Origin: Bacteroidota bacterium
GTDB lineage: Bacteria; Bacteroidota; Rhodothermia; Rhodothermales; UBA10348
NCBI GenBank assembly: GCA_029262855.1
Contig: JAJCYP010000070.1
Coordinates: 1 to 64,000 of the forward strand
Reading direction: 5' to 3'
Length of the DNA stretch: 64,000 nt
How positions within the stretch are numbered: position 1 is the stretch's first letter; each line of letters opens with the position of its first letter. Below are positions 1-64,000 of the stretch, in pieces. A model generated the notes under the pieces. That model worked only from the letters and a program-made list of their open reading frames with translations, was not told the DNA's origin and did no database searches. Made by a program: the position numbers and the translations under genes.

Positions 1-331
1 GGAATCAGAACCCATTTCTGCCGATTGGTCCGGATACCCGCTCCCGCTGGAACAGGTCTACGAATTTGACCCGGTTCCGGCCGAGTTGAGTCCGTCCGAG
101 AGCCAGCACATTCTGGGGGCCCAGGGCAACGTGTGGACCGAATACATGAAGACCCCCGAGAAGGTGGAGTACATGGTGATCCCGCGTGCGCTGGCGCTGG
201 CGGAGATGGTCTGGACGCCTCAGGCCAGGCGGGACGTGGACGACTTCAGGCAGAGGCTTGAAGTCGAGCTGCCGAATCTTGGCGCGTTGGGATATGCGTA
301 CAGGCACGTCACCGCCGACGGCGACAACTAG
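1..331 (+). CDS. Beta-N-acetylhexosaminidase (GH20), C-terminal part
   Basis: The reading frame is open from the left edge (first full codon at base 2) and stops at TAG 329-331, leaving about 109 residues of a longer gene. The visible part carries LGAQGNVWTEYM followed by ALAEMVWTP, which is the Trp-containing end of the catalytic barrel in family 20 glycoside hydrolases; these release terminal GlcNAc or GalNAc from glycans and chitin fragments. The gene ends tail to tail with the minus-strand isomerase-like gene, and the two stop codons share the bases CTAG. The N-terminus, any signal peptide and the catalytic Asp-Glu pair lie outside the window. Confidence 0.85.
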   Translation, partial: ESEPISADWSGYPLPLEQVYEFDPVPAELSPSESQHILGAQGNVWTEYMKTPEKVEYMVIPRALALAEMVWTPQARRDVDDFRQRLEVELPNLGALGYAYRHVTADGDN

Positions 332-1266
332 AACGAGTCGACCGTGCGGTAGGCGGCTATGACCGCTTCTTCGCCTTCAGGCCCGGGCGCCGAATTGCCG
401 TGCTCCATGCCGACCACACCGGTAAAGCCCTTGCCGGCGATGTGTTTGAACACGTTCCGGTAGTTGATCTCGCCCGTGGTGGGCTCCTTTCGCCCCGGAT
501 TGTCGCCTACCTGGAAGTAGGCTATCTCATCCCAGGCCGCATCGATGTTGGGAATCAGATTGCCCTCGGTGATCTGCTGGTGGTACAGATCGTCCAGAAT
601 CTTGCATGACGGACTGCCGACCGCCTTGCAGACCGCGTACGCCTGCGGCATGCCGGTCAGGAAGAGGCCGGGGTGATCCCGCCGGTTGAGCGGCTCGAGG
701 ACCATCACCAGGCCGTGGGGCTCGAGGATCGCGCAGGCCTGCTTGAGGCTCTCCACCACGTTGGCGGTCTGATAGCCCATGTCCAGGCGCAGGTCCACAT
801 GCCCGGGTACGACCGTCATCCAGGTCGCATTGACGCGCCTGGCGACGTCCACGGACTCCCGAATTTCGGCCAGGAACTGGTCCCTCCAATTGCTCTTGCC
901 GCTGGAAAGGTTGGGCTCACGCCAGAAAATGGTATGGGCAACGAATACGCCCATCGTCATGCCACGCTCTGCCATTACCCGGGCCATCCCCTCCTGGGTC
1001 TCCAGGCTTCGACCCTTCATCCCGTTGTCCTCCAGAGCGCGAAAACCCCGGTCCGCCATGAAGCGCAGCTGATCCAGCGGATCTTCCCCGGCCGAGTTTC
1101 TGAACATGCCCAGATGGGGCGCATAGTTCAGGTTGAAGGGGTCAGGGGCGGCCGCGGGGACTGATGCAGTATCCAAGGTTCCGGGGGTCGAGGCGAAGGC
1201 CGAGCCGCCGATCAGTCCAGTGACTGTCGCGGCACCGCCCCGTTGAATAAAGCGTCTTCTGTTCAT
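328..1266 (-). CDS. Tat-exported hydroxypyruvate isomerase-like TIM-barrel protein
   Basis: A 312-residue protein of the AP-endonuclease-2/xylose-isomerase-like barrel family, closest in motifs to hydroxypyruvate isomerases. The start at 1266 was chosen because it gives a twin-arginine signal (NRRRFIQRGG, then a hydrophobic stretch ending near residue 26); the frame runs further upstream but only through the previous gene. Residues consistent with the Hyi metal and substrate site are E191 (LEPLN), D225 (ILDDLYHQ), the GDNPGRKEP segment near 254-262 and E288 (GMEHG). It lies 13 bases after apbE and probably shares its transcript. Export makes a role in periplasmic sugar or ketoacid handling more likely than the cytosolic glyoxylate pathway. 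The substrate is unknown. Confidence 0.8.
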   Translation of the reverse strand: MNRRRFIQRGGAATVTGLIGGSAFASTPGTLDTASVPAAAPDPFNLNYAPHLGMFRNSAGEDPLDQLRFMADRGFRALEDNGMKGRSLETQEGMARVMAERGMTMGVFVAHTIFWREPNLSSGKSNWRDQFLAEIRESVDVARRVNATWMTVVPGHVDLRLDMGYQTANVVESLKQACAILEPHGLVMVLEPLNRRDHPGLFLTGMPQAYAVCKAVGSPSCKILDDLYHQQITEGNLIPNIDAAWDEIAYFQVGDNPGRKEPTTGEINYRNVFKHIAGKGFTGVVGMEHGNSAPGPEGEEAVIAAYRTVDSF

Positions 1267-1279
1267 GGCCAGGGTTTGG

Positions 1280-2212
1280 CTAGGGTAGAAACTGAGTGAC
1301 ACCGTCAGGCCGCTGAATGTAAACGGAAACGTCGAGTGCGTTCGCGACTCGGCCACAGTGGTCGATTGGAAGCACACTGAACGCCGACGCCAGGGCATCC
1401 GCCCACGTGCCATTGGCAGCGATGACGGTCGTGGTCCGGCGGTCGGTCATGCCCATTCCGGTAGCGGGGTCCAGCACGTGACTGTAACGCTCGCCGCCCA
1501 CCTCTACATGGCGATAGTGGTCGCCCGACGTGGCAACGGCTCCCTGATGAAAAGTCCGGGTCGTGCCATCGGGGAACTCGATCTTCCATCCATCCGGCGG
1601 CGAATCGCCCATGCTGACGTCTCCTCCTGCATCCACAAGGGCGACTGGAAACCCCGATTCCCGCAGGACCTCGACGGCCTCATCCGCCGCGAATCCTTTG
1701 GCGACCGCGCCGAAATCGAGACGTACGCCTTCCTCCAGAGTCACCAGCCGGCCGTCGACCGTGACGAGATCCCAGCCTGAGGCCTGGGCTGCGGAATTGA
1801 CCTCGGCCGCCGTCGGGAGGCTGCCCCGCCGCATGGAGCGGCGCCACAGTCGGGTAAGGTTGCCGATGGTGACGTCGAAGGCCCCCTCAGTCTCGCGGTG
1901 GATCTCCCGCGAGATCTGAAGCAGCTTCAGGAAGTCGGCTGAGACCTCTCCGCCTCCGCTCGCGACCAGCCGCGACACCTCGCTGTCGGGATCATGATCG
2001 CTGAAGACCGCCTCCAGATCCTCGATACGCCGAAACGCAGCGTCGACGGCCTCCTTCGCGGCAGGCGCGTCCTCCGATGACGCCTCGATCACGATGCTGA
2101 AGCGTGACCCCATCAGGTCCCGGGCGCCGTTGACACGCTGTGCAGCGACCGGCCCCGTTACGGTCAGTCCGACCAGAGCCAGCCACAGACCGAGCCGCAA
2201 TTTCCCCGACAT
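1280..2212 (-). CDS. apbE: FAD:protein FMN transferase (ApbE)
   Basis: A 310-residue exported flavinyltransferase with an N-terminal signal (hydrophobic to about residue 24, AQ cleavage region). ApbE covalently attaches FMN from FAD to a Thr or Ser in target proteins, usually Rnf/Nqr subunits or periplasmic FMN-bind proteins. Family marks are MGSRFSI (34-40), the FAD/Mg site LDFGAVAKGFAAD (166-177), ATSGDHYRH (227-235), HVLDPATG (245-252) and TWADALASA (269-277). It begins three bases after the stop of the Gfo/Idh gene and is clearly in the same operon. No FMN-bind or Rnf/Nqr target gene is visible here, so its client protein is probably elsewhere. Confidence 0.93.
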   Translation of the reverse strand: MSGKLRLGLWLALVGLTVTGPVAAQRVNGARDLMGSRFSIVIEASSEDAPAAKEAVDAAFRRIEDLEAVFSDHDPDSEVSRLVASGGGEVSADFLKLLQISREIHRETEGAFDVTIGNLTRLWRRSMRRGSLPTAAEVNSAAQASGWDLVTVDGRLVTLEEGVRLDFGAVAKGFAADEAVEVLRESGFPVALVDAGGDVSMGDSPPDGWKIEFPDGTTRTFHQGAVATSGDHYRHVEVGGERYSHVLDPATGMGMTDRRTTTVIAANGTWADALASAFSVLPIDHCGRVANALDVSVYIQRPDGVTQFLP

Positions 2213-2215
2213 CGC

Positions 2216-3556
2216 CTAGCCGCGTCCGGGGACCGGGATCGGGTAGCGACCGTCTGCGTCCGGCAACACGGGTGGGTCCGCATCCCAGGCATAGACGTCC
2301 GGCATGATGTTTTCTTCCGAATTGAGAGCATCCTCCCAGGTCACCTCCCTGCCGGTGTAGGTGGCCATACGACCCATGATGGAGGTCAGTGTGGCGTAGG
2401 CACCGTTGTCCGCATCGGCGTACTTGTACTCTCCCGCTGCAACGGCGGCGAAGAGTTCATCGTGCTCGACTTGATACGGATTCGGGTCGTTCTTCGAGTT
2501 GTGCCGGAACAGGTCGTGTCCGCTGGCTGACACAATCTGGCCAGGTCTCGGAGCCGACCCGTTGGTACCGTGAAAACCCTCGGAGACCCGGTTCATGCAG
2601 CCCTCGATGTGGCGACACTGACTCAAAACCCGGGCGCCGCTTTCGTACTCGAACTCGACCATGTGGTGGTCGAAGATCTGACCGTGGTCAATCCCGGTCC
2701 GGACCTCCCGGCCTCCCTGTCCATTCGCACGAACGGGATAACTCTGCATGACCCAGTTTCCGACATCCAGATTGTGGATGTGCTGCTCGGTGATATGGTC
2801 GCCACAGAGCCAGTTGAAGTAGTACCAGTTGCGCATCTGATACTCCATTTCGGTCAGCTTTCGGCCGGCCTTTTCCTCAAGCCCTGCGCGGTCACGCACC
2901 CACACGCCCGAACTGTTCCAGTAGACACGGCCCAGGACAATGTCTCCGATCATGCCGGCGTGCAGCCGGTCTACCCACTCTCGGTACTCGGTCTGGTAGT
3001 GGCGCTGCAGACCCACCACCACGTTCAGCTGCTTCTTCTTGGCCTCCTCGGCCGCGGCAAGGACGCGCCGAATACCGGGGCCATCCGTGGCCACCGGTTT
3101 TTCCATGAAAATCTGCTTTCCTGCCGCCACGGCGGCCTCAAAGTGCAGAGGCCTGAAGCCCGGGGGCGTGGTCAGAATGACAACATCCACCAGGGGCAGC
3201 ACCTGCTTGTAGGCATCAAACCCGGTGACTTTGTGCTCCTCGGCCACATTGACCCGTTCCCGCACCTTCTGGGCGTCGGCCTCCGATGACTCCTTCGTCA
3301 GATTCTCGTAGCACGAGTCCACCTGATCCCGAAAGGCATCGCCCATGGCCACAAGCTGGACGTTCTGCGCGGTCGAAAGCGCCTGAAAGGCCGCTCCGGT
3401 TCCGCGCCCACCGCAGCCGACGAGTCCGACGCGGATTACATCATCGACACCGTAATACGCACTCGCCTGGCGGGGCATCATGGAAGGAATGGCGATGGCA
3501 CCGCCGACGACGGCCGTGGTGCGCTGAATAAAATCGCGCCGGGAGATCTCTGACAT
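2216..3556 (-). CDS. Tat-exported Gfo/Idh/MocA family oxidoreductase
   Basis: A 446-residue NAD(P)-dependent sugar or cyclitol oxidoreductase. The ATG at 3556 gives a textbook twin-arginine signal, SRRDFIQ at residues 5-11, with cleavage near ASA (31-33). The Rossmann fold begins with VGLVGCGGRGTG (about 43-54) and the conserved EKP is at 152-154. Exported Gfo/Idh proteins are common in Bacteroidota and Planctomycetota, often near glycan-processing genes, and the neighbouring GH20 end and isomerase-like protein fit that. No Shine-Dalgarno sequence is evident. The frame continues 55 codons upstream of the chosen start, but that stretch has no signal-like features. Confidence 0.88.
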   Translation of the reverse strand: MSEISRRDFIQRTTAVVGGAIAIPSMMPRQASAYYGVDDVIRVGLVGCGGRGTGAAFQALSTAQNVQLVAMGDAFRDQVDSCYENLTKESSEADAQKVRERVNVAEEHKVTGFDAYKQVLPLVDVVILTTPPGFRPLHFEAAVAAGKQIFMEKPVATDGPGIRRVLAAAEEAKKKQLNVVVGLQRHYQTEYREWVDRLHAGMIGDIVLGRVYWNSSGVWVRDRAGLEEKAGRKLTEMEYQMRNWYYFNWLCGDHITEQHIHNLDVGNWVMQSYPVRANGQGGREVRTGIDHGQIFDHHMVEFEYESGARVLSQCRHIEGCMNRVSEGFHGTNGSAPRPGQIVSASGHDLFRHNSKNDPNPYQVEHDELFAAVAAGEYKYADADNGAYATLTSIMGRMATYTGREVTWEDALNSEENIMPDVYAWDADPPVLPDADGRYPIPVPGRG

Positions 3557-3615
3557 CGGTTCTTCGGGAGGTTGGAGAAGGAGATGATACTGATCTGTCG
3601 GGGGAGTCAAAAAAC

Positions 3616-4596
3616 CTAATCGCCCAAAACCAGAGCCCAGAATTCGGCCGCTTCCTCGCCAGTGGGCTGCCGCACTGGACGGACCAGTCGAAAACCCAGA
3701 AACGGCGAGTCGGTATTCCACCAGAAGCTCCTGGGGATCTGCGGATCGCGGCGCTTCCAGGAGAGGGTCGATTCGGTCCGGGCCCCACAGCGAAGACTGT
3801 CAACGGGGTCATCGAACGCACCGCCTCGGACCGTTCTGGGGTGAAGGGCGGTTGGCTGAACCCACGGGTCTTTCGGCTGCTCGGCCAGGACCGCAGCGTA
3901 GTCCTCGCGGTACTCGTCCATGGTCCACTCGGCCACGTTTCCGAGTAGATCGTGGAAGCCCAGGGCGTCCGCCGCCTTCTCTCCGACCGGGTGAAAGCGC
4001 TCGCCACTGTTGTCCCAGTGCCACGCGGCCTCATCGAGATCACGATCTCCACCCATCCGGCACGCGTACTCCCATTCCGCCTCCGTGGGAAGGCGGTGAA
4101 AGACGCCCGTCTTCTCGGAGACCCACCTGGCGTACTGGAGCGCACCCCACTGCGTCATTCCGGTGGCCGGAAACCCCGACTGACTCATACCGGCCGACGG
4201 ATCTTCGTAGGGTGGACTCGGACGGACTACGGCATCCACGTCATACGGCAGGCCGGTCGCGGTTGTATCCGAGTCCAAACGCGGAAGCCGAAAAACGGCA
4301 TACTCGTCGAAGGTGACCTCGTATTTCCCCATCCAGAAGGCCGAAAGTTCGACCGTGGTCGGCTCCGGCTCGTCGGCCTGGCGCGGCGCTCCGGCGGGCG
4401 TCCCAAGTATCGCCTCTCCACCGGGCACATAGACCATGAGGTAGGACACATCGGTTCCGGGGATCGTGTGCTGGGCGGTGGCCCCGGCCGCCAGGCGGGT
4501 CGGATCAACGGCCGTCCTGGGAGCGGCACAGCCCGAAAACAACAGAATCGCGGGAAGCAGGCAGGACGATTTCAATGGGCTCTTGGTTGGAGACAC
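3616..4596 (-). CDS. FGE/SUMF1-fold lipoprotein, probably without formylglycine activity
   Basis: A 326-residue lipoprotein: lipobox LLFSGC with C23 as the predicted lipidated residue. The rest is a formylglycine-generating-enzyme fold: GGEAILGTPAG, FWMGKYEVTFDEYAVF, PATGMTQWGALQYARW, RLPTEAEWEYACR, LLGNVAEWT, then RTVRGGAFDD and RCGARTES near the end. In true aerobic FGE two cysteines near the C-terminus bind copper; here only the one in RCGAR is present, and the GGSF-to-first-Cys stretch reads GGAFDDPVD. It is therefore more likely a structural or binding member, like the GldJ/GldK-type relatives in Bacteroidota, than a sulfatase activator. Its first 25 bases overlap the 3' end of the fusion gene upstream. 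Confidence 0.8.
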   Translation of the reverse strand: MSPTKSPLKSSCLLPAILLFSGCAAPRTAVDPTRLAAGATAQHTIPGTDVSYLMVYVPGGEAILGTPAGAPRQADEPEPTTVELSAFWMGKYEVTFDEYAVFRLPRLDSDTTATGLPYDVDAVVRPSPPYEDPSAGMSQSGFPATGMTQWGALQYARWVSEKTGVFHRLPTEAEWEYACRMGGDRDLDEAAWHWDNSGERFHPVGEKAADALGFHDLLGNVAEWTMDEYREDYAAVLAEQPKDPWVQPTALHPRTVRGGAFDDPVDSLRCGARTESTLSWKRRDPQIPRSFWWNTDSPFLGFRLVRPVRQPTGEEAAEFWALVLGD

Positions 4597-7500
4597 GTAT
4601 CGCGAAGGACGCCATCCAGCTTGTCGAGAAGCTCGTCGGCATCGTCAATGGTAAATGCCAGAGGCGGCTTGATCTTGATGACGTTGTGGAGCGGCCCGTC
4701 GGTTGAAAGCAGGACACCGAGGGACTTCATCCGATTGACAATCCATGAGGCCTCGGTGTCGGCTGCTTCCAGCGTCTCCCGGTCCCGGACGAACTCGATT
4801 CCCAGGAACAGCCCCTGGCCTCGCACATCCCCGACGAGCGGGTGGCGCTGGGCCAAATCGGACAGGCCGCGCTTGAGGTGCTCTCCTACGTGGAGGGCAT
4901 GCTGCTGGAGGCCCTCCTCCCGGATGGTGTCGAGTACGGCGAGACCCACGGCGCAGGACACGGGATTGCCCCCGTAGGTATTGAAGTACTCCATCCCGTT
5001 GGCGAAGGCGTCCGCGATTGACCGGGTCGTTACGACGGCTCCCATCGGAAACCCGTTGCCGATGGGCTTCCCCATCGTGACGATGTCGGGGACCACATCC
5101 TGAAGCTGGAATGACCACATGTGGTGTCCCACGCGGCCGAACCCGGTCTGAACCTCGTCGGCAATACAGAGGGCCCCCACCGCGCGGGCATGCGAATAGG
5201 CAGACGCCAGATAGCCGGATGGGGGTTCGATCTGCCCTCCACAGGACAGGATGGATTCGGCCAGGAAGGCGCCCGGAGCGTATCCCCGTTCCGTCAGCGA
5301 GGAGGCCGCCCGCGCCACATCCAGCGCAAAATCGGTACCTGTCCGGTTCGGAGTCCTGTAGGGGTCTGGACTGATTGCCTTTTCGACCGCAACTCCCGCG
5401 CCGGGACCGCCGGGGCCGTCGAACTTGTACGGACTGACGGCCACCAGCGAGGTGAGATTGCCGTGGTAGCCGCCGTCCAGGACAATCATTCCGGTTCGAC
5501 CGGTCGCGGCCCGAGCCAGACGCAGGGCCAGGTCATTGGCCTCGGAACCGCTGTTTACGAAGAAGCACACCTCAAGGCCACCGGGCAGCGTGGCCGCGAG
5601 GGCGTCTCCGTATCGCAGAATGTTGTCGTGCAGATAACGGGTGTTGGTGTTGAGTACCGAGAGCTGTCGGGACGCGGCCCGAACAACGGCCGGGTGCGCA
5701 TGGCCCAGATGGCACACGTTGTTTACGCAATCGAGCCACGCGTGTCCGGCCGCATCGAACAGCCGGGCCCCGATCCCACGGACGATGTGGAGCGGCTGTT
5801 GGTAGGACAGACTCAAATTGGATCCGAATCTCGCCTCCCGCTCCCGACGCAGGGCATTCGGATCTACCGGAACGAACTCGAGATCCTGCCCGGAGCGAAG
5901 AATGAGGTCTGGATTGGGTGACAGGGAGGCCCAGACCGACCTCTGGGACGCCAGGGCCACGCCGGGAAGGTTGCCCGTCGCGTCCAGGTCATCCGTGTAG
6001 ACCTGGAAATGCAGGTGAGGCGGCCAGCCACCGTTTTCCTCGGCCGAGCCCAGTCGGGCAAAAGGCTCGCCGGCGGCCAGCGAGTTGCCCGGCGTCAGAC
6101 GTTCCAGCACCGACCTTCCGAGATGACCGCAGAGCGTCCAGAATGCCTGACCGTCTGCGTCATGCCTCAGAATTACGGTCGGCCCGTAGTCGAGCGGCTC
6201 GTCGTTGTCGACCACGCTCACGACCCGCCCGGCGTACGGGGTCATCACGGCCGTACCGGCCGGAGCAAAGAGATCCACTCCCAGATGGATGGTCCGCTGA
6301 CGCTCGGGCCCGGCGCCTTCCTCCTGAAACTGCCCGGACCGGTAGCAGATGCGCGGCTCGAGGTACCGGCCGAACGCCATCCTGGCCTCGGACACGTCAA
6401 GGCGGTCCTGAAAGGGCCTTTCCCACGCCGACGCGTCGGTCGGATCAAGCGTCCCGTCAAACTCACTTGTGCCGACACTCAGATCGAAGACGGGGCCCTT
6501 CAGGTCCGCGTCCAGTACGCGCGCTGGCCGGGAGTCCTGAAGCCAGGCTCGAAGACTGACGGATGCGGGACAGGGTTCAAGGCCACAGGCCGCTCTGATC
6601 CGATAGGCGGTCAGGCGGGGATGGGTTTCGGCGAGTCGCTCCAGCAGCTCCCAGGCGGCCCGCTGGGAGACGGTCTGGTACGCGTCGTCGGGCTCGGTGG
6701 CAGCTCGGAGTGAACTGTGGCAGACGCTCACGCACAGCCTGGCGGCCGCCAAATGAGGAATCGCCCACAGCTCGTCGTCGGTCAGGGGTAGTTCGCGATG
6801 ATATCCCGCGGTGAAGGACTCCAGGGCCGCGATTGGATCGGCATGCCCCATCATCAGATAGGCGGCCGCGACTCCAATCTCGGCGGCCCGCCACGAGAAG
6901 ACGGCATCGCCGAAATCGATGATGCCAAGCGAAGGCAGCCTGCCGCCGAGCTCCCCGCCTGGCTTGACCATGAGGTTGTGGTCGTTGCCATCGCCGTGGA
7001 TGATCTGCCGGGGGAGGTCTCGGAGATGGGGCACCACGTCCCGAAACCGGGCCATATGTCCTGTCACCAGGTCACGGCGATTCTCGGGGACGTGGCGGAG
7101 CATGCGGCCCACCACATCCTGCGCCTGCTGGGGATCCCAGGGAAAGACCCGATCGGCGGACGCGTGTCGCAACCCCGCGAGCGCCTTGTCCAGCGCCGCA
7201 AAGTGGCCGCCGGCCATCGCCAGCAGTTCCGGCGAATGCGGACAATACTCCGCCCACGGGATGCCTTCTACCCATGAGTGCATGACGATGCGGTAGGGTT
7301 CGCCATCCGGCCCGGCGGCCGTTTCCACGGCGGCACCACTGGACGAAAACACGGGTCTGGGAGTGGACAATCCGGCCTTGTGCGCCAACTCCATCATCTG
7401 GCGCTGAAGCTGGATCAACGCCGGATCGTCTCCCGGCGAGAGGAATTTCAGGACGTGCGACCGGCGTTCTGACACCAGCCTGAAGTTGCGGTCCCGGTCA

Positions 7501-7610
7501 CCCGGAAGCTCAGAGGCCACGCCGGAAATTCCCCACCTCTCGAGCGCGACCGCTTCGGCGGCGGCCGTGTCAAAAGGAGGCTTGTTTCGCGCCTCGGGTG
7601 GCGTGTCCAT
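4572..7610 (-). CDS. Trifunctional fusion: APH-type kinase / M23 domain / class III aminotransferase-like phospho-lyase
   Basis: About 1,012 residues from the ATG at 7610 (another ATG lies two codons upstream). Three domains follow each other. Residues about 30-330 form an APH/choline-kinase-like phosphotransferase with [10 protein letters not shown] (near 203) and the DFG-type loop IIDFGDA (near 232). Residues about 430-560 form an M23-like domain with HLGVD (near 442) and HLHF (near 532). From about 600 on is a class III PLP enzyme with [20 protein letters not shown] and the lysine segment [13 protein letters not shown] (near 846). This architecture is known in bacteria and matches separate animal enzymes, hydroxylysine kinase and the AGXT2L phospho-lyases. 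A phosphorylate-then-eliminate pathway on an amino alcohol is the likely role; the substrate is not proven. Confidence 0.9.
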
Positions 7611-7714
7611 GTGCATCAATCTGCTCGCCATTTCGACCCAAACTACGGGTCGGAAGGCGCCGATTCGTACCACCGTCCCAATCTCTTTCCCGGTCTCGAA
7701 ATGGATACGGGCGG

Positions 7715-7739
7715 GTCCCGATTCATCTCGGATCGGGAC
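7715..7739. other. Short hairpin in the divergent intergenic region
   Basis: The bases 7715-7722 (GTCCCGAT) and 7732-7739 (ATCGGGAC) form an 8-bp inverted repeat with a 9-base loop. It sits in the 227-bp region between the divergent fusion enzyme and peroxidase genes, where promoters for both are expected. It could be an operator or a leader hairpin of the peroxidase transcript. No convincing promoter match could be picked by eye. Confidence 0.3.
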
Positions 7740-7837
7740 GTCTGGCCGACCCAATGGGCCAATTCAGGCCGATTTGGGCCCTGCGAAAGTTTGGGCCTCT
7801 GGTTTGCGTCCGCCGTCTCGGAATACCTGAATCCGAT

Positions 7838-10800
7838 ATGGCTGGCATGAAAAGCTCCCCCCGAGCACGTTACTTCAATCTTTTCGCTCTGGCGGTCCTG
7901 CTGACTACAGTGGGCTGGAAGCTGAGCGTGCGGTCGAATCAGTTGGAAACCCTCAAAGGCGTCCAGGTCCCGCTGCCCGAGAATCTGGACGAGTTCGTCC
8001 AGGACCGGAACGCAGCGATCCAGTTGGGCAAGGCCCTGTTCTGGGACATGCAGTTGGGGTCCGACGGCATTCAGACATGCGCCAGCTGCCACTTCAACGC
8101 GGGGGCGGACAACCGCATCAAGAACCAGATGAGCCCGGCCGGGAAGGACAACCCGGATCGGACCTTTTCATTTGGCGGGCCCAACTACACCCTGGGATCA
8201 TTCAACTTCCCGTTGAACAAGGAAACGAACGAGGTCATCTCCTCGCAGGGGGTCTACCACGCCGTATTCCTTGGGGTGACCCCCGGTGCGCCGGCGGACA
8301 GTGTCTCGGCCATGCCTGATGATACCTTCAACGTCAACGGGTACAACACCCGGGCCGTTGAGCCTCGGAACACGCCTTCGACTGTCAATGCCATCTTCAA
8401 TCTGCGACAGCTCTGGGATTCGCGTGCCAACAGGCAGTTCAACGGGCGCAACCCGTTTGGTCCACGTGATCCGAATGCGCGTGTCTGGGTCAACAACGGC
8501 TATAACGTCTCCGCCGAGCGAATCCTGATTGACAACGCCTCCATGGCCTCCGTGGCCACCGGCCCGCCGACGGACTTCCTGGAAATCGGCAGTGTCGCCC
8601 GAACCTGGCCGTTCATTGGCAAGCGCCTCTTGGCCGCCAAACCGCTGGTTGCTCAGGAGGTGGATCCCGGTGATTCCCATCTGGCCTATCTCAGGGACAC
8701 CTACGGCAAGGGCCTCAAGGGGACCTATGCGGATCTGGTCCGGAAAGCCTTCCGAAGCAAGTACTGGGGTGATCGTCCCGTGGCCTGGCGTGTGGATGGC
8801 AACAACGAAACGCAGGAGTTCACCCAGATGGAGGACAACTTCTCCTTCTATGCGGGGCTCTCCATCATGATGTATGTGTCAACCCAGGTTTCGGACGAGA
8901 GCCGGTACGACGACTACGTGCAGGGCAACAACTACGCGCTGACGCCGAAGGAGAAGGAAGGCCTCGAGCTCTTCATGGGCAAGGGCCGTTGCATCGACTG
9001 CCATGCCGGTCCGGACCTTACCGACGCGGGGGTGGACCTCCATCGACAGGCAGGCCGCGACGCACTGGTCAACAGCTTTCGTCGGCGCGACGGCAAGGTC
9101 ATGCTCCACGACAGGGGCAGCTTCAACATCGGTGTACGACGGTACGATGACGACGCCGGACAGGGCCGCAACGATGACTTCGGCAACAACCTCACCTTCT
9201 CCGAGCAGCAGGAAGGCGGGCCGCGGATGGACGTTTTCTACGTGGATCCGAGCACCTTCGACGAACCAATGGTCGGACGCCCGCAGGCCGCCATCGAGGG
9301 CGCATTCAAGACGCCGGGTCTGCGCAACGTCGAACTGACCGCTCCCTACATGCACAACGGCGGATTCGCCACGCTGCGCCAGGTGGTGGACTTCTTCGAC
9401 CGGGGAGGCGATTTCAGTGAGGAGAATGTCGAGTATATGCACCCGAACGTCCAGAAACTCTACCTGAACGACTACGAGAAGGACGCTCTGGTGGCCTTCA
9501 TGCTGACGCTGACGGACGAGCGGGTTCGTAGTCACAAGGCACCCTTTGACCATCCGCAGATCTTCATTCCGGTCGGGCACACGGGAGACCACACGTATGT
9601 CGTACCGGATGAACAAGGACGCGCTGAGACCCAACTCGCCGAGGTCCCGGCCGTGGGCCGGTTCGGATACCGCACCCTTCCGAATATCCTGCGACCCTTC
9701 GAGCAGCAGCTCGGCCTCACACACTTTGACGGGACGCCCGGTGGCGGCGACCAGGCAGACCTGGCCATATTCAAGCGCTTTGGGGATGCGAGGGGCGCGA
9801 CGGTCGGCGATGCTGTGCTGGTAGAGATCCAGGTCACCAACAGTGGCCCGGGCAATGCGCCCTCGGTGATCGTCACGGATGATCTGCCTCCCTCACTGCT
9901 CTTCGGTGACGACACTCAGGTGGCGAGCCAGGGACACGTCTTTGTCCGCGATGGCCAAGTCAACTGGGAGGTCGGCGAGCTCTGGCCTGGCGAAATGGCC
10001 ATGCTGAGCTTCCGGGCAACCGTTCAGTACCCGTACTACGGCACCATCACGAACACGGCCGAGGTAAAGCACGGATCGGCGGTTGTCGATCGATTCCCGA
10101 CCAACAATTCCTCCACCGCGTCTTTCGAGGCCCTGATTCCGCAGCAGTTCCCTGCCAAGGTTCAGATTCAGGCGGGCACCTTCTGGCGTGACGAGGCGGG
10201 CAACGTCCATCCCGTGGTGGGCACTTACAACCGCGGCGTGTTCCGTGGCCTTCCGGCCGGACAGACATCTGTCCAGCTCTGGGTGGAGGCGAACGAAGGA
10301 CTGCCGAACCCCGTCATCGTCAATGATGCCATTACGACGCAGGCCAACGACATTTTCATTGCCACCTGGGGCTACGAGGGGATCTACCGTTCTGCCGACG
10401 GTGGACGCACGTGGAGCGGCATGATCTTCGAAGACGAGACGGGCCTGTCATCGGGCAACCTGATCGTCTACGCACTCGACGAGGGTCCCGATGGAACGCT
10501 GTACGCCGCGGCTGACCGGGGTCGCATCTTCCGCTCGCTCAACGGCGGCGAGACCTGGCATCTGGCCGGTGAGCTACCTGGTGCGAGTTCTGACCTTACC
10601 TATGCACTCGCGTCACATCCGGCCAAACCCGGCTTCGTATTCGCCGGGACCTTTGGAAATGGCGTCTACGCCACGGACAACTACGGCCTCACGTGGTCAC
10701 GCCTCGAGGGCAAGGGTCTGGCGGATGACGGTCGCATCCAGGTCTTCGATCTGGAGTTCGACCCGGCCACGCCGAACAAGCCCACGCTGTGGGCGGCCAC

Positions 10801-11401
10801 CGCACGCGGCGTGTACCGCTCGATGGACCTGGGCGGAAACTGGCAGGAACTCAACGGAGGACTGTTCCCCTTCCGTGAGGCCCGATCCCTGGCGTTCCAC
10901 CCGGACGCCGAAGGCCCACTCTTCGTGGCAGTCTGGGGTGGTGGCGTGTACAAGCTCAACAACCGCAGGTACAACACGGTCTGGGAGTTCGTCAACCTGG
11001 ACGGAGCCAACGTCACCACCGTGTTCTATGAGCCCTGGTCTGGCAGTCTGGCTGCCGGAACCGACGGCCTCGGGTTGACGCTCATGTCGGTGGGTGCGTA
11101 TGCCACCGATTCGGAGGCCGATCCCATGGACCTGCCCACTACGACGGCGCTCACACAGAACTATCCGAACCCGTTCAATCCGACCACTGCCATTGGCTTC
11201 GATCTACCTGAAGCCTCGCCAGTGCGCCTCACGGTGTACGACATCCTGGGCCGTGAGGTCAAGCTCCTGGCTGACGGCCAAATGACGGCCGGACGACACG
11301 AGGTTCGGTTCGACGCAGCGGGTCTGCCAAGCGGCACGTACCTCTACCGACTGGAGACATCCGCCGGAGCGGTTTCCAAGACGATGAGTCTCCTCAAATA
11401 G
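7838..11401 (+). CDS. Secreted di-haem cytochrome c peroxidase / DUF11 / BNR propeller protein with T9SS sorting domain
   Basis: About 1,187 residues from ATG 7838 (ATG 7847 is an alternative). A signal anchor (about 13-30) is followed by a MauG/CCP-type domain with two c-type haem motifs, CASCH (81-85) and CIDCH (385-389), plus MHNGGFATLRQVVDFF near 507. A DUF11-like domain follows at about 635-750 (VEIQVTNSGPGNAPSV). Sortilin/BNR-like repeats come next, each with an S-x-D-G-G-x-T-W type turn (GIYRSADGGRTW, GRIFRSLNGGETW, GVYRSMDLGGNW). A C-terminal T9SS sorting domain begins near QNYPNPFNPTT (about 1107) and ends in MSLLK. It should be exported and anchored at the cell surface. Reduction of peroxide, or oxidation of a protein or polymer, is inferred from the haem domain. 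A terminator hairpin follows. Confidence 0.92.
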   Translation: MAGMKSSPRARYFNLFALAVLLTTVGWKLSVRSNQLETLKGVQVPLPENLDEFVQDRNAAIQLGKALFWDMQLGSDGIQTCASCHFNAGADNRIKNQMSPAGKDNPDRTFSFGGPNYTLGSFNFPLNKETNEVISSQGVYHAVFLGVTPGAPADSVSAMPDDTFNVNGYNTRAVEPRNTPSTVNAIFNLRQLWDSRANRQFNGRNPFGPRDPNARVWVNNGYNVSAERILIDNASMASVATGPPTDFLEIGSVARTWPFIGKRLLAAKPLVAQEVDPGDSHLAYLRDTYGKGLKGTYADLVRKAFRSKYWGDRPVAWRVDGNNETQEFTQMEDNFSFYAGLSIMMYVSTQVSDESRYDDYVQGNNYALTPKEKEGLELFMGKGRCIDCHAGPDLTDAGVDLHRQAGRDALVNSFRRRDGKVMLHDRGSFNIGVRRYDDDAGQGRNDDFGNNLTFSEQQEGGPRMDVFYVDPSTFDEPMVGRPQAAIEGAFKTPGLRNVELTAPYMHNGGFATLRQVVDFFDRGGDFSEENVEYMHPNVQKLYLNDYEKDALVAFMLTLTDERVRSHKAPFDHPQIFIPVGHTGDHTYVVPDEQGRAETQLAEVPAVGRFGYRTLPNILRPFEQQLGLTHFDGTPGGGDQADLAIFKRFGDARGATVGDAVLVEIQVTNSGPGNAPSVIVTDDLPPSLLFGDDTQVASQGHVFVRDGQVNWEVGELWPGEMAMLSFRATVQYPYYGTITNTAEVKHGSAVVDRFPTNNSSTASFEALIPQQFPAKVQIQAGTFWRDEAGNVHPVVGTYNRGVFRGLPAGQTSVQLWVEANEGLPNPVIVNDAITTQANDIFIATWGYEGIYRSADGGRTWSGMIFEDETGLSSGNLIVYALDEGPDGTLYAAADRGRIFRSLNGGETWHLAGELPGASSDLTYALASHPAKPGFVFAGTFGNGVYATDNYGLTWSRLEGKGLADDGRIQVFDLEFDPATPNKPTLWAATARGVYRSMDLGGNWQELNGGLFPFREARSLAFHPDAEGPLFVAVWGGGVYKLNNRRYNTVWEFVNLDGANVTTVFYEPWSGSLAAGTDGLGLTLMSVGAYATDSEADPMDLPTTTALTQNYPNPFNPTTAIGFDLPEASPVRLTVYDILGREVKLLADGQMTAGRHEVRFDAAGLPSGTYLYRLETSAGAVSKTMSLLK

Positions 11402-11426
11402 TCGCCGCCCCCTTCTTGGCGATTGG

Positions 11427-11467
11427 ACGGCCGTCTCCCGCAAGGGGGGACGGCCGTTCCGCTTTTA
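11427..11467 (+). terminator. Rho-independent terminator after the peroxidase gene
   Basis: The arms at 11427-11439 and 11444-11457 pair almost perfectly (core ACGGCCGT with its complement, one T-G wobble) around a GCAA tetraloop. A T-tract CTTTTAT follows at 11462-11468. It lies 26 bases after the stop codon of the peroxidase-fusion gene. Confidence 0.85.
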
Positions 11468-11559
11468 TAGGGACGTGTTTGGGGCAGACGGAAGAAACCA
11501 TGCCCGTTCCCCTCCCGTTGGGACTGTCTTTCCACTCGCTTCCACTCGCTTCGCCCCGA

Positions 11560-12867
11560 ATGCAGCCTCAGACGCCTCCAACCCTGTCCGCCTTGACCGA
11601 CCGGTACCACACCGTGCGCGCGTTCACCGAGCACCTGTGTGAAACACTGGAGACGGAGGACTTCGTCATTCAGTCCATGACGGACTGCAGTCCCATTCGC
11701 TGGCATCTTGCCCACACCACGTGGTTCTTCGAGACGTTCGTGCTGGGGGAGTTTGATCGGGGGTACAAGCCCCTGAATCCGCAGTACGCCTACCTCTTCA
11801 ACTCCTACTACATCCAGGCCGGCGAGCGATTCGACAGGCCTCGAAGGGGCCTTCTGTCGCGCCCAACAGTGGCCGAGATTCTTGTCTTCCGGGCCCACGT
11901 GGACGGGGCCATGGACCGCTTCTTCTCGACGGCCCCGGACGTGGTCCTGGAGCGGGCCCGCCCGGTTCTGGAAATAGGCCTGAACCACGAGCAGCAGCAT
12001 CAGGAACTGATGTTGACCGACGTCAAGCACATGCTGGCCCAGAACCCACTGAATCCGGTCTTTCGTGAGGTGGACCTCCCGGTCGGGAAGGAGCAGCCAC
12101 TCACATGGGTTCGTTTTGGCGAAGGCATCCGCGAAATTGGACACGGCGGCGATGGCTTCTGCTACGATAATGAAACGCCGCGGCACCGGGTCTTCCTTGA
12201 ACCCTTCGAACTGGCCAACCGGCCCGTCACGAACGCCGAGTTCGCTGCATTCGTGGATGACGGCGGGTACCGGAACCCCCTCCATTGGCTGTCAGAAGGA
12301 TGGAGCAGGGTCGAGAGCGAAGGCTGGACAAGGCCCCTCTACTGGGAACGTCACGACAGCGGGTGGCACTCCTTTACGCTGTCCGGACTTCGGCCCCTCG
12401 ACCCTCACGCTCCCGTTTGTCACCTGAGTTTCTTCGAGGCCGACGCCTACGCCCGGTGGGCGGGGGCCCGGCTGCCCACCGAGTTTGAGTGGGAAGCAGC
12501 GGTGGTTGAGCGCGGGGGCGGCACCGAGGGCCATTTCGTGGACGATGGGTTCTATCACCCTGTGTCGAGCCCGGGTGGGTCGGAGGATCAACGCGCCGGT
12601 GGGGCTTCCATGGCCGAACCCCAACTACGCCAGATGCTCGGCGACCTCTGGGAGTGGACCAGCAGTTCCTATGGCCCGTACCCGGGCTACACGCCGCCTC
12701 CGGGAGCGCTGGGTGAGTACAACGGCAAGTTCATGTGCAATCAGTACGTGCTGCGAGGAGGATCCTGCGCCACCAGCCGTTCACACATTCGGGATACCTA
12801 CCGGAATTTCTTCCCTGCCTACGCGCGGTGGCAGTTCTCCGGGGTCCGTCTGGCCCGGACTGTTTGA
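11560..12867 (+). CDS. egtB: Ergothioneine biosynthesis iron-dependent sulfoxide synthase EgtB
   Basis: 435 residues from ATG 11560; upstream in-frame starts (e.g. 11500) would add a non-conserved tail. EgtB joins trimethylhistidine (hercynine) to a thiol substrate through an O2-dependent non-haem iron centre. The N-terminal DinB-like part shows HLAHTTWFFE (49-58) and NHEQQHQEL (142-150); a histidine from the first motif and the H143-x3-H147 pair are the expected iron ligands. The C-terminal FGE-like part carries FEADAYARWAGARLPTEFEWE and RGGSCATSRSHIR, ending in SGVRLAR. Its stop overlaps the start of egtD (TGATG), so the two are translated together. Whether the thiol is gamma-glutamylcysteine or cysteine cannot be read from the sequence. 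Confidence 0.95.
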   Translation: MQPQTPPTLSALTDRYHTVRAFTEHLCETLETEDFVIQSMTDCSPIRWHLAHTTWFFETFVLGEFDRGYKPLNPQYAYLFNSYYIQAGERFDRPRRGLLSRPTVAEILVFRAHVDGAMDRFFSTAPDVVLERARPVLEIGLNHEQQHQELMLTDVKHMLAQNPLNPVFREVDLPVGKEQPLTWVRFGEGIREIGHGGDGFCYDNETPRHRVFLEPFELANRPVTNAEFAAFVDDGGYRNPLHWLSEGWSRVESEGWTRPLYWERHDSGWHSFTLSGLRPLDPHAPVCHLSFFEADAYARWAGARLPTEFEWEAAVVERGGGTEGHFVDDGFYHPVSSPGGSEDQRAGGASMAEPQLRQMLGDLWEWTSSSYGPYPGYTPPPGALGEYNGKFMCNQYVLRGGSCATSRSHIRDTYRNFFPAYARWQFSGVRLARTV

Positions 12868-13862
12868 TGGTGAGTCGCCAGGCCGAGGTCCCGCTTTTCA
12901 TTGATGCAGGACTTCCAACCGGATCCATTCGCGATGACGTGATGGCCGGCCTTTCCCGGAGCCCCAGAAGTCTCCCGCCAAAGCTCTTCTACGACGAGGA
13001 GGGATCCCGCCTCTTCGATGCCATTTGCGAACTGGACGAGTACTACCCCACCCGGACCGAGATCGGCATCATGCGGACCCGTCTCGACGAGATTGTCGAG
13101 GCCGTGGGCGCGGGCGCTCTTCTGGTGGAATACGGCAGCGGATCGAGCGTCAAGACGGAGATCCTCCTCGAGCGTCTGGATCAGCTGGCTGGCTACGTGC
13201 CTATCGACATTTCCCGCGAGCATCTGCTGGCGAGCGCAAGCCGGATCGCCCGTAGACACCCCAACCTCGCCATCTACCCCGTCGCGGCAGACTACACCAC
13301 GATGATTCCAGGCCTGGCTGATCTGACGGCCAAGCACCGAGCTGTAGTCTACTTCCCTGGCTCAACCATCGGAAACTTCCAGCCCTCCGAAGCCGAGGCG
13401 TTCCTCACGCGGGCCGCGAAGTTGGTAGGGCCGGGCGGTGGAATGCTGATCGGCGTGGATCTGAGAAAGGACGCGTCGGTGCTCGAAGCGGCCTATGACG
13501 ACGCTCTCGGGGTTACGGCCGCCTTCAACCTGAACATACTTCGCCACATCAATCGCGAGGCCGGCGCAGACTTTGATCTGGGTGCATTCCGCCATCGAGC
13601 GGTCTGGAACGGCGAGGCCAGCCGAATCGAAATGCACCTCGTGTCACGGTTCGATCAGGAAGTTCGCATTGGCGATGCCGTGATCCCACTGACCAGCGGA
13701 GAATCGATTGTGACGGAGCACTCCTACAAATACACGCTGCCAGGATTCGCAGAAATGGCAACACGCGCGGGCTTCAATACCGCGCAGACGTGGACCGATT
13801 CGGGAGACCTGTTCTCCCTGCACTATCTGGTGGCCCGGGCTGGTGGGGCGGGGAAAGAATAA
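12867..13862 (+). CDS. egtD: L-histidine N-alpha-methyltransferase EgtD
   Basis: 331 residues. The start ATG at 12867 overlaps the egtB stop by one base; the frame is open upstream but that part is inside egtB. EgtD trimethylates histidine to hercynine using SAM and provides the substrate of EgtB. Recognisable features are PPKLFYDEEGSRLFDAICELDEYYPTR in the first quarter, the SAM loop VEYGSGSSVKTE, VYFPGSTIGNF, GVDLRKDASVLEAAYDD and the C-terminal HSYKYTL. Together with egtB it gives a two-gene ergothioneine pathway. No egtC amidohydrolase or egtE lyase is in the window; in many bacteria the lyase step is encoded elsewhere. Confidence 0.95.
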   Translation: MVSRQAEVPLFIDAGLPTGSIRDDVMAGLSRSPRSLPPKLFYDEEGSRLFDAICELDEYYPTRTEIGIMRTRLDEIVEAVGAGALLVEYGSGSSVKTEILLERLDQLAGYVPIDISREHLLASASRIARRHPNLAIYPVAADYTTMIPGLADLTAKHRAVVYFPGSTIGNFQPSEAEAFLTRAAKLVGPGGGMLIGVDLRKDASVLEAAYDDALGVTAAFNLNILRHINREAGADFDLGAFRHRAVWNGEASRIEMHLVSRFDQEVRIGDAVIPLTSGESIVTEHSYKYTLPGFAEMATRAGFNTAQTWTDSGDLFSLHYLVARAGGAGKE

Positions 13863-13886
13863 CTCCCTGATTTCGCCGGTTCGCAG

Positions 13887-13991
13887 TCAGCTTCTGGGGC
13901 GGATGGTGTAGTTGCGTTGCGGTCGTGTCTGGTGGCATTCGAGGGCGAGCGTGGCGAAGTCCGGGTCGGATATTTCAGGCTCGAAAGCCAT
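13887..13991 (-). other. Possible 34-residue ORF in the gap after egtD
   Basis: In the 177-bp stretch between egtD and the endonuclease I gene, a small minus-strand frame starts at ATG 13991 and stops at 13887-13889, directly downstream of the endonuclease gene on that strand. It would encode 34 residues (MAFEPEISDPDF at the start) with no signal or membrane segment. There is no Shine-Dalgarno sequence and an in-frame stop lies 12 codons upstream. It may be non-coding remnant DNA; nothing else is visible in this gap. Confidence 0.2.
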
Positions 13992-14039
13992 TGTGAAAGA
14001 GATGTCAATGGTTGCCCGTTTTTAGGTGAGGCCCAGCCC

Positions 14040-15365
14040 CTACCGCACGACGACCACCGGCTTGATGGACCTTGCACCCTCTGTCTCAAGGACTGCGAAG
14101 TACAGACCTGGGCTAAGACCGCCGACATCAATCAGGGTGCTTCCGAAATGTGTCGCTGTCCTCACCCTGCGACCGAGGTGGTCGTACAAGACGAGGATAC
14201 CTCCTGGGGATCGGTGCACCGATGAATCGACCTGGAGAACAGTCGCCGCAGGATTCGGGTAAACGCTAAACCCGGCGAGTTCGGGATCGTCCTCGTTGGA
14301 CAAATCGGGCAAGCCGAAAACTTGCAGGTGGAGATTCGGATCGAGTAGAAAGGGATTGACATTCCCTTGCCAGGCCTGAATTCTGAGGGCACGGCGGTAC
14401 TCGGCCATGCTGGGCGGATCGATATAGGTCCAGGGCTGAATCGAGGCAGTTTGCAAGAAATGAGCGTTTCCGGTTGGATCATCTGCATACATTAGAGTAG
14501 CGTACTGGACTGCCCGAGCAACGTCCCCCAAAACAAGATCTCTCGGAGTCCACCTACCCGGTGTGGACCTTGAATAGGTTCCCCGGGCCTCCGGTGGAGG
14601 CGTCTGAAGGACCTCCTGAGACCTGTACCAGAACTCCACTTCTCCATCGGATATAGTCGCAAACCTCTTGTCGAGGCGTGCACTATTGGCAGTTTCTGTG
14701 ACCGGCGCCAGATTATACAGGTCTCTACCCAGAGGCGAATCCAAACCGAGCATCGACTCGGGCCACAGGTGCTCAACCGCAAGCCCAGAATCGGCCATGA
14801 CCGTACTTGGATCACCATCTGCTAGCTTCGCCGTGTGTCCGGTATAGAGTCCTTCCACGAGTCTATCATCGCCGACAAACAGAACGAAGAGCGAATCCTC
14901 TACTTGGTCGCGAGTCAAAGTCAGCGATGGACCGTAGTTTTGGCGGAGTGCTCCGATTAAGTCCGGATCGTCCCGGAAGAGCGTTCCAAGGGCTACAACG
15001 ATCAAATCGCTGACCGTGCCCGTTCCTGCCCCCTCAGGCTTAAAGGCAAAGCGGCCTATCTGCGGCTCGCCCGGGGTCCAGGTGTACTCGCCGCGGAACT
15101 CGTTAAAGGTAGCCCCCGGTGGCATCTCCACGACTTCGGCTGGCACACCCACGCCGGCCGAGTTCTTGGCCGAGACTATGAACGCAATCCTCTCCCCCGC
15201 CCATATGGTCGTATCTGCGATCGAATAGTCAACCGACTGCGCATGAACCCAGTTTGGGGAAGAGACCAGTAGCATGAAACACCATGCCACCGGAGCGGCG
15301 CCACCGTGGGACGCCGCTCCATAGATGAGTCTTTGGAGCGCTCGCAGTAAGCGGGGATAAGTCAC
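14040..15365 (-). CDS. Secreted endonuclease I family nuclease with T9SS sorting domain
   Basis: 441 residues from a GTG at 15365 whose GTGA overlaps the stop of the remnant gene upstream. After an N-terminal signal region (cleavage near VHAQ, 40-43) comes an Ig-like region with YTWTPGEPQIGRFAF, then an endonuclease I (EndA/NucM/Bsn) domain: VEHLWPESM, RDLYNLAPVTETANSARLDK and VLGDVARAVQYATLMY correspond to the family's EH-W, DL-NL-P-N-R and RGD-AR segments. The C-terminal sorting domain begins FSVYPNPAATVLQV. It should be a cell-surface or secreted nuclease that degrades extracellular DNA or RNA. The DNA here looks more AT-rich than its neighbours, suggesting transfer. Confidence 0.82.
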   Translation of the reverse strand: MTYPRLLRALQRLIYGAASHGGAAPVAWCFMLLVSSPNWVHAQSVDYSIADTTIWAGERIAFIVSAKNSAGVGVPAEVVEMPPGATFNEFRGEYTWTPGEPQIGRFAFKPEGAGTGTVSDLIVVALGTLFRDDPDLIGALRQNYGPSLTLTRDQVEDSLFVLFVGDDRLVEGLYTGHTAKLADGDPSTVMADSGLAVEHLWPESMLGLDSPLGRDLYNLAPVTETANSARLDKRFATISDGEVEFWYRSQEVLQTPPPEARGTYSRSTPGRWTPRDLVLGDVARAVQYATLMYADDPTGNAHFLQTASIQPWTYIDPPSMAEYRRALRIQAWQGNVNPFLLDPNLHLQVFGLPDLSNEDDPELAGFSVYPNPAATVLQVDSSVHRSPGGILVLYDHLGRRVRTATHFGSTLIDVGGLSPGLYFAVLETEGARSIKPVVVVR

Positions 15366-16060
15366 TTTAGCAAGAGGACGGTTTGACTGTGAGTTGAAGA
15401 AGGCGTCGCTAGGACCACCTGATAGACACCGCTCGGGAGATGACCTCCGTCGAAAACGGCCTCGTGACGGCCTTCGTTCTGGACACCGCTTACAAGCTCG
15501 GCCACGAGTCTACCAAGCAGGTTGTATACACTGAGACGGACCTCCGAGGTCTCCTTCAGCGAATACCGAACTACCGTGGAAGGGTTGAAAGGGTTCGGAT
15601 ACGAGCCTACAAGTTCCGTTTCAGTCGGAGTGATCGATAGTGTCGGCGCACCGTCAGTAAATGGTGTCGCCAGTTTGGGTGGCGCTACCGCAACCCGAGG
15701 TGCCATACAGGGATCGTATCCCCTTATAGGCGAATAGCCATCAAGTGTTGTTTCGTTGGCATAAACCTTGATTCTATACTCATGGTTGTTTTCGCCAGCC
15801 TTGCAGATTACGTCATAGTTTGTATAGGTCGTAGTCCCGGCGGACAGTTCGTCCATCGTCGACCACGATCCGCCATTCACTCGATGCTCCACATCGTATC
15901 CCTCCTCGAGATAGGACAGGTCGTTCCAGTCCAAATCGATGTCATAACCACCGGCCGGAGTAATGGTCAAAAACGAAGGCTCGTGCGGAGGCAGGATATC
16001 ACGCTCTGTAAAGCGGTCCTCGATTTCCTGTGGGCTAGGGCCGATTGAGAACGGCCATGG
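15362..16060 (-). pseudogene. 5'-truncated FnIII-like / T9SS sorting-domain gene remnant
   Basis: The open frame runs from 16060 (just after an in-frame stop at 16061-16063) to TGA 15362. It encodes the end of a secreted protein: PPHEPSFLTITPAGGYDIDLDW begins an FnIII-like domain (near 15990), followed by a linker and a T9SS sorting domain with GSYPNPFNPSTVVRYSL and a terminal TVLLLK. No ATG or signal peptide can be found at the 5' end (a TTG at 15970 lies inside the FnIII domain), and the first 26 bases overlap the 3' end of the thioesterase gene. A T9SS cargo without a signal peptide cannot be exported, so this is most likely the tail of a gene cut off by a rearrangement or insertion. Confidence 0.65.
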
Positions 16061-16520
16061 TCAGCCGCCCGGCGCTCACGAGGCGCCCTCGCTCGTCGTG
16101 GACCAGGGTCTCCCAGACCTGCGTGGAACGGCCGAGGTGCAGGGGTCTTGCGGTGGCCGTCACGACGCCGCTCTTGACCGAGCGGATGTGATTCGCGTTG
16201 ATGTCGAGGCCGACGCAGTACTGCTTCCGACTGTCGACGCAGTAGTTGGCCGCAATGGAGCCCACTGTCTCGGCCAACGCCAGCGTCGCACCGCCGTGCA
16301 AAATCCCGACCGGCTGCCGCGTCGTGTCATCCACCGGCATGGTGGCCTTCATGAAATCAGCGCCGATCTCGGACACCCTGATGCCAAGATGACTCACCAT
16401 CGTGCCATTGCCGCGGGCATTCGCGTCTTCCAACCGCGGCGTCGCGAACCAGATGGCGGTCTTTTCCTGAGGCGTGGACGGTTCAGGCGTGGGAGCTTCG
16501 GGCGGGGAAGTCTCAGGCAT
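16035..16520 (-). CDS. Hotdog-fold acyl-CoA thioesterase (PaaI/MenI-like)
   Basis: 161 residues. The core shows GNGTMVSHLGIRVSEIG and PVGILHGGATLALAETVGS, the HGG-x6-AET signature of the YdiI/MenI/PaaI thioesterases, in which the glutamate is catalytic. These hydrolyse aryl- or acyl-CoA esters in the cytosol. The first about 25 residues are Pro/Glu-rich and probably disordered. The start overlaps the end of the acyl-CoA ligase gene by 8 bases, so it is the third gene of a carboxylase-ligase-thioesterase operon. Menaquinone biosynthesis (DHNA-CoA hydrolysis) is possible, but no men genes are nearby. Confidence 0.87.
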   Translation of the reverse strand: MPETSPPEAPTPEPSTPQEKTAIWFATPRLEDANARGNGTMVSHLGIRVSEIGADFMKATMPVDDTTRQPVGILHGGATLALAETVGSIAANYCVDSRKQYCVGLDINANHIRSVKSGVVTATARPLHLGRSTQVWETLVHDERGRLVSAGRLTMAVLNRP

Positions 16521-18243
16521 ACAGCGCCTCGATTTCCTTCTGGTATTTGTCGGCGATCACCGACCGCTTCAATTTGAGTGTCGGAGTGAGCTCGCCCCCC
16601 TCCACGGTCATGGGCTCTGGCAGCACAGCGATCTTCTTGATCTGCTCCACCTTGGACAGGCTCTGGTTCAGGCGCTCGACATGCTCCCACACCTGGGCCT
16701 TGGCCAGATCATCTGGGATCCCGGCGTCGGGATCCACGCAAACCAGGACACTGAGAAAGCGACGTCGATCGCCGATCACCACAGCCTCCATCACCAGAGA
16801 GTGGGTCTTGAGGGCCTCCTCGATATTTCGGGGACTGATGTTCTTCCCGCCGGCCGTAATGATGATCTCCTTCTTGCGTCCGGTGACGAACAGGTAGCCG
16901 TCTTCGTCGAGGAATCCGAGGTCTCCGGTGTACAACCAGCCATCCTTGAGCACTTCGGCCGTCCCCTCGGGGTCCTTGAAATAGCCCTGAAAGACAGCCT
17001 CGCTGCGCATCAGGATCTCACCGTCGTCCTCAATCTTGAGTTCGACTCCGTCGAAGGGTTGCCCGGCGCTGCCCCACCGGCTGGCGAGAGCCCGATTGAG
17101 CGTGGTCGGGCCTGACCCCTCCGTTTGGCCATAGACTTCCCGAAGCGGGAGGTCCAGCGCGGCCAGGTCATACAGGATGTCCGCCGCGATGGGGGCAGCA
17201 CCGGTCAGGAGTACCTGGGCTCGTGAAAACCCGAGGACAGCCCGGATTCGGCCGAAAAGTAGCTTGTAGGCCACCTTGTATTTGAATCGAAGCGCGGCCG
17301 AGGGCAACTCCCCGTTCGAACGCGCACGATGATAGGCCAGGCCAACCTGCCGCGACCATTCTGCTACCCGGGCCTTCGTACCCGTGGCCTCGGCCAGCTT
17401 GGCCGTCAGTCCTGCGTGGATCTTTTCCCAGACACGGGGCACACCCAGGAACACATCCGGCTGCACTTCGACCAGATTCGAGGCCATCCGCTCAATGGAC
17501 TCGGCGTAGTAAATGGCTACTCCAAACGCGGCGGGTCCGAGCAGCGTCAACGCGCGCTCGGCGGCATGCGCCATCGGCAGGTACGAGAGCATCCGCGAGT
17601 CATCGGTGATTACGTCCGGCAGCAATTCGCGTCCCATTCGGGTAGCCGCGGCCAGGTTTCCATGCGACAGCATGGATCCCTTGGGTGGCCCCGTGGTGCC
17701 CGAGGTATAGATCAGGGTTCCGAGATCCCCGGGCTTGATCGCGTCGAGCCGGGACTGCAACACGCCATCGTCCACCTCGGCGCCCAGTGCCAAGAGCTGC
17801 GACCAGGAGATCGTATCTGGAGGCACATCGTCGGTATCCATGACCACGATATGCTCAAGCTTCGGCAGTTCGCTGCGGACGCTCCGGACGCGATCCAGAA
17901 TTTTCCCCGATTCCACCACCGCGATGCGCGCTTCCGAGTGGCCCAGGATGTAGCTGGTCTGCTTGGCCGAGCAGGAGGAATACACGCCTACCGGTACTCC
18001 GTGGGCGGACATCGCCGCCAGATCGGACATGGTCCACTGGGGACGATTGAATCCCATGATGCCGACGCACTCGCCGTCCTTCAGGCCAAGGCTGATGAAG
18101 CCGCGCGCCGCCAGGCGAACGTCCCCGACATAGTCAGACCACGTCGATTTCTTCCACTCCCCATCCTGCCTGACCGCATACGCGGTGCCGCCCGGCTTCC
18201 GCTCGGACCAGGACATGAACTGGCGGGGAATGGAATCTGTCAT
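16513..18243 (-). CDS. Long-chain acyl-CoA ligase (AMP-forming), first copy
   Basis: 576 residues, ATG 18243, overlapping the preceding carboxylase stop as ATGA. It activates fatty acids to acyl-CoA through an acyl-adenylate. Motifs seen: the P-loop TLIYTSGTTGPPKGSMLSH, REVYGQTEGSGPTTLN, the hinge region LYTGDLGFLDEDGYLFVTGRKKEIIITAGGKN and the late Lys region LTPTLKLKRSVI. The type resembles FadD15/bubblegum-like ligases. It differs from the second ligase in the window (28988-30871) but has the same domain order. The operon context (acyl-CoA carboxylase, thioesterase) suggests activation of branched or unusual acids for catabolism. Confidence 0.92.
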   Translation of the reverse strand: MTDSIPRQFMSWSERKPGGTAYAVRQDGEWKKSTWSDYVGDVRLAARGFISLGLKDGECVGIMGFNRPQWTMSDLAAMSAHGVPVGVYSSCSAKQTSYILGHSEARIAVVESGKILDRVRSVRSELPKLEHIVVMDTDDVPPDTISWSQLLALGAEVDDGVLQSRLDAIKPGDLGTLIYTSGTTGPPKGSMLSHGNLAAATRMGRELLPDVITDDSRMLSYLPMAHAAERALTLLGPAAFGVAIYYAESIERMASNLVEVQPDVFLGVPRVWEKIHAGLTAKLAEATGTKARVAEWSRQVGLAYHRARSNGELPSAALRFKYKVAYKLLFGRIRAVLGFSRAQVLLTGAAPIAADILYDLAALDLPLREVYGQTEGSGPTTLNRALASRWGSAGQPFDGVELKIEDDGEILMRSEAVFQGYFKDPEGTAEVLKDGWLYTGDLGFLDEDGYLFVTGRKKEIIITAGGKNISPRNIEEALKTHSLVMEAVVIGDRRRFLSVLVCVDPDAGIPDDLAKAQVWEHVERLNQSLSKVEQIKKIAVLPEPMTVEGGELTPTLKLKRSVIADKYQKEIEALYA

Positions 18244-19904
18244 GTTTGCATTACTCCGGGGTTGAATGCCGGGATATTCGGGTTGTGATCGGACATCTCT
18301 ATTCCGGCCGACAGCCAGCGGCGAGTCTCGCGGGGGTCGATGATCTCATCCACCCACATACGCGCCGCGGCGTAATAGGGCGATGTTTGGGCATCGTAGC
18401 GCGCAGTGATCCGTTCCAGCAATTCCTTCTGCGTCTTTTCATCTGGCTCGTCCCCCGATCGCCGGAGTTTGGCCATCTGGATCTGGAGAAGGGTCTTGGC
18501 GGCCTGGGACCCGCCCATGACCGCAATACGGGCCGTCGGCCAGGCCAGCATCAGCCTCGGATCGTAGGCACGACCACACATCGCGTAGTTGCCGGCACCG
18601 TACGAATTCCCGATCACCACGGTGAACTTGGGGACGGTGCTGTTCGCGACGGCGTTCACCATCTTGGCGCCGTCCTTGATGATCCCGCCGTGTTCAGCCC
18701 GGGTGCCTACCATGAACCCCGTCACATCCTGAAGAAATACCAGCGGGATCCGCTTCTGGTTGCAGTTCATGATGAACCTGGCCGCCTTGTCCGCCGAGTC
18801 CGAGTAGATCACGCCGCCCGCCTGCATTTCGTCCGAGGCCGCTCTGGCGCCCGTGCGGGCCTTGACCAGAAGGCGCTGGTTGGCGACGACACCGACACTC
18901 CAACCATCGATCCGGGCGTACCCGGTGATGAGCGTCTGCCCGTACTCGGCCTTGTACTCGGTCCACGAGTCGGCGTCAATCACACGCGCCAGCACCTGCC
19001 GCATGTCGTAGGTAATGTTGCCCGCTGTCGGGACCACGGATGTCAGTTCTTCGGCCGGAAAGGCCGGCTCAACAGCATTCACGCGGTCGAATCCCGCCCG
19101 GTCGCGGCGCCCGAGACGACCAACCAGGTCGCGGACGGTCTGCAGGCAGGTCTCGTCGTCCGGCACACGATAGTCGGTGACTCCCGAGATCTGGGAGTGG
19201 GCTGCCGCTCCACCGAGCGTTTCGTTGTCCACCTGCTCGCCGATGGCGGCCTTGACGAGGAACGGTCCCGCCAGAAACACCGAGCCCGTGCCGTCCACGA
19301 TCAGCGCCTCGTCGCTCATGATCGGGAGATAGGCTCCCCCTGCAACACATGACCCCATGATGGCGGCGATCTGGGGAATGCCCCTGGAGGACAGAATCGC
19401 GTTATTCCGAAACATCCGGCCGAAGTGGTCGCGATCGGGGAATATCTCGTCCTGCATCGGGAGAAATACGCCAGCCGAATCCACCAGATAGATGATCGGG
19501 AGATGGTTCTCGAGCGCGAAATCCTGGGCGCGAAGGTTCTTCTTGGCGGTGATCGGAAACCAGGCTCCGGCTTTTACCGTGGCGTCGTTGGCCACGATCA
19601 CGCACTGTCGCCCGCTGACGCGGCCCAGCCCCATTACCGTCCCGGCGGCCGGGCAGCCGCCTTCGGCTTCGTACATCCCGTCTCCGGCAAACAGGCCGAC
19701 CTCCAGGAAGTCTTCCGGCGAGTCAATCAGCCGGGCAACGCGCTCTCTGGCCGTCAGCTTGCCTCGGGCATGCTCACGATCGATTCGTTTTTGACCGCCT
19801 CCCAATCTCACCTGGGCTGCCCTGTCCCTCCAATCGGTGAGCAGCGCTTCATATGCGCCAGCGTGAGAGTCCTTCTTGGTAAGTCCCCTTCCCAGTGATG
19901 CCAT
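18240..19904 (-). CDS. Acyl-CoA carboxylase, carboxyltransferase (beta) subunit
   Basis: 554 residues from ATG 19904 (GTG 19931 would add nine). It transfers CO2 from carboxybiotin to an acyl-CoA; partners are a biotin carboxylase/BCCP alpha subunit not present in this window. Typical segments are ARGKLTARERVARLIDSPEDFLE, PIIYLVDSAGVFLPMQDEIFPD, GSCVAGGAYLPIMSDE, IFLAGPF-like VFLAGPFLVKAAIGE, FLQDVTGFMVGTRAEHGGIIKDGAKM and GNSYGAGNYAMCGRAYDPRLM. The long middle with FLPMQDEIFPD and the C-terminal pattern are more like methylcrotonyl- or geranyl-CoA carboxylase than propionyl-CoA carboxylase. It is first in a three-gene operon with the ligase and thioesterase, so leucine or isoprenoid-like acid breakdown is a reasonable guess. 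Confidence 0.9.
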   Translation of the reverse strand: MASLGRGLTKKDSHAGAYEALLTDWRDRAAQVRLGGGQKRIDREHARGKLTARERVARLIDSPEDFLEVGLFAGDGMYEAEGGCPAAGTVMGLGRVSGRQCVIVANDATVKAGAWFPITAKKNLRAQDFALENHLPIIYLVDSAGVFLPMQDEIFPDRDHFGRMFRNNAILSSRGIPQIAAIMGSCVAGGAYLPIMSDEALIVDGTGSVFLAGPFLVKAAIGEQVDNETLGGAAAHSQISGVTDYRVPDDETCLQTVRDLVGRLGRRDRAGFDRVNAVEPAFPAEELTSVVPTAGNITYDMRQVLARVIDADSWTEYKAEYGQTLITGYARIDGWSVGVVANQRLLVKARTGARAASDEMQAGGVIYSDSADKAARFIMNCNQKRIPLVFLQDVTGFMVGTRAEHGGIIKDGAKMVNAVANSTVPKFTVVIGNSYGAGNYAMCGRAYDPRLMLAWPTARIAVMGGSQAAKTLLQIQMAKLRRSGDEPDEKTQKELLERITARYDAQTSPYYAAARMWVDEIIDPRETRRWLSAGIEMSDHNPNIPAFNPGVMQT

Positions 19905-20001
19905 TATCGAGACGTTCGCTCCATGGTGCACGCCCTCGGGATCCGAAGGCCCGCCCCGATGCTCCGTGGCGTGAACCGGGACGATCCCGGGCTTGGACGA
20001 A

Positions 20002-20036
20002 AAGGAAGGGCTCCGCCTGACAGACGGAGCCCTTCA
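20002..20036 (-). terminator. Terminator after the CsbD-like gene
   Basis: Perfect 10-bp stem between 20006-20015 (AAGGGCTCCG) and 20025-20034 (CGGAGCCCTT) with a 9-base loop. On the minus strand the 3' arm runs into CCTTTTCG. It lies 22 bases past the stop of the small CsbD-like gene and before the carboxylase operon on the same strand. Confidence 0.75.
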
Positions 20037-20056
20037 AACGATTTCCGGCGAGTCCT

Positions 20057-20251
20057 CTAGAGGAAAGCCGAGATCTTCTGCATGATCGCAGGGCGCGGCT
20101 CGCCGGTCTTCTCATGAATGAGCTCGACCATCTTCTTGAGGTTGCCGCGGGCTTTCTTCATCTCCTTGTCGCCGAACTCGATGTCTGCCCAGACCGTGTC
20201 GATCTGTTGCCTGACTCGTGCCCAACTGTCATTCATCGCCGTGGTGGCCAT
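20057..20251 (-). CDS. Small CsbD-like general stress protein
   Basis: 64 residues from ATG 20251, chosen because AAGGAA lies 5-10 bases upstream, one of the few clear Shine-Dalgarno sequences in the window. The product is charged and helical (WARVRQQIDTVWADIEFGD, KKARGNLKKMVELIHEKTGE). The W-x-I-x-W pattern, acidic loop and following ARGxLxxMVxLIxEKTG resemble CsbD family stress proteins, but this is judged by pattern only. A terminator directly follows, so it forms its own unit. The upstream side is a 144-bp divergent region shared with the beta-lactamase-fold hydrolase, containing the inverted repeat TTTGTC/GACAAA at 20333-20354. Confidence 0.6.
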   Translation of the reverse strand: MATTAMNDSWARVRQQIDTVWADIEFGDKEMKKARGNLKKMVELIHEKTGEPRPAIMQKISAFL

Positions 20252-20395
20252 CTCTATTTCCTTTCTGCTCTGGGGACTTGCGATCAATTTATTTACAGGC
20301 AAAGGCAATTGAGGTTTCGGCCGTCGGCCCATTTGTCTTGCCAAGGGGACAAAGTTGATGTAGATACCGCCTTGTGCAGCTCAGTTTTCCTCGCC

Positions 20396-22027
20396 ATGCC
20401 CCTCCGCTCGCGTCCCCTCGCCCTGATCGTGGTCACCCTTCTCGCATTGGCGGGCACCCTTGCCCGGGCACAGACCCCGGCTCAAATAGACACCATTTTT
20501 TCCGACTGGCAGGGCACCGCGGGCCCTGGCTGTGTCGTGGGAGTCAGCCAGAACGGCCGGGTCCTACATTCCCTGGCCTACGGGATGGCGGATCTGGAGC
20601 ACGGCGTCATCAACACGCCGCACACTGTCCTTGAGCCGGGCTCGGTGTCGAAACAGTTCACCGCGGCGGCGGCCATTCTCCTGGCGCAGGACGGGCTTCT
20701 GTCTTTGGAGGATGATATCCGAACCTATTTCCCGGAGCTGCCCGACTACGGCGAGACCGTCACGGTCAGACACTTGCTGAATCACACCTCGGGGCTTCGG
20801 GACTGGGGCGCTGTCGCCGGCATCGGCGGCTGGCCCAGAACGACGAGGGTTCACACCCACGTCCAGATGCTGGACATCTCGGCCCGACAACTGAGTCTCA
20901 ATTATTCGCCGGGCACCTTCTATTCCTACACCAACACTGGCTACAACCTGCTCGCGGTACTGGTCGAGCGCGTCAGCGGCATGTCATTCGCCGAGTTCTC
21001 GCGTACCCGCGTCTTCGAGCCTCTCGGCCTGTCCAGCACCCAGTGGCGCGACGACTTCACGAGGGTGGTAAAGGATCGGGCTATAGCCTACCGGCCTGAT
21101 CGAAGCGGCGGTTTTGCGATGCTGATGCCCTTTGAAAACGTTCACGGCAACGGAGGGCTTCTGACTACGGTGGGCGACCTGCTTGCTTTCACGCACGCAC
21201 TGGAGTCTGACGAGCTGGGTATCAGCGAGGAAATGCACCGACAAGGTGTCCTCAACGACGGGCGGGTGATTTCGTATGCGAGTGGGCTGTTTGTGGATGA
21301 GTACCGGGGGATCCGCCAGGTGGGACACAGCGGCGCCACGGCCGGATACCGGGGATACCTGAGCCGCTACCCGGACCACGGCCTGGCCGTGGCGGTGATG
21401 TGCAACGCAGCCAGAGCAAACGCCGGCGGGCTGGCCCACGAAGTGGTTGATCTGTACCTGGCAGACCATCTCGGTGAACCGCCATCGGTGCAGGCGCCCA
21501 TTCCGGCACCGTTGGTCCGTTTACCGCGCGACCGCCTGCAGATGATCACAGGGCGGTTTCGGAATACGCGAAATCACTCGCTGGCTCTGCTGGAGCCCAC
21601 GACAGAGGGCATTCGAGGACCGTGGGGCCGGTTCTCGCCCCAAACAGGTACCCGATTCGAGGGCACGGGGAGTCGTGCGTTGGAGTACTCGGACGACGAT
21701 ACCTTCACGCTCATTGGAGCCAATGGCGACTCGCTGCGGTTTGAGCGGGTCCTGGCCTGGGAGCCTGACGACGAGGCCCTGCAATCTCTGGTGGGCGGCT
21801 ACCACAGCGCCGAAGCCGAAGTGACCTACAGACTCACCCTGGATGCAACGGGACTCAAGATTGTGGACCGGTACGGCAGCGCAGCCCCGATGACCCCCCT
21901 GTACGAAGACACATTCCGGACCGGAATGGGAATCATGCGGGTGGTGCGGGACGCTCGCGACCGGGCCACCGGACTCCGCCTCACCCAGTCCCGCGTCTGG
22001 GACCTCCACTTCGAACGAGTCGACTGA
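20396..22027 (+). CDS. Exported serine hydrolase of the beta-lactamase/DD-peptidase (class C) fold
   Basis: 543 residues from ATG 20396, which gives a signal peptide (hydrophobic 8-20, cleavage near ARAQ). Catalytic motifs of the serine beta-lactamase-like family: SVSK at 83-86 (nucleophile and general base), YTN at 178-180, and HSGATAGY near 321 in place of KTG. The C-terminal ~190 residues form an extra beta-rich domain seen in many Bacteroidota members (LRFERVLAWEPDDEALQSLVGGY). Targets may be D-amino peptides or esters; antibiotic hydrolysis is not implied. It stands alone, convergent with the minus-strand unknown gene 15 bases downstream. Confidence 0.87.
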   Translation: MPLRSRPLALIVVTLLALAGTLARAQTPAQIDTIFSDWQGTAGPGCVVGVSQNGRVLHSLAYGMADLEHGVINTPHTVLEPGSVSKQFTAAAAILLAQDGLLSLEDDIRTYFPELPDYGETVTVRHLLNHTSGLRDWGAVAGIGGWPRTTRVHTHVQMLDISARQLSLNYSPGTFYSYTNTGYNLLAVLVERVSGMSFAEFSRTRVFEPLGLSSTQWRDDFTRVVKDRAIAYRPDRSGGFAMLMPFENVHGNGGLLTTVGDLLAFTHALESDELGISEEMHRQGVLNDGRVISYASGLFVDEYRGIRQVGHSGATAGYRGYLSRYPDHGLAVAVMCNAARANAGGLAHEVVDLYLADHLGEPPSVQAPIPAPLVRLPRDRLQMITGRFRNTRNHSLALLEPTTEGIRGPWGRFSPQTGTRFEGTGSRALEYSDDDTFTLIGANGDSLRFERVLAWEPDDEALQSLVGGYHSAEAEVTYRLTLDATGLKIVDRYGSAAPMTPLYEDTFRTGMGIMRVVRDARDRATGLRLTQSRVWDLHFERVD

Positions 22028-22042
22028 GGCCGGCGCAGGCCG

Positions 22043-22768
22043 TCAGCCGGTCGATCCGCTGGCGAACAGGTGGCGCATGAGTTTGCGCTTTGCAATGGGC
22101 ATCACCGTCGCATCGAAGGGGAAGGAGATGTCCGTGTCGACGTAGTATGTAGCGGGATTGGGCAGGTCCGGGCGCTCTTTGGTGAGTTCGAGTTTGATGT
22201 GCTGAGGAGGCACGACCCGACGATCCGGCATGCGTTTCACCAGCGTCGTGCGAAGCCCGCGGTACCGCTCATTCGCGCGCGTGACGATCGACATGTGGTA
22301 CCGCAGCACGCACAGTTCGTCTGCCTCCCTGTCGGGCACCATCAGGTAGCCTTCCTCCGTGTAATTCGGGAGGATGCCGACCTCCTCGATCTTCAGGCTG
22401 CCATCAACAAACTCGAAGATGGTACGTCCCTCTTCGATGGTCTCCTTGATGCGCGGCATGGCCCACTCAATGAGTTGGGTCAGCCGACCCATCGGCCCGA
22501 AATCCTCTGAAGGCTTGCTGTAGACCACCTCGTTCTGCTCCAGATCCACAGACTCGATCTCTGTCGGCAGGGCATCGCGAATCTCGCCGAGCTGGCCCTG
22601 CAACGTGTCCAGAGACGAGTGCAACTCGATCAGCTCCCCCAGGTGGGGATAGATGGCTGTCCGGGCGAAGTCGTCCTTGATGGACTGCAGTCCCGCGAGT
22701 ACAGAGTACTGGGCCCTCTCGATATCGGGACCCGCGGTCAGAAAGGTTTCGACTGTAAGGCTTGCCAT
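22043..22768 (-). CDS. Conserved-looking cytoplasmic protein of unknown function
   Basis: 241 residues from ATG 22768 (an upstream ATG at 22801 would add 11). I do not recognise the family. It has no signal peptide or membrane segment. The N-terminal half is helical and acidic (FLTAGPDIERAQYSVLAGL, ELIELHSSLDTLQGQLGEI, LTQLIEWAMPRIKETIEEG), followed by a beta-rich middle (GILPNYTEEGYLMVPDREADELCVLRYHMS) and YYVDTDISFPFDATVMPIAKRKLMRHLF at the end. It is the last gene on the strand after fadE, separated by 84 bases, and could be a tail gene of the beta-oxidation operon. Codon use looks normal for the region. Confidence 0.6.
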   Translation of the reverse strand: MASLTVETFLTAGPDIERAQYSVLAGLQSIKDDFARTAIYPHLGELIELHSSLDTLQGQLGEIRDALPTEIESVDLEQNEVVYSKPSEDFGPMGRLTQLIEWAMPRIKETIEEGRTIFEFVDGSLKIEEVGILPNYTEEGYLMVPDREADELCVLRYHMSIVTRANERYRGLRTTLVKRMPDRRVVPPQHIKLELTKERPDLPNPATYYVDTDISFPFDATVMPIAKRKLMRHLFASGSTG

Positions 22769-22852
22769 GGTGACGCGGTAAGCTGGCTTCGTGAACGGCA
22801 TCTGTCAAGTTACCGTGAAGCAAAGAACGCGCCCAAGACCAAAGGTTCTGCT

Positions 22853-25375
22853 CTACGCCATAGGAATCGCCTCTGCGCCGTCTCCGCCGGTCGAATCGTC
22901 CGGCGTAGCGGTCACCGGTGTCCTCTCAGGGTCCAGAGCGGTGGCAAAATATTCTGCCTTGGTAAATGCGTCAACCTGAATGATGTCCTCTCTCAGGACC
23001 TCGGCACGCTCGAGCAGCTTGCCGTCCTCGGCTGACATGAGACCTGCCGCGACCGCGGCCGAGACCATCGCAGCCGGCGTTCCTCGCCGGATCTGGCCAG
23101 ACTTGACGGCCTTGCGCAGTTGCCGACTCAAATCGTCCGCCTTGGCGCAGGCCTCGAAGGCGGTTTCAAGACGCCGGACCGGCCGAAGCTCGTCTTCTGG
23201 GATGTGCACGCCGGAGAACATGCGCTCCCGCTGTTCGCCGGGAGTCTGAATGATCCTGGCCACAAGGTGCCCGAGGTCGTCGGACGGACCGGACCCCAGC
23301 CGGTTGAATCGACTCCAAGCCGAGATGGGACCGCTGACCAGCCACGTGAATCCGGGCACCGGCAGGTTGTCGAAGAGCCCGTCGAAAGCTCTCTGCATTT
23401 CGCTCAGGGCATATTCCATCGACCACTGAACCATGGGCAGATCTTCTTTTCGGCGACCCTCGGCCTCGTATCTGCGAAGGACCGCAGATCCCAGGTACAG
23501 CCAGGAGAAGATGTCGGCGAAGCGGCCCGTCAGCTTCTCTTTCCGCTTGAGCGTTCCACCCAGCGTAGCCAGGGCAATGTCAGACCAGAAGGCAAACGTG
23601 GCGGAGGCCCAGGCCATCTTGCGATAGTACTTGGCTGTGGGACCGGATACGGGGCTCGAGGCGAGTCGGCCGCGCGTCAGACTCAGGAGAAGCGCACGCA
23701 CCTTGTTGCGACCCACATGCGCCACATGGCTCCAGAAGGCCTCATCGAAGGCAGCGACGTCGCGCTTCTCAATCGCGTTGACTTCCTTCAGCACGTAGGG
23801 ATGACAGCGGATGGCACCCTGTCCGAAGATCATCAGCGTCCTGGTCAGGATGTTGGCGCCTTCGACGGTGATGGATACCGGAGTATTGATGTAGGCATGG
23901 GCGATAGCGTTCCGGGGACCCCTCGAGATGGCGTTGCCACCCATGATGTCGCACCCGTCGTTGACCGCCTGTCTGAACAACTCTGTCGAGTTGTACTTCA
24001 TCATGGCCGTCACGACGGCCGGCTTCGCTCCGGAGTCGAGTCCGCCGTTGGTAAAGCGACGCGCGGCCTCGAGGATGTAGGCGAACCCGCCGATGCGGGC
24101 GAGCGGCTCTTCGATGCCCTCGAACTTCCCGATCGACATGCCGAACTGCTTGCGAACCACCGCGTGCGCACTCGCCACACGGCCGACGTGTTTGACACCC
24201 GCGGTGGATGTCCCCGGTAGCGAGATACCCCGGCCGGCGGCCAGAGACTCCATGAGCATCTTCCATCCCTTTCCGGCGCCGTCCACGCCACCGATGATGG
24301 ACTCTTCGAGTGGCACTACCACATCGTGACCCTCGGTCGGACCGTTGTAGAACGGAATGCCAAGCGGATCGTGGCGCTGACTGATGTCCACGCCGGGCGT
24401 GCTGGTCGGAACCAGCGCACAGGTGATACCGGGATTCTTCCCTTTGCCGAGGAGATTGTCGGGGTCGATCAGTTTGAATGCCAGACCGAGAACCGTCGAG
24501 ATGGGAGACAGCGTGATGTAGCGTTTCCTCCAGTTGAGCTTCAGGTAGAGTTTGTCGCCTTCTCCCTTGAACACGACACCCGTAGCCGACATGGCGCCGG
24601 CGTCAGAGCCCGCACCGGGCTCGGTCAGGGCGAACGCCGGGATTTCTTCGTGTGTGGCCAGACGCGGCAGATAGTGCTTCTTCTGGGCTTCGGTCCCGTA
24701 GTGGGTGAGCAGTTCACCCGGGCCCAGCGAGTTGGGCACCATGACCGTGATGCCCAGAACGGCACTGGACGCGCTGAGCTTGCCGACTACCGCCGAGTTT
24801 GCCGACGGCGAGAAGCCATGACCGCCGTACTCCTTCGGAATAACCATCGCAAAGAAACGCTCCTTGGCCAGGTAGTCCCATGTGGCCTGGGGGAGGTCTC
24901 GCTGCTGGAATACATCCCAGTCATCGGTCATGTCGCAGACATGCTGCACGGGGCCGTCCATGAAGGCCTGCTCCTCCGCCGTGAGTCCAGGATAACCGGC
25001 CGCCATGATCTTCTTGAAGTCCGGCTTCCCTGAGAAGAGCTCGCCGTCCAGCCAGACCGTGCCCGCGTCGATGGCTTCCCGCTCGGTGGACGAGATGACC
25101 GGAAGGAACTCCATCTTGATCATCAGGCGCATCAGTACCCCCGAGAGGACGCGACGAAGCGGCTTTACCAGTGTGACGAGGGCTATCACGCCAAAGGTGA
25201 CCCACAGCCAGACCGGTGCGCCAAACCCGAAGAGCACCACAGCCACAAAAACCAGCGATGGGAGAGCGGCGGCGCCCACAAAGGCCAGTGCCAGGCCCAG
25301 GACCGCCGCGCCTGTAACACTGGCCCAGAGCGGTAGCACGTCGTGCAGGAATTGGTAGAAAGGAAGATCAGTCAT
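22853..25375 (-). CDS. fadE: Large membrane-associated acyl-CoA dehydrogenase (FadE type)
   Basis: 840 residues from ATG 25375. It oxidises acyl-CoA to trans-2-enoyl-CoA with FAD, the first beta-oxidation step. The length and the N-terminal hydrophobic stretches (about 20-75) match enterobacterial FadE (about 814 residues), not the soluble about 380-residue enzymes. Dehydrogenase motifs include AKERFFAMVIPKEYGG, VPNSLGPGELLTHYGTEAQK, FALTEPGAGSDAGAM and GRGISLPGTSTAG. The long C-terminal extension of the FadE group is present (DUF1974-like, ending in a short acidic tail). It is the last core gene of the tetR-fadD-fadN-fadA-fadE operon, 46 bases after fadA. Confidence 0.9.
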   Translation of the reverse strand: MTDLPFYQFLHDVLPLWASVTGAAVLGLALAFVGAAALPSLVFVAVVLFGFGAPVWLWVTFGVIALVTLVKPLRRVLSGVLMRLMIKMEFLPVISSTEREAIDAGTVWLDGELFSGKPDFKKIMAAGYPGLTAEEQAFMDGPVQHVCDMTDDWDVFQQRDLPQATWDYLAKERFFAMVIPKEYGGHGFSPSANSAVVGKLSASSAVLGITVMVPNSLGPGELLTHYGTEAQKKHYLPRLATHEEIPAFALTEPGAGSDAGAMSATGVVFKGEGDKLYLKLNWRKRYITLSPISTVLGLAFKLIDPDNLLGKGKNPGITCALVPTSTPGVDISQRHDPLGIPFYNGPTEGHDVVVPLEESIIGGVDGAGKGWKMLMESLAAGRGISLPGTSTAGVKHVGRVASAHAVVRKQFGMSIGKFEGIEEPLARIGGFAYILEAARRFTNGGLDSGAKPAVVTAMMKYNSTELFRQAVNDGCDIMGGNAISRGPRNAIAHAYINTPVSITVEGANILTRTLMIFGQGAIRCHPYVLKEVNAIEKRDVAAFDEAFWSHVAHVGRNKVRALLLSLTRGRLASSPVSGPTAKYYRKMAWASATFAFWSDIALATLGGTLKRKEKLTGRFADIFSWLYLGSAVLRRYEAEGRRKEDLPMVQWSMEYALSEMQRAFDGLFDNLPVPGFTWLVSGPISAWSRFNRLGSGPSDDLGHLVARIIQTPGEQRERMFSGVHIPEDELRPVRRLETAFEACAKADDLSRQLRKAVKSGQIRRGTPAAMVSAAVAAGLMSAEDGKLLERAEVLREDIIQVDAFTKAEYFATALDPERTPVTATPDDSTGGDGAEAIPMA

Positions 25376-25421
25376 GGCTTCGATGGCAGTATTTCGATGG
25401 CCTGCGTGGCCACTCAGGTTG

Positions 25422-26624
25422 TCAGACGGACAGGTTTTCAATGACGGCTGCGGCACCCATGCCGCCCCCAATGCACATGGTGCATATTCCGTATCGATCA
25501 CCGCGTCGACGCATTTCGTGAAGGAGCGTGGCCGTCAACTTGGCGCCGGTGCAACCCAGGGGATGCCCGAGCGCAATGGCACCTCCGTTGACGTTCACCC
25601 GATCAGGATCCAGACCCAGTTCCCGCATGACCGCCAGAGACTGGGCGGCGAAGGCCTCATTCAGCTCAAAGAGTCCAATGTCCTTGAGTTCGAGTCCGGT
25701 CTGGCGAAGGACTTTCGGGATGGCCTCAACCGGACCGATACCCATCAACTCCGGGGCAACCCCGGCCACGGAGAAGCCGACAATGCGGCCCATGGGGGTA
25801 AGACCGAATTCGCTGAGCGCACGCTCGGATACCACAACCGCAGCAGCCGCGCCGTCCGACATCTGGGATGAATTACCCGCCGTCACCGACCCTCGATTCC
25901 GGAAAACCGGGCGGAGGCCGGCCAGTGCTTCGTAGGTGCTTCCAACCCGCGGACCCTCATCGGTTGCGAAGCGCGTCTTGGTAGTAACCACTTCCCCATT
26001 GACGAACCGTGTCTCCTCAACATCCACCGGGACGATCTCCTCGGTGAAGCGACCCTCCTCAATCGCGGCAAGGGCACGTTCATGGGACTGCAGCGCGAAT
26101 CGGTCCTGATCCTCGCGCGAAATACCGTACTTGGCCGCCACGTTCTCGGCCGTATTTCCCATCGAGATGTAGACGTCCGCATCCTGCGCCACAACGGCCG
26201 GATCGGGCGAGAAATAGTAGCCAGACATGGGGACCAGACTCATCGATTCCGCTCCTCCGGCCACCATGACGTCGGCCTGGCCTACCGCCACGGCCTGGCT
26301 CGCCAGAACAATGGTCTGAAGGCCCGACGAACAGAAGCGATTGATGGTCGCGCCGGGGACCGAGTCGGGCAGACGGGCGGCCTGTGCGACAATCCGGCCC
26401 ATGTTCAGGCCCTGCGGTCCTTCAGGCATGGCGCATCCAATCAGGACGTCGTCGACTCGCTCGTCGGGGATTCCGCCTGCCTGATCCAGCGCACCGCGGA
26501 CCGCCAGGGCACCCAAAGACTCCGGGCGCATGTTCTTGAGCGTACCCTTGTTGGCTTTTCCGACCGCGGTGCGGACGGTACTGACGATGTATGCTGCGTT
26601 GTATCCCGCGTTCCTGGCTTCCAT
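25422..26624 (-). CDS. fadA: 3-ketoacyl-CoA thiolase / acetyl-CoA acyltransferase
   Basis: 400 residues, ATG 26624, beginning one base after the fadN stop. Thiolases cleave 3-ketoacyl-CoA with CoA to acetyl-CoA. All active-site elements are present: nucleophile C98 in [33 protein letters not shown] (His) and the second cysteine in [10 protein letters not shown] near the C-terminus. Position beside fadN and fadE fits the fatty-acid degradation role rather than acetoacetyl-CoA biosynthesis. Confidence 0.94.
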
Positions 26625-26625
26625 T

Positions 26626-29007
26626 CTAGTTGCGTAGGGGCTTGTTGGTGGTCAGGATGTGCTGAATGCGGTCCATGGTCTTCTGCTCGCCGAGGAGCCC
26701 CATGAACACTTCGCGCTCGAGATCCAGCAGGTACTGCTCGGTCACGTCCTGTGGACCGGTCAGCGTTCCCCCGGTCAGGACATAGCCAAAGCGTTCGGCC
26801 AGGTGGAAGTCGTACTCGCTGATGAAGCGGCCCTGGAGAAATTGATAGGCGGCAGTCTGAAGGGCCGCGCCGGCAGTCCGCCCAAGGACCCGGACGAGTC
26901 GGTCCGAAGGCGGCGGCATATACCCGGCCTCAGAAAGGCGGATGACCTCCTGCTTGGCCACGTGGAAACGCCGCTCGGCATTCATCACGATCTGGGCATG
27001 CTGGGCCATGTAGCTCATGTCGACGGCCTGAGCCGCACTCGTTGCCACCTGAGCCATCGCAACCTGCTGGAAATAAACCTGCAGGAAGCCCTGGATCTCG
27101 CTGTCGTGACCATTGGCGCTTCGATGCGCCGCCAGTCGGGCGAGCTCCATGGTCCCTGTTCCCGCGGGAATCAGCCCGACACCCAGCTCGACGAGTCCGA
27201 TGTAGCTTTCCGCCGCTGCAACGGGCTGAGGACTGGCCATCAGCATTTCACAGGCTCCGCCGAGGACCCGCTGGTGAACAGCGACGACTACCGGTTTCTC
27301 GGCATACCGGATACGCTGGATGGTCTGCTGGAAGCCGTCGACAAATTTCTCGACGGTATCCATCTGGCCCATCATCACCGCCATCGCGGCCTCGCCCAGG
27401 TTGGCACCAACCGAGAAGTTGGTCCCTTCGTTGGCGATCACCATGCCTCTGATGTCGGGATCCGCCTCGACCCGGTCGAGGGCCTCCTGGATTCCTTCCA
27501 TCACGAACTGGCCGAGGCTGTTCGCCTTTGAGCGGAATTCCAGACAGACGACGCCATCCCCCATGTCGAGGAGCGAGACATCGGAATTCTGCCAAACCGT
27601 CCGATCCGGGTCGGCCTTCAAGGGTGCCAAACCCGCCTCGTCGGCGTGCTGGTCCATCTGGGCATACCGACCCTCTCCGGGCAGGTACACCGAATCGCCG
27701 TCGTAAAAGTTGCTGATGCCGGCCGAAGCCATCTCTTCGATCCACGGCGGAATTTCCTCGCCGCCTTCGCGGAGGTCTCCCAGCACCCGGTCAAACCCGA
27801 GGGCATCCCATTTGGCGAAGGGTCCCATGGTCCATCCGAAGCCCCAGCACACGGCGCGGTCCACATCGGCCGGCGAGTCGCTGATCTCCGGAATCCGCCG
27901 GGATGCATAGGCCAGCAGGTCCAGCGTTGTCTTTCTGAAGAAGGCGCCCGCTCGGCCCTGGTCTTCGTAGAGTGCGTTGAGGCGTGCCTTCAGGTTTCCG
28001 GCACTCTTCAGAACTCCTATATCGCCCAGGTTCAGTTCTGCGGCCGAAGCGTATTGCCCGGAAGCCGGGTCAATCGACTTGATCTCGGATCCGTCCTTCT
28101 TGTAGAAACCGGCCCTGGTCTTGGCGCCGAGAGCACCCGCCGATACCAGTTGCTCCAGGACGGTCGGGATTTTGAAGGCTGCGCGTCGTTCGTCGTCGGG
28201 AACCGCCTCATAGAGATTCTCGATGACGTGCTTCATCACGTCGAGACCTACCACGTCGGCGGTCCGGAAGGTGGCCGACTTGGGATGGCCCACGAGAGGG
28301 CCGGTCAGGGCATCGATCTCCGGGATGGAGTAGTCTCCGTCCGTGAAGGTCTTCATGGCTCCCATCATCGCATAGATCCCGATGCGGTTGCCGATGAAGT
28401 ACGGCCGATCCTTGGCGACCACGATGCCCTTGCCCAGCTGGACGCGCCCGAATCTTGAGACGCGAGCGAGGACATCGGGATCGGTATCGGGGGTCGGAAT
28501 CAGCTCCAGCAGCCGGAGATACCGGGGTGGGTTGAAGAAATGAGTGCCCAGGAATCGACGCCGGAACGACTCCGGCAGTCCCTCCGCGATGTCCGCGATT
28601 GGCAGTCCGGATGTGTTGGTCGTGACCACGGTGTCTGGCCCGACCACCGCGGCCACCTTGGCCATCACGGAGCGCTTGATGTCCATGCGCTCGATGACGG
28701 CCTCCACGACCCAATCCACGTCCGCCAATCGGTGGAAGTCGTCATCGAAATTGCCCAACTGAATGCGTTTGGCATCGGCGTCCCGAAAGAACGGCGCAGG
28801 CTTGAGCCTGGAGGCGCGCTTGAACGCTCCGTGCACGACAGCATCCTTGGGACCTTCCTTGGCCGCGATGTCCAGGAGGAGAACTTCCATGCCCGCATTC
28901 GCAAAGTGCGCGGCAATCTGGGCCCCCATCGTTCCCGCTCCGAGTACCGCAGCGCGGCGGAATGGGCGATGAACCAATGATGCTTTCTCAGTCAGAGTGG
29001 CTTCCAT
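26626..29007 (-). CDS. fadN: 3-hydroxyacyl-CoA dehydrogenase / enoyl-CoA hydratase, FadN type
   Basis: 793 residues from ATG 29007, which overlaps the ligase gene by 20 bases; the TTG at 29031 lies deeper in it. The dehydrogenase comes first: Rossmann motif [20 protein letters not shown] near residue 20, then [17 protein letters not shown] and the NAD(P)-domain C-terminal region. The crotonase-like hydratase domain is C-terminal ([54 protein letters not shown]). This dehydrogenase-before-hydratase order is that of Bacillus FadN, opposite to E. coli FadB. It catalyses steps two and three of beta-oxidation. Confidence 0.92.
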
Positions 29008-30871
29008 GTTCGGCTTCTTTTGGCAGCTCAATGGCCACCACTGGCGGTTTGCATTCCGTGCCCACGTACATGCTCTCGATTTCTTCCGAGAAGCGCTCGC
29101 GGACGCGGGATCGTTTGATTTTCAGGGTGGGTGTCAGCAATCCGTTGACGATGCTCACCGTGTCCGGCACCAGGCGGAAGCGCTTGACGCAGGTCCAGTG
29201 ACTCCTGCCGCTATTGGCGGCCTCAACCAGCTCGGCGTATGCCTTTAGGACGGCCGGTTCGAGTATCAGGTCTGCCAGGGGCAGTTCGAACTGATTCGCC
29301 AACTTCTGGACGGCGTCCTGATTGGGGAAAATCAGGGCGCTCGTGTACTTCTTGCCTTCCCCAACCACGACCGCCTGCTCCACCAGCGGGCTGATGGCCA
29401 GGGCGTTCTCCAGGGGCTGGGGCATGACGTACTTGCCCGTCGACAGCTTGAAGAGGTCCTTCTTGCGATCCGTGATTCGAAGGAATCCGTCGCTGAATTC
29501 ACCGATGTCACCCGTGTGAAACCAGCCGTCGTCGTCAATGACTCTTGCGGTCAATTCGGGCGCCTTGTAATAGCCCTTCATGACGTGCGGGCCCCGGGTC
29601 AAGATCTCGCCATCCTCGGCAATCCGGACCTCTACGTGGGGCAGCGGCACGCCGACCCATCCGGGACGGTTTGTTTTTGGCCGGTTGAACGTGATCACGG
29701 GGCTCGTCTCGGTCAGTCCATACCCCTGCAGCAGGTCAATGCCTGCGGCCGCGAACACCCGCACGATTTCGCCATTCAGGGCTGCGCCACCGGCTGAAAT
29801 GGTGGAAATCCGTCCACCCATCGCCGCGCGCCACTTGGCGTAAACCAGCTTGTCTGCCGTTCGATGCCGGATGGCGTCCAGTCCCTTTGGCTCGCTCCCC
29901 ATTTCCCAGGTCCTCGCCCGCTCCAGGGCCCATTTTGCGAGTTTCCCCTTGACACCGCTGGCAGCTTCCGTCTTCTCGACGATCTTCGCATACAGCTTTT
30001 CCAGAACGCGAGGCACCGTCGAGAAGACGGTCGGCTTGACGTGCTGGAAATCCTCGGCCAGGTTGTCCGGAGTCGTAAACCAGATCGGAGTGCCAAACGC
30101 CAGCGACGCGTAGCACATGGTCCGGGCAAACACGTGGCTGAGCGGCAGAAACGAGAGCGAAGTCTCCCCCTCCGGCCCGAAGCGATAGTTGCCCGTTTCC
30201 TGGTAGGTATAGAGGGCGTTCATGCACAGATTTTCGTGCGAAAGCATGACACCCTTGGGTGTGCCGGTGGTGCCGCTGGTGTAGATGATCGTAGCCAGGT
30301 CATCCGGGTAGCGCTGGTCGGCCAGGGTGCGGGCGGCCGCGGAGTCCCGGGCCGATTCCTCGGCTCCACGCGCCTCCAGTTGGGCCAGCGGGACTACGGT
30401 GATCCCCCGGGTTTCAGCCACGGGTCCGTCTGCCACGACAATGGTCTCGAGATCGGGCAGGTTTTTCAGTGCCGGCGTCACTTCGCGCAGCAGATCCGCA
30501 TTCGAGACGAACAGCATCCGGGCCTCACAGTGCTCCAGCACGTAGTGCACGGGATCCGGTGCCTGAGACAGGTAGATCGGCACATCCACAACCCCGGCAA
30601 TCAGGCAGCCCATGTCGACCGTGACGAAGGCCGAGTCGGAGTTCATGTAGAGGGCTACCCTGTCACCGACCTTCAGACCCATCGCGCGCAGGCCCAGCGC
30701 TATGTTTCCGGCCCGCGCGTAGAGCGAGTCACTCGTGGTCGGCTCCCATCCGATGCCCAATCGCCGATACAGGGCGTTGTAGTTGCCGTAGCGGGAGCGG
30801 GCCTCAAAAAACACCTGTGGAATGGTCGCTCCAAGACGGGCAAGAGGTGGGCGCTCGGCGGCTCCTTTCAT
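28988..30871 (-). CDS. fadD: Long-chain fatty acid-CoA ligase
   Basis: 627 residues, ATG 30871 overlapping the tetR stop (ATGA). AMP-forming ligase with the P-loop TIIYTSGTTGTPKGVMLSH, QGYGLTETSPVITFNRP, GWFHTGDIGEFSDGFLRITDRKKDLF and the late catalytic lysine region LTPTLKIKRSRVRERF. The sequence type matches the long-chain ligases that feed beta-oxidation in Bacteroidota. It is the first structural gene after the regulator and is followed by fadN with overlap, so fatty acid activation and degradation are made from one message. Confidence 0.93.
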   Translation of the reverse strand: MKGAAERPPLARLGATIPQVFFEARSRYGNYNALYRRLGIGWEPTTSDSLYARAGNIALGLRAMGLKVGDRVALYMNSDSAFVTVDMGCLIAGVVDVPIYLSQAPDPVHYVLEHCEARMLFVSNADLLREVTPALKNLPDLETIVVADGPVAETRGITVVPLAQLEARGAEESARDSAAARTLADQRYPDDLATIIYTSGTTGTPKGVMLSHENLCMNALYTYQETGNYRFGPEGETSLSFLPLSHVFARTMCYASLAFGTPIWFTTPDNLAEDFQHVKPTVFSTVPRVLEKLYAKIVEKTEAASGVKGKLAKWALERARTWEMGSEPKGLDAIRHRTADKLVYAKWRAAMGGRISTISAGGAALNGEIVRVFAAAGIDLLQGYGLTETSPVITFNRPKTNRPGWVGVPLPHVEVRIAEDGEILTRGPHVMKGYYKAPELTARVIDDDGWFHTGDIGEFSDGFLRITDRKKDLFKLSTGKYVMPQPLENALAISPLVEQAVVVGEGKKYTSALIFPNQDAVQKLANQFELPLADLILEPAVLKAYAELVEAANSGRSHWTCVKRFRLVPDTVSIVNGLLTPTLKIKRSRVRERFSEEIESMYVGTECKPPVVAIELPKEAEHGSHSD

Positions 30872-31482
30872 GCTTGTACCCGAACGGGTTGGAGGGTGAC
30901 ACTGGCGATTACGTGGCTGACAAGGGTGCCTATCAATGTGTCCGGGTCAATCCGGACGTCGACGCGGCGCGAAATCAGGAGCGAAACCACGCCGTGCAGC
31001 ATGGCCCATATCGCCGCTGCGGAGACGGACGCCGAGTCGAGCACAAACTGGCCGGCCGCGGCGCCGCGATTCAGGATGTCCTGAATGAACTCGAGACTAC
31101 GACGGGCGCGGCGATACATCTCGGCCGGAAACCGCTCCATCCGTTCGGGATGGATGAGATGCATGATCTCGTAGTACTCGGGGTTTTCCAGGCCAAAGCG
31201 GACGTACTCGAGGCAGGCCTGCCGCAACCGGGCTGCGGGCTCAATCTTTTCGGGGCAGGTTTCCTGCAGGCGCTTGAAGAGGTTCTCCATGCCCTCATCA
31301 ATCAGGGCGTGGACCAGCGCATCCTTTCCGTCGAAGTGCAGATAGATGGCCGTGGCGGAGTAGCCTATTTCCTTGGCAATCCGGCGCATCGACAAGCTGT
31401 TGTAGCCATGCTTCACCAGCTGATGGCGTGCTTCGTCGAGGATGACGCGACGGAGATCTTTCGAGTCGGAGGGAGCAGACAT
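30868..31482 (-). CDS. TetR/AcrR family regulator of the beta-oxidation operon
   Basis: 204 residues from ATG 31482. The N-terminal HTH is clear: ILDEARHQLVKHGYNSLSMRRIAKEIGYSATAIYLHFDGKDAL. The C-terminal ligand domain ends with AAIWAMLHGVVSLLI, the WHG-type pattern of the TetR_C_33 group found in fatty-acid regulators. It is the first gene of the operon and overlaps fadD, so it probably represses its own operon and is released by acyl-CoA, as for B. subtilis FadR (a TetR protein) in fadNAE-type operons. A candidate operator lies 24-50 bases upstream. Confidence 0.92.
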   Translation of the reverse strand: MSAPSDSKDLRRVILDEARHQLVKHGYNSLSMRRIAKEIGYSATAIYLHFDGKDALVHALIDEGMENLFKRLQETCPEKIEPAARLRQACLEYVRFGLENPEYYEIMHLIHPERMERFPAEMYRRARRSLEFIQDILNRGAAAGQFVLDSASVSAAAIWAMLHGVVSLLISRRVDVRIDPDTLIGTLVSHVIASVTLQPVRVQA

Positions 31483-31505
31483 CAATCACAAGGTGGCCAG
31501 ACAGC

Positions 31506-31532
31506 CTTAAGTATGCGGTTAACACCGTTAAG
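31506..31532 (-). promoter_or_regulatory. Candidate TetR operator upstream of the fad operon
   Basis: Nested inverted repeats in an otherwise GC-rich region: an inner TTAAC-acc-GTTAA at 31519-31531 and outer CTTAA (31506-31510) / TTAAG (31528-31532). The site is 24-50 bases upstream of the tetR start, where the promoter or its leader should be. Size and symmetry fit a TetR dimer site. The assignment rests on position and symmetry only. Confidence 0.5.
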
Positions 31533-31560
31533 TTACAATCGTCTGGACATTTATTTCATG

Positions 31561-31598
31561 AAGCAGGGGGCCTCCCCAACCGGAAAGGCCCCCTGCTT
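31561..31598 (-). terminator. Strong hairpin, terminator-like, after the DUF4097 gene
   Basis: A perfect 13-bp stem joins 31561-31573 and 31586-31598 (AAGCAGGGGGCCT with its complement) around a 12-base loop. It lies 38 bases past the stop of the minus-strand DUF4097 gene and just upstream of the tetR-fad promoter region. The T-tract after it is poor, so it may work as a transcript-end stabiliser or factor-dependent terminator. Confidence 0.55.
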
Positions 31599-31635
31599 CT
31601 GAAAGATTGCCCGAATTGGGCTGGCGCGCCCTGGC

Positions 31636-32532
31636 CTACAAGCGCCTGAGAGACACGTTGCCGACGCCCGATCGCAGGGTCAGCTCGGGACCGCCACCGT
31701 TGATCCGGCCGCTGAATGACTTGCTCATCCAACGCCCCTCCACCTCAAGACCGAAGTCGCATCTGGCGGATCCAACACTTGCCTTGGCATCCACCATGAG
31801 TCCAATTTCGCCCTCCAGGTACACAACCACATTGCCGGCACCCGACTCAATGTGGGAGTCACTGCGGGGCTGACGGGTGATCCGGGCGGTGATGTCGCCG
31901 GCACCCGTAGCGGCATCAATCTGACCTTCGACATACCCCAGACGGATGTTACCGGCCCCTGACTGCACCTCAAGATCGCCTGCCACACCCTCGATCTTGA
32001 TATTGCCGGACCCGGAGCGGACCTCAACGTCTCCATCTATTTCGCCGATAGTGATGTTTCCGGCCCCTGTCTTGCCGTTGACATAGCCCCGGAGGTCCGA
32101 CACTTCCACGGTGCCTGCTCCAGTGCTGAAATCAACGTTGTACTCGTGAGGCACCTTCACCAGGACCTTCAGGCGAAACTCCTCGCTGCGGCGACGACCG
32201 CTATTCTCGAACTGCGATTCGACGACGATGTCGCTCCCATCGCGCTTGATCTCCCACTCGTGACGCGCCAGAATTCGTTTGACCTGATCGGCATTGCTGC
32301 TGTTGACAAGGCGATCCATCTCAACATGCACCTGATTACCGTCAAAGGTCTCCACAACCACGTTTCCTCGATCCACGTCGATGTAAATCGTCCCGCCCGG
32401 CTCAACCGAAAAGCTCCGCTTGATGGTGTCCTTTTCGGCGGAAGCTTGCGCCACAGTCACACTCAACAGCGTGACCGCAGCGATCAATGCGAGCAGGCGA
32501 CTCAGGCGATTCAGGGTGCTGGCAGGATTCAT
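31636..32532 (-). CDS. Exported DUF4097 beta-helix (putative adhesin-like) protein
   Basis: 298 residues with a signal peptide (hydrophobic 13-30, VAQASA). The mature part is a DUF4097-type repeated beta structure: successive units such as STGAGTVEVSDLRG, KTGAGNITIGEIDG, RSGSGNIKIEGVAG, QSGAGNIRLGYVEG, ATGAGDITARITR and RSGVGNVSLRRL, each about 19-22 residues with a G-[AS]-G-[ND]-[IV] turn. Such proteins are periplasmic or envelope-associated; function is poorly defined. It follows the sigma/anti-sigma pair by 65 bases on the same strand, a context often seen for DUF4097 genes in Bacteroidota, and may be a member of that sigma factor's regulon. Confidence 0.85.
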   Translation of the reverse strand: MNPASTLNRLSRLLALIAAVTLLSVTVAQASAEKDTIKRSFSVEPGGTIYIDVDRGNVVVETFDGNQVHVEMDRLVNSSNADQVKRILARHEWEIKRDGSDIVVESQFENSGRRRSEEFRLKVLVKVPHEYNVDFSTGAGTVEVSDLRGYVNGKTGAGNITIGEIDGDVEVRSGSGNIKIEGVAGDLEVQSGAGNIRLGYVEGQIDAATGAGDITARITRQPRSDSHIESGAGNVVVYLEGEIGLMVDAKASVGSARCDFGLEVEGRWMSKSFSGRINGGGPELTLRSGVGNVSLRRL

Positions 32533-32597
32533 GGTGTTCTCGGAAGTCCTTGTTTAAACGAACTTACGGGGTTTCGATTCACAGGTTACAGATCCAG

Positions 32598-33527
32598 TCA
32601 ATTGAGTTGCTCAAGCGGGACGCCGATTCTCTCAAGTGTCCTGGCGGCACCCGAGCGGACGTAGGGATTGGAATCGCCGGAGACCACCTGCCGCAGTGCG
32701 ACTGCGTCCCGCCGGGACGGCTCGTGGGCCATCAGCGTGTTCAGTGCGGCGATTCGAACCCCGTCACCCGCCTCTGAAGTCAAGACGGAAAGCAGGGACT
32801 CACGGGCCGCCTCCGGTAGGGTAGACGATTCATAGAGGGCATCCAGCGCCCAGATTGCACGGAGTCTTAGACCCTCCTGCTGTTCGGTCCTGACCAGTCC
32901 GACTATGGCGTCGGAGAGGTCGCTCTCCGGCGTCCCAGAGCTGGCGAGCGCACGAACCGTCTTGAGAGCGTGCATTCGGATTCCGTTGTCGTCTCCGTTC
33001 ATGAGGGCGGCCTGGAGGACAGACGCCACGGCCTGATCACCCAGGTTGCCGGTCACGGCCCGAGACCGCGGCCGATCGTAGCGCACAGTTGCGCGACCGG
33101 TCGCTTCGTCGAACTCGATGCCGTGAACATCCACTATTGCCGTAGCGGGCAACTCGGATGCGACGTCTCCGCCTCCGGAGTTGCCCAGAACATAGCCGAA
33201 GGCAATCAAGGCCATCCCAAGCGCCAGCTCCGGCAGCGGGCGCAAACCGCGAGCCAGCGAACTCAGGCCGTCGGCGAGCACGCGGAACCGGTGGCGCCAC
33301 GATGACCCTATTCGGGCATACGCCATGGCCCGGGCCGCCGCAATCGCCTCCTTGTCCAGTTCCGGCGTCAGCGGCGCATCCGCCAGAAAGGCGATTCGAT
33401 CAAACTCCTCCCGGCAATCGCCGCAGGTCTCGACCTGCAGTCGAACCTGATCGGCTTCCTTTTCCTGCAACTCTCCTGCCTGAAACAGGATGAGTTGCTC
33501 CAGCTCGTGTTCACAGTTCATGGTCAC
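32598..33527 (-). CDS. Transmembrane anti-sigma factor-like protein with HEAT repeats
   Basis: 309 residues from GTG 33527, whose GTGA overlaps the sigma factor stop (ATG 33521 is the alternative). The N-terminus resembles the zinc anti-sigma domain: C35-GDC38 with upstream C5/H7, but the residue that is His in the usual H-x3-C-x2-C motif is Gln31. One membrane helix follows (LPELALGMALIAFGYVLG, about 98-115). The extracytoplasmic part ends in HEAT-like alpha repeats (LQAALMNGDDNGIRMHALKTV, LLSVLTSEAGDGVRIAALNTL, LRQVVSGDSNPYVRSGAARTL). It probably holds the ECF sigma factor at the membrane and releases it on an envelope signal. Confidence 0.82.
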   Translation of the reverse strand: MTMNCEHELEQLILFQAGELQEKEADQVRLQVETCGDCREEFDRIAFLADAPLTPELDKEAIAAARAMAYARIGSSWRHRFRVLADGLSSLARGLRPLPELALGMALIAFGYVLGNSGGGDVASELPATAIVDVHGIEFDEATGRATVRYDRPRSRAVTGNLGDQAVASVLQAALMNGDDNGIRMHALKTVRALASSGTPESDLSDAIVGLVRTEQQEGLRLRAIWALDALYESSTLPEAARESLLSVLTSEAGDGVRIAALNTLMAHEPSRRDAVALRQVVSGDSNPYVRSGAARTLERIGVPLEQLN

Positions 33528-34075
33528 AATTCTCTATATGCGGGTTCCAGCACCACGCGCAACTTGCGGGTAGCCCGGAACAGGTAATTCTTGACGGTCC
33601 CTTCGGCGCATCCCAGCATCGATCCGATCTCCCTGAGCTTGTATCCGTGCGTGTGCTTGAGGACAAAGACCGCACGTTCGCGCTCAGAGAGCGACTCGAG
33701 TGCTCGCTCGGTCGAGCGGCGTAGCTCACTCTGCTCCATCGCCCCGCTGGCGTCTTGTTCCGACCCCGGTATGTGGTCCGCGTATTCGAGCGGATCCTGC
33801 CTGGCATTCCGCGTCTTCCTTCGCTGGTTCAAGGCCCGGTTTACGGCGATGCGCGTCAGCCAGGTGGAAAACGTGCTTTCCTGCCGAAACGATGGCAACT
33901 TGGTGAACGCACTCACCAGGGAATCCTGATACACATCGTACACTTCCGGACAACGCCCCAGAATGCCGCCGATGGCACGCAGCACCTGGCCCTCGTTCGC
34001 CTGAACGAGGCGATCGAAGGCGCCCGCGTCGCCGCGCTGCGCCTGCTCAATCCATGACGATTCTCTGGACTCCAT
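33524..34075 (-). CDS. ECF-type RNA polymerase sigma factor
   Basis: 183 residues from ATG 34075; the frame extends upstream but without sigma homology. Region 2: LVQANEGQVLRAIGGILG, DVYQDSLVSAFTKLPSFR, STFSTWLTRIAVNRALNQRRK. Region 4: LSERERAVFVLKHTHGYKLREIGSMLGCAEGTVKNYLFRATRKLR, the DNA-binding helix-turn-helix for the -35 element. There is no region 3, as expected for group 4 sigma factors. It is co-translated with the anti-sigma gene and divergent from a NAGPA-domain lipoprotein across 173 bases, where an autoregulated promoter would be expected. Confidence 0.94.
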   Translation of the reverse strand: MESRESSWIEQAQRGDAGAFDRLVQANEGQVLRAIGGILGRCPEVYDVYQDSLVSAFTKLPSFRQESTFSTWLTRIAVNRALNQRRKTRNARQDPLEYADHIPGSEQDASGAMEQSELRRSTERALESLSERERAVFVLKHTHGYKLREIGSMLGCAEGTVKNYLFRATRKLRVVLEPAYREL

Positions 34076-34248
34076 CCGCCTCTTTGGTGCACGCGTTTGA
34101 CACCTTGAGACCGCCGAAGGTTTGCGCGGCATCTGCGGGACCGGGCCGCAACCTACGGCGTAGACGCGGTTCTGATTATCGGCCAGGCTTTTCACGCCGC
34201 TGGGCTCAGTTTCCGCGAGGCGCCTCACCCCCTGACGTTTCTTCCCGA

Positions 34249-35205
34249 ATGCGATTTCCACGTGCCGCTATTCTTCTCTTTGGAGCCTTGCTTCCGGGGT
34301 GTGAAACTCCGGAGCCGACCGCACTTCCCGACACCCCGCCGGGGCTGGTTCAATGGTCAGGCGTCGACTCGCTGAATGCTGGGCTCCCCGAGTCCGTGCG
34401 CGTCTACGAGGGTGTCAATTCTGAGCTGCCCCTGCACGCGTGGTACGTTTCCGTTGATGTGACCGCCGGACCGACCCGAGCCCGCGTGGCCGTCTCCGAC
34501 GATACGGATCTGCGAGAGACCGTCTCGGGTTTCGCCGGCGACGAGGGTGCCTGCGTGGCCGTGAATGGGGGCTACTTCAGGATGGGCGATGACCCCGCCA
34601 CGCACGTCGGGCTGTTGATGGCGGGCGGCGAGATCATCGAAGCCGCGATCGGAAGCGTGATCCGGGACGATGTGCGCTACCCGACCGCCCGCGCAACGTT
34701 GGGCATCACCGATGGTGGGCGGGTCTATATCGACTGGGTAAACTCCAGGAACGACTCGACTATTGCCTGGCCCCGCCCCCACCCGAACCGGCCGGGAGCA
34801 CCCGCCGAGTTTCCCGATCTGACCAAGGCCAGCCCGTGGCCGATGCGCGATGCCGTCTCAGCCGGACCGAGGCTGCTGAAGGATGGATCCATCCTGATCA
34901 CGGTTGATGAGGAGGTGTTTTTCGGGTCCTCCATCCCGCGCGTGCATCCGCGAACCGCAGCCGGCGTGACGGCGGAAGGGCAGCTGATTCTCCTGGTGGT
35001 CGATGGCCGCCAGAGGGACAGTCGCGGCGTTGACCTGAACGAACTCGCGGAGCTTCTGGCATCCACCGGGGCCGTCGACGGCGTCAATCTCGACGGCGGT
35101 GGATCGTCGGCACTGGTCGTCAACGGGATGCTCTTGAACAGCCCGAGCGGCGACCGGATTGAACGGGAAGTCATGTCGGCGATTCTGGTAGATTGCGGGA
35201 GCTAA
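34249..35205 (+). CDS. Phosphodiester glycosidase (NAGPA-domain) lipoprotein
   Basis: 318 residues from ATG 34249, giving a lipoprotein signal with lipobox LLPGC (C18). The domain is that of the GlcNAc-1-phosphodiester alpha-N-acetylglucosaminidase (uncovering enzyme) family: VAVNGGYFRM, DAVSAGPRLLKDG, RVHPRTAAGVTAEGQLILLVVDGRQ and the signature VNLDGGGSSALVVNG. Bacterial members act in the envelope on glycan phosphodiesters or exopolysaccharide. It is divergent from the sigma factor and ends 13 bases before pepT, so the two plus-strand genes may be co-transcribed although their roles differ. Confidence 0.9.
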   Translation: MRFPRAAILLFGALLPGCETPEPTALPDTPPGLVQWSGVDSLNAGLPESVRVYEGVNSELPLHAWYVSVDVTAGPTRARVAVSDDTDLRETVSGFAGDEGACVAVNGGYFRMGDDPATHVGLLMAGGEIIEAAIGSVIRDDVRYPTARATLGITDGGRVYIDWVNSRNDSTIAWPRPHPNRPGAPAEFPDLTKASPWPMRDAVSAGPRLLKDGSILITVDEEVFFGSSIPRVHPRTAAGVTAEGQLILLVVDGRQRDSRGVDLNELAELLASTGAVDGVNLDGGGSSALVVNGMLLNSPSGDRIEREVMSAILVDCGS

Positions 35206-35218
35206 TCCTGCAGTCGTC

Positions 35219-36490
35219 ATGGAGACACCCTCCCCGCTCGTTGATCGTTTTGTCCGCTACTGCCGCGTAGACACGCAGGCCGATCCGGAGTCCGTCTCCG
35301 TGCCCTCGACGGAGAAGCAGAAAGACCTCGGGCGGCTGCTCGTGGAAGAATTGCGGGCGATTGGCGTGGGCGGCGCGACCATGGATGAGTTCGGGTATGT
35401 GACGGCGAGGTTGGCGGGGAAGCCGGCGCCGGGTGGCGGGGGTGGCTCAACTGGCCCGGCCTCCAAGACTCGGATAGCACTGTTCGCCCACATGGACACC
35501 GCCCCAGATGCTCCGGGAGACGGTGTGATTCCAGTGATTCATCCTTCCTGGGACGGCTCGGTGATCCAGCTGCCTGGAGATCCCTCCGTGACCATTGATC
35601 CGGCGCGCAACCCCGCACTCCATGCCCATGTCGGCGAGGATCTGATTACCAGCGACGGTCGGACGCTTCTCGGCAGCGACGACAAGGCGGGTGTCGCGAT
35701 CATGATGCAGCTCGCCTCGGAGTGGAGCGACCTCCCGGGGCCGCTGCCCGACACGGTCTTGTGCTTCACCATCGATGAAGAGATCGGCCGCGGGGTCGAC
35801 CACCTTGATCTCGCCTCGCTGGGAGCCGACGTCGGCTATACGCTGGACGGCAGCGGAATCGATTCGCTGAACTTCGAGACGTTCAACGCCGCCGCCGCGC
35901 GGGTGGACATCCACGGAGTGGCTGTCCACCCGGGCTACGCCAAAGGGGTGATGGTGAATGCGCTCCGCCTGTTGGCGGAGCTCATTCAGATGCTGCCCGC
36001 CGATGAGGCTCCCGAGACCACCGAGGGGCGCGAGGGCTACTTCCACCCTCATACTGTGGGCTCCGCCGGAGCAGACAAGGCCAGCCTGCAGATCATCATC
36101 CGAGACTTCTCGCACGATGGCCTGGAAGCCAGAAAGGAGCTGCTCCGCGGTGCCGTCGCGACGCTGGCCGCGCGTCATCCAAGAGCCCGGGTTGAGCTTC
36201 AGATTGAGGACAACTACAAGAACATGCGATCCTACATCGAGGAGGCCGATCCACGCGCCGTCTCCTTCGCTCTTGCGGCCGGGGAGGAGATGGGAATCAC
36301 GCTGAAGTCAGAACTCATTCGGGGTGGCACGGATGGCGCCAGGCTCTCAGAGCTCGGCCTCCCGACACCGAACATCTTCAACGGCGGCCACGACTACCAC
36401 TCTTGCTTCGAGTGGAACACAGTGCAGAGTCTGGAGCGGGCGCATCGCTACGTGCAGCGACTTCTGGGCTACTGGGCTCGACACGGGTAG
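35219..36490 (+). CDS. pepT: Peptidase T (tripeptide aminopeptidase)
   Basis: 423 residues, ATG 35219. M20 family di-zinc peptidase that removes N-terminal residues from tripeptides in the cytosol. Metal ligands and the catalytic pair are visible: H91 in LFAHMDTAPDAPG, D154 in LGSDDKAGVAI, E187-E188 in FTIDEEIGRG, the Asp in GADVGYTLDG, and His in GGHDYHSCFEW near the C-terminus. RGGTDGARLSELGLPTPNIF is characteristic of PepT. Residues 71-83 hold a Gly/Ser-rich loop (PGGGGGSTGPASK) not usual in the family, probably a harmless surface insertion. Confidence 0.95.
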   Translation: METPSPLVDRFVRYCRVDTQADPESVSVPSTEKQKDLGRLLVEELRAIGVGGATMDEFGYVTARLAGKPAPGGGGGSTGPASKTRIALFAHMDTAPDAPGDGVIPVIHPSWDGSVIQLPGDPSVTIDPARNPALHAHVGEDLITSDGRTLLGSDDKAGVAIMMQLASEWSDLPGPLPDTVLCFTIDEEIGRGVDHLDLASLGADVGYTLDGSGIDSLNFETFNAAAARVDIHGVAVHPGYAKGVMVNALRLLAELIQMLPADEAPETTEGREGYFHPHTVGSAGADKASLQIIIRDFSHDGLEARKELLRGAVATLAARHPRARVELQIEDNYKNMRSYIEEADPRAVSFALAAGEEMGITLKSELIRGGTDGARLSELGLPTPNIFNGGHDYHSCFEWNTVQSLERAHRYVQRLLGYWARHG

Positions 36491-36662
36491 CCTGGCGCCG
36501 GTCTATCCGGGGGAGGCCACCCTTAGCGCATCAGTAGAAAACACCGCCCATTCTCCACTTCGGCGGCTGTTGGGACCCGGTGCGACTAGAATACTCGGCA
36601 AGATTCCACTCGTGAGAGGCGCGTGTCCCCGTTTATGTTGAATATGCCCCCTCGACTCCATG

Positions 36663-36776
36663 TCAGTCAGCCAGCCAGGCGTTCTCCCAGAGCAGGTCCG
36701 TGGCAACGAATGCCACGACCAGGCAAATGGCAAAGCCCTCAAGCCATGCACGTCCAATCGGCAGGATCGTTCTCAT
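36663..36776 (-). CDS. 37-residue single-span membrane microprotein
   Basis: A small frame starting at ATG 36776 with GGAGG seven bases upstream, and TGA at 36663-36665. The product begins MRTILPIGRAWLEGFAICLV and continues as a hydrophobic helix to about residue 29 (VVAFVATDLL), ending WENAWLAD. The good Shine-Dalgarno sequence (rare in this window), a sensible charge distribution and a clean membrane helix support real coding. It lies between pepT and rpoC, immediately downstream of one arm of a 26-bp inverted repeat. No family is recognised. The 172 bases between pepT and this gene show nothing clear. Confidence 0.55.
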   Translation of the reverse strand: MRTILPIGRAWLEGFAICLVVAFVATDLLWENAWLAD

Positions 36777-36793
36777 AGCAGCAACCTCCGTCA

Positions 36794-36904
36794 GGGCTCG
36801 GTGGGTGCCCCCGACGGACAGGAAGCCGGGCTCGATAAGTTCTGCTTGAGTTCAGGCTGTGCATCCCGCCCGCCAACAGTCCGTCGGGGGCACCCACCGA
36901 GCCC
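36794..36904. repeat. 26-bp perfect inverted repeat with 59-bp spacer
   Basis: The arm 36794-36819 (starts GGGCTCGGTGGGTGCC) is the exact reverse complement of 36879-36904; the spacer is 36820-36878. The right-hand end on the minus strand falls 18 bases before the start of the 37-residue microprotein gene; the other arm ends about 19 bases from the rpoC terminator. There is no T-tract, so a simple terminator is unlikely. It could be a long hairpin in a transcript, a miniature inverted-repeat element, or the arms of an invertible segment. Confidence 0.85.
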
Positions 36905-36922
36905 CACCGCAGGTCCCCGCCA

Positions 36923-36964
36923 AAAAGAGGAAAGCCCCAGCAACCAAAGGCAACCGGGGCTTTC
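36923..36964 (-). terminator. Terminator of the rpl-rpoBC operon
   Basis: The stem is GAAAGCCCC (36930-36938) with GGGGCTTTC (36956-36964). On the minus strand it is followed by CTCTTTTTGG (36929 down to 36920). It lies 26 bases after the rpoC stop, the expected place for the end of the ribosomal/RNA polymerase operon. Confidence 0.88.
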
Positions 36965-36989
36965 GCACGTTCAGAACTGAGAATCCAGA

Positions 36990-41252
<4,263 letters not shown>

Positions 41253-41337
41253 ATGCTTGTTTGCTTATGCGATTGCGCCAGGGGCGCAGTTGATATTCGT
41301 CATGGCCACAGGGCCCCCGAAGGGGCCGCGTGCCAGA

Positions 41338-45168
<3,831 letters not shown>

Positions 45169-45299
45169 AGGCTGGGCTGGTCTCTCATTGTGCGATACGG
45201 AGATCGCGGATGCGGCGGGGGCAAAACGGATAGCTTACGCTAGCTCTAACCCCGTGTTTCTTGGTGCTTTCGGCGGTGTACCCGTCGGAAGCGCCGAAA

Positions 45300-45324
45300 G
45301 CCGACCCCCAGATCAGGGGTCGGC
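45300..45324 (-). terminator. Attenuator-like hairpin between rplL and rpoB
   Basis: A perfect 9-bp stem, GCCGACCCC (45300-45308) with GGGGTCGGC (45316-45324), loop of 7. On the minus strand it is followed by TTTCGGCGC. It sits in the rplL-rpoB gap, where E. coli has a partial terminator that lowers rpoBC expression relative to the ribosomal proteins; a similar role is inferred. Confidence 0.55.
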
Positions 45325-45341
45325 CCTCGCGAATCAGGACG

Positions 45342-45364
45342 CGTGTCGGTATTTGGCCGACACG
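45342..45364 (-). other. Second hairpin directly after rplL
   Basis: CGTGTCGG (45342-45349) pairs exactly with CCGACACG (45357-45364) around a 7-base loop, six bases after the rplL stop. No T-tract follows, so it may be an RNA-processing or stabilising structure acting with the next hairpin. The remaining bases up to rpoB show no gene. Confidence 0.5.
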
Positions 45365-45370
45365 TCGAGC

Positions 45371-45748
45371 TTACTTGAGCTCGACAGAAGCGCCAACTTC
45401 TTCCAGCTGGGCCTTGACGGCCTCAGCATCTTCTTTCTGAGCAGCTTCCTTGACCGTGCTGGGGCTACCGTCAACGAGCTCCTTGGCCTCCTTCAGACCC
45501 AGGCCGGTGATCGCGCGGACCTCCTTGATAACCTTGATCTTGTTGGGGCCAACAGTCGTCAGAACGACGTCAAATTCCGTCTGCTCTTCAGCAGCTTCGG
45601 CTGCACCGGCGCCGGCAGGACCTGCCATTGCAACGGCGGCTGCAGCAGGCTTGATGCCGTACTCCTCTTCCAACATGTTTGCCAGGTCATTGGCTTCCTT
45701 GATGGTGAGGTTGACGAGGGTTTCTGCGATTTCCTTGATATCTGCCAT
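45371..45748 (-). CDS. rplL: 50S ribosomal protein L7/L12
   Basis: 125 residues. N-terminal dimerisation helices ([27 protein letters not shown]), an Ala/Gly-rich hinge ([21 protein letters not shown]) and the conserved C-terminal domain ([39 protein letters not shown]). It forms the stalk with L10 that recruits elongation factors. It lies 110 bases after rplJ in the standard order. Confidence 0.98.
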
Positions 45749-45858
45749 GTTGTCTCTTTAGTCCCTGCAGTGGTCTCTGCCCATCGCAAGCGATAGGCTA
45801 CACTGCCTGTTATGGTGATGGTGTAGTTTTGGCCGAAGCCAATTTGGTTGAGCCCGGA

Positions 45859-46386
45859 TCAGCCCTCTTTGTTCGCGATCTCCTTGATCGCACCAACGAG
45901 GTTGGATCCCTGAGCCTGAACGGCCCCGATGACGTTGGTCATCGGCGACATGAGCAGCGCCAGGATGTCTCCAAGGAGTTCGTCCTTGGACTTGAGCTCG
46001 GCAAGTGTTTCGAGGGCGGAATCGCCATAGACGGCACCGTCCACGTGGGCGCCTTTCAACGACGGGATCTCCAGCTTGGAGTCCCTGAGGAAATCCCTCA
46101 GGACGCGTCCCGGAGCACTGGGCTCCTCACTGAACGCAACGGCTGTCGACCCACGAAGGGCGCCATATAGCTCGTCGTAGCCGCCAAGCTGATCCATGGC
46201 GCGCTTGAGGAGCGTGTTCTTTACGACGCGGAATTCCACGCCGGATTTGCGGAAGGCCGAACGCAGGTTGTTTGCCTGCTCGACTGTCAGACCGACATAG
46301 TCGGTTAGATAGATGACGGGGGTCTGCTCCAGCTTCTCAGCCAGCTCTTTGATTGCCTCCGCCTTCTGTTCGCGAGTCATCGCCAT
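45859..46386 (-). CDS. rplJ: 50S ribosomal protein L10
   Basis: 175 residues, ATG 46386. It binds 23S rRNA and carries the L7/L12 dimers through its C-terminal helix. Recognised by the N-terminal MTREQKAEAIKELAEKLEQ, YLTDYVGLTVEQANNLRSAFRKSGVEFRVVKNTLLKRA and the central GSTAVAFSEEPSAPGRVLRDF. It starts 22 bases after rplA. The usual L10-binding leader, if present, has little room here (22 bases) and may instead lie upstream. Confidence 0.97.
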   Translation of the reverse strand: MAMTREQKAEAIKELAEKLEQTPVIYLTDYVGLTVEQANNLRSAFRKSGVEFRVVKNTLLKRAMDQLGGYDELYGALRGSTAVAFSEEPSAPGRVLRDFLRDSKLEIPSLKGAHVDGAVYGDSALETLAELKSKDELLGDILALLMSPMTNVIGAVQAQGSNLVGAIKEIANKEG

Positions 46387-46408
46387 GGTGTTACCTCAGG
46401 AATGGGCG

Positions 46409-47116
46409 CTAGCGGAGCGCAGCTAGGATTTCGGTGCGGTCAAGCGGGATGCCGGGACCCATCGTCGTCGAAACCGTGATGGACTTGACGTAGGTGCCTT
46501 TCGCAGCCGCCGGACGAAGCCGAATCACTTCCTTGACGAAAGCCTCCAGGTTCTCCAGGATCTGCTCCTCGGGGAACGATGACTTGGCAATGGCCGTGTG
46601 CAGAATCCCGAATTTGTCGACGCGAAAGTCAATCTTGCCCGCCTTGACGTCTCGAACCGCAGACGCAACGTCCATGGTGACCGTGCCGCTCTTCGGGTTC
46701 GGCATCAGTCCACGCGGACCGAGTACACGCCCGAGGCGTCCGACCTTCGCCATCACGTCCGGCGTAGCGATCATGACGTCGAAGTCGGTCCAGCCCTTCT
46801 GGATCTGGTCAACCAGATCATCCAGACCCACATGGTCGGCGCCGGCCTCCTGAGCCTCGGCGTGCTTGGCCTCGTTTGCCAGAACCACGACGCGAACCTC
46901 TTTACCGGTCCCATGCGGGAGTGCGACCACCCCGCGAACCATCTGTTCGGCGTGGCGCGGGTCGACACCCAATCGCATATCCACATCTACCGACTCGTCA
47001 AACTTGGCCGAGGCCGTCTGCTTGACCAGCGAGCATGCTTCCTGCATGCTGAACGGCGCTTCGCCGGCGGCCACTTTCTGGTGGATCGCCTTGTAGCGCT
47101 TGCCCTTTTTTCCCAT
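46409..47116 (-). CDS. rplA: 50S ribosomal protein L1
   Basis: 235 residues from ATG 47116; [11 protein letters not shown] there matches the usual L1 N-terminus, while ATG 47149 would add 11 atypical residues. Conserved parts: [89 protein letters not shown] and [13 protein letters not shown]1 forms the mobile stalk at the E site and in many bacteria represses its own operon by binding the leader mRNA. Confidence 0.97.
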
Positions 47117-47206
47117 TGCTTTGTGATCTTTGCGGTTCAGGCGCGGCATGGGGGCCGCTCCCGCCTGTGAGTACTTGCGAATTCCCGCGAGAGCGGGAGA
47201 TTCAGA

Positions 47207-47644
47207 TCAGGCAACCGGCGCGCCGGATACCTTGAGGCCCATCGAGCGTGCTGTTCCTGCGATCATGCGTGCGCCCTGATCCAGGTCGTGTGCATTCAGG
47301 TCTTCCATCTTCTGCTCGGCGATGTCACGGCATTGGGCCCAGGAGACCGTACCAACCTTGTCGCGAAGCGGATCGGCAGCGCCCTTCTGAATCTTGGCAG
47401 CGTTCTTCAACAGAACGGCGGCCGGCGGGCTCTTGACGATGAAGTTGAAGGACTTGTCGGCGAACACCGTGATCACGACCGGGAGAATGAGTCCCATTCG
47501 CTCCTGCGTAGCAGCATTGAACTGCTTGCAGAATTCCATGATGTTCACGCCCTTCTGACCCAGCGCCGGACCGATCGGAGGCGCCGGGTTGGCCTGACCG
47601 GCCTTAATTTGCAGCTTGATGTAGCCGTCTATTTTCTTTGCCAT
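47207..47644 (-). CDS. rplK: 50S ribosomal protein L11
   Basis: 145 residues, ATG 47644. [46 protein letters not shown] is the diagnostic L11 N-terminus with the proline-rich thiostrepton-site helix; the RNA-binding half ends with [24 protein letters not shown]. It is the first gene of the operon in this window. In most bacteria nusG and secE precede it; here the next gene on that side, 168 bases away and on the same strand, belongs to the copper efflux operon. The promoter should be in that gap. Confidence 0.98.
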
Positions 47645-47812
47645 GCAGCAACGCGGTTCTAGCGCCGGGGTCCCTCGACCTCAGCTCCCGCATTTAGAGT
47701 GGTTACTTGGAGCGAGCCGGATAGAACATGGCACCATATGTGCGGTTCCCCGGCATTTCTGCGATCAGGTACCCCAATCGCTCCTTTGGCAAATCCTCAC
47801 AATTGAACTGGC

Positions 47813-48367
47813 CTAGTTCTGCCGCGACGACCAGTGAACGGCAGCCACTTTCCAACCCGCGTCGCTATGCTTCAGGACCAGAAGCTCAGCCGAGGTCATG
47901 TCGATATCGCGATCCCGGAAGTTGCCCTGAAGCCGGGAAGTCGAAGTGATCCAGGCCGCGTGACCTGCCACAGACACAGTGCGCTCAAGAGGCTCGCGCG
48001 TCATCGCCGACAGGAAGGCCCCGTCTCCGTTGAAGTGTCCCGAGAGGTAGTGCTCGCGGGTCTCGATGCCTCCGCCCTCGACAATCAGCGCGTCCTCGAG
48101 GATGATCGAGGCAGCGGCGGTTGAGTCGTTGGCCACAATGGCCGCCCTGAATGCATCCGCTGCCGCGGCCGCTGACTCGGCCATGGCTCCGCCAGAGTCC
48201 ATGGCGTCGTGATCCATGGCTTGGCCGTCCATGGCATCGTGGTCCATGACCTCACCGTCCATGGCATCGTGGTCCATGTTTTCCATGGTCTCCCCGGCAT
48301 GCTCATCCGTGTTGGCGGTGCAGGCCGTCAGGCCGACGGCAAGAAGGAGTGCAAGTAGTGTTTTCAT
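47813..48367 (-). CDS. Lipoprotein with Met/Asp/His repeats and a DUF4440/SnoaL-like domain
   Basis: 184 residues; lipobox LTAC with C16 as the lipidated residue. Residues 31-60 are three 10-residue repeats of the form MDHDAMDG-xx, rich in Met, Asp and His as in copper- or silver-binding periplasmic proteins. The rest (about 65-184) resembles an NTF2/DUF4440 fold: ADAFRAAIVANDSTAAASIILEDALIVEGG ... SAELLVLKHSDAGWKVAAVHWSSR. Its start overlaps the cusA stop (ATGA), making it the last gene of a cusC-cusB-cusA-lipoprotein operon. It may play the metal-carrier role of CusF, which is missing. Binding is inferred, not shown. Confidence 0.8.
   Translation of the reverse strand: MKTLLALLLAVGLTACTANTDEHAGETMENMDHDAMDGEVMDHDAMDGQAMDHDAMDSGGAMAESAAAAADAFRAAIVANDSTAAASIILEDALIVEGGGIETREHYLSGHFNGDGAFLSAMTREPLERTVSVAGHAAWITSTSRLQGNFRDRDIDMTSAELLVLKHSDAGWKVAAVHWSSRQN
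48188..48277 (-). repeat. Three 30-bp tandem repeats coding MDHDAMDG units
   Basis: Three in-frame copies of a 30-base unit encode MDHDAMDGEV, MDHDAMDGQA and MDHDAMDSGG. The second and third bases of the codons are nearly identical between copies, which points to recent tandem duplication. Copy number may vary between strains. Confidence 0.9.
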
Positions 48368-51300
48368 TGTGCAGGTTCTGTTTGAGGGTTCGTCTCGAGG
48401 CTACGTGACCTCCAGAGATAGTAGATCACGGGAATGACGACGAGGGTCAGAACGGTGGAAGAGACCATTCCTCCGACCATGGGCGCGGCAATGCGGCGCA
48501 TGACTTCGGAACCGGTGCCGTGACCCCACATGACGGGTAACAACCCGGCCATGATGGCCGTGACGGTCATCATCTTCGGTCTGACACGCTCGACTGCGCC
48601 CTCGACAATCGCATCATAGAGGTCGCGAACGGAGTTCATCTGGCCCCGGTCTGCACGTTCCTTGTACGCCTGATCCAGGTAGATGAGCATGATGACCCCG
48701 GTCTCTGCCGCGACCCCAGCCAGGGCAATGAAACCGACGCCGACCGCCACGCTGAGGTTATAGTCCAACAGGTACAACAACCAGACGCCGCCGACCACCG
48801 AGAACGGTAGCGAGAGCATCACGATCAGGCTCTCCTGGATGTTGCGGAAGTTGAGGTAGAGCAAAAGGAAGATGATCACGAGCGTAATCGGGATGACCAG
48901 GGCCAGCCGTTCCTTCGCCCGCTCCATGTATTCATATTGCCCACTCCACACCAGGCTGTAGCCCTCGGGCAGATCAACCCGCTCTTCCACCACGGGCTTG
49001 GCGTTAGCGACGTAGGTACCCACATCGATATCACGGATGTCCACATAGATCCAGGACGTGCGTCGGGCGTTCTCGCTCTTGATCACGGGCGCCCCCATAA
49101 CGGTCTCGAAGTCAGCCACGTACGAGAGGGGAATCTGGGCGCCGCTCGGCGTGGGTATCAGCACCCGCTGAAGCGCCGGCAGGTTGTCTCGCAGCTCACG
49201 ACTGTACCGCACGTTGACGGGGTAGCGCTCGAGGCCTTCCACCGTCTTGGTGACGTTCATTCCGCCGATCGCGGACATGATGACATCCTGTACGTCTCCG
49301 ACCGTCAGCCCGTATCGGGCCGCCTCGACCCGATCGATCTTGAAATCCAGGAATCGGCCGCCAACGGTCTTGTCAGGAAATGCCGTCAGCGTGCCCTCCA
49401 CGTCCCGTAGAACAGCGGCCACCTCCTGACCCAACTCAGACAACACGCTCAGGTCCGGCCCCATGATTTTGACTCCCACGGGCGTCTTGATTCCGGTCGA
49501 CAGCATGTCGATCCGGGTCTTGATGGGCATCGTCCAGGCGTTGGTCAGGCCCGGGAATCGAATCGCCGCGTCCATCTCCTCGACCAGCGATTCGGCCGTT
49601 ACGCCGGGCCGCCACTCCTCTTGCGGCTTAAGCTGGATGGTAGTTTCGATCATCGAAAGCGGAGCGGAGTCGGTGGCTGTCTCTGCCCGCCCGACTTTGC
49701 CAAGTACCGACTTCACCTCCGGAAACTGCTTGATGATCCGGTCTGTCTGCTGAAGGAGCTCCCTCGCCTTGGTGATCGAGATGCCGGGATCCGTCGTCGG
49801 CATGTAGAGCAGATCTCCCTCGTTGAGGGCCGGCATGAACTCGGATCCGAGACGCTGAAGCGGAAAGAGGGTCAGCACAAGAACGGCCGCTGCTACACCA
49901 ATCGTGGTCCATCTGAAGCGAAGCACCCATTCGATCACCGGGTGATAGATCCAGATCAGGAACCGGTTGACCGGATTCTTCTTCTCCGGCATAATCTTGC
50001 CGCGGATGAAGTAGCCCATCAGGACTGGGACGATGGTCACCGCAAGGAAAGCGGAAGCGGCCATCGCGTACGTCTTCGTAAAGGCCAGCGGCTTGAACAG
50101 TCGGCCCTCCTGCGCCTCGAGAGTGAACACCGGGAGGAAGGACAGGGTGATGATCAGCAGCGAGTAGAACAGCGCCGGCCCCACCTCCTTGGAGGCATCG
50201 AGGACTATTTGCCAGTGGTCCTTCTTGCCGGCGTCGCGTTCCAGATGTTTGTGCGCATTCTCGATCATCACGATGGCCGCATCCACCATCGCCCCAATGG
50301 CAATCGCGATGCCCCCCAGCGACATGATATTCGCGTTCAGACCCTGCAGATACATGATCAGGAACGCAATCAGGATGCCGAGGGGCAGCGTGACAATGGC
50401 CACCAGGGCACTCCTGAAGTGGAGCAGAAAGATGATGGTGACCAACGCCACCACGATGCTCTCCTCGAACAGCTTGAACTCGAGGTTGTCTATGGCACGC
50501 CGGATCAGGCTCGAGCGGTCATAGGCCGCACTTATCGTGACTCCTTCGGGGAGCCCCTTCTCGAGTTCAGCCAGCTTGGCCTTGACCCCGTCTATGGTCT
50601 TGAGGGCATTCTCCCCGTAGCGCATGATGATCACGCCACCGACAACCTCGCCCTCGCCATTCCACTCGACCAGACCGCGCCGCATCTCAGGGCCAATCTG
50701 TACGGTCGCGACGTTTCGGATCAGAATCGGCGTGCCATTCCCATCCACGCCAAGCGGCACATTTTCGATGTCCTGAATGGACTTTATATATCCAAGGCCC
50801 CTGACCATAAACTCGGTTTCGCCCATCTCAACCAGGCGGCCACCAACATCATTGTTGCTCCGTGACAACGCTGTGCGAACCTTGGCCAGCGGGATGTTGT
50901 AGGCTGCCAGTTTGTTCGGGTCCACCTCGACCTGGTATTGCTTGACGTAGCCCCCGATGCTCGCGACTTCCGAGACGCCCTCCACACTGGTAAGCTCATA
51001 GCGGAGATACCAATCCTGGATGGACCGAAGCTCTTGGAGATCGTGTCTGCCGTCACTCTCCAGGACATATTCGTAGACCCAACCAACGCCGGTTGCGTCA
51101 GGCCCCAGCGAGGGATTGACTCCGTCAGGCAGCCGTCCACTCACGTAGTTGAGGTACTCCAGGACGCGACTTCGGGCCCAGTACATGTCCGTCCCATCCT
51201 CGAAGATGATGTAGACGAACGAGTAGCCGAAGAATGAGTAGCCCCGGACCACCTTGGCGAACGGTACCGCCAGCATGGCGGTGGTCAGCGGATAGGTTAC

Positions 51301-51492
51301 CTGATCTTCAACCACCTGGGGCGCCTGCCCCGGGAATTCGGTAAAGACGATGACCTGGACGTCCGACAGGTCGGGAATGGCGTCGATCGGGGTGTTGAGC
51401 AGGGCATATCCGCCCGCCAGCGCCAGCAGAAGGGTGCCGATAATGACCAGCAGCCGGTTGTTGATGGAGCCTTCAATGATTCGTTCAAGCAT
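48364..51492 (-). CDS. cusA: CusA-type copper/silver efflux RND transporter
   Basis: 1,042 residues from ATG 51492 (a GTG lies one codon upstream); the start overlaps the cusB stop by one base. Inner-membrane proton antiporter of the heavy-metal RND family, exporting Cu(I)/Ag(I) through CusBC. Marks: PIDAIPDLSDVQVIVFTEFPGQAPQ at the N-terminus, TM4 GAMVDAAIVMIENAHKHLERD, and MPIKTRIDMLSTGIKTPVGVKIMG, whose Met corresponds to a substrate methionine of E. coli CusA. The IENAHKHLE form of TM4 is typical of the monovalent-metal branch rather than CzcA. Twelve membrane spans are expected. Confidence 0.94.
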   Translation of the reverse strand: MLERIIEGSINNRLLVIIGTLLLALAGGYALLNTPIDAIPDLSDVQVIVFTEFPGQAPQVVEDQVTYPLTTAMLAVPFAKVVRGYSFFGYSFVYIIFEDGTDMYWARSRVLEYLNYVSGRLPDGVNPSLGPDATGVGWVYEYVLESDGRHDLQELRSIQDWYLRYELTSVEGVSEVASIGGYVKQYQVEVDPNKLAAYNIPLAKVRTALSRSNNDVGGRLVEMGETEFMVRGLGYIKSIQDIENVPLGVDGNGTPILIRNVATVQIGPEMRRGLVEWNGEGEVVGGVIIMRYGENALKTIDGVKAKLAELEKGLPEGVTISAAYDRSSLIRRAIDNLEFKLFEESIVVALVTIIFLLHFRSALVAIVTLPLGILIAFLIMYLQGLNANIMSLGGIAIAIGAMVDAAIVMIENAHKHLERDAGKKDHWQIVLDASKEVGPALFYSLLIITLSFLPVFTLEAQEGRLFKPLAFTKTYAMAASAFLAVTIVPVLMGYFIRGKIMPEKKNPVNRFLIWIYHPVIEWVLRFRWTTIGVAAAVLVLTLFPLQRLGSEFMPALNEGDLLYMPTTDPGISITKARELLQQTDRIIKQFPEVKSVLGKVGRAETATDSAPLSMIETTIQLKPQEEWRPGVTAESLVEEMDAAIRFPGLTNAWTMPIKTRIDMLSTGIKTPVGVKIMGPDLSVLSELGQEVAAVLRDVEGTLTAFPDKTVGGRFLDFKIDRVEAARYGLTVGDVQDVIMSAIGGMNVTKTVEGLERYPVNVRYSRELRDNLPALQRVLIPTPSGAQIPLSYVADFETVMGAPVIKSENARRTSWIYVDIRDIDVGTYVANAKPVVEERVDLPEGYSLVWSGQYEYMERAKERLALVIPITLVIIFLLLYLNFRNIQESLIVMLSLPFSVVGGVWLLYLLDYNLSVAVGVGFIALAGVAAETGVIMLIYLDQAYKERADRGQMNSVRDLYDAIVEGAVERVRPKMMTVTAIMAGLLPVMWGHGTGSEVMRRIAAPMVGGMVSSTVLTLVVIPVIYYLWRSRSLETNPQTEPAQ

Positions 51493-52877
51493 CACGCGCC
51501 GTGGTCCATGTTGTGATCCTGCCCGGTTGCTGCGCTGTCAGCCGGCATTTCGGTGTCCGGCATCACTTCGTCCGGCGCCATCGTCTGATTCCCTCCCGAT
51601 GCGAGCATCTTCCGAATGGCCTCTTGCAACCGGCTCTCGCTGTCGAGCAGGAACTGCGCCGACACCACCACGAGTTGGCCGGCGGACAAACCGCTCAGGA
51701 TTCGGGTCTCCCCATTGTGGTCCCCCCCGACCTCTCCAGTCTGGACCTCGCGCGGTTCGAATCGCCCATCACCCAGTGCTACAAACGCCATCGTGCGGGA
51801 TCCGCTTCGGATGAGGGCCTCCGTGGGAACAACCACCGCGTCTTTGATCGGCTTGCCTTCAAGCAGAATGTTGGCATACATCCCCGGCTTCAATTCATAG
51901 GAGGCCGAATTGCGGAATACCAACCTGACGTGGACGTCGCGGGCCTTCTCACGCAGGAAGGGATAGATGAAATCGACAGTCCCGGCGTAAGTCTTGCCCG
52001 GCAGATAGGAAAGCGTCATCTCCACCTGCTGACCCAGCGAAATCCACGGAACCTCGTTGTCAAAAAAGCTCGCGTGCACCCAGACCGTCCTCAGGTCGGC
52101 GATTCTGAAGAGGTCCATGCCACTCTGGATGTAGGCTCCTTCAATGGCGTTCCGTTCCGTGACGATTCCGGTGGCAGGCGCATTGATCCGAATGGTTTTC
52201 CGGACCTCTCCGGTGTTGGCCAGGGCTTCGATTTCGGACTCAGGTATGTCCCAGTACTCCAGGCGAGTCCGGGCGGCCGACACCAGGCGCTCAGCATCGG
52301 CACGGACCGAGGGAGTCGCATTCGGTGAGACCATCTTGGCATTCCGGACGGCCAGGAGGAATTCCTCCTGTGTGGACACCAGCTCGGGCGAATAGATATC
52401 CATGAGGGGACCGCCCACCCGGACCTCCTCTCCTACATAGCTCACATACAGCTTCTCAATCCAACCCGAGACCTTCGAGTTGACGACATGCAGTCTCTCT
52501 TCATTGTAGCTCACGTCCCCCACGGTCCGGATTTGCCGGCTGAAATCCCGCTGTTCCACCACCTGCGTACGGACGCCCATACTCTGGATGGTGCTGGGAT
52601 CAATGCTGATATTTGAATCGGAAGCGGCCGGCTGGTCGTCTGCATATACCGGCACCAGATCCATGCCCATTGCAGACTTGCCCGGCGAATCGTAGATCTC
52701 CGTGGGATTCATCGGGGCCTGCCAGTACAGTACGGTGCGTTCGGTGGGTGCGGACGAAGTCTCGGAGTCGTCGGGCCCTGAGGTGCGTGTACCGAAGAAG
52801 TACCCGGCACCTCCCATCAGGAGGGCCAGGATGATCCATCCCGCGGCACCGAATCTATTCTTGTTGGATTGTGACAT
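51492..52877 (-). CDS. cusB: CusB-type periplasmic adaptor
   Basis: 461 residues, ATG 52877. An N-terminal membrane anchor (about 10-28) is followed by a heavy-metal-binding domain YWQAPMNPTEIYDSPGKSAMGMDLVPVY, with Met residues suited to Cu(I)/Ag(I). The barrel-sandwich and hairpin region follows (SKVSGWIEKLYVSYVGEEV, IYSPELVSTQEEFLLA, INAPATGIVTERNAIEGAYIQSG), then the membrane-proximal domain. The C-terminal ~35 residues are rich in Met, Asp and His and end HNMDHGA, echoing the repeats of the operon's lipoprotein. It starts three bases after cusC and links it to CusA. Confidence 0.93.
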   Translation of the reverse strand: MSQSNKNRFGAAGWIILALLMGGAGYFFGTRTSGPDDSETSSAPTERTVLYWQAPMNPTEIYDSPGKSAMGMDLVPVYADDQPAASDSNISIDPSTIQSMGVRTQVVEQRDFSRQIRTVGDVSYNEERLHVVNSKVSGWIEKLYVSYVGEEVRVGGPLMDIYSPELVSTQEEFLLAVRNAKMVSPNATPSVRADAERLVSAARTRLEYWDIPESEIEALANTGEVRKTIRINAPATGIVTERNAIEGAYIQSGMDLFRIADLRTVWVHASFFDNEVPWISLGQQVEMTLSYLPGKTYAGTVDFIYPFLREKARDVHVRLVFRNSASYELKPGMYANILLEGKPIKDAVVVPTEALIRSGSRTMAFVALGDGRFEPREVQTGEVGGDHNGETRILSGLSAGQLVVVSAQFLLDSESRLQEAIRKMLASGGNQTMAPDEVMPDTEMPADSAATGQDHNMDHGA

Positions 52878-52880
52878 CGG

Positions 52881-54194
52881 TCAATCAGTGTTCGAAGCGG
52901 ATGGGGTTGAGAGAGACTGGCCGAGGGCGCGCTGAAGGGCCACTCCCGCCTTGTCGAATTCGGTGATGGCCTCCTCGTGGGCCCAACTCAGCTCAAAGAG
53001 CATGCGCTGCGCATCCAGGAGGTCCAGAAAGCCGCTGCGACCGGTCGAGTAGGTGGTCAGGGTTGCCTCAAGCGTGGATTCAGCCTGTGGGATGAGGGCC
53101 GTCTCGAAGAGGGCGATCTGCCGGCGGGTCTGGTCCAATCGGAAGACTAAATCGTCTACGGTTGTGCGAATCGACGATTCCAGCGCCTCCCGTTGAGCTT
53201 GGATCTGCAGGCTTCGCACGCGCGTCTCTTCTTCCCTTGCTCGGATGCGGCCCCGCTGCAGGGGTATTTTTACGGACACCCCGACTGCAATGGCATCCCG
53301 ACCGTCCCCGGAAGGTGGAATACTCGAGTCTCGAATGTCGAAGTATGTCAGGGAGACGCCGAAGTCCGGAAGCCGTTCTTTCTTGGCCAACTCCTGCGCC
53401 ACCTCGGATGCCTGCAGACTCAGGTCGTTGGCCTCCAGTTCGGGCCGCTGACTGAGCGCCAGGGCACGAACTTCGGACTCCGACGGGCTTTCGAAAACCA
53501 GGACGGCCGGCCGCAGGCTCTCGGCGAGTGAAATTGGCCCATTGGCAAGATTGGACATCTGCTCCACCAGGGTCCGTTCTCTGCGATCGAGGGCAATCAG
53601 CCGATTGGAGAGTGCGTTCCGCTCCAACTGAGCCTTTAGAATCGCTTGTTGCATCCCTTCGCCTACCCTGTAACGAACATCCGCAATGCCTTCGAAATCG
53701 GTTAGCTGCTGCTGAAATTCTCGGATCACCGTGCGCAGGCGCCTCGTCAGCAAGAGATCTGCGTACAAGAGGCCCACCCGCTCGACCAGGTCGAGTTCAA
53801 GGACGGCCACCGACACGGCCGCTTCATCGGCTCTCAAGGATGCCTCTTCGGCCCGCAGAGAGAGTTTGCCTGGATACGGAATTGCCTGACTGATCTGCCA
53901 CTGACTGCGCTGGGCGCCCCGAGCGGTATAGATCGGGAACGGCTGGAGAGCCAGTCCGGCCACCGGATCCGGCAGAGCCCCCACCTGCGCCGGCCTCTGC
54001 TTCAGGGCCAGGCTCGCCAATGATGTGGCCGTCAGCATGGGATTGCTGAGTCTCACTTCCGCGATGATGTCCTCTATTCCTTCCACGTGAAGGGTGTCTG
54101 GACTCTGCCCCGCAGCCATCCCGACGCCTGCCGTCAGGAGGGTGACGGCGAGGGCGCCGCATCGGATTCGGGACGAGGAAGAGGACCTTCTCAT
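52881..54194 (-). CDS. cusC: CusC/TolC-type outer-membrane efflux protein
   Basis: 437 residues with a signal peptide (hydrophobic 13-29). Outer membrane factor repeats are visible: QISQAIPYPGKLSLRAEEASLRADEAAV, LLYADLLLTRRLRTVIREFQQQL, RYRVGEGMQQAILKAQLERNAL, then the second repeat with QRPELEANDLSLQASEVAQELAKKERLPDFGVSLTYF, and TYSTGRSGFLDLLDAQRMLFELS. It forms the outer-membrane channel of the Cus pump. It is the first gene of the operon; a four-box operator lies 64-103 bases upstream, within the 161-bp region shared with the divergent response regulator gene. Confidence 0.9.
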   Translation of the reverse strand: MRRSSSSSRIRCGALAVTLLTAGVGMAAGQSPDTLHVEGIEDIIAEVRLSNPMLTATSLASLALKQRPAQVGALPDPVAGLALQPFPIYTARGAQRSQWQISQAIPYPGKLSLRAEEASLRADEAAVSVAVLELDLVERVGLLYADLLLTRRLRTVIREFQQQLTDFEGIADVRYRVGEGMQQAILKAQLERNALSNRLIALDRRERTLVEQMSNLANGPISLAESLRPAVLVFESPSESEVRALALSQRPELEANDLSLQASEVAQELAKKERLPDFGVSLTYFDIRDSSIPPSGDGRDAIAVGVSVKIPLQRGRIRAREEETRVRSLQIQAQREALESSIRTTVDDLVFRLDQTRRQIALFETALIPQAESTLEATLTTYSTGRSGFLDLLDAQRMLFELSWAHEEAITEFDKAGVALQRALGQSLSTPSASNTD

Positions 54195-54257
54195 AGTTAT
54201 TCTTTTGAAACCGGCATCGGAATTAGTCGACCATCGATGAAAGGTCGGGATGGTGCC

Positions 54258-54297
54258 CTTAAGAGTTGCTGAAGGCTCTCTTAAATCTCTTTAAGGG
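54258..54297 (-). promoter_or_regulatory. Four-box direct-repeat operator upstream of cusC (site A)
   Basis: Read on the minus strand, hexamers CTTAAA (54295-54290), TTTAAG (54285-54280), CTTCAG (54274-54269) and CTTAAG (54263-54258) follow at 10-, 11- and 11-base steps. Such phased direct repeats are typical for OmpR/PhoB-type response regulators. The same four boxes occur upstream of copB, with 29 of 40 aligned bases identical. The site lies between cusC and the divergent response regulator, so it may control both. Confidence 0.75.
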
Positions 54298-54355
54298 GCG
54301 GATCGCCCACCCCCGGGTACCGTACCCCACTTTCAGTCACCTTGCCGCGAGTACG

Positions 54356-55054
54356 ATGTGGGTTCTTATTGTTGAGGACGAAATCCGCCTGGCCGACCTC
54401 ATTCGCAGGGGTCTGGAGGCTGAGGGGTTTTCGGTAGCGGTCTCCCATGACGGCGTCGAGGGCGAGGAACTGGCCGCCTTGAATCGGTACGATGCGCTGA
54501 TCGTTGACTGGAGGCTCCCGAAGCAGGACGGCCGGACGCTCATCAAGAACCTTCGCGCCGCGGGCAATCAGGTACCTGCCATTATGCTCACGGCACTTGG
54601 AGACGTTGAGCATCGGGTGGCCGGCCTGGAGGCAGGAGCAGATGATTATCTGCCCAAACCCTTTTCCTTCGAGGAACTCGTGGCCCGCCTTCGCGCGGTG
54701 ACGCGCCGCCCCCCCATCGCCGAGTTCGATCACATCCTGACCGCCGGTTCAGTGGTTGTCAACTGCGATCGGCGGTCGGTCGAGATCAGCGGTGAGCCCG
54801 AATTTTTACGTCCCAAAGAATTCGCGTTGCTCGAAATGTTGCTCCGAAGAAGGGGGGATGTGATCTCTCGCAGCGTCCTGGCCGAACGAATCTGGGGCAG
54901 CGCGCTTTACGTTACAGACAACGTTATTGATGTCACTGTTTCCGGCCTGCGTTCCAAACTCAACGCCGGTTTCAAAGGGACAACTCCGGATCTCGAGATC
55001 GTGACGGTTCGTGGAGTCGGGTACTCTTTGCGGGAAATCGAAAAAACCTCCTGA
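54356..55054 (+). CDS. OmpR-family response regulator (CusR/CopR-like)
   Basis: 232 residues from ATG 54356; MWVLIVEDEIRLADLIRRGL fits the receiver N-terminus. Phosphoacceptor D51 (LIVDWRLPKQDG), T/A switch at IMLTALG and K101 (LPKPFSF) are all present. The winged-helix output domain is at about 130-225 (PKEFALLEMLLRRRGDVISRSVLAERIW, DNVIDVTVSGLRSKL, TVRGVGYSL). Its stop overlaps the kinase start (TGATG). Divergence from cusCBA strongly suggests it controls copper/silver efflux, probably through the phased repeats upstream of cusC and copB. Confidence 0.94.
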   Translation: MWVLIVEDEIRLADLIRRGLEAEGFSVAVSHDGVEGEELAALNRYDALIVDWRLPKQDGRTLIKNLRAAGNQVPAIMLTALGDVEHRVAGLEAGADDYLPKPFSFEELVARLRAVTRRPPIAEFDHILTAGSVVVNCDRRSVEISGEPEFLRPKEFALLEMLLRRRGDVISRSVLAERIWGSALYVTDNVIDVTVSGLRSKLNAGFKGTTPDLEIVTVRGVGYSLREIEKTS

Positions 55055-56490
55055 TGAAGGTGAGTACAAAGGCAGGATCTCGCCCCTGGCACCCGCGCAG
55101 TTGGGGCATTTCCCTGCGCCTCACGCTGTGGTTCAGTTCCGCGATCGCACTCCTGCTGATAGGATTCGCTGTCCTGACCTATGTCAACTTTCACCGGAGC
55201 CTCCACCGGGATTTCGACCAGCACCTGACTCACGAACTCCGCGTGTTCCTTCCGGACATCGAAAGCGGCCAGCAAGGCCCTTACTTCCCGCCTCAGAGGG
55301 AACTGACTGCGGCTGCCTATCAAAGCAACGGGATCTTCGGCACGTTTGTCCGGCTTCTGTCCCTGGACGGCAGCGTCGTGTATCAAAGCCCCAATTTTGA
55401 GGGAGAGGAAGCCCTTGATGTTCAGATACCGGCCACGGATATCTCCGAGTCGGTGTCACGAACCTGGGCGGCCGGTCCCGTCCGCAGCCTCTATTTCCAA
55501 TTGGCCAGCGAGGACGGCTTCCCCTATGGATGGGCGGAAGTAACAGGCTACGAGTGGTCTCTGCATACAGAACTCGATCGACTTACCAAGATGTTCGCGG
55601 CCGGCATTCTGCTGGCTGTCCTGCTCGCGTCTGTTGGTGGATACCTGCTCGCCCAGCGTGCACTTTCCCCTGTCGCAGATATTACCGAGACTGCGAACCG
55701 GATCAGGGCATCAAATCTTTCGGACAGAATCCCCTTGCGTGGTGGCGGTGAGGACGAACTGTCAGCCCTGACAAAAACCATAAACGGCCTGCTGGACCGG
55801 ATCGAGGAATCCTTCCGGCGGGAACGGCGATTCTCGGCCAACGCGGCACACGAGTTGGTTACGCCGCTGGCCACCATGCGGGCGGAGTTGGAACTGGCGC
55901 TAAGGACACTTGACGACCGTCATCCGCTCGAAAGCACGCTGGTCGCGTCCATTTCTGACATTGATCAGATCAGCACTATCGTGCGATCGCTTCTGATGCT
56001 CCATTCTGCGGAGAGGCTGTCTGATGGCACCAAGGCCCGGATGGAGCTGGCGGGTTTTGCAGGAGAGCAACTGGAGCGATTTCGGGACCGAGCTGACCTT
56101 CAGAATGTCTCCTTGGAATTCGGGGCACCCATTTCGCTCTGGGTGCTTGCAGACCGGAAAGGCCTCTCCACGGTCGTTGACAACTTGATGGACAACGCCC
56201 TGAAGTACACCGAGCCCGGAGGATCCATTCTGGTCTCCCTCGTTCGGAAGGGCGAAGATGCCCAACTCACGATCACGGATGACGGTGTCGGATTTGCTCC
56301 AGAGGCAGGGCCGCAGCTCTTCGACAGATTCTATCGTGAGCGCGCGGCTCCGGTACAAAAACGTGAGGGAAGCGGACTGGGGCTCTCGATTGTAGCGGCC
56401 GTCGTCTCCGCGCACGACGGCCGAGTCTGGGCTACCTCCGACGGACACGGAAAAGGAAGCACATTCGGTATCGCCCTTCCGCTGGCTTAG
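55054..56490 (+). CDS. Sensor histidine kinase (CusS-like)
   Basis: 478 residues. Two membrane helices (about 21-44 and 177-199) flank a periplasmic sensor region of about 130 residues. A HAMP linker follows (RALSPVADITETANRIRASNLSDRIPLRGGGEDELSALTKTINGLLDRIEESF), then the H box with H266 in AHELVTPLATM, and the ATPase with NLMDNALKY (N box), DDGVGFAP (G1), LFDRFYRE (F) and GSGLGLSI (G2). The H box has Val where HELRTPL usually has Arg. The periplasmic part shows no cluster of Met or His that would define the ligand; copper/silver sensing is inferred from the neighbours. Confidence 0.93.
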   Translation: MKVSTKAGSRPWHPRSWGISLRLTLWFSSAIALLLIGFAVLTYVNFHRSLHRDFDQHLTHELRVFLPDIESGQQGPYFPPQRELTAAAYQSNGIFGTFVRLLSLDGSVVYQSPNFEGEEALDVQIPATDISESVSRTWAAGPVRSLYFQLASEDGFPYGWAEVTGYEWSLHTELDRLTKMFAAGILLAVLLASVGGYLLAQRALSPVADITETANRIRASNLSDRIPLRGGGEDELSALTKTINGLLDRIEESFRRERRFSANAAHELVTPLATMRAELELALRTLDDRHPLESTLVASISDIDQISTIVRSLLMLHSAERLSDGTKARMELAGFAGEQLERFRDRADLQNVSLEFGAPISLWVLADRKGLSTVVDNLMDNALKYTEPGGSILVSLVRKGEDAQLTITDDGVGFAPEAGPQLFDRFYRERAAPVQKREGSGLGLSIVAAVVSAHDGRVWATSDGHGKGSTFGIALPLA

Positions 56491-56491
56491 G

Positions 56492-56509
56492 CCTCAGAGC
56501 ACGCTGAGG
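56492..56509. terminator. Small hairpin between convergent kinase and patatin genes
   Basis: CCTCAG (56492-56497) pairs with CTGAGG (56504-56509) around a 6-base loop in the 31-base gap between the two convergent stops. There is no T-tract on either side. It may help end both transcripts. Confidence 0.3.
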
Positions 56510-56521
56510 TGCGGCGCAGGA

Positions 56522-57421
56522 TCACGCACCCCCGAGAAGGGCTTCAATATTCGCTCGCTGGTTTCGGACTGCCTGTATTCCGGTTGCCATGCACATTCTC
56601 CGCGCCCCGAAGTCAAGCGTGTCCACCACCCTCGAGAAGTTTGGTCGGATGACCATGTCTGCCCGCGAAAACCGGGCGTGGGCATGCTGAAAGTGACAAA
56701 TTTCGACTGCCCGGACCAGAGCCTGGTACCCGTTGCTTACCGTCACCGGGCCTACCATTTGACCAGGGTCCACCGCAATTACTACGTCTGTCTGAAAAGC
56801 GCGAGCCACATCAACGGGAGCAACATCCGCGTAAGCCCCGTCGGCCAGAAACATCTCTCCTCTTCGGAGTGGTGGCAGGATGGCGGCAAGTGCGGAACTG
56901 GCGTAGATCGCCTCGTCGGCAGGGCCCGTCCTCAGTATGTGCCGCTTCCCTTCGCGAAGATCCGTGGCTGCGGTCACTACGGGAATCCGTGCATCCTCTA
57001 AACGCTTCCCAAGCGTGAGGCCCCTCAGCAGGTTCCAACCCGCATCCAGCGCATGAACTCCCGGGCCCCAGTCGAACGCTACGTCTTGTACCAACCGCAC
57101 CCGGCTCATGAGCTTCTGAAGCCGAGCGCGAATTCGCTGATCCTCAGGAGAGCCATCCCTGAGCGGGCCAGGCAACTCGTCTGTCTGCAGGTTTCGAATG
57201 GCACCGTACCAATCCTCGCGGAGGGCATAGGTAACGCCCACCACGGCACCCATGGAGACTCCAACGATGGCCGACGGCGCGTAGCCCAATTGGTGAAGAC
57301 CCCACAGCACGCCGGCGTGGGAAAACCCCCGAGCCCCTCCTCCTGAAAGGACCAGAGCGAAGGTCTTGGAGTGGCCATGCTCCCGGGCGGCGGGCCCTCG
57401 AGAGCGCAAACTCTTCTTCAT
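56522..57421 (-). CDS. Patatin-like phospholipase (RssA/YchK type)
   Basis: 299 residues from ATG 57421; a GTG at 57460 would overlap the upstream gene by 20 bases. The patatin Ser-Asp dyad is intact: oxyanion loop LSGGGARGFSHAGVL, nucleophile GVSMG, and DGAYADVAPV with the catalytic Asp. No signal peptide is seen, so it should be a cytosolic or inner-leaflet lipid acyl hydrolase. It is the last gene of a six-gene minus-strand set from the PII-like gene on. A link to copper damage of membranes is possible but speculative. Confidence 0.9.
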   Translation of the reverse strand: MKKSLRSRGPAAREHGHSKTFALVLSGGGARGFSHAGVLWGLHQLGYAPSAIVGVSMGAVVGVTYALREDWYGAIRNLQTDELPGPLRDGSPEDQRIRARLQKLMSRVRLVQDVAFDWGPGVHALDAGWNLLRGLTLGKRLEDARIPVVTAATDLREGKRHILRTGPADEAIYASSALAAILPPLRRGEMFLADGAYADVAPVDVARAFQTDVVIAVDPGQMVGPVTVSNGYQALVRAVEICHFQHAHARFSRADMVIRPNFSRVVDTLDFGARRMCMATGIQAVRNQRANIEALLGGA

Positions 57422-57440
57422 CCCACTGGCCCAGGTTGAG

Positions 57441-57698
57441 TCAATGCCCCAACCTGGCACTAACGGCGTTGTAGATCAGGGAGTAGCCCAGGCCCAGGTA
57501 GACCCCCCAGAGAAAACTCTCTCCCAGACCCAGCAGGAAGCTGCCGAAACTGATCCACTTGAAAGCAGGGAGAACCGCCTCCAGGAAACCATGCATGTGG
57601 AGAGCGTCTGGCGTGATCAGACCAAATCCCACGCACAGCACGAAACTGGCGCTTGTGAACAGGGCTGCGGACCAGGTGACGATTTTGGTGTTCAACAT
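57441..57698 (-). CDS. Small two-span membrane protein (DUF5676-like)
   Basis: 85 residues with two clear membrane helices (about 8-29 and 51-76). The size, the first helix followed by a short polar loop with LHMHGFLEAVLPAFKWISFG, and the ending GVYLGLGYSLIYNAVSARL resemble DUF5676 proteins, which are often found next to heavy-metal transporters; this is by pattern and could be wrong. It is 17 bases after the His-tailed microprotein and 19 before the patatin start, in one apparent transcript. Confidence 0.65.
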   Translation of the reverse strand: MLNTKIVTWSAALFTSASFVLCVGFGLITPDALHMHGFLEAVLPAFKWISFGSFLLGLGESFLWGVYLGLGYSLIYNAVSARLGH

Positions 57699-57715
57699 GG
57701 CATTGAGCTTGTGGC

Positions 57716-57856
57716 TTAGTGTTGCGTGTGGCCGGAAGACCGATCGGGTTCTCCATGGTCTCCATGGCCTCCGTGGCCTCCGTGGCCAAACATGTGCATG
57801 GCCATGAAGGCGATCAGAACCAGGAGGAAGAACCAGTTTTCAGAGATAAAGTCCAT
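57716..57856 (-). CDS. 46-residue membrane protein with His-rich tail (DUF2933-like)
   Basis: Starts at ATG 57856, six bases after the ferredoxin stop, and ends at TAA 57716-57718. One membrane helix (WFFLLVLIAFMAMHMF, about 8-23) is followed by HGGHGGHGDHG and a C-terminal GHTQH. The arrangement N-terminal span, MHMFGHGGHGGHG is that of DUF2933 proteins, small membrane proteins common in copper-resistance loci. The His/Gly tail should bind metal ions at the membrane surface; role as a chaperone or buffer is inferred. Position within the operon and tight spacing support that it is real despite its size. Confidence 0.8.
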   Translation of the reverse strand: MDFISENWFFLLVLIAFMAMHMFGHGGHGGHGDHGEPDRSSGHTQH

Positions 57857-57862
57857 GGCTGT

Positions 57863-58201
57863 CTACTCCCACATTTTCAGGTCTTCAACCGACTTGGCTC
57901 TGGTCAGCCAGGCGTCCGCGTCCGGTAGAGGATCCTTCTTGTCAGTTATGGTTCGCTCCGGACCCCATAAATTGGTCAGGTAGGCATTCCACTCGGTATA
58001 GTGCGCGTACTCTTCGGGCAACTCATCCTCCGCAAAAATCGCCTCGGATGGACAGACAGGCACGCAGGCGTTGCAGTCAATGCATTCATCGGGATTGATC
58101 ACAAGAAAATTGGGACCCTCCAGGAAGCAGTCCACCGGGCAGACTTCGACACAGTCGGTGTATTTGCAGTTGATGCAGGGCTCGGCAACGACGTACGGCA
58201 T
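57863..58201 (-). CDS. 7Fe ferredoxin (FdxA type)
   Basis: 112 residues. N-terminal clusters: [17 protein letters not shown] and [17 protein letters not shown]. The pattern, with the third cysteine group shifted (C-x2-C-x4-C-x3-C-P-x2-C), matches seven-iron ferredoxins with one 3Fe-4S and one 4Fe-4S cluster. The C-terminal tail of about 45 residues ([18 protein letters not shown]) is also typical of FdxA. It is a cytosolic electron carrier. Iron-sulfur proteins are main targets of copper; its place in a copper operon may reflect replacement or stress electron supply. Confidence 0.92.
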
Positions 58202-58227
58202 GGATCTGACCTCGTTGGGGAGGGACG

Positions 58228-58422
58228 TTACTGGTTGGTTTTCGGCAAGGGGGGCATGTCGCCGGTGGCAGTCGTATACGTCTCCGGTGATTCTTCGAAG
58301 AGCCGCTTGCAGGCCGCTGAGCAGAAGTAGTATACCACTTGTGCGTGCTGGACCGTAGCCGGGGGCTCAAGGGGATTCACGGCCATGCCGCAGACTGGAT
58401 CCCTGGCGGGCGTCGTGTTCAT
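58228..58422 (-). CDS. YHS-domain metal-binding protein
   Basis: 64 residues, ATG 58422, overlapping the PII-like stop (ATGA). The YHS domain is [12 protein letters not shown] ... [19 protein letters not shown]: the DPVCGM cysteine with the C-x3-C pair forms a metal site as in the N-terminal domains of some copper ATPases and mercury/copper proteins. Standing alone it is likely a small cytosolic Cu(I)/Ag(I) binder. The CopB ATPase encoded divergently lacks such a domain, so the two may act together. Confidence 0.9.
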
Positions 58423-58778
58423 GTTCCTTCCCGTTTGATTGCAAAATCCTGATCCCCAGTGGCCCCGGTGCGAATCTTGACCGCCATGTCCAGCTCGGAC
58501 ACGAAGATGATGCCGTCGCCCGGCTGGCCGGAATACGCCGTCTCGCGAAGAGCCTCCACGATTGCGTGGACATCTCGATCGGAGCAGACGATTTCCAGTT
58601 TGGTCAGCTTTGAATAACGCTTGACCGCAGATATCGAGTAGCGCGCGCTGCGGAGGTCGGCAAGCGCTCCGAACCCCATTACTTCTCCCAGGGTAATCCC
58701 GTCGATTCCCAGATTTCCGAGCTCTTCCAAAACTGACTCCGTCTTGGAGGCCCGAATAAAGGCTTTGATTTCTTTCAT
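58419..58778 (-). CDS. PII-like signalling protein
   Basis: 119 residues with the ferredoxin-like trimer fold of the GlnB/PII superfamily: MKEIKAFIRASKTESVLEELGNLGIDGITLGEVMGFG, then KLTKLEIVCSDRDVHAIVEALRETAYSGQPGDGIIFVSELDMAVKIRTG. The T-loop is altered: between GFG and KLTKLEIV there is ALADLRSARYSISAVKRYS, without the uridylylated YRGAEY of classical GlnB. The B-loop TAYSGQPGDGIIF is kept, so nucleotide binding is likely. PII-like proteins of this kind are known beside heavy-metal efflux genes. A role in sensing or tuning metal transport rather than nitrogen control is inferred. Confidence 0.85.
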   Translation of the reverse strand: MKEIKAFIRASKTESVLEELGNLGIDGITLGEVMGFGALADLRSARYSISAVKRYSKLTKLEIVCSDRDVHAIVEALRETAYSGQPGDGIIFVSELDMAVKIRTGATGDQDFAIKREGT

Positions 58779-58833
58779 GGCCGTAAGGGGCGAGTGAACA
58801 CCGTCAAGATGACCGACACCTCCTTGGGTCTAC

Positions 58834-58850
58834 CTTAATCCAACCTGAAA
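58834..58850 (-). promoter_or_regulatory. Two-box partial operator facing the PII-like operon (site C)
   Basis: On the minus strand TTTCAG (58850-58845) is followed 11 bases later by ATTAAG (58839-58834), matching boxes three and four of the cusC and copB sites. It lies 56-72 bases upstream of the PII-like start. With only two boxes it is weaker evidence; it may give a lower response of this operon to the same regulator. Confidence 0.4.
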
Positions 58851-58885
58851 AAATATTCAGACCGACCAAAAAGCCCCAGTGAACT

Positions 58886-58925
58886 CCCTTAAAGGTAATT
58901 AAGGCGGTCTTCAGGAGACCTTAAG
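58886..58925 (+). promoter_or_regulatory. Four-box direct-repeat operator upstream of copB (site B)
   Basis: CTTAAA (58888-58893), ATTAAG (58898-58903), CTTCAG (58909-58914) and CTTAAG (58920-58925), spaced 10, 11 and 11 bases. Aligned with the minus strand of 54258-54297, 29 of 40 bases agree, including the blocks CCCTTAAAG, TTAAG, CTTCAG and CTTAAG. TAGATTGG at 58936-58943 is one base off the Bacteroidota -7 consensus TAnnTTTG and may be the promoter, giving a leader of about 60 bases to ATG 59009. Confidence 0.75.
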
Positions 58926-59008
58926 CAAGGCCAGCTAGATTGGGTATGTTCAGGTCCCTTTGCTTCCCGATCCGGGGGGGCGACCATGCATCACACTATC
59001 GCGAGATC

Positions 59009-61045
59009 ATGACAGATCAGCACCGAGACGGACACGACCAGCACGCCGGGCATGATGAGCCCACAGGCCGCGACAAGCACGCCGGGCATGCGAACCACCA
59101 CGAGCACATGGTGGCGGACTTCCGGAAACGCTTCTGGGTATCGCTGATCCTGACGGTTCCCATCCTCGTGTTGGCTCCCATGATCCAGACATTCCTAGGC
59201 TTGGGTGATTCCATCCGGTTTGCAGGAGACACATGGCTGCTTTGGGCCTTCTCGAGTACCGTCTTCTTCTACGGCGGCTGGCCCTTTCTGAAGGGGCTGT
59301 TCAACGAGATGAAGGGTGCGAAACCGGGGATGATGACCCTCATCGCCATCGCGATTACCACGGCCTACGTCTACAGTACGGCCGTCGTGTTTGGTCTCGA
59401 GGGCAAGATGTTCTTCTGGGAGCTGGCCACACTGATTGACGTGATGCTGGTTGGCCACTGGATTGAAATGCGGTCCGTAATGGGCGCCTCCAGAGCCCTG
59501 GAAGAGTTGGCTCGGCTGATGCCATCGGAAGCTCATCGGATTGGAGAGGATGGCCAGATTATGGACATCCCGCTCGGCGAGCTGCGGGAGGATGACCGCA
59601 TTTTGATCAAGCCGGGAGAAAAGGTACCGGCCGATAGCGACGTCATCGACGGACATTCCTCCGTAAATGAGGCGATGCTCACAGGTGAGTCTGTTCCGGT
59701 TTCCAAGGCGGCGGGAGACACGGTGATCGGGGGCTCGATCAACGGTGAGGGCGCCCTGACTGTGGTCGTCCGAAAAACGGGTGCCGACAGCTTTCTGTCC
59801 CAGGTGATAACCCTGGTGAAAGAAGCCCAGGAGAGCAAATCGAAGACTCAGGACCTGGCCAACCGGGCGGCTGTGTGGCTGACCATTGTAGCCCTCGGCG
59901 GTGGCGCGGTCACCCTGTTCGTCTGGCTGATGGTGATGGGAGCAGACTTCGCTTTTGCGCTCGAAAGGACGGTCACGGTGATGGTCATCGCCTGTCCACA
60001 CGCGCTTGGCCTGGCTGTCCCCCTGGTTGTCGCCGTCTCGACGGCACTGGCGGCGGGCAATGGTCTCCTGATTCGTGACCGCACCGCCTTTGAGGCTGCC
60101 CGCAACCTCAACGCCATCCTGTTTGACAAGACCGGGACCCTCACGGAGGGACGATTCGGTGTCACCGATACCCTGGTGTTCGGCACCGACTTCCACCCCG
60201 AGCGGATCGTTGAGTTGGCCGCAGCTGTTGAGGCGCACTCCGAGCATCCCATCGCGCAGGGTGTGGTCCAGGCGGTCAACACACCACTGCCGGTTGGCGA
60301 TTTCCAGGCCATTCCGGGCAAGGGCGCCGAGGGAACGGTGGATGGCCATCGCGTCCAGGTTGTCAGCCCTGGCTACGTTCGGGGGCTCGGACATGAAATC
60401 ACTGACCCGAGATTCGAGGAACTGTCCGGCCAGGGAAAAACGGTCGTTTTTGTCCTGGTTGACGGTGCTGTGGTGGGAGCGCTGGCGCTCGCCGACGTTA
60501 TCCGGCCAGAGTCCAAGGAGGCGCTTGCCGAATTGAAGGCGATGGGAATCAAGACCATGATGCTGACCGGTGACAATGCAAAGGTCGCGAAATGGGTATC
60601 CGATGAGATTGGGCTCGACGAGTACTTCGCAGAGGTCCTCCCCAACGAGAAGTCGGCCAAGGTCAAGGAAATTCAGAGCCGCGGACTTACGGTTGCAATG
60701 ACAGGGGATGGCGTCAACGACGCCCCGGCACTTGCTCAGGCCGATGTGGGCATCGCCATCGGTGCGGGCACCGACGTGGCCGTTGAAACGGCTGACATTG
60801 TTCTGGTGCGCAGCAGTCCCAAGGATGTCGCAGCGATTGTCAGACTCTCCAAGGCGACGTACAGAAAAATGGTTCAAAACCTCTGGTGGGCGGCTGGCTA
60901 CAACATCCTCGCCATCCCGGTGGCCGCCGGCGTTCTGTACTCCTACGGAATCTTGCTGGGCCCCGCGGCAGGAGCCGCTTTGATGTCGGTCAGCACGGTC
61001 GTGGTGGCTGTGAATGCCCGCATGCTCCGGCTGGACCGGGAGTAA
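59009..61045 (+). CDS. copB: CopB-type copper/silver-exporting P1B ATPase
   Basis: 678 residues from ATG 59009; the earlier ATG at 58946 lies almost on the predicted promoter. The first 35 residues are His/Asp-rich (HDQHAGH, DKHAGHANHHEH). P-type ATPase marks: TGESVPVSK (near 224), the metal-site CPH (329-331) in VIACPHALGLAVPLV, phosphorylated D373 in DKTGTLTEG, and GDGVNDAPALAQADVGIAIG. CPH with a His-rich N-terminus is the CopB (P1B-3-like) class, as opposed to CPC in CopA. It should export copper or silver across the inner membrane, complementing the Cus pump. No MBD of the CxxC type is present. Confidence 0.95.
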   Translation: MTDQHRDGHDQHAGHDEPTGRDKHAGHANHHEHMVADFRKRFWVSLILTVPILVLAPMIQTFLGLGDSIRFAGDTWLLWAFSSTVFFYGGWPFLKGLFNEMKGAKPGMMTLIAIAITTAYVYSTAVVFGLEGKMFFWELATLIDVMLVGHWIEMRSVMGASRALEELARLMPSEAHRIGEDGQIMDIPLGELREDDRILIKPGEKVPADSDVIDGHSSVNEAMLTGESVPVSKAAGDTVIGGSINGEGALTVVVRKTGADSFLSQVITLVKEAQESKSKTQDLANRAAVWLTIVALGGGAVTLFVWLMVMGADFAFALERTVTVMVIACPHALGLAVPLVVAVSTALAAGNGLLIRDRTAFEAARNLNAILFDKTGTLTEGRFGVTDTLVFGTDFHPERIVELAAAVEAHSEHPIAQGVVQAVNTPLPVGDFQAIPGKGAEGTVDGHRVQVVSPGYVRGLGHEITDPRFEELSGQGKTVVFVLVDGAVVGALALADVIRPESKEALAELKAMGIKTMMLTGDNAKVAKWVSDEIGLDEYFAEVLPNEKSAKVKEIQSRGLTVAMTGDGVNDAPALAQADVGIAIGAGTDVAVETADIVLVRSSPKDVAAIVRLSKATYRKMVQNLWWAAGYNILAIPVAAGVLYSYGILLGPAAGAALMSVSTVVVAVNARMLRLDRE

Positions 61046-61047
61046 AC

Positions 61048-61848
61048 GTGAACTCGCCCTCCGCCAGTTTGCCGAGAAATGCTGTCGGCTCGATCAAGGC
61101 CGCGGCGGTCGGCGGGCTGCTGGGACTGCTTGTGCTCCACCCGTTTTCAATGGTGGTCCACTTTTTCCAGTTCACCCCGACAGCAACCGTAGACTTGGGT
61201 GCCCTTGCCAGTGGCCTGGCGGCCTCCGCGGGCCCGGCCATGATTCTCATGACGGTGGCCTACACCGGTCTCGGGGCCCTGGCAGGAGTGCTCTACGCGA
61301 GATATGGCGCCGCCGTGCGAAGCAGTCGAGCCCTTCGGGAATCGCAGCGAAAAGCCATCGCCCGAAACCTGCCCCGGCTTATCGAGGGAGGAGAGAACGG
61401 CGAACTGGAGTTCAAGTCGTCGCTTCGTTGGGACCGCAAGCTCGACGGATTGAACAAGGGCCTCGAAGCTTCAGTGGTGAAGACAATGGCAGGGTTTATG
61501 AATGCAGACGGAGGCATCCTGCTGCTCGGTATTGCCGATAGCGGAGAGGTCACCGGACTGGAGGCTGACTATGCGACGCTCAGGCAGCAGGATGCCGATG
61601 GCCTACATCAGCATCTTATGCATCTCGTTGCGTCCCGCCTGGGGGCTGATCTCTGCCTGTGGGTGGACGTGGTTATTGAGCCCATGAACGGACACGACAT
61701 CGGGATCGTCTCGGTCCTGCCCTCCCATCGGCCAGCCTATGTCGAACGCGGGACGGTCCGGGATTACTTCGTCCGCACCGGAAACAGTACCCGCGCCCTG
61801 AATACCGAGGAGGCCGTCGCGCACATTCGCCATCGTTTTCCCTCGTAG
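61048..61848 (+). CDS. Membrane-anchored AlbA_2 (Schlafen-like) domain protein
   Basis: 266 residues from GTG 61048, two bases after the copB stop, so co-transcribed with it. Two N-terminal membrane helices (about 14-38 and 58-83; GGLLGLLVLHPFSMVVHFF, GPAMILMTVAYTGLGALAGVLY) precede a cytosolic AlbA_2/Schlafen-type domain: LIEGGENGELEFKSSLRWDRK, FMNADGGILLLGIADSGEVTGLEADY and GTVRDYFVRTGNSTRALNTEEA. AlbA_2 domains occur in putative nucleic-acid-binding or nuclease proteins and regulators. A membrane-tethered form coupled to a copper ATPase is unusual; function unknown. Confidence 0.82.
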   Translation: MNSPSASLPRNAVGSIKAAAVGGLLGLLVLHPFSMVVHFFQFTPTATVDLGALASGLAASAGPAMILMTVAYTGLGALAGVLYARYGAAVRSSRALRESQRKAIARNLPRLIEGGENGELEFKSSLRWDRKLDGLNKGLEASVVKTMAGFMNADGGILLLGIADSGEVTGLEADYATLRQQDADGLHQHLMHLVASRLGADLCLWVDVVIEPMNGHDIGIVSVLPSHRPAYVERGTVRDYFVRTGNSTRALNTEEAVAHIRHRFPS

Positions 61849-61874
61849 CACCGCGATCAATGAGGGCTGGTCGG

Positions 61875-63101
61875 TCAGAACGCGTAGGAGACCCGGGCCT
61901 GAATGCGGTCATTGTCGGCGAACATGCCGAAGAACGAGTCGCCAGGACCACCCAGGATATCCGCACTCAGATGGAGTGCCAAACCGTCTGACGGGTTCAG
62001 TTTAACCGATGGCCTGACCAGCCACCCCCCGTCATACAGGTTCCCGGCAGCCTCCAGCGCGAGAGTTTTGAATGACCCCAGGTGAAATTCGGCACGGCCC
62101 AGTACAGACCTTCGGAGAAGGTGGTTCAAATCGGTCACACGGTAGGTCGGCGCTCCTCCAGAAACGGCAATCTCTTGACTCCACTCCAGTGTCAGGAAAA
62201 GAGAATTTTCTGCTTCAGATCGAAAGAACCGATCGCCGCCGACCACGAAGTGAACATAGGGGTCGTCCACCCAGGGGTCTGAGCCGTCCGGGTCATCGGT
62301 GAGGAAATAGGCCGCTTCCCCCCGGACCATGAACGGCCCCGCAGGACGGGCCAACTCCAATCCAAGTGCCCTTCTGCTCTGGAATTGATACTGCAGTCGA
62401 AGTGTGGCAGGGTCGGCTCCGGCGGCTACCGGTCGAACGTACGGAAGATCATCAAGCCCATCGAACCAGCTGACTGCGAGATCTGCGCCCCCAACCTGGC
62501 CGACGAGACGAGCTGCGTATTGCATCCGCCGCGGATTGCCGGGTGGCTCGGGAATTGCCGGAACCGTTGGAAACCACCTCGAGTCAGCGTCAGGCAGAAG
62601 GCTACCCTCGAAGCCGGGGGCCAGCACAAGCTGCAGGGTCCACATCTCTCCGTACCAATCGGCCCTGAATGCGTTTAGCGCGAGTCTCTCGCCTTCGTAG
62701 TCCAGCGGATCGCTGTAATCCCAGGCAGAGAGGTTGTCCGTAGGATTGAATCCGTCTGCCATTCCCCAGGCGATCATCTGCCGCCCCAGTCTCAGGTCCA
62801 GAGATTCGAGTTGCGACTGGATGTACGCCTCTTTCAGAAACGTCCTTGTTCGACTCGCATCCGCTTGATCGTATCGAAACTCGAGAGAGCCACGAATGCC
62901 GTGGGGGGACTCGGTTTCGAGACGCAGCTCAGTCAGCAGTCGAACCTGATTTCTGGCATTCACACGACCGTCGATCGCCTGTCTGAGGTACACCAGATTG
63001 TCGGTCTCCAGCATTCCGCTCAGAACTGGCTGTGAGTTTGCCAGTCCGGGAATCAGGTGGAGACAGATCAGCGGAATCAGGGCCTTCGGCAACGCGTTCA
63101 A
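61875..63101 (-). CDS. Outer-membrane beta-barrel protein (DUF1302/alginate-export-like)
   Basis: 408 residues from TTG 63101, whose TTGA overlaps the stop of the LolA-like gene; this start yields a signal peptide (LPKALIPLICLHLIPGLANSQ). No ATG gives one. The mature protein is a series of amphipathic beta strands (RNQVRLLTELRLETES, GIRGSLEFRYDQADAS, SLDLRLGRQMIAWGMADGFNPTDNLSAWDY) and ends in a C-terminal aromatic, VSYAF, as in outer-membrane porins. The RQMIAWG ... NPTDNL part resembles DUF1302-type barrels that pair with DUF1329/LolA-like proteins and MMPL transporters. Confidence 0.75.
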   Translation of the reverse strand: MNALPKALIPLICLHLIPGLANSQPVLSGMLETDNLVYLRQAIDGRVNARNQVRLLTELRLETESPHGIRGSLEFRYDQADASRTRTFLKEAYIQSQLESLDLRLGRQMIAWGMADGFNPTDNLSAWDYSDPLDYEGERLALNAFRADWYGEMWTLQLVLAPGFEGSLLPDADSRWFPTVPAIPEPPGNPRRMQYAARLVGQVGGADLAVSWFDGLDDLPYVRPVAAGADPATLRLQYQFQSRRALGLELARPAGPFMVRGEAAYFLTDDPDGSDPWVDDPYVHFVVGGDRFFRSEAENSLFLTLEWSQEIAVSGGAPTYRVTDLNHLLRRSVLGRAEFHLGSFKTLALEAAGNLYDGGWLVRPSVKLNPSDGLALHLSADILGGPGDSFFGMFADNDRIQARVSYAF

Positions 63102-63877
63102 CCCCCACGCTCCAACGACCGCTTGGTGAACTGTGCGGAGTCGAGCCCGGTGTCCAGGAGATACGAGGTGATTTCCAGAACCGTTCGGGTCCCCTCCCCG
63201 GGACTCTCCATTTTCAATACATGGGCCCTCCACTTCGTGGAACCCGGGGGCTGCCGCACATCGGATGCCGAGTAGCTCTTGACCACAAGATCATCCTGAT
63301 CATGGAATTCTGCGCGCAGCAGGACCGACTCTGCCTTGGAGATCCACAGGCGACGCCGAGAATACGGATCGTCCAATGATTCCCCTGGTCGCGCGTCGAC
63401 GACCCAGACAGCAGAACTGTCAAGCATGGTCTCCTCTACCAGGGCATAGCTGTATTCGTCAACTCGCTCCGGCTCCAGGTCCCTGAAGGAAAAATCCGTC
63501 CCGACAAAACGATCATTCCGACCGGTGCCCGCAATACGCCGTGTCCGCTTGAGGGCCGGCAGGTACAACCACGCTTCACGCACTGCTCCATTTTGCAGCG
63601 AGAGAAACCCGGTGCCGCGGATGTCTGCCGGAGCCGTGAATCTGATCAACTGCTGGCGCTCGCCCTCTTGGGCCGTCCTGGACCAAAGAGTCAGCGTTCG
63701 AAATCTCGAACGCCCTCTGGAGTCGACCACCTCCATACGCACTTCTGCCGTTGCGTCACCATCTCTGTCCTGGGTCACCATTCCGGCGACTATGGACCGC
63801 GCGTCCTGTCTCGCGGTAGTGAGTTGGCCTGAGCCAGCGATTAGCAAACCCAGCAGAGTCAAAAAGGTTGATCTCAT
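63098..63877 (-). CDS. LolA-like outer-membrane lipoprotein-sorting family protein
   Basis: 259 residues from ATG 63877, overlapping the transporter stop by one base. A signal peptide (STFLTLLGLLIAGSG) precedes a LolA/LolB-like half-barrel: AEVRMEVVDSRGRSRFRTLTLWSR, LIRFTAPADIRGTGFLSLQNG, EAWLYLPALKRTRRIAGTGRNDRFVGTDFSFRDLEPERVDEYSY, and ESLDDPYSRRRLWISKAESVLLRAEFHDQ. Such proteins, found with MMPL-type RND transporters, likely carry a lipid between transporter and outer membrane. The cargo is unknown. Confidence 0.87.
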   Translation of the reverse strand: MRSTFLTLLGLLIAGSGQLTTARQDARSIVAGMVTQDRDGDATAEVRMEVVDSRGRSRFRTLTLWSRTAQEGERQQLIRFTAPADIRGTGFLSLQNGAVREAWLYLPALKRTRRIAGTGRNDRFVGTDFSFRDLEPERVDEYSYALVEETMLDSSAVWVVDARPGESLDDPYSRRRLWISKAESVLLRAEFHDQDDLVVKSYSASDVRQPPGSTKWRAHVLKMESPGEGTRTVLEITSYLLDTGLDSAQFTKRSLERGG

Positions 63878-64000
63878 CAGTCTCGAGGAAGTAACGCGGG
63901 GAGCACCGTGAGGGTCAGAACCGCGGCCAGAACCATGGTTGACCCAACCACCCATCCGATGTGGATCAGTGGCCAGAAACTCGAAAACAGCAACACCGAG
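63877..64000 (-). CDS. MMPL/RND family transporter, C-terminal fragment
   Basis: The minus-strand frame enters from the right edge and stops at TGA 63879-63877. Forty residues are visible: FSSFWPLIHIGWVVGSTMVL then AAVLTLTVLPALLPRD, the last membrane helices of an RND/MMPL-type exporter. The stop overlaps the LolA-like start (TGATG). Most of the gene is outside the window, so the substrate class cannot be judged. Confidence 0.75.
   Translation of the reverse strand, partial: SVLLFSSFWPLIHIGWVVGSTMVLAAVLTLTVLPALLPRD

Follow-up and report, generated by a model that had tools for sequence, protein, structure and literature searches.

The operators upstream of the cusC and copB genes of this Rhodothermales genome share one promoter architecture, and we consider it quite probable (about 85%) that they are activator sites of the copper/silver-type two-component system encoded at positions 54356 to 56490 of the window (the whole stretch of 64,000 nucleotides that was analyzed). 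Judged from the DNA alone, a whole copper-defense program is probably under the positive control of a single metal-sensing regulator, and this program can also be read in relatives. The box array, its spacing, the distance to a -10-like element, the distribution of sites, and their co-occurrence with the regulator were all computed; from the whole, we infer binding by the regulator, activation, and a copper or silver signal.

The regulator gene (54356 to 55054, plus strand) encodes an OmpR/PhoB-type protein with a receiver (Response_reg, 1.8e-26) and an OmpR-type DNA-binding domain (Trans_reg_C, 2.2e-20), and the adjacent gene encodes a kinase, which is the arrangement of CusR/CopR/SilR-type regulators. 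The best of 89 families is NCBIfam cztR_silR_copR (TIGR01387) at 187.2 bits, below its cut-off of 279.2; the PmrA family (NF007928) gives 144.5 bits, below its cut-off of 330. The sensor histidine kinase (55054 to 56490, plus strand; HAMP, HisKA, HATPase_c) likewise has cztS_silS_copS (TIGR01386) as its best NCBIfam match, at 210.3 bits and below the cut-off of 292.55, and its N-terminal 215 residues have no solved relative at E ≤ 1. On the minus strand are genes for a cusC-like outer membrane efflux protein (52881 to 54194; OEP, 6.4e-34), a cusB-like adaptor (51492 to 52877; HlyD_D23 and HMBD), and a cusA-like heavy-metal RND pump (48364 to 51495) that scores 1263.3 bits against the CusA/CzcA family TIGR00914 (cut-off, 701.45), followed after cusA by a DUF4440 protein (47813 to 48367; PF14534, 3.8e-09). 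The CopB-like P-type ATPase (58940 to 61045, plus strand; possible starts at 58940, 58946, and 59009) belongs to the copper-translocating P-type ATPase family TIGR01511 (612.7 bits; cut-off, 397), and a CPH motif was seen by eye. A minus-strand block begins with a P-II-like protein (58419 to 58778; PF00543, 8.7e-19) and continues with a 64-residue YHS-domain protein (58228 to 58422; PF04945, 5.4e-09), an FdxA-type ferredoxin (57863 to 58201; NF045490, 136.4 bits with a cut-off of 135), a small His-rich DUF2933 protein (57716 to 57856; PF11666, 1.1e-07), a two-helix DUF5676 membrane protein (57441 to 57698; PF18926, 2.1e-09), and, last, a patatin-like protein (56522 to 57460; PF01734, 2.4e-17). 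Strand and spacing suggest that this block is an operon. In the relative G047, a patatin gene has an operator of its own.

The original prediction held that the minus strand of 54258 to 54297 (before cusC) and the plus strand of 58886 to 58925 (before copB) match at 29 of 40 positions and that four hexamers (CTTAAA, [AT]TTAAG, CTTCAG, and CTTAAG) keep a 10/11/11 spacing at both sites. Our recount confirms the match and the spacing. AT-rich hexamers may coincide randomly, and the two sites could be an accident of sequence or copies of a dispersed repeat, with no regulatory meaning. However, none of 2,000 pairs of dinucleotide-preserving shuffles of both intergenic regions reached 29/40 (the best reached 26/40), and the match exceeds chance. 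In ungapped comparisons with the rest of the 64-kb window, neither site matches anything but its partner at more than 23/40; the second-best window match, at 23/40, overlaps the copB site itself. Across the order, at ≤1 mismatch, 12 of the 114 genomes, from 5 of 15 families, contain 45 sites in total, compared with 0 for the reversed pattern in all 114 genomes. When the three spacers are together lengthened or together shortened by one base each, 0 sites remain in those 12 genomes. Together with the constant position of the -10-like element described below, these controls make coincidence a negligible explanation.

At its core the operator has a pair of inverted half-sites (CCTKAAA-N4-TTTMAGG), and two direct TTMAG boxes come after it with an 11-bp pitch. 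Box 1 (CCTTAAA) is the reverse complement of boxes 2 to 4 (TTTMAGG), so that the order is inverted-direct-direct-direct. A position profile of 44 sites has the same inverted repeat with a 4-bp spacer, in-phase direct repeats, and half-sites CCTKAA/TTMAGG. A trained matrix was scored on its own training sequences and serves to describe positions only, not as evidence. The weights used to score sites were chosen after the data had been inspected. An arrangement of four direct hexamers, proposed originally as the seat of two stacked tandem dimers, had to be dropped: because the CC at its first two positions is conserved and it pairs with box 2, box 1 is an inverted half-site, and direct boxes 3 and 4 lie on the promoter side.

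Of 43 sites, 31 have a -10-like A-N2-TT at offset 51, and the 59 other offsets have a mean of 0.47 and a maximum of 4; the 43 are distinct cores from 23 scanned stretches (L126, L133, L134, and L139 lie outside these) that score at least 17 and lie more than 110 bp from a stretch end, with the overlapping tandem-repeat rows of L137 from 9062 omitted. The exact element is absent in the other 12, among them copB, where it is off by one base. The site model takes no account of A-N2-TT. Since the element stands at a fixed offset outside that model, the direction and the probable position of polymerase can be read from the DNA. The last TTMAG and the A of A-N2-TT are separated by 12 bases, which places the array at the -35 position, and no separate conserved -35 hexamer was found at the operator sites. 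The 31 of 43 sites thus have the arrangement of a PhoB-like class II promoter as usually defined, with the operator in the -35 region at a fixed distance from the -10. PhoB bound at pho boxes, which are direct repeats with an 11-bp pitch that replace the -35 about 11 bp before the -10, recruits RNA polymerase from this position. The sites here resemble pho boxes in having direct repeats at an 11-bp pitch in the -35 place but differ in sequence and signal and in having an inverted first half-site. By the same logic, the activated regulator would occupy four half-sites, an inverted pair and then two direct ones at an 11-bp pitch, and the bound array, in place of a -35 element and ahead of a weak -10, would recruit RNA polymerase. 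Repressors of metal efflux are known, CopY and CsoR among them (PMC10141476), and the array might instead be a repressor site, at which the regulator keeps the promoters off and from which metal frees it. We regard this as very unlikely, given the -35 location of the array and the -10 that follows its last box, and the related boxes of AgrR activate (PMC7380067).

Three operators lie in the window, and activation from each is predicted. Operator 1 (54257 to 54296, minus strand; CCTTAAA..TTTAAG..TTCAG..TTAAG, 0 mismatches) points toward cusC, with the -10-like GACCTT (54241 to 54246, minus strand) behind it at the conserved offset (50 to 55); its counterparts precede a cusC homologue in G002 and OEP-family efflux genes in G003 and G008. 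For a possible activation of the regulator's own gene from box 1, reading by hand found no A-N2-TT at the matching distance and two further down. Operator 2 (58887 to 58926, plus strand; 0 mismatches) points toward copB, and its -10-like TAGATT (58936 to 58941, plus strand) is one base nearer than the consensus offset, so that it misses the exact position and matches the pattern of boxes 2 to 4 plus -10 with 2 mismatches. Operator 3 (58822 to 58861, minus strand) points toward the P-II gene, the first gene behind it, with CATCTT (58806 to 58811, minus strand) at the exact offset; it scores 17.9 with 3 mismatches to the refined pattern, and the reversed control has no window site of at least 13.5. 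This operator, overlooked in the first reading, is weaker and shares the intergenic region with operator 2. The P-II genes of G047, G019, and G012 likewise begin behind an operator.

Placement of the own genome in Rhodothermales is supported by RpoB, with identities of 82% (residues 4 to 905) and 76% (residues 866 to 1276) to a Rhodothermales MAG, 72% to a MAG labeled uncultured Bacteroidetes, and 62% to three MAGs labeled Bacteroidetes, Bacteroidales, and Ignavibacteria; two of the seven genomes queried had no match. In the own genome (4.74 Mb in 146 contigs), the four-box pattern at ≤3 mismatches has 4 matches and its reversed control 0; these are the cusC and copB sites (0 mismatches), C70:70517 (1), and C90:3241 (3). 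The refined pattern at ≤3 mismatches has 10 matches (reversed control, 1), and 9 of the 10 are recovered by a pattern of boxes 2 to 4 plus -10 that ignores box 1 (control, 1). The tenth, C40:10257, was judged to be chance because its -10 is missing and it is absent from the rescan. Two further candidates were excluded as well, one before an MMPL gene (L005 5373, minus strand; score 16.9) for having no -10 and one before a DUF2231 gene (L007 3629; score 16.4) for having a partial one. This leaves about nine operator promoters, most at one fixed distance from the -10-like element. They lead cusCBA (1), copB (2), the P-II/YHS/ferredoxin/patatin block (3), an operon of a Met-rich protein, a cupredoxin, an FAD enzyme, and a type II GAPDH (4), a second GAPDH (5), an FAD-enzyme locus (6), a PEMT-family methyltransferase (7), a Met/His-rich protein (8), and a kinase-like protein (9). 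The C70 copy of type II GAPDH passes the cut-offs of both NF003251 (435 bits; 185) and TIGR01546 (317.8 bits; 232.9), and the shorter C40 copy passes the former (331 bits) and falls just under the latter (232.2 bits). The original prediction, that one regulator turns on the Cus pump and CopB, is supported by association, in that the regulator gene lies beside operator 1 and both cusCBA and copB stand behind operators; activation itself is our inference. Its two members stand, but the predicted regulon has nine promoters rather than two and adds P-II and type II GAPDH.

Ordinary GAPDH is copper-sensitive. We give even odds to the view that this promoter grammar (one inverted and three direct half-sites, then 12 bp and A-N2-TT) makes the copper regulon readable from DNA and that copper stress acts directly by way of this grammar to induce the P-II-type protein beside CopB and a spare type II GAPDH, a link between metal defense and central carbon metabolism. 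These two members suggest that copper stress is met by metabolic signaling and by the swap of a copper-sensitive enzyme. The grammar occurs within five families of the order and has also been seen in a second class of the phylum. The operator set provides a testable map of probable copper-control promoters for Rhodothermales, and the constant -10 offset gives a natural yardstick for promoters in this group, whose conservation is weak. Among the matches listed in the open-licence literature there is no described copper-control operator or regulon for Rhodothermota or Rhodothermales.

The distribution of sites points to the regulator at 54356 to 55054 as their probable binder. Among the 19 genomes that encode a close regulator (E ≤ 1e-76), 11 have sites, as against 1 among the 81 that lack one (Fisher p = 5.9e-9, with the limit set after inspection of the data and with sites of related genomes that are not independent). 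Eight of the 19 have no site at ≤1 mismatch, seven of them with degraded boxes 3 and 4; in G030, which has the close regulator, no site was found. Outside G032, the order has 36 sites; for 29 of them, the contig carries a regulator homologue (E ≤ 1e-50) or CopB, always within 12.8 kb of the site, and the other 7 are on contigs without a match to either. In the single-contig genome G036, all four sites fall within 13.2 kb of 4.5 Mb. Among the products of the target genes are CusC, CopB, multicopper oxidases, P-II proteins, and Met-rich proteins with weak matches to Metal_resist or LTXXQ. A site ≤350 bp upstream that scores above 14.5 (the best reversed control over all 60 upstream regions of regulator and CopB) is found for 19 of 30 regulator homologues and for 1 of 30 CopB homologues, the window's own. 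An operator directly upstream of copB was therefore dropped as a general trait. In L020, L023, and L024, where an operator-led gene is located farther upstream in the same orientation, copB may be transcribed by read-through.

The operator could be real and yet be bound by another OmpR-family regulator, such as an envelope-stress regulator of the PmrA/BasR type. In PMC3973317 and PMC10729948, the PmrA consensus (C/T)TTAA(G/T)-N5-(C/T)TTAA(G/T) resembles the half-site here, its 5-bp gaps give the same 11-bp pitch, and an OmpR/PhoB-type regulator binds head-to-tail, but there are two direct boxes only and the targets are polymyxin-resistance genes. In the relative G032, 8 of 9 sites lie away from its regulator, and three of those eight stand before genes for subtilases, which means that metal genes are not the only ones with this architecture; scattering apart from metal genes, named at the outset as evidence against the regulon, is thus seen in that relative but not in the own genome. 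A Sphingomonadales regulator with 38% identity (L186) has a similar site upstream, and in G051, which has a site, no regulator homologue reaches E ≤ 1e-30. Nevertheless, the upstream sites of the regulator homologues and the co-occurrence across genomes argue against a different binder, as does a 51%-identical paralogue (C76:46996) with no site of at least 15.5 in the surrounding 16 kb. We therefore consider another regulator improbable and continue to favor the copper/silver-type one. G157 and G283, which belong to a different class of the phylum, have the regulator, the kinase, an operator, and a CusA/CzcA-family pump next to one another. Only one of 80 loci around distant regulators (≤45% identity) has a site of at least 15. 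The phylum scan also gave matches a long way from the genome's regulator (G028 and G042) and one without a recognizable gene behind it (G221).

Among the systems compared, the closest known design is that of AgrR, the silver response regulator of Cupriavidus metallidurans, whose targets include agrR itself and copA2-copR2 and for most of whose studied promoters type II activation was suggested (PMC7380067); by sequence, the kind of system here is known and the operator and regulon appear new. AgrR operators also have an inverted repeat with a 4-bp spacer and an in-phase direct repeat, but their half-site is ATKACA/TGTMAT instead of CCTKAA/TTMAGG, and direct repeats occur at some operators, whereas here most sites have two on the promoter side. 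Within its excerpted description in PMC7380067, AgrR has no P-II or GAPDH members, which are predicted here. The U/Zn/Cu-responsive two-component regulon UzcRS of Caulobacter (PMC8963506) is similar in its partly palindromic motif and in counting efflux pumps, along with TonB-dependent receptors, among its targets, but its motif is CATTAC-N6-TTAA and it covers the envelope broadly instead of a metal cluster. PII-NG genes beside Czc pumps (PMC7726332) likewise place a P-II-type gene inside a metal-resistance unit; the one here, recognized by its P-II Pfam match, differs in lying beside the CopB ATPase, behind its own copy of the operator.

The two 40-base sites that the original prediction set before cusC (54258-54297, minus strand) and copB (58886-58925, plus strand) are where it placed them and are identical at 29 of 40 positions. 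Elsewhere in the window, on both strands, no sequence matches either site at more than 23 of 40 positions, and the best 40-base match in 2000 dinucleotide-preserving shuffles of both intergenic regions was 26. The shared pattern is real. Its interpretation as the mark of one copper/silver regulon is largely right, except that the regulon is bigger than claimed and the operator geometry had to be refined. On the sequence evidence, this appears to be a regulon of the familiar copper/silver type, with an operator sequence that is new, a geometry that is refined and members that were not expected. The computation demonstrates the DNA grammar and shows that it goes together with the regulator and with metal genes.

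Regulator homologues were searched in 100 genomes, including the window's own, and 34 have one at E≤1e-50. We examined 60 upstream regions, 30 from regulator homologues with available DNA and 30 from CopB genes. A four-box site that outscores every reversed control in the 60 regions lies within 350 bp upstream of 19 of the 30 regulator homologues, and of only 1 of the 30 CopB genes, the window's own copB. The aligned sites show box 1 as CCTKAAA, which is TTTMAGG read on the opposite strand; the other three boxes all contain TTMAG in the same orientation and follow one another every 11 bp. The predicted 10/11/11-base steps therefore resolve into an inverted pair (the 10-base step) followed by direct repeats (the two 11-base steps). 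In several families that have the regulator, only boxes 1 and 2 are well preserved. An array in a related genome (G047, contig C213; L137 9062-9116), with five TTTAAGGTT units repeating exactly every 11 bp in front of a TonB-dependent receptor gene, plainly displays the repeat unit and may be a super-operator.

In Cupriavidus, the regulator AgrR recognises an inverted repeat of 6-4-6 form; some of its operators also carry direct repeats in phase with it, and both kinds of repeat contribute to activation (PMC7380067). The architecture here is the same, but the half-site differs and most sites have two direct boxes. The half-site here is similar to the PmrA box. Within the titles and abstract openings of the open-licence papers listed, we found no copper-control operator of this kind for Rhodothermota or Rhodothermales; for the flavobacterium Bizionia, the accessible part of one of these papers names CusR/CopR-like regulators and gives no operator (PMC11213822).

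A second element accompanies the boxes. Counting from the first C in box 1, A-N2-TT sits at offset 51 to 55 in 31 of the 43 aligned sites; at the 59 other offsets it averages 0.47 sites and never exceeds 4. The site model ignores this downstream region. Some of the sites come from kin genomes and are not independent, so a probability calculated from these counts is not to be read at face value. Among the nine own-genome sites, A-N2-TT is exact in six; in two more the A and the final T are retained, and at copB the element is TAGATT, one base nearer to the boxes than usual. A pattern of boxes 2 to 4 plus A-N2-TT, with box 1 omitted and ≤2 mismatches allowed, regains the same nine own-genome places (control, 1 match). 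Because the offset is fixed and these places are regained without box 1, the sites look like directional promoters, with boxes 3 and 4 in the putative −35 position. Operators are similarly placed at PhoB promoters. The copB gene has three in-frame start options, 58940, 58946 and 59009 (within 58940-59011), and the predicted promoter at 58936-58941 favors 59009.

Scanning the genome of origin with the four-box pattern (≤3 mismatches) gave 4 matches and none with the reversed control; the third is at C70:70517, 6.5 kb past the window end, and the fourth on another contig, at C90:3241, before a Met/His-rich protein. At ≤2 mismatches, the same pattern matched in 7 of 60 relatives, including the own genome (controls, 0). 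The refined pattern, with box 1 inverted (CCTKAA-N6-TTMAG-N6-TTMAG-N6-TTMAG), gave 10 own-genome matches at ≤3 mismatches versus 1 control, and at ≤1 mismatch 45 sites in 12 of 114 genomes of the order, with no control matches; lengthening or shortening all three spacers by one base left 0 sites in those 12 genomes. Of the 19 genomes that have a close regulator, 11 carry sites; of the 81 that lack one, a single genome does (Fisher p=5.9e-9, for an E-value limit picked post hoc). A single genome, G032, holds 9 of the 45 sites. Of the other 36, 29 share a contig with a regulator homologue or CopB and lie at most 12.8 kb from the nearest such gene, and 7 are on contigs without a match to either. 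All four sites of single-contig genome G036 fall inside 13.2 kb.

Some observations argue against one confined metal regulon. Genome G051 has a site and no regulator homologue. In G032, one site adjoins the regulator and precedes a Met-rich gene; eight are elsewhere, mostly of TTCAG type. Three of these eight precede subtilase genes (L134 4465, 6129 and 8646) and are near-identical, with four boxes of TTCAG type and TATGTT at the −10 offset. Either a sister regulator uses this operator architecture in G032 or the regulon has spread there. The window regulator (54356-55054) and kinase (55054-56490) score best against the CusR/CopR and CusS/CopS models yet stay under their cut-offs, so we label them CusRS-like rather than members of these families.

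In the window, operator 1 leads cusCBA and a DUF4440 gene, operator 2 leads copB, and operator 3 (58822-58861, minus strand) leads P-II, YHS, FdxA ferredoxin, DUF2933, DUF5676 and patatin genes on one strand. P-II-type proteins encoded beside metal pumps are described as the PII-NG group (PMC7726332), which the P-II gene here resembles in gene setting. Past the window, an operator-led operon at C70:66436-70281 (L005 5436-9281) encodes a Met-rich protein, a small ORF, a cupredoxin, an FAD enzyme and a type II GAPDH (435 bits against a cut-off of 185). A second type II GAPDH, shorter by about 70 aa, follows a separate operator at C40:11185 (L124 7185). The third strong operator, at C70:70516, precedes a kinase-like protein (L005 9654-10541) with no Pfam match, whose likeness to the protein-kinase fold was judged by eye. 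Further operators precede a PEMT-family protein (C83:13110) and the Met/His-rich protein (C90:3240), which has no Pfam match; behind that at C40:16541, the next long same-strand gene, for an FAD enzyme, is 445 bases off. Two plastocyanin-like cupredoxins are encoded near the regulon (L005 14292-15053 and 6591-7016), one of them in fusion with a cytochrome c-like domain.

The operator also directly precedes P-II genes in G047, G019 and G012. Other putative targets in relatives are two multicopper oxidases, efflux proteins of the OEP family, Usp proteins, a DUF4198 protein, a patatin, an outer-membrane-like family that is uncharacterised, and Met-rich proteins whose matches to Metal_resist or LTXXQ reach the cut-off at most. 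When 198 genomes from the phylum were scanned at ≤2 mismatches with the pattern that includes the −10 element, 9 had it, and the reversed control matched once overall. Six of the 9 are within the order, among them G028 and G042, whose matches are far from their own regulators; 3 are outside it, and the match in one of these, G221, has no recognisable gene behind it. In G157 and G283, of another class, regulator (sharing 42 and 39% identity with that of the window, respectively), kinase, operator and pump stand in a row, with the pump reading frame beginning 35 bases past the operator. When the G283 regulator, kinase and pump were scanned, the 493-aa pump fragment had TIGR00914 (CusA/CzcA) as its best match, aligning to the first half of that model. 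At 80 loci of more distant regulators, taken from named genomes, the sole site scoring at least 15 (19.2; reversed controls up to 15.6 among the loci listed) is in a Sphingomonadales MAG of another phylum (L186 9888-9927), immediately before the gene for a response regulator of 38% identity.
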